DNA from: an uncultured Solirubrobacterales bacterium | GTDB taxonomy: Bacteria > Actinomycetota > Thermoleophilia > Solirubrobacterales > Solirubrobacteraceae | Direction: 5' to 3' | DNA: 40,460 bases | NCBI GenBank assembly: GCA_903821395.1 | Contig: CAIJLJ010000100.1 | Coordinates: forward strand, 1-40,460 | Part shown: positions 1 to 40,460 of the stretch, piece by piece | Position numbering within the stretch: position 1 is the first letter of the stretch | How the letters are laid out: each line of letters starts with the position of its first letter | Notes under the pieces: generated by a model | What the model was told of the DNA's origin: nothing | The model's input: only the letters and a program-made list of their open reading frames with translations | The model's database searches: none | Translations under genes and position numbers: made by a program

Positions 1-8
1 CGTGGCAT
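1..8 (-). CDS. start of the next nuo gene (probably nuoG), cut by window edge
   Basis: On the minus strand the stop of nuoF (TAA, 10-8) shares one base with an ATG at 8-6, giving the TAATG arrangement typical of translationally coupled genes. Only two codons and part of a third are in the window, so the product cannot be read. In the usual nuoA-N order the gene after nuoF is nuoG, the large iron-sulfur subunit; that identity is inferred from gene order alone. Confidence 0.4.
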
Positions 9-1324
9 TAGGCGCTGATGCCCTCAATCTCGACTTCGGCGGCGGCAAACTCGGCTGCCAGCTTGCGTTCGCGCTCGTTACGGTTGGCCTCGATCTCGGC
101 CTCAAACTCGTCGCGGAACTTGGCTATCAGCGAACCGACCGGCATTGCCATCGCGTCGCCGAGCACGCAGAGGCAATGGCCGATGATCTGGTCCTGTACG
201 GCGGCCATGATGTCGAGGTCCATCGGCGTCGCCGTGCCCTCCTTGATCCGCTCAACCATGAGGAAGGTCCAGCGCGTCCCCGCGCGGCACGGCGTGCACT
301 TGCCGCAGGATTCGTGCGAGTAGAACTTCGCCAGCTTGTAGGCCAGCTCTACGACCGACTGCGTTTCGTCAACGACGATGATCGCGCCTGAGCCGAGCGC
401 TGAGCCAGCGGCTTCGAGAGAGTCGTAGTCGTAGCCAACGTCGAGATCATCGGCGGTCAGCACCTGCGTGCTCGAACCTCCCGGGAACCAGCATTTGACC
501 TTGCGGCCATCGGGCGGCCCACCGGCGAGGCCGTAGATCAGCTCGCGGCTCGAAGTTCCAAGTGCCACCTCGTAGTTACCGGGGCGCTCGACGTTGCCGC
601 TGATCGAAACCAACTTCGTGCCGGCCGAGTCCTTCACGCCGATCGCGGCGTAGCCTTCGGCGCCGAGCTTGACGATGCTCGGGATCGCAGAGAGCGTCTC
701 AACGTTGTTGATCAAGGTCGGGCCGTTGAAGAGTCCCTCGTTAGCCGGGAACGGCGGCTTCAGGCGTGGGTTGCCGCGCTTACCTTCGAGCGAGTCGAGC
801 AAGCCCGTCTCCTCGCCGCAGATGTAGGCGCCGGCGCCGCGCGCCAGCTCCAGCTGAACGCTGAAGCCGGAACCGAAGATGTTCTCGCCAATCATGCCGC
901 GCTCGCGGGCCTCAGCAATTGCGGCGTCGAGAATGTCGGCCTGCTGGTCGTACTCGCCGCGGATGTAGATGTACGTGATCGTCGCGTCGACGGCGAAAGC
1001 AGCGATGATCAAGCCTTCGATTAGCTGGTGCGGGTTCTTCTGGATCAGCTCGCGATCCTTGAAGGTGCCGGGCTCTGATTCGTCGGCGTTGCAGACGACG
1101 TACTTCTGCATGTCGCCCTTTGGAATGAACGAGGCTTTCTTGCCCATTGGGAAACCGGCGCCGCCGCGGCCGCGCAGCCCCGAGCCGGTTAGCTCGGTGA
1201 TTAGATCCTCGCGCTTCATCTTCAGCGCGATTGGCAGCTGCGTGTAGCCGCCGCGAGCCATGTAAACGTCGATCGTGTTTAGGCCCGGCTCGTCGATGTC
1301 GGTAAAGAGCAGTGTGTCGGTCAC
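8..1324 (-). CDS. nuoF: NADH-quinone oxidoreductase subunit F (NADH/FMN-binding subunit)
   Basis: This is the NADH-oxidising subunit of respiratory complex I, on the cytoplasmic arm. It takes a hydride from NADH onto FMN and passes electrons to cluster N3. The 438-residue product shows the glycine-rich nucleotide site GRGGAGFPMGKK (about 52-63), NADESEPGTFKDR (79-91), and AGAYICGEETGLLDSLEGK further on. Cluster N3 ligands are Cys340, Cys343 and Cys346 (SCGKCTPCRAGTR) plus Cys386 (CVLGDA). Length is normal for the family. The start is GTG at 1324, overlapping the nuoE stop as GTGA. It is the sixth gene of a minus-strand nuoABCDEF operon, and all junctions overlap, so the subunits are probably translationally coupled. 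Confidence 0.97.
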   Translation of the reverse strand: MTDTLLFTDIDEPGLNTIDVYMARGGYTQLPIALKMKREDLITELTGSGLRGRGGAGFPMGKKASFIPKGDMQKYVVCNADESEPGTFKDRELIQKNPHQLIEGLIIAAFAVDATITYIYIRGEYDQQADILDAAIAEARERGMIGENIFGSGFSVQLELARGAGAYICGEETGLLDSLEGKRGNPRLKPPFPANEGLFNGPTLINNVETLSAIPSIVKLGAEGYAAIGVKDSAGTKLVSISGNVERPGNYEVALGTSSRELIYGLAGGPPDGRKVKCWFPGGSSTQVLTADDLDVGYDYDSLEAAGSALGSGAIIVVDETQSVVELAYKLAKFYSHESCGKCTPCRAGTRWTFLMVERIKEGTATPMDLDIMAAVQDQIIGHCLCVLGDAMAMPVGSLIAKFRDEFEAEIEANRNERERKLAAEFAAAEVEIEGISA

Positions 1325-1953
1325 TTTTCAGCCACCTTTGGGTCGGCGCAAGGGCGCTTAACCAGCTGCCGTGCCGGCAGTGGGTCGTCGCCCTCGCGGA
1401 TCTGCCGAGCGAGCTCCGGCACTTCGCTGAGCCCGATTGGCCCTACATAGACACCGTTGACGGAGGCCATCGGCGCGATGTCGCAGGCGCCTAGGCACTC
1501 GAAGCCGCGGACGTTGACGTCGGGCTCCTCGCCAAGCTCAGCCTCGAGCGCCTCGAGCAGCTCATCGGCGCCGCAGAGCGAGCACGAGATGTTGGTGCAG
1601 ACGTAAACCGTCTTGCGGCCGAGCGGCTCCATTTGGAACATGTCGTAGAACGTTGCGACAGCGGTCAGAGCGGCCGGGGTGCGGCCGAGCACAGCGGCGG
1701 CCTGCTCAACCCCCTCGGGCGCGCACCAGCCGTAGTAATCCTGTACCGCGTAGAGCGCTGGAATGAAAGCCGCGTCGCCTACCGGGAAGCGGCGCACGCC
1801 ATCCTCGATCGCCGCCCGCAGCTCGGCAGGCACTTCGGTTGTCGCAGCATCAGGCACCACGGCCGGCTCTTTATCGAGATCGGCGGCGCGGTCCCAGCCC
1901 GGGATCCGCGAATCGTGCGTGAAGCGAGCGACGTGGCGCTGGACGTCAGCCAT
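1321..1953 (-). CDS. nuoE: NADH-quinone oxidoreductase subunit E (2Fe-2S, thioredoxin-like)
   Basis: NuoE carries the N1a [2Fe-2S] cluster beside NuoF in the complex I NADH module. The 210-residue protein has a helical N-terminal half (about 40-105) and a thioredoxin-like ferredoxin half with the ligands Cys119, Cys124 (CTNISC), Cys153 and Cys157 (CLGAC), followed by DIAPMASVNGVYVG. An additional Cys127 is present but is not in the usual ligand pattern. The first 35 or so residues and the C-terminal tail after about 185 are extensions of the kind often seen in actinobacteria. The ATG at 1953 overlaps the nuoD stop (ATGA), and its own stop overlaps nuoF. Confidence 0.96.
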   Translation of the reverse strand: MADVQRHVARFTHDSRIPGWDRAADLDKEPAVVPDAATTEVPAELRAAIEDGVRRFPVGDAAFIPALYAVQDYYGWCAPEGVEQAAAVLGRTPAALTAVATFYDMFQMEPLGRKTVYVCTNISCSLCGADELLEALEAELGEEPDVNVRGFECLGACDIAPMASVNGVYVGPIGLSEVPELARQIREGDDPLPARQLVKRPCADPKVAEK

Positions 1954-3212
1954 CAGCGATCAACCCCGCCGATAATCGGATCGAACATCGCGACCGTTGC
2001 CAGCATGTCAGCGATCAGCCAGCCTTCGGTCGCAGCCGGCGCGGCCTGCATGTTTACAAGGCTCGGATCGCGCATATGGACGCGGGCCGGCTTGCTCGAG
2101 CCATCGGAGCGAACGAAGCAGCCCAGCTCGCCGCGGGCGCCTTCGATTGCGTAGTAGGCCTCCCCCTCCGGAACGCGCATCCCTTCAGTTACAAGCTTGA
2201 AGTGGTGGATCAGCGCTTCCATCGAGGTCGCCAGCTCGTGGCGCGGCGGCAGCGCAATCTTGCGGTCGTCGGTGATCGTCGGGCCGTCGGGCAGATTGTC
2301 GAGCGCCTGAACGATGATCTTGACCGACTCCTTGACCTCGGCCAAACGAACTTGGTAGCGGTCGTAATTGTCGCCCTTCGTGCCGACCGGAATCTGGAAA
2401 TCGAAGTCCTCGTAAGAGCTGTAGGGCATCGTCTTGCGCAGATCCCAAGGGTCACCGGCAGCGCGCAGCAGCGGCCCAGTGACGCCGTACTCGCGCAGCT
2501 TCTCGACCGACAGCGGGCAGACGTCGCGCTGGCGCTGGAGGAAGATCTCGTTCTTGTTCAGCAGGTCGCCATAGGTGTCGGCGCGCTCCGGCATGATCGC
2601 GCAGAACTTGCGGACCTGCTCGATCCAACCGTCAGGGATGTCCTCGATCACGCCGCCGATCTGGAAGTAGCGCGTGTGCATCCGCTGGCCCGATGACATC
2701 TCGAAAAGGTCGAGCAGCGTTTCGCGCTCGCGGAAGCAGTACCACCAGACTGAGATTGCGCCGAGGTCGAGCGCGCTGGTGCCGAGGAAGACGAGGTGGC
2801 TCATGATTCGGTTGAGCTCAAGGTGAATCACGCGCAGGTACTGAGCGCGCTTAGGAATCTCGACTTCGAGCAGCTCTTCGACCGCTCCGCAGTAAGCCAT
2901 TGCGTTGAAGTAATAGGAGACGTAATCCATCCGCTCGACTACCGGGATTGCTTTCCAGTAGCTCTTCTGCTCTGCGGTCTTCTCAATCCCCGTGTGGAGG
3001 TACCCGTAGATCGGCTGCAGCCGGCGGATCACTTCGCCGTCAAGCGTTACTAGGAGCCGCAGCACGCCGTGCGTGGCCGGGTGGTGAGGGCCAAGGTTGA
3101 GCGTCAGCAGTTCGCGGTCACCTTCGAACTCGGTTGTCTCCGAGATCGTGATGCTCTCTTCCATCTTGCGGTAGTCGCTCAGCTCCCGAGCTGCAGGGTC
3201 AACGGTGCTCAT
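1953..3212 (-). CDS. nuoD: NADH-quinone oxidoreductase subunit D (49 kDa quinone-site subunit)
   Basis: NuoD forms the quinone-reducing pocket of complex I together with NuoB. The 419-residue product contains LNLGPHHPATHGVLRLLV near the N terminus, with the HHPATHG loop that lines the quinone site, then YLHTGIEK, the RMDYVSYY segment, RGELGCFVRSDGS and PSLVNMQAA near the C terminus, all family hallmarks. Two starts are possible: a GTG at 3221 or ATG at 3212. I chose 3212 because its ATGA overlaps the nuoC stop exactly, matching the other junctions of this operon. The N-terminal 30 residues before the conserved core are family-variable. Confidence 0.97.
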   Translation of the reverse strand: MSTVDPAARELSDYRKMEESITISETTEFEGDRELLTLNLGPHHPATHGVLRLLVTLDGEVIRRLQPIYGYLHTGIEKTAEQKSYWKAIPVVERMDYVSYYFNAMAYCGAVEELLEVEIPKRAQYLRVIHLELNRIMSHLVFLGTSALDLGAISVWWYCFRERETLLDLFEMSSGQRMHTRYFQIGGVIEDIPDGWIEQVRKFCAIMPERADTYGDLLNKNEIFLQRQRDVCPLSVEKLREYGVTGPLLRAAGDPWDLRKTMPYSSYEDFDFQIPVGTKGDNYDRYQVRLAEVKESVKIIVQALDNLPDGPTITDDRKIALPPRHELATSMEALIHHFKLVTEGMRVPEGEAYYAIEGARGELGCFVRSDGSSKPARVHMRDPSLVNMQAAPAATEGWLIADMLATVAMFDPIIGGVDR

Positions 3213-3718
3213 TCGAACCACCGCGGCACGTTGTGCTCGTTGTGTGTGAAGAGGATCGGCTCGCCGCCGATTGGGAAGTCGCGGCGCTGCGGGTGGCCTT
3301 CGTAATCCTCCGGCATCAGGATCCGCCGCAGGTCGGGATGGCCATCGAAGACCAGGCCGAACATGTCGTAAGCCTCGCGCTCATGGTTGTTGGCGCAGGG
3401 CCAAGTTGGAGTAACCGACGGAAGATGCGGGTCCTCGGTTGAAACGCGGAGCGTCAACGCCACGCGGTCGCAGGCCTCGCGGCTGAGCAGCTCGTAGTCA
3501 ACCCCGAGCCGTGGCTCATGCGGGTAGTAGTCGACGCCGTGCACGCTCGCTAGGAACTCGTAGCCAGCTGAGCGTAGAACCTCTAGCGAGCCAACGATCG
3601 ACTCCGGCTTGACCTCGATCGCGACGCGACCTGGGCTCTCCACGGTGTCGATCACGCTGTCAGCGTCGTTCGCTTTCAGCGCTCCAACGAGGCGTTCCAA
3701 CGTCGCTGCGTCAGGCAT
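3209..3718 (-). CDS. nuoC: NADH-quinone oxidoreductase subunit C (30 kDa)
   Basis: NuoC is a peripheral-arm subunit that braces NuoD and NuoB. The conserved C-terminal signature is present: REAYDMFGLVFDGHPDLRR followed by ILMPEDYEGHPQRRDFPI. The reading frame stays open upstream to 3865, but that extension is low-complexity and lies inside nuoB. The ATG at 3718 gives 169 residues, a normal size for a stand-alone NuoC, and overlaps the nuoB end by 8 bases. The gene stops at 3209, overlapping the nuoD ATG. The protein is separate from NuoD here; in some bacteria the two are fused. Confidence 0.95.
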   Translation of the reverse strand: MPDAATLERLVGALKANDADSVIDTVESPGRVAIEVKPESIVGSLEVLRSAGYEFLASVHGVDYYPHEPRLGVDYELLSREACDRVALTLRVSTEDPHLPSVTPTWPCANNHEREAYDMFGLVFDGHPDLRRILMPEDYEGHPQRRDFPIGGEPILFTHNEHNVPRWFE

Positions 3719-4385
3719 TCGTTCCCTCCGTGCCGCCGGCGCCGAAGACGTTGACTCCGGTCGCGTCGGCCGGAGCGAGCGGGTAAACCTCTTCGGTACC
3801 TTCGGCCTGGTAGCGCTCGCGCCATCCGAGAGTCGGGTCGCCGTGGACCATCGAGCGGAGCTCAAGGATTCCGTGCATCAGTGCTTCCGGGCGCGGCGGG
3901 CAACCAGGAACGTGCACGTCGACCGGCATGAACTTGTCAGCCGGGACAATCGCGTAGTTGTTGAAAACGCCCATCGAGCTGGAGCAGGCACCCATAGCGA
4001 TCACGTACTTCGGCTCCAGCATCTGGTCGTAGATGCGGCGGATGACCGGGGCCATCTTGATCGAGATGCGGCCTGAGAGAACCAGCAGATCGGCTTGGCG
4101 CGGCGAGGCGCGGAAAGCCTCGTAACCGAAGCGGGCGATGTCGAGACGCGAGGCGGCGACGGTCATCATCTCGATCGCGCAGCAAGCCAGTCCAAAGGTC
4201 AACGGGAAGAACGAGTTGCCGCGCGCCCAGTCGGAGGCCTTCTCGAGCGTCGTAGTTAGAACGCGCTCTTGGACAAACTCGTCGAGGTCTTTGTCGTCAA
4301 GATCCCCACGCAACATGTCACGCGCGCGCAGCTGCTTGGAGCGGAACTCTTCAGCGTCCCCAACCTTCTGGCGGATTACTTCCAT
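3711..4385 (-). CDS. nuoB: NADH-quinone oxidoreductase subunit B (cluster N2 subunit)
   Basis: NuoB holds the terminal [4Fe-4S] cluster N2, which reduces quinone. With the ATG at 4385 the protein has 224 residues. Ligands are the tandem Cys68-Cys69 (FGLACCAIEMM), Cys134 (GACSSSMG) and Cys162 (VPGCPPRPE). A GTG/ATG choice further upstream (4406) is open, but the 4385 ATG is preceded by a run of six G 7 bases away that can serve as ribosome binding site, so I prefer it; this start overlaps the end of nuoA by 10 bases. The 50-residue N-terminal and 40-residue C-terminal extensions beyond the core are longer than in enterobacterial NuoB. Confidence 0.96.
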   Translation of the reverse strand: MEVIRQKVGDAEEFRSKQLRARDMLRGDLDDKDLDEFVQERVLTTTLEKASDWARGNSFFPLTFGLACCAIEMMTVAASRLDIARFGYEAFRASPRQADLLVLSGRISIKMAPVIRRIYDQMLEPKYVIAMGACSSSMGVFNNYAIVPADKFMPVDVHVPGCPPRPEALMHGILELRSMVHGDPTLGWRERYQAEGTEEVYPLAPADATGVNVFGAGGTEGTNA

Positions 4386-4753
4386 GTCAATGCCCCCCGA
4401 CGCCATACGTAACCGAAGCCAACAAACAGCAACGCGATGAAGGTGATCGTCTCGAGCAGCGCAAAGGTGCCGAAGGCGCGGAGTTCAACGGCGATCGGAT
4501 AGAGGAATAGAACTTCGATGTCGAAGAGCAGGAAGAGGATCGCGATCATGTAGAAGCTGATCCCGAATCGGAAGCCTTGTTTGATCTCCGACGGCATGCC
4601 CGATTCGTACGGGTCGGCCTTGTGATTGTTGGCGCGTGGAGGCGGCCCGAGGAACTTGTTGAGAATGCCGAAAACGATGCCGATCGTGGCACCGATGGCA
4701 ATGAAGATCAGAGCAGGGGCGTAAGTAGCCAACACGGTCTGTTGTTGTATCAC
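4376..4753 (-). CDS. nuoA: NADH-quinone oxidoreductase subunit A (membrane)
   Basis: NuoA is a small membrane subunit at the junction of the two arms of complex I. The 125 residues contain three hydrophobic helices (about 13-32, 66-88 and 94-116). Between the first two lies the conserved loop with KADPYESGMPS, matching the family motif containing Tyr-Glu-Cys-Gly where Cys is here Ser; the next segment reads FGISFYMIAILFLLFDIEV, with the conserved acidic residues of helix 2. The start is GTG at 4753; GTG at 4735 is an alternative. Neither has a Shine-Dalgarno sequence. It is the first gene of the operon and is divergent from the gene at 4805. Confidence 0.94.
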   Translation of the reverse strand: MIQQQTVLATYAPALIFIAIGATIGIVFGILNKFLGPPPRANNHKADPYESGMPSEIKQGFRFGISFYMIAILFLLFDIEVLFLYPIAVELRAFGTFALLETITFIALLFVGFGYVWRRGALTWK

Positions 4754-4763
4754 CTAAGAGCGG

Positions 4764-4794
4764 TCTATAGGCGACCGATCAGAGATCGTGACAA
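4764..4794 (-). promoter_or_regulatory. candidate nuo operon promoter (leaderless start)
   Basis: On the minus strand TTGTCA (4794-4789) matches 5 of 6 bases of the -35 consensus, and TATAGA (4769-4764) matches 4 of 6 of the -10. The spacer is 19 bases, which is long. A transcript from here would begin about 4757, only a few bases before the GTG of nuoA at 4753. That agrees with the missing ribosome binding site and suggests a leaderless mRNA. This is motif reading only. Confidence 0.35.
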
Positions 4795-4804
4795 AGAGCT
4801 CAAA

Positions 4805-5248
4805 TTGAGACAACTGGCTGATATCGCGGCGGCACTCGTCGCCACCATTGCTGTGTTCGGAGCGATCGCTGGTCTCTGGGCGTGGTGGCGCGGTTCGATG
4901 CAGCGAGGCTTCTGGATTATTTGGCGCGTGTCGCAGCTTGCTACGACGGTCCTGGCGGCAGTAGCACTGATCGTTTTCATCGCTGGTTACAAACCGAGCA
5001 GCGGACTCTTCTGGCTCTACATGCTGCTGCCGATCGCGGTCTCAATCATCGCCGAGCAATTGCGGATCGCTTCGGCCGACGCGGTCCTAAGTTCGCGCGA
5101 CCTCGATGACGCTCAAGCGGTTGGCGAGCTACCCGCAGACGAGCAGCAACTGATCGTTTCGACAATCGCCAACCGTGAGCTAGCGGTGGCCGCAATTGCC
5201 TGCGTTGTAATCGCCTTTCTTGCTCTGCGAGTGCTGGCGACGGCCTAA
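4805..5248 (+). CDS. small multi-pass membrane protein of unknown function
   Basis: The frame is open from further upstream, but the upstream part lies antisense in nuoA and is not protein-like. I chose TTG at 4805, preceded by AAAGAG about 6-9 bases earlier, giving 147 residues. It begins with a hydrophobic helix after LRQLADI, followed by a Trp-rich turn (LWAWWRG). A second helix follows (about 40-60), then a third (FWLYMLLPIAVSIIA), a charged loop with the segment LPADEQQLIVSTIANRE, and a last helix at the C terminus. No enzyme motif is present. It is divergent from nuoA and upstream of a cytochrome gene, so a respiratory or envelope role is possible but unproven. Confidence 0.7.
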   Translation: MRQLADIAAALVATIAVFGAIAGLWAWWRGSMQRGFWIIWRVSQLATTVLAAVALIVFIAGYKPSSGLFWLYMLLPIAVSIIAEQLRIASADAVLSSRDLDDAQAVGELPADEQQLIVSTIANRELAVAAIACVVIAFLALRVLATA

Positions 5249-5297
5249 TCGGAAAGGCAACCGAGCGGGCGGTCAGTCAGTCCGGGCTCGTCTCTCG

Positions 5298-5303
5298 TAT
5301 TAT
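5298..5303 (+). promoter_or_regulatory. candidate -10 box for the cytochrome c gene
   Basis: TATTAT matches 5 of 6 of the sigma-70-type -10 consensus and ends 10 bases before the ATG at 5314. No convincing -35 box is seen 17 bases upstream. With no ribosome binding site before the ATG, a leaderless or nearly leaderless transcript is a reasonable reading. Confidence 0.35.
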
Positions 5304-5313
5304 TCTCTGACCA

Positions 5314-5739
5314 ATGTTGCTGCGACGCTTACTACCACTCCTGTTGATTGCTGCCACGGCCGTCGTGCTCGCTGCGTGCGGCTCGCAAGGCAACAGCGTC
5401 ACCGGCCAATCCGCAGCCGTCGAATCGGGTAGCAAGCTCTTCGTTTCGCGCTGCTCCGGGTGCCACACGCTTAGCGTCGTCGGCGCCGAAGGTTCAGCGG
5501 CGAAGGTCTCAAGCGCCCAGAAGACGAACGGACCAAACTTCAATAAGCGCAAAGAGTGTTACGGCAACATTCTCTACGCGCTGCGCAACGGCGGCTTCTC
5601 CGGAGCGATCATGCCAGCCAACATTGTCGTCGGTAAAGAGACCGAGCAGGTCGCGGCCTTCCTCGCCAAGTACGCCGGCAGCGACGCGATGAACAGCACA
5701 ACCAAGTGTCCGCCGACCCCGGCAAACGCCGGCGGGTAG
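5314..5739 (+). CDS. c-type cytochrome lipoprotein
   Basis: This is a 141-residue exported electron carrier anchored by lipid. The N terminus is a lipoprotein signal peptide ending in the lipobox LAAC, so Cys22 would be lipidated. The heme c attachment site CSGCH is at 47-51, and Met100 in the segment GAIMPANIV is the likely distal iron ligand, as in class I cytochromes (cytochrome c, Pfam Cytochrome_C/CBB3 type). Two further cysteines (82 and 132) could form a disulfide. It lies between the complex I operon and serS. An acceptor or donor cannot be told from the sequence, but a role in the aerobic respiratory chain, on the outer face of the membrane, fits the context. Confidence 0.88.
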   Translation: MLLRRLLPLLLIAATAVVLAACGSQGNSVTGQSAAVESGSKLFVSRCSGCHTLSVVGAEGSAAKVSSAQKTNGPNFNKRKECYGNILYALRNGGFSGAIMPANIVVGKETEQVAAFLAKYAGSDAMNSTTKCPPTPANAGG

Positions 5740-5760
5740 CAGGAGCCGGACAGTGGCGCG

Positions 5761-7014
5761 ATGCTCGATCTGAGGCGCCTGCGGAATGAACCAGACGCCG
5801 TCCGAGCGGCGCTCGAGCGGCGTGGCGGGGCCGACGGGCTCGACCGCGTAATCGAACTAGACGAGACGCGACGCGCGCTTCTGCCACAGCTAGAGGCGCT
5901 ACGCGCCGAGCAGAACGCCGCCAACGAAGCGATCTCTGCGGCCAAGGCCAGCGGCGAATCGGCCGACGAACAGATCGCCGCAATGAAGGATGTTGCAGCT
6001 CGCGCAAAAGCGCTCGACGCTGAGCTTCAAACTGCTGAGGCAGAGCTCGACGACGCATTGGCGCTGCTACCGAACCTGCCCGACGACGACGCCCCGGCTG
6101 AGGACACTGTCCTGCGCGAGTGCGGCGAGCTTCCGAAGTTCGACTTCGACCCGCTCGATCACCTCGACCTTGCCGGTGAGCGCATTGACATCGAGCGCGG
6201 CGCGCGGCTCTCAGGCGCTCGCTTCGCCTATCTGCGCGGTGAGCTCGTGATGCTCGAGCTGGCTTTAGTTCGCTGGACTCTTGAGCTACTGCGCGAACAT
6301 GGCTTTGAGCCTGTGATCCCGCCGGTGTTGGTTCGCGAAGAGGCTCTGCACGGAACCGGTTTCCTGCCCGACACTGAGCAGCAGATCTACCGACTCGCCG
6401 ACGATGATCTCTACCTCGTCGGCACGAGCGAGGTGGCGCTGGCATCGCTGCACGCCGACGAGATTCTTGAAGCCGAAAAGCTGCCGCTGCGCTACGCAGG
6501 CTTCTCCCCATGTTTCCGCCGTGAAGCGGGCTCGGCCGGGCGCGACACGCGCGGCATCTTCCGCGTGCACCAATTCGACAAGGTTGAGATGTTCAGTTTC
6601 GTACCCCCCGAAGATGCGAAGGAAGAGCACCTAAGGCTGTTGGCCATCGAGGAGCAGATCCTGATGGCGCTCTCGATCCCCTACCGCGTCGTCGACATCG
6701 CAATCGATGACCTCGGCGCATCGGCGGCGCGAAAGTTCGACTGCGAGGCTTGGCTGCCAAGCCAGCAGCGTTACCGCGAGCTGACGTCAACCTCAAACAC
6801 CAGCGACTTCCAAGCCCGTCGCCTCGCAATCCGGATGCGCCGTGAAGGCGGCAAGCCGGAGCTGCTGGCGACGCTCAACGGCACGGCCGTGGCGGTCGGT
6901 CGAACGATGATTGCGCTACTTGAAAATGGACAGCAGGCCGACGGCTCTGTCGTGATTCCTGATTGCCTCGTCGCATGCGGCGCCGCGGCCGTGCTTCCGC
7001 CAGCGGGAGGGTGA
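5761..7014 (+). CDS. serS: seryl-tRNA synthetase
   Basis: SerRS charges tRNA-Ser with serine in the cytoplasm. The 417-residue product starts with the N-terminal coiled-coil arm that grips the long variable arm of tRNA-Ser (MLDLRRLRNEPDAVR, helices to about 105). The class II catalytic core follows, with LVGTSEVALAS, motif 2 (FSPCFRREAGSAGRDTRG then FRVHQFDKVEMF) and motif 3 near the C terminus (LNGTAVAVGRTMIALLEN). The segment LTSTSNTSDFQARR is also a SerRS signature. Length is standard. The gene is upstream of pxpA with 8 bases between stop and start. Two tRNA-Ser genes lie 5 and 10.7 kb downstream. Confidence 0.98.
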   Translation: MLDLRRLRNEPDAVRAALERRGGADGLDRVIELDETRRALLPQLEALRAEQNAANEAISAAKASGESADEQIAAMKDVAARAKALDAELQTAEAELDDALALLPNLPDDDAPAEDTVLRECGELPKFDFDPLDHLDLAGERIDIERGARLSGARFAYLRGELVMLELALVRWTLELLREHGFEPVIPPVLVREEALHGTGFLPDTEQQIYRLADDDLYLVGTSEVALASLHADEILEAEKLPLRYAGFSPCFRREAGSAGRDTRGIFRVHQFDKVEMFSFVPPEDAKEEHLRLLAIEEQILMALSIPYRVVDIAIDDLGASAARKFDCEAWLPSQQRYRELTSTSNTSDFQARRLAIRMRREGGKPELLATLNGTAVAVGRTMIALLENGQQADGSVVIPDCLVACGAAAVLPPAGG

Positions 7015-7022
7015 AGCCAACG

Positions 7023-7769
7023 ATGGACCTCAACGCCGACATGGCGGAGGGGACTGGGCCAAGCGGCTGGGCGGCCGACGCGGCGCTACTTGACGTAATT
7101 ACTAGCGCCAATGTTGCCTGCGGTGGCCATGCCGGCGACGAGGAGACAATGTTCCGCGCCTGCGCAGCCGCGGCCCAGCGTGGCGTGCGGATAGGGGCAC
7201 ACCCCGGCTACTGCGACCGCGAGAACTTCGGCCGCGTTGAACTTAATCTCGATGCCGGGCTAATCATCGAACAGGTGGCAGAACAGATTTCAGTGCTTGA
7301 GCGAATTGCCCGCGAGGCCGGTGGCAGCGTCACGCACATCAAGCCACACGGCGCGCTCTACCACCGCGCGCTACGCGACGAAGAGCTAGCGGCGGCACTG
7401 GCCGAAATGATCGCCGCGCTGCCAGGACCGCCGGTAGTGCTCGCACCAGCGAGCGGCGCGCTCGCCAATGCCGCTCGCGCGGCGGGGCTGCGATGCGCAG
7501 CCGAAGGCTTCGCCGACCGCGCATATGACGGCGCCGGCTTGCTCGTTCCGCGAGGAACAGCCGGGAGCATCCTCGACCACGACGAGGCGATCGACCAAGC
7601 GCTGCTGATTGCAGCCGAGCAAACCGTGATCGCCACCGACGGCGCCAGACTCGCGATCAAGGTTGACTCAATCTGCGTTCATGGCGATACGCCTGGTGCT
7701 CTCGAACTGGCAACAGCTATCGGTCACGAGTTGGCCAGCAACGGCATCGAAGTCAAGAGCTTCGCTTGA
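7023..7769 (+). CDS. pxpA: 5-oxoprolinase (ATP-hydrolysing) subunit A, LamB/YcsF family
   Basis: PxpA works with PxpB and PxpC to open 5-oxoproline to glutamate using ATP, removing a damage product of glutamine and glutathione. The 248-residue product shows family motifs in order: MDLNADMAEG at the N terminus, NVACGGHAGDEETM, GAHPGYCDRENFGR, HIKPHGALYHRALRD, FADRAYDGAGLLVPRG and VHGDTPGALELA near the C terminus. I chose ATG 7023 because the conserved N terminus begins exactly there and GGGAGG lies 12 bases upstream across the serS stop; the longer open frame is not conserved. The stop overlaps pxpB. Confidence 0.95.
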   Translation: MDLNADMAEGTGPSGWAADAALLDVITSANVACGGHAGDEETMFRACAAAAQRGVRIGAHPGYCDRENFGRVELNLDAGLIIEQVAEQISVLERIAREAGGSVTHIKPHGALYHRALRDEELAAALAEMIAALPGPPVVLAPASGALANAARAAGLRCAAEGFADRAYDGAGLLVPRGTAGSILDHDEAIDQALLIAAEQTVIATDGARLAIKVDSICVHGDTPGALELATAIGHELASNGIEVKSFA

Positions 7770-8386
7770 GTTCGGCCCATTCAATCCGGCAGGCCGGCGA
7801 TCGCGCGGTGCTGATCGAGCTAGCTGACAACGACGCTGTGCAGATGCTTGCCAGCGGGCTTGAGCCGCTGCGCGGCGCTGAGCTTGCCGAAATTGTGCCC
7901 GGCCACGAAACGCTGCTCGTGGTTTGGAATTCGAAGCTCCCCCCGCTGCAACGGGTTGAGGAGATCGTCGGCGGCGCGTATGCAGTTGCCGAGGCGATCG
8001 AGGCGCCAAGCGAAGTGACTCTTGCCGTCCGCTACGACGGCCCCGACCTTGCGGCCGTGGCAGAGATCTGCGGCGTTAGCGCCGAGCAGGTTGTTGCCCG
8101 CCACCTCGCTGCCCAGTACCGCGTCGGCTTTATCGGCTTCGCCCCGGGATTCGCCTACCTGCTTGGTGGTGACCCCGCGCTGCAGCCGCCACGGCTCGCC
8201 GAGCCGCGCACGCGCGTACCGGCTGGGGCGCTCGCCATCGCCGGTCCATATAGCGCCGTCTATCCGCGCAGCTCGCCCGGCGGTTGGAACTTGGTCGGCA
8301 GCTGCGAAGAACCGATCTTCGACGTCGAACGGACGCCGCCCGCATTGCTCACGCCCGGCACGCGGGTGCGGCTGGTGGCTCAATGA
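7766..8386 (+). CDS. pxpB: 5-oxoprolinase subunit B, KipI-like
   Basis: This is the second subunit of the prokaryotic 5-oxoprolinase. The B and C subunits form the carboxyltransferase-like part (related to KipI and KipA, and to the two halves of urea amidolyase). The 206 residues contain the family signature GFIGFAPGFAYLLGGD and RTRVPAGALAIAGPYSAVYP, then SSPGGWNLVG. The start is TTG at 7766, overlapping the pxpA stop as TTGA; no other start fits the conserved N terminus. The stop overlaps pxpC as ATGA. Confidence 0.93.
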   Translation: MSSAHSIRQAGDRAVLIELADNDAVQMLASGLEPLRGAELAEIVPGHETLLVVWNSKLPPLQRVEEIVGGAYAVAEAIEAPSEVTLAVRYDGPDLAAVAEICGVSAEQVVARHLAAQYRVGFIGFAPGFAYLLGGDPALQPPRLAEPRTRVPAGALAIAGPYSAVYPRSSPGGWNLVGSCEEPIFDVERTPPALLTPGTRVRLVAQ

Positions 8387-9240
8387 GCGGCGCGATCGAA
8401 GTGATCAAGCCGGGGGCGCTGACAACGGTGCAGGACCTCGGGCGCCCAGGCTTCGCGGAGCTTGGCATCCCCCGCTCCGGCGCGGCAGATCGCGGTTCAC
8501 TCACGCTGGCCAACCGCTTGGTTGGGAACGACGAGCGCGTAGCCGCGCTCGAGTGCACGCTGATCGGCCCAAGCTTGCTCTTCCACGAGGGCGGCGTAAT
8601 CGCAATCACCGGTGCCGAGGTGCAGGCCCAGGTAGACGGTGCCGAGGTACCCCTCAACTCAGCCGTAACGGTTCCAGCAGGTGGCGTGCTCGAACTCGCG
8701 ACGGCCAGCGCTGGGCTACGAACCTACGTTGCGGTTCGCGGCGGGATCGAAGCACAGCCGATGATGGGCAGCATGTCGAGCGACCTGCTCAGCGGCCTTG
8801 GCCCAGCGCCGCTTAGGGCCGGAGAGCTACTTGGAAGCGGCGAAGCGACTGCCGCGGTGCCGCCAATCGGGGTAGCCCCGGTGGCTGCGCCTGCACCGGA
8901 ACCGCTCCTTCACGTGATCGAAGGCCCGCGCGCCGATTGGTTCACGGCCGACGCGCTCGAGCTGCTGACATCGAGTAGCTGGGAGGTCTCCTCAGATTCC
9001 AACCGCAGCGGCGTGCGACTGAAAGGGCCAAAACTGCAACGAGCGCGCAGCGATCAGTTGCTCTCGGAAGGGATGGTCGATGGCGCAATCCAGGTTCCTG
9101 AGTCCGGCCAGCCGATCATTCTTTTGGCCGATCACCCCACAACTGGCGGCTACCCCGTGATCGCCGTGATCGTCAGCGCCGACCTCGACGCGGCAGGCCA
9201 GCTGCGCCCCGGTCAACAGCTTCGCTTCAGCTCTAGCTAG
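8383..9240 (+). CDS. pxpC: 5-oxoprolinase subunit C, KipA-like
   Basis: This is the third 5-oxoprolinase subunit, the biotin-dependent carboxylase-like KipA/AHS2 domain. The 285 residues start MSGAIEVIKPGALTTVQD and continue LGRPGFAELGIPRSGAADR, the family's opening motif. Further on are YVAVRGGIE and the C-terminal ILLADHPTTGGYPVIAVI. ATG 8383 overlaps the pxpB stop (ATGA), completing a fully coupled serS-pxpABC run. The last 8 bases overlap the end of mscL on the other strand. Confidence 0.94.
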   Translation: MSGAIEVIKPGALTTVQDLGRPGFAELGIPRSGAADRGSLTLANRLVGNDERVAALECTLIGPSLLFHEGGVIAITGAEVQAQVDGAEVPLNSAVTVPAGGVLELATASAGLRTYVAVRGGIEAQPMMGSMSSDLLSGLGPAPLRAGELLGSGEATAAVPPIGVAPVAAPAPEPLLHVIEGPRADWFTADALELLTSSSWEVSSDSNRSGVRLKGPKLQRARSDQLLSEGMVDGAIQVPESGQPIILLADHPTTGGYPVIAVIVSADLDAAGQLRPGQQLRFSSS

Positions 9241-9613
9241 TACTCCGTTGAGAGCGCAGCTCGTCGCGAATTTCGGTCAGTAGTTCAATCTCGTTGGCAG
9301 CCTCTTCCGAGCTCGCACCGCGAAGCCGGTTAAGCGTGTTCATCGGCTTGACGACGAAGAAGAAGACCGCAGCCGCGACCGAGATGAAGGCGATCAAGGC
9401 GTTTAGGAAGCTGCCGTAATTGAAGCGGCTGCCGTTGATCGTGAAGCTGAGGTTGGAGAAATCGGGTTTGCCGATGATCGCGCCGACGATCGGAGTGAGC
9501 ACGTCACCAACTAACGAATTGACGAGCGCCGCGAAGGCCGCGCCGATCACGACCGCTACCGCTAGATCAACGACGTTGCCACGCAGCAGGAAGTCCCGGA
9601 ACTCTTTGATCAT
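9233..9613 (-). CDS. mscL: large-conductance mechanosensitive channel
   Basis: MscL opens under membrane tension and releases solutes during hypo-osmotic shock. The 126-residue product begins MIKEFRDFLLRGNVVDLAV, with the N-terminal amphipathic helix and the pore-forming TM1 (AVAVVIGAAFAALVNSLV). A periplasmic loop (about 40-66) follows, then TM2 (FLNALIAFISVAAAVFFFV), the conserved KPMNTL and a cytoplasmic helix with many Glu and Arg. Length is normal. It converges on pxpC with an 8-base overlap, so no separate terminator can fit between the stops. Confidence 0.96.
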   Translation of the reverse strand: MIKEFRDFLLRGNVVDLAVAVVIGAAFAALVNSLVGDVLTPIVGAIIGKPDFSNLSFTINGSRFNYGSFLNALIAFISVAAAVFFFVVKPMNTLNRLRGASSEEAANEIELLTEIRDELRSQRSTS

Positions 9614-9655
9614 CTTCCGATGATCTCAGCCAGAGTGGACTTATTCGCGCGCTTC

Positions 9656-11035
9656 TCAGCGAACTGCGGTTACTTGCAGCGCCTGCCGCGCGCGGCGGTC
9701 AAGTGCCGCAGCACTCTTAGCGCCACCGCTGCTGCGCCCGCCGAAGTAGAGCCTCCAGGCGGTTGAGAAGTGCGAGTAGCCGCTCTGGCGCGGGTCGGTC
9801 GTAGTCATTCCTGCCGTCACTGCTGCGCCGCTGGCGGCATACGAGGCGCTGTCGCCTGTGCACTGCGGCGCGGTTGGGTGGGTCGAGTCGACGTAGTAGC
9901 CGGTCATCGGCAAGCCAATGATGCTCGTTGTGTGCGAATAGCTAACGGTGAGGGTTCCCTGGTTACCGCTGACCTGCGACCAACTCGGAAGGCCAGTAGC
10001 GATCGCGTCAGGCTGGCCGTCGACCTTCACGCCGGTGAGGTTGAGGCTGTTGCGGTAGGTCATGCCGGCGGCCGCGGCCGAGTAGTCAAGAAAGTCGACC
10101 ACGGTTCCGATCGCGTGAACGCGCAGGAAGGTTTCGACGTCCTCGCGGCCCGGGTACATCAATTCGCGGCGCTCGGTGTACGGGCCGCTGTTAGCGCCAA
10201 TGAAATCGCGGATCGCACGGACCGGGCCAACGCGGTTGGTCAGAAACGCGCCTTCTCCGTCGGAGAAGGTCCGTTCGCTGCGCCCGCAACTACTGGCGGA
10301 GATCATTGACTTGTGCATGTCAAGGATGTCGACCCCGCTCGCGCCCTTGGCACGGATCTGGAGTCGATCTTTCATCCAGCGGTCGGAGAAGCCAAGCGAA
10401 TAAGTCGGAGTCGTCAAGCTGGAAGCCTCAGGGTTCGGTCCTTGGGCTCGCCGATAGCCCGAATACGGCTGCCCGGAGGCGAGCGAAAACTTGTACGTCA
10501 GTGGATGGCTCCCGGTCGACTGATCGATCCTCACTCCGGGCCGCGCTTCCCCTACCAGCACGTACCCACTCTCCTGGCCGATCGAATCGTTCACGCGCAG
10601 CCACTGGTGGCGCTGGCCGCGAAGCGTACTCGGCAGAGCCAGACCCTTCGGTGCCTTGCTCCCAACCGAGCTTCCTAGCAGCGCGAGCTCATCGTTGGCA
10701 TCGAAGCTCGGGTCGTTGTCGCTACCTGCCGAATAGGCGGCGTCAGCGTAGACGAGCGTCTGTTCACCGGAAGGCAATGCCGGCTGATAGGCGTTACCTA
10801 CGTCGAACAGCTTGCGTTCATCGACCTGGAGCGGCACCTGGCTGAGCCGTCCGCCTTGGTAGCGGTAAGCGATAAGTCGAGCCGGCGCCGCGCCCAGCAG
10901 AGCAGGGACGCTCGCGCCGGTGGCCACGACCGGGTCGCCGGCCCGCGCGCTGGCAACCGATGCGCAGGCAGCTGCGGGCATCGCCGCGGCAGCAAACAAT
11001 GCCGCGAGAACAGCCGCGTAAACAGGCGTGCGCAT
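9656..11035 (-). CDS. secreted protein of unknown function
   Basis: The 459-residue product has an N-terminal signal peptide (MRTPVYAAVLAALFAAAAM then a cleavage region near ACASVASA). The mature part is rich in Ser, Gly, Thr and Tyr and has beta-rich character. It has a motif-like segment DPSFDANDELALLG, close to short Asp-rich loops seen in other exported proteins; I do not recognise a catalytic family. One pair of cysteines could form a disulfide. It ends with a basic tail. It stands alone on the minus strand between mscL and the DUF4239 gene, with about 80 bases to the latter. Confidence 0.75.
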   Translation of the reverse strand: MRTPVYAAVLAALFAAAAMPAAACASVASARAGDPVVATGASVPALLGAAPARLIAYRYQGGRLSQVPLQVDERKLFDVGNAYQPALPSGEQTLVYADAAYSAGSDNDPSFDANDELALLGSSVGSKAPKGLALPSTLRGQRHQWLRVNDSIGQESGYVLVGEARPGVRIDQSTGSHPLTYKFSLASGQPYSGYRRAQGPNPEASSLTTPTYSLGFSDRWMKDRLQIRAKGASGVDILDMHKSMISASSCGRSERTFSDGEGAFLTNRVGPVRAIRDFIGANSGPYTERRELMYPGREDVETFLRVHAIGTVVDFLDYSAAAAGMTYRNSLNLTGVKVDGQPDAIATGLPSWSQVSGNQGTLTVSYSHTTSIIGLPMTGYYVDSTHPTAPQCTGDSASYAASGAAVTAGMTTTDPRQSGYSHFSTAWRLYFGGRSSGGAKSAAALDRRARQALQVTAVR

Positions 11036-11117
11036 AAGTCAATGGTAGGTCAGTGCGAGCCGAGCCAACCCCGGTTGATCGGTTCTAGTAGCGCGCCGAG
11101 CAGCAACTACAAGCGAA

Positions 11118-11972
11118 CTAGCGGGCCTGGGAACCCGGACGAATCGAGGAGGTGCTGGTAAGCAGCACCGGGTTCTTGCAGCGCACGTACTTGGCCGGTA
11201 AGCCGTCTGTCAGCGGCGACGAACTGACGACGGCCGCGCCTGCAAAAGGCCTGTTCAAGCTGACGACCACAGTTTCTCCGAGAGCAACGAAGAGCGCGAC
11301 TGCTAGCACTGTCGCTAGGTGCGCCTTGGGGTGCCGGACGTCCTGCATACTGACCGCGGTCAGTAGCACTAGCCCGACCAACACAATCGCAATCACAAGA
11401 ACCACTGGGACCCGCTCGGAAGCGGCGTTGACTAACTGCCGTCGTGCACTTCCGATGTCGCCCATCGAACTAAACTCTTGATTGAATCCTGGCAGCTTCA
11501 TAACGCTGGCCGGTCTGACATGAGCCGATATCTGGTAGAGATTCTCGAGCGCGGCGGTGGCTCGCGGATCCTGGCGGTTCGCCGTAGCTAGGTACGGGAT
11601 CTCGTCGCAGACCTCAGTCCTGACGAACGCAAGAATGCCAGCGGAGATCTTCAGCGCGTTCGGCGCGGGCAAGGTCGAGGCGGCGAAACCAGCGGTGGCG
11701 AGCGAAGCTGCCTCCGTCGACACCTGCGACTTTGCGCTGCTGACGTTGCTCCACTCCTGCGAAACGATAAAACCAACCAAGAAAGCGTAGAAAGAGGCGA
11801 CGATCGCCATCATGTTGCGAACGCCGTTCCCGCTCACCTCGCGGACGTGGTTGGGAATAAAAATGCGCCCAGCCCAAAGCAGCAGCGCCGCGACTAGGAC
11901 CCAGGCTGATGCGATCAGCAAGAAGGTGAGCACAATTGGGATGTGCACGAACGGATCTGTCACGGCGGCCAC
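11118..11972 (-). CDS. DUF4239 membrane protein (bestrophin-like)
   Basis: The 284-residue protein has two hydrophobic helices near the N terminus (about 13-35 and 53-70, the latter FYAFLVGFIVSQEW), a long soluble helical section, and two helices in the C-terminal third (VPVVLVIAIVLVGLVLLTAV and HLATVLAVALFVALGETVVV). The last is followed by SLNRPFAGAAVVSSSPL. The arrangement and the NRPF-G signature match the DUF4239 family, which is distantly related to bestrophin channels; function is unknown. The start at 11972 is GTG without a ribosome binding site, and a GTG at 11963 is also possible. Confidence 0.75.
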   Translation of the reverse strand: MAAVTDPFVHIPIVLTFLLIASAWVLVAALLLWAGRIFIPNHVREVSGNGVRNMMAIVASFYAFLVGFIVSQEWSNVSSAKSQVSTEAASLATAGFAASTLPAPNALKISAGILAFVRTEVCDEIPYLATANRQDPRATAALENLYQISAHVRPASVMKLPGFNQEFSSMGDIGSARRQLVNAASERVPVVLVIAIVLVGLVLLTAVSMQDVRHPKAHLATVLAVALFVALGETVVVSLNRPFAGAAVVSSSPLTDGLPAKYVRCKNPVLLTSTSSIRPGSQAR

Positions 11973-12009
11973 CGGGCGACACTAGACGAAAACCTCCTCG
12001 GCGGCGAAG

Positions 12010-12097
12010 CGGAGGGGGCGGGATTCGAACCCGCGGTCCAGGGTTACCGGACTCCGGTTTTCAAGACCGGTGCATTCGACCACTCTGCCACCCCTCC
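12010..12097 (-). tRNA. tRNA-Ser (anticodon TGA)
   Basis: On the minus strand the 88-base gene folds as a type II tRNA. The acceptor is GGAGGGG pairing with CCCCTCC, with discriminator G. The D arm is followed by the anticodon stem CCGGT/ACCGG around the loop CTTGAAA (anticodon TGA at 12063-12061), a long variable arm, and T arm GCGGG TTCGAAT CCCGC. The long variable arm and G73 are serine identity features. CCA is not encoded. It reads UCN-type serine codons. Confidence 0.97.
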
Positions 12098-12193
12098 GCG
12101 GGGCATTGTGGCAGGAGAAGGGCAGCGGTGGCTCGAAACCCAGCCGAAGCTTCAGGCAGAATGCACACTCCGAGCTATTTACTTCAGACAAAC

Positions 12194-12199
12194 AGGAGG
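12194..12199 (+). promoter_or_regulatory. strong ribosome binding site
   Basis: AGGAGG lies 6 bases before the ATG at 12206. It is one of the few perfect Shine-Dalgarno sequences in this window, and it decides the start of the following small membrane protein against a longer open frame upstream. Confidence 0.8.
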
Positions 12200-12205
12200 A
12201 ACAAG

Positions 12206-12487
12206 ATGATTGGCGCGATCCTGCTGGGCTTGATTGCCGGAACCGTTGGCAGACTGCTGGTGCCGGACATGTGGAGCGAACTGAGCGGCCCGAAGTCTTG
12301 GCTCTTCTCACTCTGCCTAGGACTAGCTGGAGCGGTTGTCGGCTACCTGATCTTCACTGTCGGGCTTGGCATTGGCGACAGCAACGTCTTCGACCTCGGC
12401 GGCATCTTCGGCGCGATCATCGGCGTGATCATCCTGCTGCCGTTCGTCGGCATCTTCGCGCGCCTCAAACGCGGTAAGCAGAAGTAG
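12206..12487 (+). CDS. GlsB/YeaQ/YmgE family small membrane protein
   Basis: The 93-residue protein has three or four glycine-rich hydrophobic helices. It begins MIGAILLGLIAGTVGRLLVP, which matches the GlsB/YeaQ/YmgE (transglycosylase-associated) family opening with G-I-A-G-x-x-G-R. It continues with LCLGLAGAVVGYLIF and GGIFGAIIGVIILLPFVG, and ends in a basic tail. Family members are often stress-induced inner-membrane proteins with unsettled function. Translation should be strong because of the perfect AGGAGG upstream. The next gene, also a small membrane protein, follows 42 bases later. Confidence 0.88.
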   Translation: MIGAILLGLIAGTVGRLLVPDMWSELSGPKSWLFSLCLGLAGAVVGYLIFTVGLGIGDSNVFDLGGIFGAIIGVIILLPFVGIFARLKRGKQK

Positions 12488-12529
12488 CCGCATAGCGGTT
12501 CCGCCGCAGCGGCCGTCTAAACTGCCGCC

Positions 12530-12739
12530 ATGGCTTACGCAGGCTGGTTAATTCTTCTCGCTGTTGGCGCGATCCTCTACTTCGCCGTCAACAACACTGA
12601 GGTCAGCGGCGTTGACATCGGTGTGGTCGGGCTGATCCTGATGGGTGTGGCGGTACTTGGTTTCGTGATCTCGTTCGTGATGTTCATGATCCGCCGCTCA
12701 GATGCACGCCAGGGCCAAGGCCCCTACCCGCCGCAGTAG
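12530..12739 (+). CDS. DUF6458-type two-helix membrane protein
   Basis: The 69-residue protein has two membrane helices (about 5-20 and 30-53) joined by a short loop with NNTEVSGVDIGVVGLILM. This pattern, with the invariant-looking V-S-G-V-D followed by V-G-x-I-L-M, is typical of the actinobacterial DUF6458 family. Function is unknown. It ends with a Gln/Pro-rich tail. The stop is 9 bases from the end of the convergent aguA. Confidence 0.8.
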   Translation: MAYAGWLILLAVGAILYFAVNNTEVSGVDIGVVGLILMGVAVLGFVISFVMFMIRRSDARQGQGPYPPQ

Positions 12740-12748
12740 CGGCGCTGA

Positions 12749-13843
12749 TTAAACGGCTGGGATCTGCTGCGTGATGCAGTGAACGTTGCCGCCGCCGAGC
12801 AGGATCTCACGGCCCGGCACCCCAACCACTTCGCGCTCCGGGAAGAGCTCAGCGAGCTTCGCCATTGCCTCGTCGTCGGTGCGCTCGTCAAGTAGCGGAG
12901 CGACGATCCTGCCGTTGCAGGTGTAGAAGTTGACGTAGGAGCCGGCCAACTCGTCGCCGGCGAGGCGAGGCAGAACCTCACCGGAAGCGATGATTCCAGC
13001 AGCCTCGGCCTCACTCATCGGCGCCAGCGTTGGCATCGGCAAAAGTTCGACCTGGATTGAGCGGCCGCGGGCATCGGTCATCGTCTCCAATCGCGCGCGG
13101 GCGTCATGCGAGATCGCGTGCTGCGGGTGCGAAGTGTCATCGGTCCACGTCAACGCAACCACGCCGGGACGGATGAAGCACGCGAGGTTGTCGACGTGCC
13201 CGTCTGTTTCGTCGCCAAAGGTGCCTGCGCCGAGCCAGAGAACTTTCTCGACGCCGAGGTAGTCGCAGAGGTGGCCTTCGATCTGCTCGCGCGTCATTGA
13301 CGGGTTGCGGTTCGCGTTCAGCAGGCACTCCTCGGTCGTGAGGCATGTGCCTTCACCATCTACGTGGATCGAACCGCCTTCGAGAATTAGCGGCGCGCTG
13401 TAGCGCTCGTCACCTTCGAGCCCGATCACTTGAGCGGCGACCTGCATGTCCAAGTCCCAGTTTGGGTAGAGGCCGCCTTCGTGGCCACCCCAAGCGTTGA
13501 ACTGCCAGTCGACGCCGCGGCGCTCACCGTCCGCGTTTGTAACAAAGGTTGGCCCCACATCGCGCATCCAAGCGTCGTCGCTGTCTAGTTCAACGATCTC
13601 AACGCTTGCGGGCAGCAGCGCCCGTGCGCTCTCAATCTGAGACCCTCGCACACCCATCCGCACCGGCTCGGCGGCAACGATTGCCGCAGCCATCTCGGCG
13701 TAAGCCTGCTGCGCTGGGCCGCCCTGCTCTCTCCACGTGTCAGCCCGGTGCGGCCAGAGCATCCAAGTGCCCTCATGCGGCGCGAACTCTGCCGGCATCG
13801 CGAAGCCATCGGCGAGTGGCGTGCTGCTCAAAGAATCGGTCAT
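12749..13843 (-). CDS. aguA: agmatine deiminase
   Basis: AguA hydrolyses agmatine to N-carbamoylputrescine and ammonia, a step from arginine toward putrescine. The 364-residue protein belongs to the peptidyl-arginine-deiminase fold. Motifs include MPAEFAPHEGTWMLWPHR at the N terminus, DDAWMRDVGPTFV, LEGGSIHVDGEGTCLTTEECLL (read as separate short motifs), GHVDNLACF with the catalytic His, and the catalytic Cys356 in GGGNVHCITQQIPA near the end. The frame is open to 14068, but only ATG 13843 puts the conserved N terminus in place. No N-carbamoylputrescine amidase gene is in the window. Confidence 0.95.
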   Translation of the reverse strand: MTDSLSSTPLADGFAMPAEFAPHEGTWMLWPHRADTWREQGGPAQQAYAEMAAAIVAAEPVRMGVRGSQIESARALLPASVEIVELDSDDAWMRDVGPTFVTNADGERRGVDWQFNAWGGHEGGLYPNWDLDMQVAAQVIGLEGDERYSAPLILEGGSIHVDGEGTCLTTEECLLNANRNPSMTREQIEGHLCDYLGVEKVLWLGAGTFGDETDGHVDNLACFIRPGVVALTWTDDTSHPQHAISHDARARLETMTDARGRSIQVELLPMPTLAPMSEAEAAGIIASGEVLPRLAGDELAGSYVNFYTCNGRIVAPLLDERTDDEAMAKLAELFPEREVVGVPGREILLGGGNVHCITQQIPAV

Positions 13844-13872
13844 CAGCGCGATCCTACGTGCTGTGGAAGAAC

Positions 13873-15057
13873 TTAGAGACCGAAAGCGGCGCGCATTGAG
13901 GGAGCCGACGCCGCCTCGCCGAGAAGCGGCAAGCCAAGCAGCTCCTCGCTGGTGCGCAGCATGCTGTAGTGGTCGTAGCGTGCTGCGGCGACCGTGCCCG
14001 GCGAAGTTGTCGGCGAGACGACCAACGCCACGGTGTGCTGACCGCTGTTGTAGTTGTCCTCGTCCCAAGCGATGAAGAGAGCCAGCTGGCCAGCTTGGTA
14101 CTGCGGCGAAGCGATCACCTTCGGCACCAGGCCTGAAAGAAAGTCATCGCCGCGGCGCACTTCGGCGCTGTCCGGGCCGCACGCGCTGGCGTGCATGTCA
14201 TTACAGAGGTTCGGCACGATCATCGTGAACGGCTGCTCAAAACTCGGGTTGCTTGGAAGATTGACATTGTCGAGCGCACAGCCCGGCAGGTTCGTGAAGT
14301 AGGTCTCCGGGTTGTGCCTCACGGCGTACTCCCCGGTGCTTGTGCGGTAGCACGGAGATGGCATCGACTCAGCGTAGGTGCGGTGCGCTACCTGACCAAA
14401 GATGCTCGGCGCCGAAAGCGGGTGGACTGCTGGATCGCCGTTGTCGATGATCCCCTGCGTGCTGCCGCTGGAAGCCGCGATGTAGTTCGGGAGCGACGGA
14501 TGGGTTTCGCCGAAGAAGTTTCCAGCGAGCCCGTAAGAGGCCGCAAGCGAGTTTATGTAAGGCGCTTGGGCACTCCCAATCACTTCGCCGTAAGACTTGT
14601 TCTCCATCATGATCCAGACGACGTGCGGATAGCTGTGCGCGGATACAGGCGGAGTTGGGGGAGTCGCAGGGGCCTCAACCGGCGCCGTGACAGGCTCGGT
14701 CACCGGCGCGCGGCTAGCTGGTGGCGTGACTTTCTGCGAGAGGACACTGAGCGACCTCTGGCAACTCGAAGCCGGGTTCATCACTCTGATCACTAGCTGA
14801 TGTTTGCCGGAGCCAAGCTCGCTGCTGAGCTTGACTGTGCCACTCACTCGACGGTTTGCGACCTGTCGGCCATCAACCGTGACGCGCATCAAAACCGCGC
14901 CACTGCAGGAGCGAGCGTGGAGGGTCAGGGACAGCGTTCCCGGGCCACGGACCGAACGTTTTGTGATTCGCGGCGATGAGGCGTTCGCAGCGATCGGCAT
15001 GGCCAACACGGCAACCGCCGCAGCGATCATTGCTGTTGGGATGGCGCATCGGCGCAT
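13873..15057 (-). CDS. exported phosphoesterase (phospholipase C / acid phosphatase family)
   Basis: The ATG at 15057 gives 394 residues beginning with a signal peptide (MRRCAIPTAMIAAAVAVLAM then cleavage near ANASS). An immunoglobulin-like or stalk region follows (to about 125), then a Pro/Thr-rich linker and the catalytic domain. The latter starts YPHVVWIMMENKSYGEVIG and includes ETHPSLPNYIAASSG, YAESMPSPC and LFIAWDEDNY; these are the metal-binding and active-site segments of the phosphoesterase family (PF04185) that includes acid phosphatases and phospholipase C. It probably releases phosphate outside the cell. The longer frame to 15150 is rejected because it would put the signal peptide internally. 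Confidence 0.88.
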   Translation of the reverse strand: MRRCAIPTAMIAAAVAVLAMPIAANASSPRITKRSVRGPGTLSLTLHARSCSGAVLMRVTVDGRQVANRRVSGTVKLSSELGSGKHQLVIRVMNPASSCQRSLSVLSQKVTPPASRAPVTEPVTAPVEAPATPPTPPVSAHSYPHVVWIMMENKSYGEVIGSAQAPYINSLAASYGLAGNFFGETHPSLPNYIAASSGSTQGIIDNGDPAVHPLSAPSIFGQVAHRTYAESMPSPCYRTSTGEYAVRHNPETYFTNLPGCALDNVNLPSNPSFEQPFTMIVPNLCNDMHASACGPDSAEVRRGDDFLSGLVPKVIASPQYQAGQLALFIAWDEDNYNSGQHTVALVVSPTTSPGTVAAARYDHYSMLRTSEELLGLPLLGEAASAPSMRAAFGL

Positions 15058-15177
15058 AAGGCTTGAGACCTGCGGGAGACCAACTAGTGACGGAGCTGCT
15101 GCCCCGAGGCTGTCTGATTGGCTGAGCATGACCGCCAAAACACCCATCACGGTGGAAAGGTGCGCTCCTCGCTAGCG

Positions 15178-16206
15178 CTAACCAGCGAAGCGTTTGAACA
15201 GCTTGCTGAACTCGAATGGCGATTGAGCGATGCTGGAGCAGGTTGCTTCGGCCCAGGCCTTAGCGCCCCCAGGGCACTGTTGGTCGCGCCCGGCCGACCA
15301 GAAGGCGAGCATGCCTAGGTGCCTGGAGGCAGCGAACTTCACTAACTGGCTCGCATCGGTTTGCGAGAAGATCTCGCTCGGGTTGTCGTTCACGCCGATC
15401 ATCGGCGTCACGCCAACCATCTCCCACAGCTTCGCCTTGTTGAGCTTCGGGTAGAGGCGGTGGAGCTGCCCCTTAAGGCTGCTGGCGACCTTGATCGCGT
15501 AATAGCCCATCCGGCCTTTCGGGTTTGGTGCCGCAGCGTCGCCGTAATCCATCGCCATCCCGTTGACGACCGACAGCTTCGCGCCAGTGTCGATCGTTGT
15601 GCGCATCAGCGCCAAGCCATCGGCTGTCAATCCGGTCGGTAGAACCGGCAGAGTGAAGCTGACGGCCAGCTTGCGGCCGGCCGCCCAGGCGCTGCGCTGG
15701 AGAATCGCGATCGCCTCGCCGCGGCGAACGATCGATGCGCGGTCGCTGACAGCGCCGCCTTCGATGTCGAAGTCAATTCGCTCGAGCTTGTAATTCGTGA
15801 TTACCGCTTGGTACTGGGCGGCGAGACTCTCAGCTGAGCCGCAAGCCAAAGCCAGCTCAGTTCCGTTGGCGCCACCGAACGAGGCCAGCGCGTCACCGTG
15901 CAGCGCGCGCAGCGCCTTCAGCTGGGGCAGGATCAGGCGCTCATCGCTTACCGCCGTTACTCCACCCCAGCTCGCTTTGCAGCCGCCACCGCTGAGCACG
16001 AACGCGAGTGAGAAGTAGCGCACGCCGGTAGCGCGAGCAGTGGTCTTTAGGTTCAGTGGTGGGTAGAGCGAGGTGTCCGCGTAGGGCGTGAAGGCGAAGG
16101 CGCGGCCGCTGGCTGAGGCTGGCGCGCCGGCAACCGTTGCGGCGATCGCTGCTGCAGCCGACGCCACGCATAGAACTTTTGAAGTACGAAAGCTCACCCC
16201 CAACAC
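15178..16206 (-). CDS. secreted GH18 chitinase-like glycoside hydrolase
   Basis: The 342-residue protein has a signal peptide (about 1-33). A TIM-barrel follows, with the GH18 motif on strand 4, IDFDIEGG: Asp145, Asp147 and the catalytic acid Glu149. Upstream are FAFTPYADTSLYPP and the SFGGANGTELA strand-3 motif (SxGG), and downstream VNGMAMDYGD with the conserved Met-x-Tyr-Asp. The end of the barrel reads LGMLAFWSAGRDQQC. It should act on chitin or related GlcNAc polymers outside the cell. The start at 16206 is GTG, and GTG 16197 is an alternative. It is divergent from the next gene by 47 bases. Confidence 0.9.
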   Translation of the reverse strand: MLGVSFRTSKVLCVASAAAAIAATVAGAPASASGRAFAFTPYADTSLYPPLNLKTTARATGVRYFSLAFVLSGGGCKASWGGVTAVSDERLILPQLKALRALHGDALASFGGANGTELALACGSAESLAAQYQAVITNYKLERIDFDIEGGAVSDRASIVRRGEAIAILQRSAWAAGRKLAVSFTLPVLPTGLTADGLALMRTTIDTGAKLSVVNGMAMDYGDAAAPNPKGRMGYYAIKVASSLKGQLHRLYPKLNKAKLWEMVGVTPMIGVNDNPSEIFSQTDASQLVKFAASRHLGMLAFWSAGRDQQCPGGAKAWAEATCSSIAQSPFEFSKLFKRFAG

Positions 16207-16253
16207 GCTAGAGGCTCAGTGCGACTCGCGCGCCGGCTCCTACCCTTGTATGG

Positions 16254-16718
16254 ATGAGCGAAAAGATCCGCCTGCTCCCAGCCGTCGATGCCCGCGCGCT
16301 TGATGGCACCGAGTACCGCCTCCCCAGCGAGCTCGGCGGCGAGCGCAACCTGATCGCCGTAGCTTTCGAGCGACACCACCAGGACGACGTTGATTCCTGG
16401 CTCGGCGACTTCGCTGAGCTCGAGGACGAGCACCCAGGCCTGATTACTTACGAGATGCCAACAATCTCGCGCCGCTTCGGCCCCGCGCGCAGAGTTATTG
16501 ACGGTAAAATGGCTTCCGCGATCCCAGACCCTAAAACCCGCGCCCGCACGATCACCTCGTACACCGACGTGAACCGCGTCCGCGACAGTCTTGGCCTACC
16601 CGACACCAGCGAGATAGCCGTCATCGTCTGCGACCGCAACGGCGTCGTCAGCTGGCTGGCGCGCGGCAAACGAAGCGACGATGCGGCGGCCGAGCTGCGG
16701 GCTGCTCTCGCCGACTAG
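16254..16718 (+). CDS. thioredoxin-fold protein without redox cysteines (ATP10/redoxin-like)
   Basis: The 154-residue protein looks like a redoxin: a beta-hairpin opening (LDGTEYRLPSELGGERNLIAV), a helix (DSWLGDFAELEDEHPG), and a C-terminal strand pair IAVIVCDRNGVVSWLARG followed by a helix. The strand-then-Asp-x-x-Gly-x-V turn is the usual end of AhpC/TSA and ATP10-like folds. No CxxC or peroxidatic Cys follows strand 1; the only cysteine is in the late strand. A redox enzyme is therefore unlikely. The assignment rests on pattern only. Confidence 0.6.
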   Translation: MSEKIRLLPAVDARALDGTEYRLPSELGGERNLIAVAFERHHQDDVDSWLGDFAELEDEHPGLITYEMPTISRRFGPARRVIDGKMASAIPDPKTRARTITSYTDVNRVRDSLGLPDTSEIAVIVCDRNGVVSWLARGKRSDDAAAELRAALAD

Positions 16719-16722
16719 CTAC

Positions 16723-17604
16723 TCACGCGCCTTTGAGCAGCTCGGCGATCGTCACTGGCTGCAGGTGCTTGCGCTGAAGGATCTTGAGAATCTTCGGTAG
16801 AGCCTTCGACGTTGGCGGGTAATTGGCATGCATCAGGATGATGCGGCCCGGTTTGGCCCAGTAGTGAATTGCGTTGAGGATGTATGGCTCACTGCGTAAG
16901 TCTGAATCAGCGACCGTTCCTGACCACATAATCACTCGCTTGTAACCGGCCTCGCCGGCGGCTGCGAGCGTGCCGGAGTTGTAATCGCCGTAAGGCGGCC
17001 GAACCCACGGGCGGCCGGTCAGTTTGAAGGTCTTCTCGATCCAAGCCTCATTGCGCTGGAGGTCGGCGCCGAAGGCGGCGGAGCCAATCTGCGTTGCCGC
17101 GCCATGACTAAACGTGTGGTTGCCTAGTGTCAACTGGCCGTTCTCTACGAGCGCGCGGATTCGCGCCGCTTGCGGGTCCCAGCTGGCTCCGTAGGTGCCG
17201 TTGGGAAAGAAGGTCGCGTGAGTACCAGACTTCTCGAGGAAGTCGACGATCCGCTTGACGCAGCTGGCGCAGGTTCCGTCGTCGAAGGTCAGCGCAACCT
17301 CGTTGCCGGCTGTGGGCACTTCGGTTATGACCTTGGCAACTCCGGGGACCAGCGGCTTGATGCGCTGCTGAGGCGGGAGCGTCGGCTTCGGTGCCACGAC
17401 AACGGGCTTTGGCTTTGCAGGCGCAGGCTCGCTGGCTGCTGCAACGGTGCTCGACGAGCTGCCCGGTGAGCCGCCGCGGATGATCGGGGCGACCACCCAA
17501 GCCGCTGCGCAGAGCACGGCGCCTAGCGCTGCGAGCACAGCAATCCGTCGCCGCCGTGCGGTCGCACGGCGCTGGCGCTCACGACGCTCAAACCGATCAT
17601 TCAT
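16723..17604 (-). CDS. membrane-anchored polysaccharide deacetylase (NodB domain)
   Basis: The 293-residue protein has a basic N terminus, a single hydrophobic anchor (about 21-43), a Pro/Ala-rich stalk (to about 85) and a NodB deacetylase domain. It has ALTFDDGTCASC (motif 1, with the metal and catalytic Asp pair), the metal-binding HTFSH (motif 2, HxxxH), RPPYGDYN (motif 3) and a late ILMHANY segment (motif 5). It should remove acetyl groups from GlcNAc or similar on cell-wall or extracellular glycan, requiring a divalent metal. It converges on the previous gene with 4 bases between. A second such gene lies at 26474. Confidence 0.92.
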   Translation of the reverse strand: MNDRFERRERQRRATARRRRIAVLAALGAVLCAAAWVVAPIIRGGSPGSSSSTVAAASEPAPAKPKPVVVAPKPTLPPQQRIKPLVPGVAKVITEVPTAGNEVALTFDDGTCASCVKRIVDFLEKSGTHATFFPNGTYGASWDPQAARIRALVENGQLTLGNHTFSHGAATQIGSAAFGADLQRNEAWIEKTFKLTGRPWVRPPYGDYNSGTLAAAGEAGYKRVIMWSGTVADSDLRSEPYILNAIHYWAKPGRIILMHANYPPTSKALPKILKILQRKHLQPVTIAELLKGA

Positions 17605-17695
17605 AGACGACCACGGTGGCAGCCGGAACCTCTAAACCCAGCATCTTCGCTTGCAGGCAAAACGCGGGTGTGACGGACTACGACGACCGAAAAAG

Positions 17696-17784
17696 CGGAG
17701 AGGGCGGGATTCGAACCCGCGAACGAGGTTACCCCCGTTACTCGCTTAGCAGGCGAGTGCCTTCAGCCTCTCGGCCACCTCTCC
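17696..17784 (-). tRNA. tRNA-Ser (anticodon GCT)
   Basis: This 89-base type II tRNA is on the minus strand. The acceptor is GGAGAGG pairing with CCTCTCC with discriminator G73. The anticodon stem CTCGC/GCGAG surrounds the loop CTGCTAA (anticodon GCT at 17750-17748). A long variable arm and the T arm GCGGG TTCGAAT CCCGC follow. CCA is not encoded. It reads AGC and AGU serine codons. Confidence 0.97.
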
Positions 17785-17931
17785 GGACGGGGCGAAGTGT
17801 ACCCCTGCTCTGGCACTAGGTAGATGCAGCCAACATTCTTTCCGTCACAAACTGCAACCTTGGCAGTCGGAATCTGTAGTTATCAAGCAACGGGGCAATA
17901 CGTACCTACGCAGTTGTACGCAACAAAGCAC

Positions 17932-17937
17932 TAGAAT
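17932..17937 (+). promoter_or_regulatory. candidate -10 box for the subtilase gene
   Basis: TAGAAT matches 5 of 6 of the -10 consensus and ends 13 bases before the ATG at 17951. No good -35 box is found 17 bases upstream. The intergenic stretch 17785-17950 is clearly richer in A and T than its surroundings, as expected of a promoter region. A GGGGAT just before the ATG may help translation. Confidence 0.35.
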
Positions 17938-17950
17938 TTCGGGGATCGCG

Positions 17951-20728
17951 ATGCTCGCATCATCAGCTCAAACAAAGTTGTTTACGCGTCGGCGCGCCGC
18001 ACTGGCGCTTGCTCCTTTGTGCGCCGTCATGCTCGCGGCAATTCCGGCTAGCGCCAATGCGGCTGGCCCTTCGAGCGATTACATAGTCCTATACGACAAC
18101 GGCTCTGGGCTGGCGCAAAAGGTCGCCGGCGAGAAAGCGCGAGGCAACAAGGTCGAACATGTTTTCCGCAGCGCAGCCGACGGCTACGTCGCTTCGCTCG
18201 ACGCCGGAGATGTCAAGCGGCTACGGGCGCAGGACGGCGTAATGCTGGTCGAGAAGAACAAGCCAATCGAAGCCCTCAGCGCCGGCCCGCGAAGCGGCGC
18301 CGCAGCCTCATGGGGCCTCGACCGGATCGACCAGAGGGCACTGCCGCTCAACAACCTGATCTCGACAAGTCAGAACGGTTTCGGCGTAACCGCATACATC
18401 ATCGATACCGGCATCCGCGCCGACCACACTCAGTTCGGCGGACGAGTGACAGCCGGATTCGACGCGATCGGAGACGGGCAGAACACAAACGACTGCAACG
18501 GCCACGGAACGCACGTCGCAGGCACAGTTGGTGGTTCGACCTACGGCGTAGCGCCTCAGGTCTCGCTGGTAGCCGTCCGAGTTCTGGACTGCACCGGGTC
18601 CGGCTCAATAGCTGGCGTGATTTCCGGCATCGACTGGGCGACCGCCAACCACGTCACCGGCGTCCCCGCTGTAGCCAACATGAGCCTCGGAGGCGGATAC
18701 TCAGCGGCGCTTAACACAGCAACACAGAACGCAATCGCCGACGGCATAACCTTCGCCGTGGCTGCCGGCAACTCCAACGCCGACGCTTGCGGCTCGTCGC
18801 CTGCGTCAACGCCAAACGCGCTGACTGTCGGCGCAACGGGATCGAACGATGCTCGCGCTTCGTATTCAAACTTCGGCAGCTGCGTTGACGTCTTTGCCCC
18901 AGGCACCGGAATCACATCGGCATGGAACACATCGACGACGGCCACCAACACGATCTCCGGAACCTCGATGGCGTCACCGCACGTTGCTGGCGACGCAGCT
19001 CTGATCCTCTCAGCTAACCCACTGAGCACGCCGGCGCAGGTCGCAGCAACGATGGGGTCGGCAGCAACGACGGGCGTCGTCACCGACGCGGGTGCCGGCT
19101 CACCGAACCGACTTCTATACACCGGTGAGAGCTCAGCTCCGCAGCCGCCTCCTGCCCCAGCACCCACCCCGCCGGCGACCGACAACTTCTCCAGCGCGAC
19201 GCCCCTCACTTCGCTCGCCGCCGTTACCGGCACAACGGTCGCCGCAACGCACGAAGCCGGTGAACCTGCGCACGTGAGCGCGAACTTCGGTTCGTCAGCG
19301 TCGACTTGGTACACGTGGACGGCGACGGCAGACGGAACTCTCGCGCTGAGCACGCAGGGCAGTAACTTCGACACGCTCTTGGCCGTCTACTCGGGTGCCG
19401 CAGTCTCCAGCCTGACACCGGTTGCGGGCAACGACGACAACGGCGCCGGCGGACTTTGGAGCAGCGTCAGCATCCCGGTAACGGCCGGGACTACGTACCG
19501 GATCGCAATCGATGGTTACGGAGCAGCCACGGGCACCACAAGCCTTGCGGGTAGCTTCACCGCGGCCACGCCAACGCCGCCCACTCCGCCAACTCCCCCA
19601 ACACCGCCGACTCCCCCAGCTGCTCCCGCAAACGACAACTTCGCCAACGCCGCCGCGCTCAGCTCTCTCGCGGGAACGGCGGGGACCACAGTCGGCGCGA
19701 CCCACGAGACCGATGAACCAAACCATGTCGGCTCGACACTCGGGTCAAGCGCTTCGATCTGGTACCGATGGACCGCGACCCAGGACGGCACGCTCGAGCT
19801 CAATACGCAGGGCAGCAGCTTCGACACGCTGCTCGCTGTTTACACAGGTGACGCGCTCGCCGGGCTGACCGCGAAAGCCGCGAACGACGACGCACCAGGC
19901 GGCAATTGGAGCCGCGCCAGTCTCGACGTAACAGCTGGAACCACGTACAAGATCGCGATCGATGGCTACCACCAGCTGACCGGCACAACGGCGCTGAGCG
20001 GGACCTTCACCCCGACGCCGCCTCCTCCTACGCCAACGCCGCCGGCACCGGTCGCGCCCGATACGACGATCACCGATTGGCCTGGGACTGTGACCACCAA
20101 CACGCGCCCAACGTTCTCGTTCACTTCCGATGCAACCGGCGCGACCTTCGAGTGCCAGCTCGATGGCGGTGCGTGGGCAGGCTGCAGCAGCCCGTTCCAG
20201 CCTGACACCGCGCTCAGCAGCGGCTTCCACTCATTCGCGGTTCGAGCGACCAGCACCGACGGACTGACCGACGAGACGCCGGCCAGCGTCGCGTTCGCAG
20301 TACAAGCGCCTGCAATTCCGCCAACGGTTCCACCGACGATGCAGCCCGGAATCTTGACTCCGAACAGCACAACGATCTCTGTCCTCGGCCGCGCCGCAAC
20401 GCTCTCGATCGGCTGCGTCGCCGCGTCCGCTTCATCGGCCCCCAGTCACAGCCATGCTTCCTCGGCGACCGACGGGCCGTGCGTCGGCAGACTGCGTCTA
20501 ACGACTGGCCGCAGCAGCAGCGAGCGCAACGTCAGCCTCGCCGCCGCCGCCTCCAGCAACGTCAGCTTCCCGATCGACGCCCGCACTGCGCGCGCCGTCA
20601 ACGCTGGAACCGCAGTGCGCGCAACGCTGCGCATCACCCAAGGCACAACCTCTCGCTCTGTCACGGTCACGCTGCGAAGGCTCAGCGCCAGCGCCCGCAG
20701 CCGCCTGCTTAGCCAAGGCCGCAACTAG
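17951..20728 (+). CDS. large secreted subtilase (S8, proteinase K-like) with C-terminal repeat domains
   Basis: The 925-residue exported protease has a signal peptide (about 1-38), an inhibitor I9 propeptide (about 42-107) and an S8 catalytic domain (about 117-395). The triad is Asp152 (IDTGIRADH), His185 ([10 protein letters not shown]) and Ser339 ([12 protein letters not shown]), with oxyanion Asn274 (AAGNSN). The [18 protein letters not shown] stretch is typical of the proteinase K/aqualysin branch. The C-terminal part holds two related beta domains (411-536, 562-686), separated by Pro/Thr linkers, a third Ig-like domain (about 703-786) and a Ser-rich end without a sortase motif. The beta domains probably bind polymer or cell surface. 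It is the only gene between tRNA-Ser and tRNA-Arg. Confidence 0.93.
19181..19558 (+). repeat. first copy of C-terminal protein repeat in the subtilase
   Basis: Residues 411-536 ([12 protein letters not shown] at the start, [17 protein letters not shown] near the end) repeat at 562-686. Shared landmarks are [39 protein letters not shown] and VTAGTTY-IAIDGY. The pattern resembles bacterial pre-peptidase C-terminal domains. The copies clearly differ at the DNA level, so the duplication is not recent. Confidence 0.85.
19568..19627 (+). repeat. Pro-Thr codon repeat (linker) in the subtilase
   Basis: A run of CCN-ACN-CCN-like codons encodes a Thr-Pro-Pro repeat (residues 540-559) between the two beta domains. 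It is a flexible linker and a likely site of length variation by slippage. Confidence 0.75.
19634..20008 (+). repeat. second copy of C-terminal protein repeat in the subtilase
   Basis: Residues 562-686 ([13 protein letters not shown] at the start) match the 411-536 copy in all landmark motifs: [39 protein letters not shown] and [17 protein letters not shown]. The shared segments are far closer to each other than to the third domain. Confidence 0.85.
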
Positions 20729-20756
20729 AGCTGCTCGCAGTACACTCAGCCCCGCT

Positions 20757-20830
<74 letters not shown>

Positions 20831-20834
20831 TACC

Positions 20835-20866
20835 GAAAGCCCCGCGATTCGCGGGGCTTTCTTGTT
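20835..20866 (+). terminator. intrinsic terminator after tRNA-Arg
   Basis: A perfect 12-base-pair stem (20835-20846 with 20850-20861, GAAAGCCCCGCG and its complement) closes a 3-base loop and is followed by TTGTT. This is the clearest hairpin terminator in the window and ends the tRNA transcript. Confidence 0.88.
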
Positions 20867-20944
20867 CAGAGGTTCAGGTGACGCGGCTAGGAGTGGGAGG
20901 AATGCTTCGCCTGATTCGCAACCGGCGCTCATAGCGCCAGCGCG

Positions 20945-21481
20945 CTAAGTGAGCCAACCGATTGCGCCCTCGAGGTTGGCGCCAGACATCTTCGCGCCGC
21001 GCAGGTCAGCGTCCTCGAGGTTCGCGCCTTGAAGGTTCGCGTTGCGGAACTTTGCGCGGCGAAAGTCGCTGCCGCGCAAGTTGGCTGAGCCGAGGTCGCT
21101 GTCATCGAGGTTGGCGCGCCCTGCCTCGACTTGGCTTAGGTCGGCGCGGCTCAGGTCGGCGTGGCGCAACTCGGCGCGGCTTAGGTCCGCGCCGGCGAGC
21201 TGCGTGCCAACCAGCTTCGCCTCGATCAGCTCGGCGCAGAACATGCTGGCATCGCGCAGGTCGGCTCCGCTTAGGTCGGCGCCACGCATGTCGGCGTGCT
21301 CAAGGCCCACTTCGCGCAGGTCTGCACCCTGGAGATTTGCGCCAGTGAGGTCGGCACCAGAGAGGTTCTCGCCGCTGAGATTGGCACCGGAGAGGTTGGC
21401 GTCTCGGAGATGTGCTCCGGCCAGTTTCCGCCCCCGAAGGTCCTGCCCACTTAGGTCCTGCCCACTGAGATTTACGCTCAT
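20945..21481 (-). CDS. pentapeptide-repeat protein
   Basis: The 178-residue protein is almost wholly built from five-residue units with the A(D/N)LSG pattern, beginning LSGQDLSGQDLRGRKLAG and running to residue 170 or so (about 30 units). Such sequences form a right-handed quadrilateral beta helix. There is no signal peptide or membrane helix, so it is likely cytoplasmic. Known members include DNA-mimic gyrase protectors and structural adaptors, but repeats alone do not tell which. A purine-rich AGAGAGAGAG lies upstream of the ATG at 21481 as a ribosome binding region. It is divergent from the heliorhodopsin gene across 91 bases. Confidence 0.92.
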   Translation of the reverse strand: MSVNLSGQDLSGQDLRGRKLAGAHLRDANLSGANLSGENLSGADLTGANLQGADLREVGLEHADMRGADLSGADLRDASMFCAELIEAKLVGTQLAGADLSRAELRHADLSRADLSQVEAGRANLDDSDLGSANLRGSDFRRAKFRNANLQGANLEDADLRGAKMSGANLEGAIGWLT

Positions 21482-21572
21482 AGTTGCTCTCTCTCTTCCC
21501 TTAGCCTAGTCGGCTGGCCCAAACGGGGCAAATGAGCGCCTGTGATCCGCGGCAATCGCTAGCTTCCTTCGA

Positions 21573-22364
21573 ATGAGTGATTCGGAAGTAACTCCACTAG
21601 ACGACCGCACGACAGGCAAGCTCCGCCGCCTCAACGTGATCGTCGGCCTCGTCGCCGCAGCGCAGGCGGTCGTGCTGCTGATAATCGCCAAGCCCGCATC
21701 GCTGCCGGTCAACATGACTTACATGCTCGGGCCTCCCGGCGAGGGCAAGTACAGCTCGCCGACGGAGCTCTTTGGGCTGCGGATTGACATTGCCGTAGCC
21801 CTCTTCCTACTTCTGGCGGCAGCCGATCACCTAATCGTCGCGAGTCCCATAGCCAACCGCTGGTACAACGCAAATGTGGCGCGCGGGATCAACCCGGCGC
21901 GCTGGTGGGAGTACTCGATCAGTGCGTCGCTGATGATCGTGCTGATCGCGATGTTGACCGGGATCAGCCAAGCGACAGCGCTGATCGCAATCTTTGGCGT
22001 CAACGCCTCGATGATCCTCTTCGGGCTCGTAATGGAGTACGTCAACGAGGGCCGCGAGACGGTCGACTGGCGCCCGTTCATCTACGGCTGCATCGTCGGC
22101 GCGGTGCCGTGGGTTGCGGTTGCGCTCCAGCTCTTCCCGATCAACCTCAAGAGCGGCGGGCACGCGCCGACCTTCGTCTACTTCATCTTCTTCACGCTCT
22201 TCATCCTCTTCAATACGTTCGCGATCAACATGTGGCTGCAGTACCGTCGCCGCGGGCGTTGGGCCAGCCCGGTCCACGCCGAGCGCGTCTACCTCTGGCT
22301 CAGCTTGATTGCCAAGAGCGTGCTCGCTTGGCAGGTCTATGGCGGCGCTCTGGCTGGCAGCTAG
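21573..22364 (+). CDS. heliorhodopsin
   Basis: This 263-residue seven-helix protein matches heliorhodopsins, a retinal-binding family with inverted membrane topology (N terminus inside) and no known ion transport in most members. Hallmarks are RWWEYSISASLMIVLIA in helix 3 (Arg110 and counterion Glu113), IFGVNASMILFGLVMEY in helix 4, FVYFIFFTLFILFNTFAI in helix 6, and LSLIAKSVLAWQV in helix 7. Lys248 in the last is the expected Schiff-base lysine (Lys241 in the reference heliorhodopsin 48C12) and Glu113 corresponds to its Glu107. The extracellular loop after helix 1 has MTYMLGPPGEG as in the family. His86 matches one conserved His (His80), while the other (His23) appears to be Ala28 here. No Shine-Dalgarno precedes the ATG. 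Retinal synthesis genes are not in the window. Confidence 0.95.
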   Translation: MSDSEVTPLDDRTTGKLRRLNVIVGLVAAAQAVVLLIIAKPASLPVNMTYMLGPPGEGKYSSPTELFGLRIDIAVALFLLLAAADHLIVASPIANRWYNANVARGINPARWWEYSISASLMIVLIAMLTGISQATALIAIFGVNASMILFGLVMEYVNEGRETVDWRPFIYGCIVGAVPWVAVALQLFPINLKSGGHAPTFVYFIFFTLFILFNTFAINMWLQYRRRGRWASPVHAERVYLWLSLIAKSVLAWQVYGGALAGS

Positions 22365-22397
22365 CAGCGCGGCTCGTTTTCGGCAAGTATTGGGTAG

Positions 22398-23000
22398 ATG
22401 AGTCAGGAGCTGGTCGTGATAGAGGTTGGCCGCGAGGAGCCGCGCAGCGATCAAGGCGGCGGCGTCTTCGGTCTTATCGGCCGCGTCGCCAGCTTTGGCG
22501 TGCGCTCCACAGGCGATGCGATCGAGGCCGTGATCGGCTCCGACGCGGTTGAGGACAGCATTGACCGCCTGCTCAGCAGCCCGGCGATCGAGCGCCTAAT
22601 CCAGACCGCGCTGAGTGGCCCACTTGTTGATGCACTGAGCCGCGAGCTCGTGCGCCAGCGGGTCGTTGAGCGAATTACGACAACGCTGATTGAGGCTGGC
22701 GTCTTTGAGCCGATCATCGACGCCTTCCTCGAGCGGCCTGAGCTGTGGGTTTTAGTCGAGGAGATTGCGCAGAGCCCGTCGGTCAGCGACGCGATCCGCC
22801 AGCAGAGCTTCGGCTTCGCCGATCAGGTTGGTGATGAGGTCCGCGGCCGCAGTCGCAGCGCCGATGACATTCTCGCTCGCGCAGCGCGCCGCCTAGTTGG
22901 TCGCCGCGGCCAGATGGCTGCGCAGATGCCTTCCGATCACGACGCCCACATCGAGGGCAGCGAGCAAGCCAGCACGGCCGCGGGCGAGGAGAAGAAGTGA
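22398..23000 (+). CDS. helical protein of unknown function, next to heliorhodopsin
   Basis: The 200-residue product has no signal peptide or clear transmembrane helix. After a short acidic start and VFGLIGRVASFGV it forms helix-like units in a loosely repeated pattern: AIERLIQTALSGPLVDALSR, VVERITTTLIEAGVFEPIID and ELWVLVEEIAQSPSVSDAIR. A basic segment (ARAARRLVGRRG) and a Gln/Glu/Lys tail follow. I do not recognise the family. The start is ATG 22398, 33 bases after the heliorhodopsin stop, and its stop overlaps the RDD gene start as GTGA. The three genes could be one transcript. Confidence 0.7.
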   Translation: MSQELVVIEVGREEPRSDQGGGVFGLIGRVASFGVRSTGDAIEAVIGSDAVEDSIDRLLSSPAIERLIQTALSGPLVDALSRELVRQRVVERITTTLIEAGVFEPIIDAFLERPELWVLVEEIAQSPSVSDAIRQQSFGFADQVGDEVRGRSRSADDILARAARRLVGRRGQMAAQMPSDHDAHIEGSEQASTAAGEEKK

Positions 23001-23674
23001 CAAGCGCCGCCTCCAGCAACGAGCAACCCCCGATTGAGGCTCAGACGCCATCCGAACTTGACACGGCGACCAACCGTGCTCAGGTCGAAGCGGCTGTGCG
23101 GCTACGCGGATCTGCCGCCGTCAAGGGCGCGCCTCAGCGCTACGTCGGGCTGGTCACACGCCTACTTGGCTTCGTCGTAGATGTTCTCGTGATCAACCTC
23201 GTTGCTGCGTTCAGCTGGGCCGTTGTCGCGCTAACGATGTCGGCGCTGAACGTCCCCGACAAAGTTGACTCAGCGATCGTCGGGATCATGGGGATCCTCT
23301 ACCTGATCTGGGCCGGCGGCTATTTCGTCGCTTTCTGGAGCGGGACCGGACAAACCCCTGGAGCAAGAGCGCTCGAGTTTCGCGTCGTTGATGCCGAGGA
23401 CGGAAAGCCAATCAAGCTTGGCCGGGCCTTGGCACGGCTGGCCGGGATGCTGCTCGGCGCGCTGCCCTTCTTCGCCGGCTACATCGTTGGCCTCTTCAAC
23501 GCGCGCTGCCGCTGCCTGCTCGACGTATTCGGCGACACGGTCGTGATCGACGCTCCCGTCTACACCGTCGCCGACCGCCGCAGGATGGCCCGCGAAGCGA
23601 CAACCAGCCAATACACTCCGCGCCACAGCGCAGTCGAGCAGCGGATCAAGTCAGACAGCTCCGACGCTTTCTGA
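22997..23674 (+). CDS. RDD family membrane protein
   Basis: The 225-residue protein has a polar N-terminal tail and a RDD domain. RYVGLVTRLLGFVVDVLVIN opens helix 1 (the usual Arg-Asp-Asp positions read R, D here), with helix 2 around GIMGILYLIWAGGYFVAFW. It continues with the family's GQTPGARALEFRVVDAEDG, a helix rich in Leu, and the closing DVFGDTVVIDAP. RDD proteins are small membrane proteins of uncertain role, some proposed in ion exchange. The start is GTG at 22997, overlapping the previous stop. The tail after 195 is Ser and charge rich. Confidence 0.87.
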   Translation: MTSAASSNEQPPIEAQTPSELDTATNRAQVEAAVRLRGSAAVKGAPQRYVGLVTRLLGFVVDVLVINLVAAFSWAVVALTMSALNVPDKVDSAIVGIMGILYLIWAGGYFVAFWSGTGQTPGARALEFRVVDAEDGKPIKLGRALARLAGMLLGALPFFAGYIVGLFNARCRCLLDVFGDTVVIDAPVYTVADRRRMAREATTSQYTPRHSAVEQRIKSDSSDAF

Positions 23675-23717
23675 GCGCCGTACTTCAAACACAGAACAGC
23701 CCGCGAGAGGAAGCCCA

Positions 23718-24083
23718 ATGCCAGTAGACCCAGGCCCAGAGGACGTAAAGCGCTACGTCGAGGAAGACGACGGCGGTCCCGTCGTGATGCTCAACATGCT
23801 CAAGTACAAGGCCGACGGCGGCCGCGAAAGCTACGCCGAGTACGGCGCGAAGGTGATGGACTTCCTGAACGAGGTTGGAGCCGAAATTCTTTACGCCAGT
23901 GAGGCATCAACGGCGCTCGTCGCCCCCGACGGCTGGGACTGGGACGCAGTGATGCTGATCCGCTATCCGAGCCGAGCGAAGTTCCTTGAGATGGTCACCA
24001 ACCCCGGATACCAGGAGATCGGGCACTTTCGCACCGAGGGCCTCGATGAGGCAATCCTGCAGGCAACGAAGCCGTTGATGTAG
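23718..24083 (+). CDS. DUF1330 domain protein
   Basis: The 121-residue protein shows the DUF1330 pattern: GPVVMLNMLKYKADGGRESYAEY in the first strand and helix, then VGAEILYASEAS, WDAVMLIRYPSRAKFLEM and NPGYQEIGHFRTEGLDEAIL. It is a ferredoxin-like alpha/beta dimer fold of unknown chemistry. A purine-rich AGAGGA 6 bases before the ATG at 23718 supports the start. It leads the DegT aminotransferase by 14 bases, which may be its operon partner. Confidence 0.87.
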   Translation: MPVDPGPEDVKRYVEEDDGGPVVMLNMLKYKADGGRESYAEYGAKVMDFLNEVGAEILYASEASTALVAPDGWDWDAVMLIRYPSRAKFLEMVTNPGYQEIGHFRTEGLDEAILQATKPLM

Positions 24084-24097
24084 GCAATGAGATCTAG

Positions 24098-25084
24098 ATG
24101 AGCGACTTCAGCCAGTTTTCAATCGGTTTCGACCAGCGCGACCGCGCCCGTCTGCACGAGCTTTGGGACGGCGTAATTGACTCCCAGCGCTGGTCGGAGG
24201 GCGACCTGACAGCGGCATTTGAAGCAGCCTGGAGCGAGCTTCACTCGATCGGTTCGGTTGCCTTCTCGGGCTGGACCGGAGCCGCGCTCGCAGCGCTGGA
24301 GTTCGCCGGCGTACGCGGCGAAACGGTGCTCTGCCCGTCGAATACCTTCATGGCGACGCCAAACGCCGCGATCAGCGCCGGAGCAAACGTCGTATTCGTT
24401 GACTGCAACCGAGAAGACCTCTGCATGTCGTTCGACGATTTCGAGGCCAAGGTCGCTGAACACAAGCCCAAGGCCGCGATGCTCGTTCACATCGGCGGCC
24501 ACATCGCCTTTGACGTCGAACGGATTGCCGCGCTCTGCAAGGAGCAGGGAATCTTCCTGATCGAGGATTGCGCTCACGCCCACGGAGCGACCTGGAATGG
24601 AAAGCGGCCCGGCTCGTGGGGTGACGCAGGCGTCTATTCGTTCTATGCCACGAAGACGATCTCAACCGGCGAAGGCGGAATGCTCGTCAGCAGCAACGAG
24701 GAGCTACTCGAGTTTGCGCGCCACTTCCGTAACTACGGCAAGCCTGACTACGCGAACTTTGGCCTCAACTTCCGGCTAAGCGAATTCACGGCGGCGATCG
24801 GACTGGTCCAGACCGAGCGACTTGAGGAAATAGTCGCTTGGAAACAGGAAATCGCTCGTACGGTGCTTGATCCGGCACATCCAAATAGGCTCAAAATGCC
24901 CGAAGGCATGGGCTCTGGCTACTACAAGTACATAGTCTTCGACGAAGTCGACCGCTCGACCGGTAAGGTCTATGACGAACCTTGTCACCGGATAATGGGA
25001 ATCGACGTCGAACTACCCAATACCGACTGGGTTGCAACGAACCACTGGTGCGTACCACTCTATTACCAGCCTAATACAGACTGA
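24098..25084 (+). CDS. DegT/DnrJ/EryC1/StrS family aminotransferase
   Basis: This PLP-dependent aminotransferase of nucleotide-sugar type has 328 residues. Landmarks are SGWTGAALAALEFAG (cofactor phosphate loop), CPSNTFMATPNAAISAGA, IEDCAHAHGATWNGK with Asp157, YSFYATKTISTGEGGM with the Schiff-base Lys186, and NFGLNFRLSEFTAAIG. The family catalyses transamination of keto sugars bound to UDP, dTDP or GDP for surface glycan or natural-product sugars. The C terminus stops at about 40 residues short of typical members, just after NHWCVPLYY. The next gene (a sugar-nucleotide epimerase) follows in 16 bases, so both probably act in the same glycan pathway. The substrate cannot be told. Confidence 0.88.
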   Translation: MSDFSQFSIGFDQRDRARLHELWDGVIDSQRWSEGDLTAAFEAAWSELHSIGSVAFSGWTGAALAALEFAGVRGETVLCPSNTFMATPNAAISAGANVVFVDCNREDLCMSFDDFEAKVAEHKPKAAMLVHIGGHIAFDVERIAALCKEQGIFLIEDCAHAHGATWNGKRPGSWGDAGVYSFYATKTISTGEGGMLVSSNEELLEFARHFRNYGKPDYANFGLNFRLSEFTAAIGLVQTERLEEIVAWKQEIARTVLDPAHPNRLKMPEGMGSGYYKYIVFDEVDRSTGKVYDEPCHRIMGIDVELPNTDWVATNHWCVPLYYQPNTD

Positions 25085-25100
25085 TCGGATCTAAAACGCA

Positions 25101-26477
25101 ATGAAAGTACTCGTAACCGGCGGATCGGGCTTCATCGGCTCACATGTCGTTGACCAACTTGTTGAGGCTGGCCACAAGCCGGTCATCTACGACCGCCTCC
25201 CATCGCCATTCCGCGATGACATCCAGACCGAACTGGGCGAGCTCAGCGATCTGACAATGCTTGAACTGGCAATGAGCGGCTGCGATGCCGTGATGCACCT
25301 TGCCGCCGCCGCCGACGTGAACGAAGTTGCGAAGATGCCGGTCGAATCCGAGGCTGCCAACGCCCGCGGAACACTCAACGTCCTTGAGGCTGCGCGCGGC
25401 GCAGGCGTCAAGCGCGTCATCTACGCCAGCACGATCTGGGTCTACACCGGTGAGTCCGGTGAGCGCGTTGACGAGGAGAGCAACCTCGGCATGCCAAACC
25501 ACCTTTACACGGCCTCAAAGCTGGCCGGCGAGATGTACTGCCGCAGCTACAACGAGCTCTACGACCTTGAGTTCACGGTTCTCCGCTTCGGGATCCCCTA
25601 CGGCCCACGCGCCCGGCCAGCAGCCGTCGTGCCAGCATTCGTCGGTAAAGCAATGGACGGTCAGCCTTTGACCGTTGCCGGCGCTGGCGATCAGTCACGC
25701 CGTTTCGTCTACGTCGAAGACCTAGCTTCAGGCTGCGTCAAGGCGCTCGACCCGGTAGCCGCCAACCGCACATACAACCTCGTCAGTGACAGCTCGGTCA
25801 CGATCCTTGAGATCGCCGAGCTGGTCCAAGAGCTCGTTGCCCCAACCGGGATCGAGTACACCGAGCAGCGCACCGCCGATTACGTCGGCGTCGAGGTAAG
25901 CGGCGTCCGTGCCGAAGAGGAGCTCGGCTGGACGGCAGAGACATCCTTCGCCGACGGCGTGAGCCGCTACGTCGAATGGCGCCGCGAGGACGAGGCTCTC
26001 GCGCCGGTATCGCTTCAAAGTTCCACGGCCGCGGTAGCAACCAAGAGCATCTCCGATGCCGTTCTGCGCGTTCGCAAGAGCACTGCCACAGCGCTCGCCT
26101 ACGCGGTCGGCTCACTGGCGATCCTCACCGCTTACGTGATCGCGATCGACTCGCTCGGCCTGCCTGATGCTCAGGTTGGCACGCTCGCCGTGACGATGAG
26201 CGCGGCCCTTGGCGTCTTCCTATCAATCGAGCTGCTGTGGTCGAATCCAAAGACCCGCACGCTCTCTGCGATTACTGCCAGCCTGATCTCTGCGGCCTTC
26301 GTCTTTGCCGTCTTGACGCCTTGGGGCCACAAGATGTTCCACCTTGCAACGCCGAGCCGCTCGGTCATCATCCTCACGATTACTGGTGTTGCGCTGGTGA
26401 TCGCGCTGGCCAGCGCCGGGATTTCCCTGGCGCGCAGGCGCGGCCTTATCGCCGAAGGCGCCCGCGCTCGCGCCTAA
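25101..26477 (+). CDS. NAD-dependent sugar epimerase/dehydratase fused to a four-helix membrane domain
   Basis: Residues 1-295 form an extended SDR: the NAD site VTGGSGFIGSH (5-15), DAVMHLAAAADV (62-73), and the catalytic Tyr136 and Lys140 in YTASK, with GDQSRRFVYVEDLA near 197-209. This is the type of UDP-glucose 4-epimerase or dTDP-glucose dehydratase, with unknown substrate. Residues 327-445 then hold four membrane helices (about 331-349, 360-380, 387-405, 421-444) and a short basic tail, which is unusual. No frameshift or stop separates the parts. It converges on the next gene with a 4-base overlap. The enzyme would be held on the cytoplasmic face of the membrane. Confidence 0.85.
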   Translation: MKVLVTGGSGFIGSHVVDQLVEAGHKPVIYDRLPSPFRDDIQTELGELSDLTMLELAMSGCDAVMHLAAAADVNEVAKMPVESEAANARGTLNVLEAARGAGVKRVIYASTIWVYTGESGERVDEESNLGMPNHLYTASKLAGEMYCRSYNELYDLEFTVLRFGIPYGPRARPAAVVPAFVGKAMDGQPLTVAGAGDQSRRFVYVEDLASGCVKALDPVAANRTYNLVSDSSVTILEIAELVQELVAPTGIEYTEQRTADYVGVEVSGVRAEEELGWTAETSFADGVSRYVEWRREDEALAPVSLQSSTAAVATKSISDAVLRVRKSTATALAYAVGSLAILTAYVIAIDSLGLPDAQVGTLAVTMSAALGVFLSIELLWSNPKTRTLSAITASLISAAFVFAVLTPWGHKMFHLATPSRSVIILTITGVALVIALASAGISLARRRGLIAEGARARA

Positions 26478-27178
26478 CTGTCGCTGAGCGTCCGAAACTG
26501 AAGTCCGCTCGCTGCTACTCGCTCTAGTACTGCGGGCAGCGCCGCGACCGTGTTGCGCCAGCAACCAAAGTCGCTGTACCAGTCGGCGTCATGAAGCAGC
26601 AGGACATCGCCAGCGCTGAGGTCGGCCGTGACCATCTCGCTGATCGTCGCTGCCGTTGACTTGGCAGACCAGTCTCTCCCCCAGCGCGACCAAAGCAGCG
26701 GCTCGAGCCCTTGCTCGCGGGCGATCTTAAGACCGGGGTAGGAGTAGATCCCGAGCGGTGGGCGGTGAAAGCGCGGGCGGCTGCCAGTCAGCTCACCGAT
26801 TGTGACCTGAGCGCGGTCAAGATCTGCGGCGATGATGCTCGGCGCGAGGCGCAGCATCACGCGGTGGCGGTCGCCGTGAACAGCTACCTCGTGGCCCTCG
26901 CTTGCGATCCGCTCGGCTAGCTCCGGGAAGGCCCGCACCTGCTCGCCGACGAGGAAGAAGGTGGCTTTGGCTCCCGACGCGGCCAGTAGGTCGAGAACAG
27001 CCGGCGTTCCTTCCGGGTGTGGGCCATCATCGAAGGTGAGCGCAACCCCGGTACCGCCTTCAATCCGCCTCGGCACTCCGAGCGCCGAGGCCAGCGCAGG
27101 AATCAGCGGCGCCAGCGCCGGCAATGACCAAGCGGCGCCAACTCCGGCGCCAACCACTGCCGCAGCGCGGGCGCTCAC
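26474..27178 (-). CDS. polysaccharide deacetylase (NodB domain), second copy
   Basis: The 234-residue protein has an N-terminal hydrophobic segment, then GVALTFDDGPHPEGTP (motif 1), EVAVHGDRHRVM with HxxxH (motif 2), RFHRPPLGIYSYPG (motif 3 with Leu at the usual aromatic position), and VLLLHDADWY (late motif with LLHD). It should deacetylate a glycan or a glycolipid precursor at the membrane. The GTG start at 27178 overlaps the stop of the glycosyltransferase gene (GTGA), so the two are co-translated and likely act in one pathway. It differs in domain layout from the stalked copy at 16723. Confidence 0.9.
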   Translation of the reverse strand: MSARAAAVVGAGVGAAWSLPALAPLIPALASALGVPRRIEGGTGVALTFDDGPHPEGTPAVLDLLAASGAKATFFLVGEQVRAFPELAERIASEGHEVAVHGDRHRVMLRLAPSIIAADLDRAQVTIGELTGSRPRFHRPPLGIYSYPGLKIAREQGLEPLLWSRWGRDWSAKSTAATISEMVTADLSAGDVLLLHDADWYSDFGCWRNTVAALPAVLERVAASGLQFRTLSDS

Positions 27179-28272
27179 TGCTCTACTCCAGCCAAGGCGA
27201 GGATCTCAGCAGCGGCGGAAGGGCGAGCGCCGTAGCCCAGTTCAGCGGTGCGAGGGCGGCTTAGGGCGCGGGCCAGCGCGTCGGCAAGCGCCGAGCGGTC
27301 AGCGGCTACTTCAGCGAGTGCGAAACGCTCATAGGCTTCGTTGTTCAGTCGGATGTGCGCCACCCCCCAACCGTACGAGATCAGCTGACATCCACGCACG
27401 CGAGCCTCAAAGGCTGTCAGCCCTGCGGTCGAATGGATCAGCACGTCGGCTGCTGCGAGCAGTTCAGGCATCTGCTCTGTAAAACCGATCACCTTGGCGC
27501 GCGGAGCGCGGGCGAAGCTCTCGCGCAGCCGCGCCTGAACCTGCTCGCTGCGGCCGCAGAGAATTACAACGCGCCCCTCTGGGTCGGCGGCGAGCGCTAC
27601 CTCGGCCGCGCCGCCGAGATCTCCCACCGCCCAGCCGCCACCAGAGACGAGGATCAATGGTCCGGTGGCAGGCAGCTCAAGCGCCGCTCGCGCATCGCTC
27701 TGGCTTAGCGGCTGCTCAAACTGCGGCGAGGTCATGCCGCGAACGCAGACGATCCTGCTGCCCGGCGCAATCTCCTCGACCTCAGCGCGCGACTCTTCTT
27801 CGGTGATCAAGTGGAGATCAGCTCCAGGATGAGCCCAGTAGCGAAGCCCTGAGAGATCGGTGATCGCTGAAGCAACGGGGATTGCCAGCTCTCCGCGTTG
27901 GCGCAGCCGCCCGAGCAGGTCGGTTGCCACCGGGTGAGTGCAGACGATCACGTCGGGCCGCTGCTCGGCGATGAGCGCCAGCAAACCTTTGCGCCCTACC
28001 CGCTCGGCGAGCCACTGGCTGAACTTGCGCGTCGGGCCAAAGCGCGAGACCAAGTAGTAGACGCCGTCGAAGAGCCAGTTGAAGCGGTCGAACATCAACT
28101 CGGAGCTGTCATCAATCAGCAGCCGACCTGTCGTTCCCATCGCCGCAACGCCATCGCGGATCGTCACTTCGCACTGCGGATCCAGCTGAACCAGCCCATC
28201 GGAGATCATCCGCGCCGGCAGATTGTGGCCTTCGCCAATACCGGCGCTGAGAATGAGAACGCGTGCTGACAT
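27175..28272 (-). CDS. MGDG-synthase-like glycosyltransferase
   Basis: The 365-residue protein is a GT-B glycosyltransferase of the MGDG synthase/MurG-like type. Its N terminus, VLILSAGIGEGHNLPARMI, matches the opening of MGDG synthases (Ser-x-Gly-x-Gly-His). It continues with DVIVCTHPVATDLL and GPLILVSGGGW. The sugar-nucleotide site is VIGFTEQMPELLAAADVLI followed by STAGLTAFEA with the conserved Glu. It probably glycosylates a lipid or a related acceptor at the inner membrane leaflet. I chose ATG 28272; the longer frame to 28581 runs through the DMT transporter on the other strand and is not conserved. The stop overlaps the deacetylase start. Confidence 0.87.
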   Translation of the reverse strand: MSARVLILSAGIGEGHNLPARMISDGLVQLDPQCEVTIRDGVAAMGTTGRLLIDDSSELMFDRFNWLFDGVYYLVSRFGPTRKFSQWLAERVGRKGLLALIAEQRPDVIVCTHPVATDLLGRLRQRGELAIPVASAITDLSGLRYWAHPGADLHLITEEESRAEVEEIAPGSRIVCVRGMTSPQFEQPLSQSDARAALELPATGPLILVSGGGWAVGDLGGAAEVALAADPEGRVVILCGRSEQVQARLRESFARAPRAKVIGFTEQMPELLAAADVLIHSTAGLTAFEARVRGCQLISYGWGVAHIRLNNEAYERFALAEVAADRSALADALARALSRPRTAELGYGARPSAAAEILALAGVEQ

Positions 28273-28299
28273 CACATCCCATCGTAGACTCGCACAACT

Positions 28300-29199
28300 G
28301 TGAGCGACATCGTCATCGGAATTCTGCTGGCCGCGGGAGCCTCCGCCTGCTTCAACCTCGCGACGGTCGTTCAGGCTGGAGAGACGCGAAAGGTTGAACG
28401 CAGCAGCTCGGCGAGCCTCGCGCTGCTGGGCCACCTTGTGCGGCGCAAACGCTGGTTGGCTGGAGTTGGCGTGCAGGTAATCGCCGTGCCCCTGCAGCTC
28501 GCTGCGCTTACCTTCGCGCCGCTGGCGGTGGTGCAGCCAGCCGACGCAACCGGACTGGTAGTGCTGCTGATCGCCGGGCAACGGATGCTTGGTGAGAAGG
28601 CGACCTGGCGTGAGGCAGCAGCTGTCGGAGCGATCCTGCTCGGCGTCGTTGGCGTGGCGCTAAACGGACCCGCTCACTCGCCTGACAACGCTGGCGCCCT
28701 CGAGCTGGTGATTGTCCTGGCCCCACTGACGCTGCTGGCGCTATCGCCCTACCTGATTCGGCGCGAGCTGCCTAGCAACGTGATGGTCCTCGCCGCGGGC
28801 ACGGCCTTCGCGCTAACCGCGTTCTTGATGAAAATCCTCTCCGACTCGCTGCTAAACCACGCTTGGGGAGCATTGATCATCTGGGGCGCAGCGGCGGCGC
28901 TAATCGCGGTGCTCGGACTGAGCAGCGAGCAGAGCGCCCTGCAGGAGCGGCCGGTCGCTCGCGTGGCACCAGTGATCTTTGTGCTGGAGCTCGCGCTACC
29001 GATTGCGCTGGGGCCAATCGTCGGTGGTGAACATTGGCCGACCGACCCCGCGACCGTCGCCCTGCTGCTCGCGTCGCTGTTGCTGACGATCGCTGGAGCG
29101 TTCTCGCTGATGCGCTCTGGCCCTGTTGCGGCGGTGCTAGTAGCCGAGCAGCAAGCAGAGGCAGCACCGGGCGATGGCTCTGCAGCAACCCCCGGCTAG
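28300..29199 (+). CDS. DMT-superfamily transporter (EamA/NIPA-like)
   Basis: The 299-residue protein has about nine or ten hydrophobic helices with the drug/metabolite-transporter look: an N-terminal helix, FAPLAVVQPADATGLVVLL in the middle of the first half, GAILLGVVGVALNG, and a second half repeating the pattern and ending AGAFSLMRSGPVAAVL. The VVQP-A--A motif is found in DMT-type transporters related to NIPA and EamA groups. The transported compound is unknown. The start is GTG at 28300, 27 bases divergent from the glycosyltransferase. The C-terminal tail is Ala and Gly rich. Confidence 0.8.
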   Translation: MSDIVIGILLAAGASACFNLATVVQAGETRKVERSSSASLALLGHLVRRKRWLAGVGVQVIAVPLQLAALTFAPLAVVQPADATGLVVLLIAGQRMLGEKATWREAAAVGAILLGVVGVALNGPAHSPDNAGALELVIVLAPLTLLALSPYLIRRELPSNVMVLAAGTAFALTAFLMKILSDSLLNHAWGALIIWGAAAALIAVLGLSSEQSALQERPVARVAPVIFVLELALPIALGPIVGGEHWPTDPATVALLLASLLLTIAGAFSLMRSGPVAAVLVAEQQAEAAPGDGSAATPG

Positions 29200-29245
29200 C
29201 AGCGACAACTACGGCGCTCGCTCGCGCCGGGTATCGTCGCAGGCG

Positions 29246-30241
29246 ATGGCAAGCCGCCCAGACTCTAAACCAGCCCGCCACGTGCGCGTAATCGCCGCCG
29301 GCGGGACAATCGCGATGAGCGGCGATGGCGGGGCTACGCCCGAGCTCGACGCCGACGCGCTGATCAGGTCGGTTCCCGGGCTGGAAGCGCATGAAGGGCT
29401 TGAGGCCCAAACGCTCGTCAACCTCCCGAGCGCCCACCTCAGCCTCACCCAGCAGCTTGAGATCTGCCGCGCCGCGCGCGAGGCAGCTCGGCGCGGGATC
29501 GGCGTTGTTGTCACCCACGGCACCGACACGCTCGAAGAGACCGCGATGCTCTGCGACATCATCAGCGACGCCGACGCGCCGATTGTCTTCACCGGCGCGA
29601 TTCGCACCGCCAGCGCCCCCGGCGCAGACGGGCCCGCCAACTTAGTTGACGCCGTCAGTGTCGCCGCCAGTGAGGACGCGGCTGGGCTAGGTGTCTTGGT
29701 CGTCTTTGGCGGCGAGATCCATCACTCGCGCGTTGTGCGCAAGACCGACACCACATCGCTCACTGCCTTCTCATCGCCACAGATCGGCCCGCTCGGCCGC
29801 GTAACGGAGGGTCACCCGACGATCTGGTCAAGGCTGCCGCGCAACCCGACGCTCGACCCGCCGCAGCTCGAAAAGCGCGTTTTCATTGTTCCCACCTCAG
29901 CCGGCGATGACGGCTCGTTGGCGCGCGCAGCGCTTTCAACAGATCCCGACGGCGTCGTAATCGGCACGCTCGGGGCAGGCCACTTGACGCCGGAGCTGCT
30001 TGAGCTTTGGGCTGAGGCCGCTCAGCGAATCCCGATCATCGCCTACTGCCGCCCTGAGCGAGGAGTGATTCTCAACTCCACTTACGGCTACGCCGGCTCG
30101 GAGATGGACCTGCGTTTGACAAACGTGATCCCGGCCGGCTTCCTCTCACCACAGGCGGCTCGGATGAAACTGCTCGCCTGCCTCGCCTGCGGCCTCTCGA
30201 TCGACGAGGTTCGTTGGGCGTTCAGCCAGGACGACGGCTGA
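29246..30241 (+). CDS. L-asparaginase (asparaginase/glutaminase family)
   Basis: The 331-residue enzyme hydrolyses asparagine to aspartate and ammonia. The first catalytic motif AAGGTIAM has the nucleophile Thr21, and the second VVVTHGTDTLEET has Thr93-Asp94. GAIRTASAPGADGPANL and YGYAGSEMDL are also conserved. There is no signal peptide, so it is probably cytoplasmic; a type I/II distinction is not safe. I chose ATG 29246 because the upstream extension in the open frame is unlike the family and overlaps the preceding gene. The stop at 30241 directly touches the stop of the convergent gene. Confidence 0.93.
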   Translation: MASRPDSKPARHVRVIAAGGTIAMSGDGGATPELDADALIRSVPGLEAHEGLEAQTLVNLPSAHLSLTQQLEICRAAREAARRGIGVVVTHGTDTLEETAMLCDIISDADAPIVFTGAIRTASAPGADGPANLVDAVSVAASEDAAGLGVLVVFGGEIHHSRVVRKTDTTSLTAFSSPQIGPLGRVTEGHPTIWSRLPRNPTLDPPQLEKRVFIVPTSAGDDGSLARAALSTDPDGVVIGTLGAGHLTPELLELWAEAAQRIPIIAYCRPERGVILNSTYGYAGSEMDLRLTNVIPAGFLSPQAARMKLLACLACGLSIDEVRWAFSQDDG

Positions 30242-31696
30242 TCAATCCGAGCTGGCCGGGCCGCGGTCGGCGAAGACTATCTCCCTGAGCTGCTGCGCAT
30301 AGTCGGAATCGAGCACGATCGCTTCGAGCTCAATGTGATCGCTCATCAGCGCCTGCAGCCGCAGGTGATCATGACCAGCGGCGGCGCATAGCGCTAGACC
30401 GCAGTAGAAAAAGTCGAACTCGCGCAGCTGCTCGATTGCCTCTTCCAGTTCCGCAGCGGTCAGCGTTTCAAGGTCAAGGTCGCAGTAGACAACATCGTCG
30501 TGGTGGTGGACGGCTGAACGGACAGCTTCGATCAGTTGAGCGCGGCCCTCGTCGCCCCAGCGGCCCACTGTGATCACGGAACTCGTGCGCTGCTCGTCGC
30601 GCTCGATCTGCGCTGACGGGCGCTCACCGAGCTGCTCTAGCGCGAGCTGAGGCTGGGGCTCAACGGTTTCAAGTTCAAGATTTGCGTAGGCGGCCGCCAG
30701 CGGCTCGGAGTAGCGCGCAGGGAAGCTGACTGCCCGCGGCGAGAGGTCGAGCGGCAAGTAGGTGAGCAGCGAGGCGCCGCGCGGGGTCGGCTGGCCGCTC
30801 TCGTCCTTGCCCTGCGGCACTGAGCCGAGCATCAGCGCGCTTTCGCGGTATCCACGCGAATGCTCGGCCCGCTGGCTGTACGGGTGGCCGGTAACGGCGC
30901 GAGCGTAGACCGCCTCTGCCTTGACCGCGCGGGCGCGCTCGATTGTGTGCTCGAAGAGGCGATTAAAGATCCCGAGGCCGCGGTAGGCCGGGTGGACGAC
31001 TGCCACCCCGGTTTCACCGGCCTCGTCGCTCTTCTCAAGCAGCAGCGCATGGTGGCCGACAATCTCCCCAGCGAGAACGGCAACGGTCGAGTGCAGGCGG
31101 CCGGTTTCGATTTGCTCGGCAACCCAGCGTGGCTGATAGAAATTGGGGTGACCGTAGCCAAGCCCGTAGTTGGTGTAGAGCAGCCGCGAGACGGCCTCCA
31201 CATCGGCGGGCTCGGTGTTCTTGATCTCGATCTGATCGGCTGTCGCTTCGCTCTCGCCGGTCTCGCGCGCGAACTGCGAGAAGGCGACTAGCTCCTCCGG
31301 CACAACGCCGTTCGCTTCGACCGCGGTACTTAGGCGCTTCCCGTCTCGGCCGAGGTTGACGAGCCGCAGGTCGTGCGTGATCGCTTCAATCTCAGCGAGC
31401 TCGGGCGGCATTCCGTCGAGGCCACCACCGAAGGCCGCGATCGGTTCACCCCAATCCTCAATCGTGCAGCGGACCGCGCCCTCAGCTAGCTCTAGCTGCA
31501 CGACCAGCTCGCCGGTCGGGTCATCCGGGTAGGCACGCTCGATCACCCAGGCCGTGAGCGTGTGGACGACGTGCGCGAGGCGCTCAGCATCTGCCGGCTC
31601 AATCCCGCGGGCGGCCGAAAAGCGCTCAACGACGCCATCAACTAGCGCCAGCTCGCTGTTCTCGCTGCCGATTGAAATTCGCACACGGTTAGCCAT
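30242..31696 (-). CDS. RsbW-like ATPase domain fused to GNAT acetyltransferase
   Basis: The 484-residue protein joins two domains. Residues about 1-130 resemble an anti-sigma-factor (RsbW/HATPase_c_2) histidine-kinase-like ATPase, with EDWGEPIAAFG as the Asp-x-Gly-x-Pro box and a late RLVNLGRDGKRLSTAV segment. The usual N-box is degraded: HTLTAWVIERAY has Trp50 where Asn binds magnesium. Residues about 155-300 are a GNAT domain, with GVAVVHPAYRGLGIFNRLF containing the R-x-x-G acetyl-CoA loop (Arg239, Gly242) and NTEPADVEAVSRLLYTNYG at the start. The last 180 residues have no motif that I recognise. The substrate is unknown. It converges on asparaginase with no base between. Confidence 0.82.
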   Translation of the reverse strand: MANRVRISIGSENSELALVDGVVERFSAARGIEPADAERLAHVVHTLTAWVIERAYPDDPTGELVVQLELAEGAVRCTIEDWGEPIAAFGGGLDGMPPELAEIEAITHDLRLVNLGRDGKRLSTAVEANGVVPEELVAFSQFARETGESEATADQIEIKNTEPADVEAVSRLLYTNYGLGYGHPNFYQPRWVAEQIETGRLHSTVAVLAGEIVGHHALLLEKSDEAGETGVAVVHPAYRGLGIFNRLFEHTIERARAVKAEAVYARAVTGHPYSQRAEHSRGYRESALMLGSVPQGKDESGQPTPRGASLLTYLPLDLSPRAVSFPARYSEPLAAAYANLELETVEPQPQLALEQLGERPSAQIERDEQRTSSVITVGRWGDEGRAQLIEAVRSAVHHHDDVVYCDLDLETLTAAELEEAIEQLREFDFFYCGLALCAAAGHDHLRLQALMSDHIELEAIVLDSDYAQQLREIVFADRGPASSD

Positions 31697-31741
31697 CGCC
31701 GCAGCCTACGACAGAAAGTTGTCTGCGCGTACTCTGTGCAG

Positions 31742-32767
31742 GTGACGTCGAATTTCGAAAGCGAGCCGCGGGGGCAGAAGGTTGTCCGGCGGCTGAAGAC
31801 GATCCCGCCGATCATGATCGGCTTGGTGCTGGTAACGGCGCTGCTGCCGCTGCTGCTGATCGGCGCGATTCTGGTTGACCTCTTCCGCGCAATCACCCAG
31901 CGCAAACCGGCGATGGCGCTGCGGCTGGTCGCCTTTCTTTGGATCTACCTCGCGACCGACACGTTGGGGTTGATCACGCTCTTTGCGCTCTGGCTGCTGA
32001 GCGGATTCGGGAGCAACCGCACGATGATGCTTAATTCCACCTGGCGCTTTCAGCAGTTGTGGGTCCGCGTGCTGCTGGGCTCGGTCAAGCTGCTGTTCGG
32101 GCTGCGAATCATTGATGAGGGCGCCGAGTGCCTGACGCCAGGCCCTGTAATTGTCCTAATTCGCCACGCCAGCATCGTTGACAACCTGCTGCCCTCAGCG
32201 CTGGTCGCCGCGCGTGAGCGAGTCCGCCTTCGCTACGTGCTCAAGCGCGAACTTCTGTCGGAGCCGTGCCTCGACGTCGCCGGCCAGCGTTTGCCGAACT
32301 ACTTTGTCCGCCGCGACACCGGTGAGGAGATTGAGCGCGAACGGATCGGCCAATTGGCCAGCGGAATGGGAAGCGAGGACGGGTTCCTTCTTTATCCCGA
32401 GGGGACTCGCTTCACCGCCGAGCGGCGGCAGCGAGCGCTGGAAAAGATTGGCGAGCGCGACCCGCAGCGGGCCGCTCGGCTCGAGCCAATCGAATACCTG
32501 CTGCCACCAAAGGTTGGCGGTCTACTGGCGGTGCTGGAGCAGGCTCCAGAAGCCGACATCGTGCTGATGATTCACCAGGGGTTCGATGGTCTGCGGCTGA
32601 TCTCCGACATCTGGGGCGGCGCACTCGTCGGGCGCGTAATCAACGTTCGCTTCACGCGCGTTCCGCATGATCAGATTCCGCCTGCTCGCGACGATCAGGT
32701 CGCGTGGCTTGACGAGCTTTGGCTTGAAGCCGACCGCTGGGTCGCTATGAAGGCAACCGAAGGCTGA
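31742..32767 (+). CDS. PlsC-like lysophospholipid acyltransferase
   Basis: The protein has two N-terminal membrane helices (about 22-45 and 60-87) and a PlsC domain. The catalytic motif is IRHASIVDNLLP (HxxxxD) and the substrate motif is LLYPEGTRFT (the usual FPEGTR reads YPEGTR). Family members add acyl chains to lysophosphatidic acid or related glycerophospholipids on the cytoplasmic face. The C-terminal third includes IVLMIHQGFDGL. Start choice is open: GTG at 31742 or GTG 31736 two codons earlier, neither with a clear ribosome binding site. It begins a plus-strand run of five genes that ends at the usp gene. Confidence 0.87.
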   Translation: MTSNFESEPRGQKVVRRLKTIPPIMIGLVLVTALLPLLLIGAILVDLFRAITQRKPAMALRLVAFLWIYLATDTLGLITLFALWLLSGFGSNRTMMLNSTWRFQQLWVRVLLGSVKLLFGLRIIDEGAECLTPGPVIVLIRHASIVDNLLPSALVAARERVRLRYVLKRELLSEPCLDVAGQRLPNYFVRRDTGEEIERERIGQLASGMGSEDGFLLYPEGTRFTAERRQRALEKIGERDPQRAARLEPIEYLLPPKVGGLLAVLEQAPEADIVLMIHQGFDGLRLISDIWGGALVGRVINVRFTRVPHDQIPPARDDQVAWLDELWLEADRWVAMKATEG

Positions 32768-32786
32768 GCGCCGTACCCTCAGGTAT

Positions 32787-33569
32787 ATGACGACGATTAA
32801 CCTGCTGGCGATCAACCTTGGCGTCGTATTCGTGCTGACGACCGCGCTATGGGCCGTGAGCGTCGCGGTGAAAGACAGCTCGATCGTTGACATTTTTTGG
32901 GGCTCAGGCTTCGTTGTAATAGCTTGGGTCACGTTCGCGGTTGCCGACGGGGCGCCGGGGCAGCGCCTGCTGCTGACGGTCCTCACAACGCTTTGGGGGC
33001 TGCGACTAACTATCCACCTCGCGCGGCGCAACCTCGGCCACGGCGAGGACTTCCGCTACCAAGCGATGCGCGCGAAGGCTGGAGCTTCTTGGCCGCTGCG
33101 CAGCCTTTGGGCCGTCTTCTGGGTGCAAGGGATTCTGATGTGGCTGGTATCGCTGCCGGTCCAGGTCGGGCAGCAAGGCGGGACGGCGAGCGGCTGGAGC
33201 TGGCTCGTGGCCGTAGGGATTCTCGTCTACGCCGTCGGACTCTTCTTCGAGACGGTCGGCGACATGCAGCTAACGCGCTTCATCGCCGACCCAGCGAACA
33301 AGGGCACCGTGATGGACCGTGGGCTTTGGCGCTACACGCGCCACCCCAACTACTTCGGCGACTTCAGCGTCTGGTGGGGGCTCTACCTGATCGCACTGGC
33401 AGCGGGCGCTTGGTGGACGATCATCGGGCCGATCATCATGTCGGTGCTGCTGATCCGCGTGAGCGGGGCTGGCCTGCTCGAGAAGTCAATCGGAAAGCGG
33501 CGCGCCGGCTACGACGAATACGTAGCGCGCACGAGCGGCTTTTTCCCGCGCCCGCCGCGCCGCGACTGA
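32787..33569 (+). CDS. DUF1295 membrane protein (steroid 5-alpha-reductase-like)
   Basis: The 260-residue protein has six or seven helices. It contains DIFWGSGFV early, WGLRLTIHLARRNLGHGEDFRY, GDMQLTRFIADPANKG, and the family's key segment DRGLWRYTRHPNYFGDF followed by WWGLYLI, plus YDEYVARTSGFFPRPP at the end. The RYTRHPNYFGD motif is shared with NADPH-binding 5-alpha-reductase and isoprenylcysteine methyltransferase-like folds. Substrate is unknown; lipid, sterol or fatty-acid modification is a possibility that suits its acyltransferase neighbour. It starts 19 bases after the acyltransferase. Confidence 0.9.
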   Translation: MTTINLLAINLGVVFVLTTALWAVSVAVKDSSIVDIFWGSGFVVIAWVTFAVADGAPGQRLLLTVLTTLWGLRLTIHLARRNLGHGEDFRYQAMRAKAGASWPLRSLWAVFWVQGILMWLVSLPVQVGQQGGTASGWSWLVAVGILVYAVGLFFETVGDMQLTRFIADPANKGTVMDRGLWRYTRHPNYFGDFSVWWGLYLIALAAGAWWTIIGPIIMSVLLIRVSGAGLLEKSIGKRRAGYDEYVARTSGFFPRPPRRD

Positions 33570-33629
33570 GCCACGCGGGGGGCGACTAGCGGCAGGGAGC
33601 GGCCGGTCAGCGTCGAAGAGAAGTTGACG

Positions 33630-34778
33630 GTGACGACTATCCCCGCACAGCCTGCTGGCGACGGCTCGGCGCTGCCCGCTGCGCAGCGCGCAAGCGACGT
33701 ACTCTCAACGCGCGTCGTTTTGAGAATCGTTCTGACGGTTCTGCTGGTGATCGGCACGGTCGCGCTGGTGTGGCTCTTGTGGCAGCCGATCGCATGGATC
33801 ATCATCGCCGCGTTCGTCGCCGTCGCACTCGCCGGGCCGGTCAACCTGCTCAGCCGCGTGATGCGCCGCAGCTTCGCAATCGCGATTGTCTACGCCGCGG
33901 TACTGCTTATTCCAATCGGCATCAGCGCACTGGTTCTACCGCCGATCGTCGATCAAGGCGTCGGCTTCGTCAACGACCTTCCCGGTTACGCGAGCAACCT
34001 CCAAACCGAGGTGCAGAAGAACCCAAATCTCTCGAAGCTCAACCACAACTTCGGCGTCACCAAAGAGATCAACCGGATTGCCCAAAACGCACCGGCAAAA
34101 ATTGGTGAGGCTGCAACGATTGTTCGTGACGTCGGCAGCGGGCTGATCAGCTCGATCTTCGCTGGCTTCACGATTTACATCCTTTCGATCTTCATGCTCT
34201 CGCGCGGGAGATCATGGATCGATGGCGCGCTGAGCTTGCGCACCGGGCGGGAATCAAAAGCGGCGAGCGTTGCGCTCGACAGGATGGCTAACGCCGTCGG
34301 CAACTACATTGCTGGAGCAGCGATCCAAGCAACGATCGCCGGCATCTGTGCCTTCATCGTGCTGACGATTTTGGGCGTTCCGTTCGCTGGCGCGCTGGCA
34401 GTTCTCTATGGACTACTCGACCTGATCCCGCTGGTTGGTGCGTCGATCGCCGCCCTGCTCGTGCTGGTGGTAACGCTCTTCACCGACTTCCCGACCGCCT
34501 CGATTATTTGGATCGTCTACGCAAGTGCCTACCAAACGTTTGAGAACTACGTGATCCAGCCACAGATCCACAAGCGAGCGGTCGAGCTGGAACCCTTCAT
34601 CGTGATCATCTCGGTGCTTTTTGGCGGCACCCTTTTCGGCGTGGTCGGAGCGCTGCTCGCAATCCCGATCGCCGCAGCGATTCAGATTGGTGCACAGGAA
34701 TGGTGGCGCTACCGGCTCGAGCAGCAAGACGACGAGCCGACCCTCCCGGCCGCAACTGCGGCCAGCGGCGATTCGTGA
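33630..34778 (+). CDS. AI-2E family permease
   Basis: The protein of about 382 residues has eight predicted membrane helices in the PF01594 pattern: an N-terminal pair, an amphipathic middle section with the soluble helix run FVNDLPGYASNLQTEVQ, and LAVLYGLLDLIPLVGASIAA with the conserved P-x-x-G motif, followed by SAYQTFENYVIQPQIH and GVVGALLAIPIAAAI. Members act as exporters or in signalling-molecule or ion transport, with substrate varying; naming it an AI-2 exporter would go too far. The start may be TTG 33624 or GTG 33630; GTG is preferred because AAGAGAAG lies at a proper distance. Confidence 0.9.
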   Translation: MTTIPAQPAGDGSALPAAQRASDVLSTRVVLRIVLTVLLVIGTVALVWLLWQPIAWIIIAAFVAVALAGPVNLLSRVMRRSFAIAIVYAAVLLIPIGISALVLPPIVDQGVGFVNDLPGYASNLQTEVQKNPNLSKLNHNFGVTKEINRIAQNAPAKIGEAATIVRDVGSGLISSIFAGFTIYILSIFMLSRGRSWIDGALSLRTGRESKAASVALDRMANAVGNYIAGAAIQATIAGICAFIVLTILGVPFAGALAVLYGLLDLIPLVGASIAALLVLVVTLFTDFPTASIIWIVYASAYQTFENYVIQPQIHKRAVELEPFIVIISVLFGGTLFGVVGALLAIPIAAAIQIGAQEWWRYRLEQQDDEPTLPAATAASGDS

Positions 34779-34791
34779 AACGATCCGCGTG

Positions 34792-35826
34792 ATGGCGCGG
34801 ATCGGATTACTAACTGGCGGCGGTGACTGCCCGGGACTTAACGCGGTAATCCGCGGGATCGTTCGCCAGGGAATCGGCGAATATGACCACCAGTTTGTTG
34901 GTTTGCGCCACGGCTGGGCAGGGGTCCTTAAGGGCGAGGGGCACGAGCTCGGGATGGCAGAGGTTTCCGGGCTGCTGACCCGCGGCGGAACGATCCTCGG
35001 CAGCTCTCGAACCAACCCCTACCGCGATGGTGGCGGCGGAACTGAGGCGGTCACAGCGGGTATGGAAACACTTGGCCTCGATGGCCTGATCGCGATTGGC
35101 GGGGAAGACACGCTCGGCGTGGCAACGAAGCTGGCGGCCGATGACGTGGCGGTGATCGGCGTGCCAAAGACGATCGATAACGACCTAGCCGGCACCGACT
35201 ACACGTTCGGCTTCGACACCGCCGTTCAGGTGGCTAGTGACGCGATCGACCGCCTCCACACCACGGCCGAATCGCACGACCGCGTGATCGTGGTCGAAGT
35301 GATGGGGCGCCACGCAGGCTGGATCGCTTGCTCGGCCGGAATCGCCGGTGGCGCGCACGCGATCCTCGTCCCCGAGCGCCCATTCGACCTCGACGAGCTT
35401 TGTGATCAGATCCGTGCCCGCCACGCGCGTGGGCGAAACTTCTCGATCGTTGTCGCCAGCGAGGGCGCCGTGCCCAAGGATGGTGCGCTGAGCGCGCGCG
35501 AGGATGACGTTGACGAGTTTGGCCACCCACGACTGGGCGGCGTCGGGGCTTGGCTGGAGCACGAGATTGAGCGCGTGACTGGCTACGAAACAAGGATGGT
35601 CGTACTCGGCCACGTTCAGCGGGGCGGCACGCCGACCGCGTACGACCGAATTCTCGCAACGCGTTACGGGGTTGGCGCAATCGACGCATACAGCCGCGGT
35701 GAGCGCGGCATGATGGTGGCGCTGCGCGGCACTGACATCATCACGATCCCACTCGCAGAGGCTCTCGCCGAGCCAAAACTGCTCGACCCTGACCTCTTCC
35801 GTACCGCTGAAGTCTTCTTCGGCTGA
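34792..35826 (+). CDS. pfp: 6-phosphofructokinase, probably PPi-dependent
   Basis: This 344-residue enzyme phosphorylates fructose 6-phosphate, committing it to glycolysis. The PFK signature is present: GLLTGGGDCPGLNAVIRG, SSRTNPYRDG, PKTIDNDLAGT with the catalytic Asp129, VEVMGRHAGWIA and LGHVQRGGTPTAYDR. Two residues decide the phosphoryl donor: Asp106 in GGEDTLG, where ATP enzymes have Gly, and Lys126 in PKTIDND, where ATP enzymes have Gly. Both are the PPi type, so the enzyme probably uses pyrophosphate and is reversible. ATG 34792 begins the conserved N terminus; the longer frame is shadow. It is 13 bases from the preceding gene. Confidence 0.92.
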   Translation: MARIGLLTGGGDCPGLNAVIRGIVRQGIGEYDHQFVGLRHGWAGVLKGEGHELGMAEVSGLLTRGGTILGSSRTNPYRDGGGGTEAVTAGMETLGLDGLIAIGGEDTLGVATKLAADDVAVIGVPKTIDNDLAGTDYTFGFDTAVQVASDAIDRLHTTAESHDRVIVVEVMGRHAGWIACSAGIAGGAHAILVPERPFDLDELCDQIRARHARGRNFSIVVASEGAVPKDGALSAREDDVDEFGHPRLGGVGAWLEHEIERVTGYETRMVVLGHVQRGGTPTAYDRILATRYGVGAIDAYSRGERGMMVALRGTDIITIPLAEALAEPKLLDPDLFRTAEVFFG

Positions 35827-35829
35827 GCG

Positions 35830-35916
35830 ATGTCGCCTTTCTGGATCTGGACTCAGGGCGCGATCGTCGTGGTCGTGCTGATCGGGATGGCGATCGCGAT
35901 AGTGAAGCTTCTTTAG
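35830..35916 (+). CDS. 28-residue single-helix membrane microprotein
   Basis: An ATG three bases after the phosphofructokinase stop opens a short frame that reads MSPFWIWTQGAIVVVVLIGM then AIAIVKLL and a TAG stop. The hydrophobic core of about 20 residues makes a single transmembrane helix with an aromatic N-terminal end, which is the look of a real small membrane protein. Translation could be coupled to the gene above; there is no separate ribosome binding site. I do not recognise a family. Conservation at this place in relatives would be the test. Confidence 0.5.
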   Translation: MSPFWIWTQGAIVVVVLIGMAIAIVKLL

Positions 35917-35962
35917 CGAGCCGGTAGTCTGCTGGCAGGTACCGGAACCAAGGGAGCTCTCA

Positions 35963-36406
35963 ATGTTTGGATCGATTGTCGTTGGAACAGATGGTTCAGA
36001 GACCGCCACTGAAGCGGTTCGCCAAGCAATCGACCTCGCAAGCGAGACCGGCGCCCGGCTGGAGGTAGTCAGCGCCTACGCCCCGGTCCCGGTCTCAAGG
36101 CTGAAGACCGAAGCAAAAGAAGCGCCTTCGGATGTGCAGTGGATGATCAACGCTCGCGAAGATGTCGAAGCGACGCTTGCGGAGGTAATCGCGCAGGCCG
36201 CGAAGCTCGACGTCGATTGCTCAGCCCACTCGCGCCAGGGCGACCCAGCAGACGCAATCCTTGACGTCGCTGAAGAGACTTCCGCCGACCTAATCGTGGT
36301 TGGCAACAAGGGCATGACCGGCGCCAAGCGCTTCCTGCTCGGCTCGGTGCCGAACAAGGTCAGCCATCACGCACCGTGCTCGGTGCTGATAATTCGTACT
36401 ACTTAG
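35963..36406 (+). CDS. universal stress protein (UspA family)
   Basis: The 147-residue protein has the Usp opening FGSIVVGTDGSETATEAV, a central helix run, and ADLIVVGNKGMTGAKRFLLG followed by SVPNKVSHHAPCSVLIIR. The G-x-x-G-x9-G-S pattern is the ATP-binding type of Usp. AGGGAG lies 6 bases before ATG 35963. Usp proteins are induced in growth arrest and stress. It is convergent with, and overlaps by 8 bases, the subtilase on the other strand. Confidence 0.95.
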   Translation: MFGSIVVGTDGSETATEAVRQAIDLASETGARLEVVSAYAPVPVSRLKTEAKEAPSDVQWMINAREDVEATLAEVIAQAAKLDVDCSAHSRQGDPADAILDVAEETSADLIVVGNKGMTGAKRFLLGSVPNKVSHHAPCSVLIIRTT

Positions 36407-37691
36407 TAGTCGCTGCGCCGGCGTCGAGCAGGCCTGCGCCGTAGAACGAGTCGGGGCCAGCTTGGCCGAGGTCGCGGGCGGTGCTCTTGAGGCGCGCTTC
36501 AAGCCGCGCAGGCGAAGGGTTACTGCCGATGACTCCGGAGGCGATCACTAGCGCTGCTGCCGCGGTCACGTGAGGCGTCGCCATCGAGGTGCCTTCATAG
36601 TCGGATGGAAGTCCAAAGCGTGTGAAGGAGCCGCCGCTAAAAGTCTGTTGAGCGATGTTGTGGAGGCCCGAGAAGTCCGGGCGGCAGCGCGCCTCGCCGG
36701 TGGCGGCCGAATCCGAGCCGCCGCCTGGGGCAACGATGTCAAGCGTCGAGCCACCGTTTGAGTATTCGGCTACGCAGCCGTTTTCGGTCGTCGCACCGAC
36801 AGACATAACGCCCGGGGCGTTGGCCGGGTAGGAGATTGTCGTCGCGCCCTCGTTGCCGGAAGCGCCGATCACGAGAGCGCCTCTTGAGCGGGCGTAGTTG
36901 ATCGCCGAGAGCAGCTCGGGAATGTCGGCTGCGCGCACGCCGGAATCGAACTCAAGGCTGAGGTTGATCAACTTCGCGCCCTTGCGCGTTGCAAAACGGA
37001 CGGCGTTGGCGATGTCGGTCGCGTTGCCCTCCCCGTTACGGTCGAGCACGCGGATCGGCATGATCTTGGCGCCGTAGGCTAGGCCAGCCACCGCGACCCT
37101 GTTGTTGGTGGCCTCGGCGATCGTGCCGGCTACATGGGTGCCGTGCCCGTTCATGTCGTTTGCATACGGGTCGCGGTCAACGAAGTCCCACCCGGCTGTG
37201 AACTGCCCAGCGGTGAAGTCCGGCGAGCGGCGAAACGGCGTGCGGTTGGAGTAGGCGATGCCGGTGTCTAGCACGGCGATGACAACGCCGCGCGCGCCGG
37301 GGCGGCGGGCCGCAATCGCGTTGCCCCAGGCCTGCGGCGCGTGCACGCCGTAGGTGCCGAGGAAGTTCCATTGGAGGCTCGCCAGCATCGGATCGTTCGG
37401 CATGTAGCTGCGGGCCGCCGATGCGTGCGCGATCAGGTTGGGCACGGCGTAGGCAACGTCAGGGCGCGCGCGCAGGTCGCTGAGTGCCTTGCGCACGTTG
37501 CCAACTTTGAGCACCACTGGATTAGCCGCGGCTGGCGATGGCGCCGCGCCGGTTGCTGGGTCTTGGTACTGAACGACGACCTGATTGGGCTCAGTCTGAG
37601 CCGCGCTAGCGGCCGCAGGCACGGCGATTAGCGCAGCGGTGCAGGCTGCCAGTGCAGCAAGCGGAATCTGGCATCTGGTCGGGATCGTCAT
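36399..37691 (-). CDS. secreted subtilase (S8), shorter copy
   Basis: The ATG at 37691 gives 430 residues with a signal peptide (about 1-31) and a short propeptide-like region (to about 115). The catalytic domain has Asp142 (AVLDTGIAYSN), His183 ([13 protein letters not shown]), Asn280 (GASGNEGA) and Ser369 (EGTSMATPHV). The stretch LLDAGAA ends the protein, typical of a thermitase/subtilisin-type end. It lacks the C-terminal beta domains seen in the copy at 17951, and the two are not close relatives. The frame to 37742 would move the signal peptide inside, so 37691 is preferred. It is exported and may degrade proteins outside the cell. Confidence 0.92.
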   Translation of the reverse strand: MTIPTRCQIPLAALAACTAALIAVPAAASAAQTEPNQVVVQYQDPATGAAPSPAAANPVVLKVGNVRKALSDLRARPDVAYAVPNLIAHASAARSYMPNDPMLASLQWNFLGTYGVHAPQAWGNAIAARRPGARGVVIAVLDTGIAYSNRTPFRRSPDFTAGQFTAGWDFVDRDPYANDMNGHGTHVAGTIAEATNNRVAVAGLAYGAKIMPIRVLDRNGEGNATDIANAVRFATRKGAKLINLSLEFDSGVRAADIPELLSAINYARSRGALVIGASGNEGATTISYPANAPGVMSVGATTENGCVAEYSNGGSTLDIVAPGGGSDSAATGEARCRPDFSGLHNIAQQTFSGGSFTRFGLPSDYEGTSMATPHVTAAAALVIASGVIGSNPSPARLEARLKSTARDLGQAGPDSFYGAGLLDAGAATTK

Positions 37692-37737
37692 TTGGGGTGA
37701 GCTCGTAAGTCGACGCTCATTAGTTAGAACACAGCAG

Positions 37738-37761
37738 AACACCGAAAGTCACGGTGTTTTT
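37738..37761 (+). other. hairpin with T-run upstream of tadA
   Basis: AACACCG and CGGTGTT form a 7-base-pair stem around AAAGTCA and are followed by TTT, in the 97-base gap between the divergent subtilase and tadA genes. The shape resembles a weak intrinsic terminator or an operator. In the tadA direction it would sit in or before the leader. Its role is uncertain. Confidence 0.35.
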
Positions 37762-37788
37762 GCGCTGATAAGGCATGATGACAGCCAC

Positions 37789-38253
37789 GTGGATCAGAAA
37801 CGCCGCATAGACGATGAACGATGGATCAGCGAGGCGATCGAGGAGGCCGCCTTGGCGCCGGCGCACGGCGACGTTCCAATCGCCGCTTTGGTCGTCCATG
37901 ACGGCCGCGTGATTGGCCGCGCTCACAACGAACGAGAGCGCCACGGTGACCCAACCGCACACGCTGAGATCGTCGCTCTGCGCGCCGCTGCCGCAGCGCT
38001 CGGCTCTTGGCGCGTGCTCGACTCAACGATCTACATCACGCTTGAGCCGTGCGCGATGTGCGCCGGGGCGATCGTGCTGGCGCGCGTCCCAAGAGTTGTC
38101 TTCGGAGCCTGGGACCCGAAGGCCGGAGCAGCGGGCAGCGTGCTTGACATTCTTAGCGAGCCACAGCTCAACCACAGTCCCGACGTTGTCGGCGGCGTGC
38201 TCGAAGCCGAGTGCGCCACGCTACTGACCGACTTCTTCGCCGAGCGCCGCTAG
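37789..38253 (+). CDS. tadA: tRNA adenosine(34) deaminase
   Basis: TadA converts A34 to inosine in tRNA-Arg(ACG), the tRNA found in this window at 20757. The frame is open from 37639, but the homologous region begins about GTG 37789 (154 residues), a normal family length; GTG 37756 is also possible. The zinc site is His58-Ala-Glu60 in PTAHAEIVALRA and Cys88 and Cys91 in LEPCAMCAGAIV. The C-terminal part has FGAWDPKAGAAGSV. It meets fdhD convergently with 10 bases between stops. Confidence 0.93.
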   Translation: MDQKRRIDDERWISEAIEEAALAPAHGDVPIAALVVHDGRVIGRAHNERERHGDPTAHAEIVALRAAAAALGSWRVLDSTIYITLEPCAMCAGAIVLARVPRVVFGAWDPKAGAAGSVLDILSEPQLNHSPDVVGGVLEAECATLLTDFFAERR

Positions 38254-38263
38254 GCCGCGGCCG

Positions 38264-39028
38264 TCAGTCGCTAACGCGGCCGTCGTCGGCGTAAACGACC
38301 ACGCGGTCGCCGCGAGCGAATGCCGCCAGCGTCATTCCCCGCTCTGCTGCCAGCTCAACCGCGAGCGAGGTCGGCGCACCAACACCTACGAGTATCGGCG
38401 CGCCGGCAACGGCCGCTTTCTGCACCAGCTCGAATGAGATCCGCCCGCTGACGCAGAGAATCTTCCCGCCGAGTGGCAGCCCGCCGTCAAGTAGCGCGCG
38501 GCCGATCACCTTGTCCATCGCGTTGTGGCGGCCAACGTCTTCGCGCACGTGGATCAGTTCGCCGCCGGCGCTGAAGAGGCCGGTGGCGTGCATCCCTCCG
38601 GTGCGCTCAAAGCCAGGCTGGCGCAGCTGCTCGGGCAGCGCGGCGAGCAGCGCGCGCGCCACAACCGGGCCTGCCGTGGCGTGCGGCGCGTCGACGGCAA
38701 CCTGCTCGATTGCGCCCTTGCCGCAGACCCCACAGGAGGATGTCGTGTAGAAGTTGCGCTGACCCGGGTCGTTCAGCAGTGGCCCGGCGACGTCGATGAT
38801 GTTGGCGGCGAAGTCGGTTGTGGGACCGGCCGCGCGCGGCTCGTTGATCAGTCCTTCGCCGTAAAGAAAGCCGAGCGCCAGCTCCTCGTCGTTGCCGGGC
38901 GTGCGCATCGTGACGGAGAGCGCTTCTCCGTCAACGCGAATCTCGAGCGGCTCTTCAACGGCGATCTCGTCGCGCTCACCTTCGCGCACAACACTGGTGA
39001 CCATCCGCCCAGCGTCAGCGTCGGCCAC
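38264..39028 (-). CDS. fdhD: formate dehydrogenase accessory sulfurtransferase FdhD
   Basis: FdhD inserts a sulfur ligand into the molybdenum cofactor of formate dehydrogenase. The 254-residue protein has the sulfur-transfer cysteines Cys99 and Cys102 in SSCGVCGKG, and the MRTPGNDEELALGFLYGEG and VREDVGRHNAMDKVIG segments of the family, followed by LCVSGRISFELVQKA. I chose GTG 39028, 16 bases after the fdhA stop, since AAAGGGG lies 7 bases before it. ATG 39004 is an alternative. It follows the formate dehydrogenase gene, its expected partner. Confidence 0.94.
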   Translation of the reverse strand: MADADAGRMVTSVVREGERDEIAVEEPLEIRVDGEALSVTMRTPGNDEELALGFLYGEGLINEPRAAGPTTDFAANIIDVAGPLLNDPGQRNFYTTSSCGVCGKGAIEQVAVDAPHATAGPVVARALLAALPEQLRQPGFERTGGMHATGLFSAGGELIHVREDVGRHNAMDKVIGRALLDGGLPLGGKILCVSGRISFELVQKAAVAGAPILVGVGAPTSLAVELAAERGMTLAAFARGDRVVVYADDGRVSD

Positions 39029-39044
39029 CGGCCAGCCCCTTTGG

Positions 39045-40460
39045 TCAGTCCGCCGCTACGAGCGCCGGCGTGTCGGAGGGTGCTTCGCTCATCGCGCGCA
39101 CATCTACTGCAACAACCTTGTACTCAGGGCAGCCGGTGTTGACCTCAACCGAATCACCGACCAGCAGGTTGGTGCGCAGCTCAGGGAAGTGGAAGGCGGT
39201 GAAGACGTTGCCCTTTTCGATCCGGTCGGTGATTCGCGCAGGAATCTCAATCCGCCCGTGGTGGCTGCGGACCGACACCAGGTCACCCTCGTTGATCCAA
39301 AGCCGCTCAGCGTCCTCGGGGTGAACCTCAAGCCAGTCGCTCTCCATCAGCTCAATGTTCTTCGTGCGTCGCGTCATTGTGCCGGCGTTGTAGTGCTGCA
39401 GGCGGCGGCCGGTTACGAGAATGAGTGGGAACTCCTCGTCGGCGATTTCGCCCGGCTCGCGGTACGGCAGCGCGTTGAACTTGCCAAGTCCGTTGTCGTT
39501 AACGAACGTTTCGGCGTAAAGAATGTGCGAATCGGTGCCGTCGGGCTCAACTGGCCAACAGAGGCCATCGCGGCCGAGGCGCTCGTAAGTGATTCCGGCG
39601 AAGACGGGTGTGAGCGCGGCGATCTCTTCCATCGCCTCTTCCGGCGTCGCAAGGTTCATCTCGTGGCCGAGCGCTGCGGAGAGCGAGGTGAGAATGTCGA
39701 AGTCAGTTCGCGCGTCGCCGGGAGGATCAATTGCAGGTTCGACGATCTGCAGGCGCCGCTCGGCGTTGGTGAAGGTGCCGTGCTTCTCGAGAAAAGCTGA
39801 GGCAGGCAGAATCACGTCGGCGTACTTCGTCGTTTCGGTCATGAAGATGTCTTGGCAGACAAGGAACTCGAGCGATTCAAGCGCGTGGATCACGTGCGTG
39901 GTGTTTGGGTCGGTCTGGGCTACGTCCTCGCCGAAGATGAACATTGATTTCAGCTCACCAGCAACCGCGGCGTTGAACATCTGCGGGATCGTCATACCCT
40001 TCTCGCGCGAGAGGCTCACACCCCAGCGCTCTTCGAACATTGTCGCTACGGCCTCGTCATTTACGGGGCGATATCCGGAGTAGGTGTCTGGCACGGCGCC
40101 CATGTCGGATGAGCCCTGAACGTTGTTCTGCCCGCGCAACGGAAGCAGTGCTGAGCCAAGACGACCGACCTTGCCGGTCATCATCGCCAGGCCGCACATC
40201 AGCTGCACTACTTCGGAGCCGTAGCGCTGCTCAGTTACGCCAAGGCCCCAGATCAGGCAGGCGTTCTCGGCCGTCGCGTAGATCCGCGCGGCTGCGCGAA
40301 TGTCATCGGCGGGAATTCCGGTGATCCGCTCGGCCTCTTCTGGCGGGTACTCAGCAAGCAGCGCGGCGAACTCTTCGTAGCCTTCGGTCCGCTCGGCGAT
40401 GAAGTTCTCGTCGGTCAAGCCTTCGGTCATCACGACGTTGGCGATACCGAGGATCACGGC
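39045..40460 (-). CDS. fdhA: formate dehydrogenase alpha subunit, 3' part (5' end outside window)
   Basis: This is the C-terminal 471 residues of a molybdopterin oxidoreductase. It reads straight off the right edge without a start, beginning AVILGIANVVMTEGLTDENF. Landmarks of the formate dehydrogenase type are AARIYATAENACLIWGLGVT, MTGKVGRLGSALLPLRGQNN followed by VQGSSDMG, and the molybdopterin dinucleotide-binding end LVTGRRLQHYNAGTMTRR with LEVHPEDAERLWINEGD. It oxidises formate to CO2 with molybdenum or tungsten; electrons would go to NAD or quinone through subunits not in the window. The active-site Cys or Sec is upstream of the window. It is followed by fdhD. Confidence 0.93.
   Translation of the reverse strand, partial: AVILGIANVVMTEGLTDENFIAERTEGYEEFAALLAEYPPEEAERITGIPADDIRAAARIYATAENACLIWGLGVTEQRYGSEVVQLMCGLAMMTGKVGRLGSALLPLRGQNNVQGSSDMGAVPDTYSGYRPVNDEAVATMFEERWGVSLSREKGMTIPQMFNAAVAGELKSMFIFGEDVAQTDPNTTHVIHALESLEFLVCQDIFMTETTKYADVILPASAFLEKHGTFTNAERRLQIVEPAIDPPGDARTDFDILTSLSAALGHEMNLATPEEAMEEIAALTPVFAGITYERLGRDGLCWPVEPDGTDSHILYAETFVNDNGLGKFNALPYREPGEIADEEFPLILVTGRRLQHYNAGTMTRRTKNIELMESDWLEVHPEDAERLWINEGDLVSVRSHHGRIEIPARITDRIEKGNVFTAFHFPELRTNLLVGDSVEVNTGCPEYKVVAVDVRAMSEAPSDTPALVAAD

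What the first reader, a model, noticed from the sequence alone, without database searches (positions are those of the whole stretch)
21573..22364. Heliorhodopsin in an actinobacterial context
The gene encodes a full-length heliorhodopsin with the retinal Lys248, the counterion Glu113 and helix motifs of the family. Heliorhodopsins are retinal photoreceptors with inverted topology and mostly unknown output. Such genes are known in related actinobacteria, but the function and partners in each locus are open. The absence of retinal-synthesis genes here means retinal must come from elsewhere in the genome or from outside.
Basis: partly seen in the sequence, partly recalled or inferred. Interest (0 to 1): 0.85.

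Follow-up and report, generated by a model that had tools for sequence, protein, structure and literature searches.

The report
Heliorhodopsin in a freshwater actinobacterium
This is a genuine heliorhodopsin, a retinal-bound light-sensor protein of known type, from a lake or reservoir Solirubrobacterales bacterium that seems to need retinal from outside; the one unusual detail is that its lineage lost a histidine thought to relay the proton after light absorption.

Summary
Window 21573-22364 (+) encodes a complete 263-residue heliorhodopsin: Pfam 295 bits, NCBIfam 'HeR' equivalog 286 bits (cut-off 100), no type-1 match, and a predicted fold 1.5 A from HeR 48C12. Lys248 (retinal) and Glu113 (counterion) are correctly placed. 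The genome belongs to a group of aquatic Solirubrobacterales MAGs and also carries a DTG-motif type-1 rhodopsin. No known retinal-forming dioxygenase or CrtI was found; none of 29 HeR-positive genomes among 151 in the order-level sample has Blh/BCD. Imported retinal is therefore likely.

Three details are added. (1) His23, part of the proton-relay chain of 48C12, is Ala28 here. It is lost in this clade (Ala) and in a second Solirubrobacterales clade (Phe), while the rest of the chain is intact. (2) The gene has a conserved leaderless promoter, -10 TANNNT exactly 7 nt before ATG. (3) HeR heads a collinear cluster with an unknown helical protein and an RDD membrane protein. That pair is older, occurs without HeR in at least 17 relatives, and other HeRs of the order lie elsewhere, so partnership is unproven.

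Verdict: new member of a known family.

The parts
21573..22364 (+). heliorhodopsin gene, 263 aa; E113 counterion, K248 retinal lysine, A28 in place of His23 of 48C12
21560..21565 (+). putative -10 element TAGCTT, 7 nt before the ATG: leaderless promoter of the heliorhodopsin gene
   Evidence: TANNNT at exactly 7 nt in 7 of 7 clade members; 39 of 80 HeR loci have TANNNT 6-8 nt upstream of a start against about 3 expected from control positions. No sigma-70 -35/-10 pair was found by consensus scan.
22398..23000 (+). U200, 200-aa helical protein of unknown function, 33 bp after HeR; member of an old U200-RDD gene pair
   Evidence: no Pfam match; 58 of 151 relatives have a homologue; next to RDD in 21 of the 22 distant loci checked; low-confidence all-helical model
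22997..23674 (+). RDD-family membrane protein, overlaps U200 by 4 bp
   Evidence: PF06271 9.4e-18
23718..24083 (+). DUF1330 protein, collinear
   Evidence: PF07045 9.6e-8; order kept in 8 close genomes where the contig reaches it
24098..25084 (+). DegT/DnrJ/EryC1 sugar aminotransferase, collinear
   Evidence: PF01041 1.5e-66
25101..26477 (+). NAD-dependent sugar epimerase/dehydratase, collinear
   Evidence: PF01370 2.5e-51
20945..21481 (-). pentapeptide-repeat protein, divergent from HeR across a 91-bp intergenic stretch
   Evidence: PF00805 2.6e-63; the divergent pair is kept in the clade

Best explanation
The gene makes a heliorhodopsin: a seven-helix membrane protein, N-terminus in the cytoplasm, that binds all-trans retinal at Lys248 with Glu113 as counterion and acts as a green-light sensor with a slow photocycle rather than as a pump. 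The protein and its ligand-binding anatomy are shown by sequence and predicted fold. Topology, non-pumping and slow photocycle are inherited from the family. The retinal is probably taken up from retinal-producing neighbours (inferred). Light isomerises retinal, the Schiff-base proton moves to Glu113 and His86, and the cytoplasmic network Asn21-Tyr98-Glu237-Arg110-Glu155 loosens, changing a cytoplasmic surface read by a partner (inferred from 48C12 simulations). The branch towards the extracellular Trp253 through His23 is broken here (Ala28), so the cycle may be altered. The gene is transcribed from its own leaderless promoter, probably as first gene of a cluster with U200 and RDD; those two are the leading but unproven partner candidates.
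For: Family profiles and PDB match. AlphaFold model pLDDT 90.5, TM 0.91 and 1.5 A to 48C12. All network residues of 48C12 named in PMC9726877 kept except His23 (and Ser76, Ala in most relatives). A28 is one clade of 7 (100/100) and F28 one clade of 10 (100/99 in the drawing, 100/100 in the group table). Type-1 rhodopsin in the same genome. No BCD, RPE65 or CrtI over cut-off; 0 of 29 HeR-positive genomes with BCD, with a positive control in two relatives. Promoter spacing 7 of 7. Collinear cluster kept in 8 genomes. Other HeRs act on neighbouring-gene products (PMC9529153, PMC9769723, PMC11109279) and have been proposed as sensors (PMC8612252).
Against: No histidine kinase or other known transducer was recognised among the adjacent genes scanned here. 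The U200-RDD pair occurs without HeR in at least 17 genomes, and the order's other HeRs have different neighbours, so the cluster may be chance linkage kept by recent descent. A viral HeR is a proton transporter (PMC9448325), so non-pumping is not universal. The assembly is 94% complete, and an unknown retinal-forming enzyme cannot be excluded.
Confidence: 0.72

Rival explanations
1. It is a heliorhodopsin sensor, but U200, RDD and the downstream genes have nothing to do with it; its output is a protein encoded elsewhere. (This disputes only the partner step of the best explanation.)
For: U200-RDD is an older pair found without HeR. HeR neighbours differ in almost every other lineage: DPRP photolyase-like, TerC, MMPL, DUF3891. 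HeR has its own promoter.
Against: Tight collinear spacing (33 bp, then a 4-bp overlap in the window) kept in 8 genomes at 85-94% HeR identity, which may only reflect recent common descent; one of them (L049) has a wider HeR-U200 gap.
Confidence: 0.5
2. It transports ions (protons) in the light, as reported for the viral V2HeR3.
For: One viral HeR does so (PMC9448325). Losing His23 could in principle reroute the Schiff-base proton.
Against: The closest structurally characterised relative, 48C12, shows no pumping (family literature, PMC8612252). All polar gate residues of 48C12 are kept. The cell already has a DTG type-1 rhodopsin that could pump.
Confidence: 0.06
3. It is a degenerate or unused opsin that rarely holds retinal because the cell cannot make any.
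For: No known retinal-synthesis route.
Against: Intact frame, invariant pocket residues and 85-94% conservation in the clade argue for selection. HeR binds external retinal quickly (TaHeR, cited in PMC9296517), and retinal auxotrophy with rhodopsins is common in freshwater actinobacteria (PMC12422013).
Confidence: 0.05

Closest known systems
Heliorhodopsin 48C12 (PDB 6su3, 6su4, 6uh3)
   Same: Whole length, fold (1.5 A, 41% identity), Lys, Glu counterion, ESL and SxxxK motifs, His80, Arg104, Glu149, Glu230, Gln26, Trp246.
   Different: His23 is Ala28, Ser76 is Ala82, and the colour-tuning Gln148 and Gln213 are Met154 and Met220, the pattern of HeRs absorbing below 540 nm in PMC7807009.
AbHeR-glutamine synthetase, TfHeR-photolyase and OcHeR-OmrDE systems
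   Same: A heliorhodopsin followed by a same-strand gene.
   Different: Here the neighbours are U200 and an RDD protein, not among the ten operon groups listed in PMC11109279. The U200-RDD pair is also found without HeR.
Type-1 microbial rhodopsins (PF01036)
   Same: Seven helices, retinal lysine in the last helix, counterion in the third; distant structural matches at 5-9 A.
   Different: No profile match for the window protein. The genome's own type-1 rhodopsin is a separate gene (G000:C128).

Membership tests
Heliorhodopsin (PF18761, NF038020) | profile match above curated cut-off over full length | tested here: met
   295.1 bits against 26.7, profile 1-242/242; 285.6 against 100
Heliorhodopsin (PF18761, NF038020) | SxxxK in TM7 and ESL in TM3 (criteria in PMC8612252 and PMC9601134) | tested here: met
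   S244/K248; E113/S117/L124
Heliorhodopsin (PF18761, NF038020) | seven-helix fold with two-stranded first extracellular loop | tested here: met
   model with strands 43-48 and 64-70; TM-score 0.91 to 48C12
Heliorhodopsin (PF18761, NF038020) | inverted topology, N-terminus inside | not testable with these tools
   follows from homology to 48C12 only
Heliorhodopsin (PF18761, NF038020) | retinal binding and slow photocycle | not testable with these tools
   needs expression and spectroscopy
Heliorhodopsin (PF18761, NF038020) | His23/His80 pair of 48C12 (common, not a defining feature of the family) | tested here: not met
   His80 equivalent H86 kept; His23 equivalent is Ala28; H in 61, F in 10, A in 7, L in 1 of 79 aligned
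Type-1 rhodopsin (PF01036) | profile match above cut-off | tested here: not met
   no match at E<0.1
HeR operon with a published regulated partner (glutamine synthetase, photolyase, ABC transporter and others) | one of the published partner genes adjacent on the same strand | tested here: not met
   neighbours are U200 and RDD; list of groups in PMC11109279

The most novel reading that the evidence does not exclude
Two Solirubrobacterales heliorhodopsin lineages have each discarded the His23 proton-relay residue while keeping the other fixed residues of the chain. In the window's lineage the signal therefore leaves only through the cytoplasmic gate, flanked by clade-specific Tyr156, Glu159 and His235, to control the U200-RDD membrane system: a new HeR output and a natural separation of the cytoplasmic from the extracellular signalling branch.
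Probability: 0.1. Interest if true: 0.6.

Novelty: new member of a known kind. Interest (0 to 1): 0.3.

Why it matters
The family's output and the role of His23/His80 are open questions. Published work uses the artificial H23F mutant of 48C12, which slows the photocycle. Here are natural proteins with Ala or Phe at that site and an otherwise intact network, so the role of that branch can be tested on proteins that selection has kept. The lineage also seems to be a retinal auxotroph carrying both a type-1 rhodopsin and a heliorhodopsin, which adds Solirubrobacterales to the freshwater groups that may depend on shared retinal.

Tried and rejected
Type-1 identity was rejected. The idea that U200 is a dedicated HeR transducer was weakened when the U200-RDD pair turned up without HeR in at least 17 relatives. 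The U200 model was too poor to search (pLDDT 52.8). A sigma-70 consensus scan found no promoter; the leaderless -10 was found by alignment instead. The SQS/PSY gene on contig C172 was considered as carotenoid evidence, but its best NCBIfam match is HpnD, below cut-off, and no CrtI exceeds its cut-off, so a carotenoid route is not supported. Natural variation at His23 was not found described in the papers held, but the original 2018-2020 structure papers are not held (for one of them).

Full report
IDENTITY. Window 21573-22364 (+) encodes 263 aa. Pfam heliorhodopsin PF18761 matches end to end at 4.7e-88 with no type-1 rhodopsin match. NCBIfam's HeR equivalog scores 285.6 bits against a cut-off of 100. 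Among PDB sequences only heliorhodopsins match. K248 and E113 are the retinal lysine and the counterion by alignment to 48C12 K241 and E107 and are invariant in 81 heliorhodopsins.

ORIGIN. The nearest named records (84-93% identity) are MAGs, several from lakes and reservoirs by their isolate names, labelled Solirubrobacteraceae or Actinomycetota. The window is a whole 40,460-bp contig of a 1.98-Mb, 94%-complete assembly. Among 151 genomes sampled from genus to order, 29 have HeR above the cut-off. The tree places the window in a 28-row clade (100/99), nearly all labelled Solirubrobacterales, Thermoleophilia or Actinomycetota, consistent with mostly vertical descent within the order.

HIS23. 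In 48C12 a chain His80-His23-water-Gln26-Trp246 runs to the extracellular side, and His80-Asn16-Tyr92-Glu230-Arg104-Glu149 to the cytoplasmic side; H23F slows the photocycle (PMC9726877). In the window, Asn21, Gln31, His86, Tyr98, Arg110, Glu155, Glu237 and Trp253 are all kept, but His23 is Ala28. Of 79 rows with a letter there, 61 have His, 10 Phe, 7 Ala and 1 Leu. Ala is one clade (the window's) and Phe another (a second Solirubrobacterales group); each needs one change on the tree (column 28 itself was among the 269 columns used). Ser76, another relay residue in that paper, is Ala in most of these proteins. Other residues peculiar to the Ala clade lie in the first extracellular loop (47, 48, 59, 68) and beside the cytoplasmic gate residues (156, 159, 235) (topology from the family). 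The two Gln colour-tuning sites are Met154 and Met220, the pattern of HeRs absorbing below 540 nm (PMC7807009). That is a prediction, not a measurement.

RETINAL. The assembly has no BCD/Blh, no RPE65-type oxygenase and no CrtI above cut-off. The BCD profile works in this order: it finds genes in two relatives, one of them 1 kb from a type-1 rhodopsin gene. None of the 29 HeR-positive genomes has BCD, and 5 have an RPE65-type gene. The same assembly has a type-1 rhodopsin with a DTG motif and DLTAK; all 15 type-1 rhodopsins read (this one and 14 in relatives) are DTG. Import of retinal is the simplest reading and is precedented in freshwater actinobacteria (PMC12422013); an unknown enzyme or the missing 6% of the genome is not excluded.

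PROMOTER. The 91-bp stretch between HeR and the divergent pentapeptide-repeat gene carries TAGCTT at 21560-21565, 7 nt before the ATG. Six relatives have TANNNT at exactly the same spacing. Across 80 HeR loci, 39 have TANNNT 6-8 nt before a start, against about 3 expected from control positions 30-35 nt upstream. This is the signature of leaderless transcripts, common in Actinobacteria (general knowledge). It supports the start codon and suggests that HeR has its own promoter.

NEIGHBOURHOOD. Downstream, on the same strand, follow U200 (33 bp away), an RDD-family membrane protein (4-bp overlap), DUF1330, a DegT aminotransferase and an epimerase. The order is kept in eight genomes of the Ala28 clade, as far as contigs reach. 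U200 homologues occur in 58 of 151 genomes and adjoin RDD in 21 of the 22 distant loci checked, without HeR beside them; 17 of those genomes have no HeR at all. So HeR lies beside an older pair. Elsewhere in the order HeR sits directly before a DPRP (photolyase-related) gene in three genomes, two confirmed by Pfam and one by homology, and before TerC in one. Photolyase and TerC are already on the published list of HeR neighbours (PMC11109279), and HeR-photolyase enhancement has been measured in Trichococcus with a class II CPD enzyme (PMC9769723).

MECHANISM. Shown: a complete, conserved heliorhodopsin with its pocket intact and a promoter-like element of its own. Inferred from the family: inverted topology, retinal Schiff base at K248, slow cycle, no pumping, sensor role. 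Inferred here: retinal import, a possibly altered cycle from Ala28, and signal output at the cytoplasmic loops. The partner is open; U200 and RDD are candidates by position only.

VERDICT. A new member of a known family in a lineage for which the papers held gave no freshwater Solirubrobacterales rhodopsin report. The His23 replacement is the part worth a specialist's time.

Noticed in passing
G000:C128:13216-14004 (L032:1477-2265): A type-1 rhodopsin with DTG motif and DLTAK in the same genome as the heliorhodopsin; all 14 type-1 rhodopsins read in related genomes also carry DTG.
   Followed up: partly
L185:6007-6765 and L189: Two Halanaerobiales MAGs carry nearly identical heliorhodopsins, and both assemblies also have an Omp85/BamA gene. 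[quoted passage not shown]
   Followed up: partly
L046:9596-11089, L073:7325-8830, L074:1-1215: In three genomes of a second Solirubrobacterales family (Phe at the His23 site) HeR is directly followed by a DPRP photolyase-related gene, within about 10 bp.
   Followed up: partly
L020 / L052 (G046:C1:1839899-1840623): The heliorhodopsin of one single-contig relative is split over two overlapping frames, a frameshift or sequencing error.
   Followed up: no
L115, L116, L152, L156, L171: Public records titled 'Bifidobacterium breve' group with aquatic actinobacterial MAGs by their heliorhodopsins (and, for L115 and L116, neighbours); the organism name looks wrong.
   Followed up: no
window 22398-23674: U200-RDD is a widespread uncharacterised gene pair in the order. 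U200 has no Pfam family, seems to repeat internally and is predicted all-helical with low confidence.
   Followed up: partly
window 12010-12097, 17696-17784, 20757-20830: Three tRNA genes.
   Followed up: no
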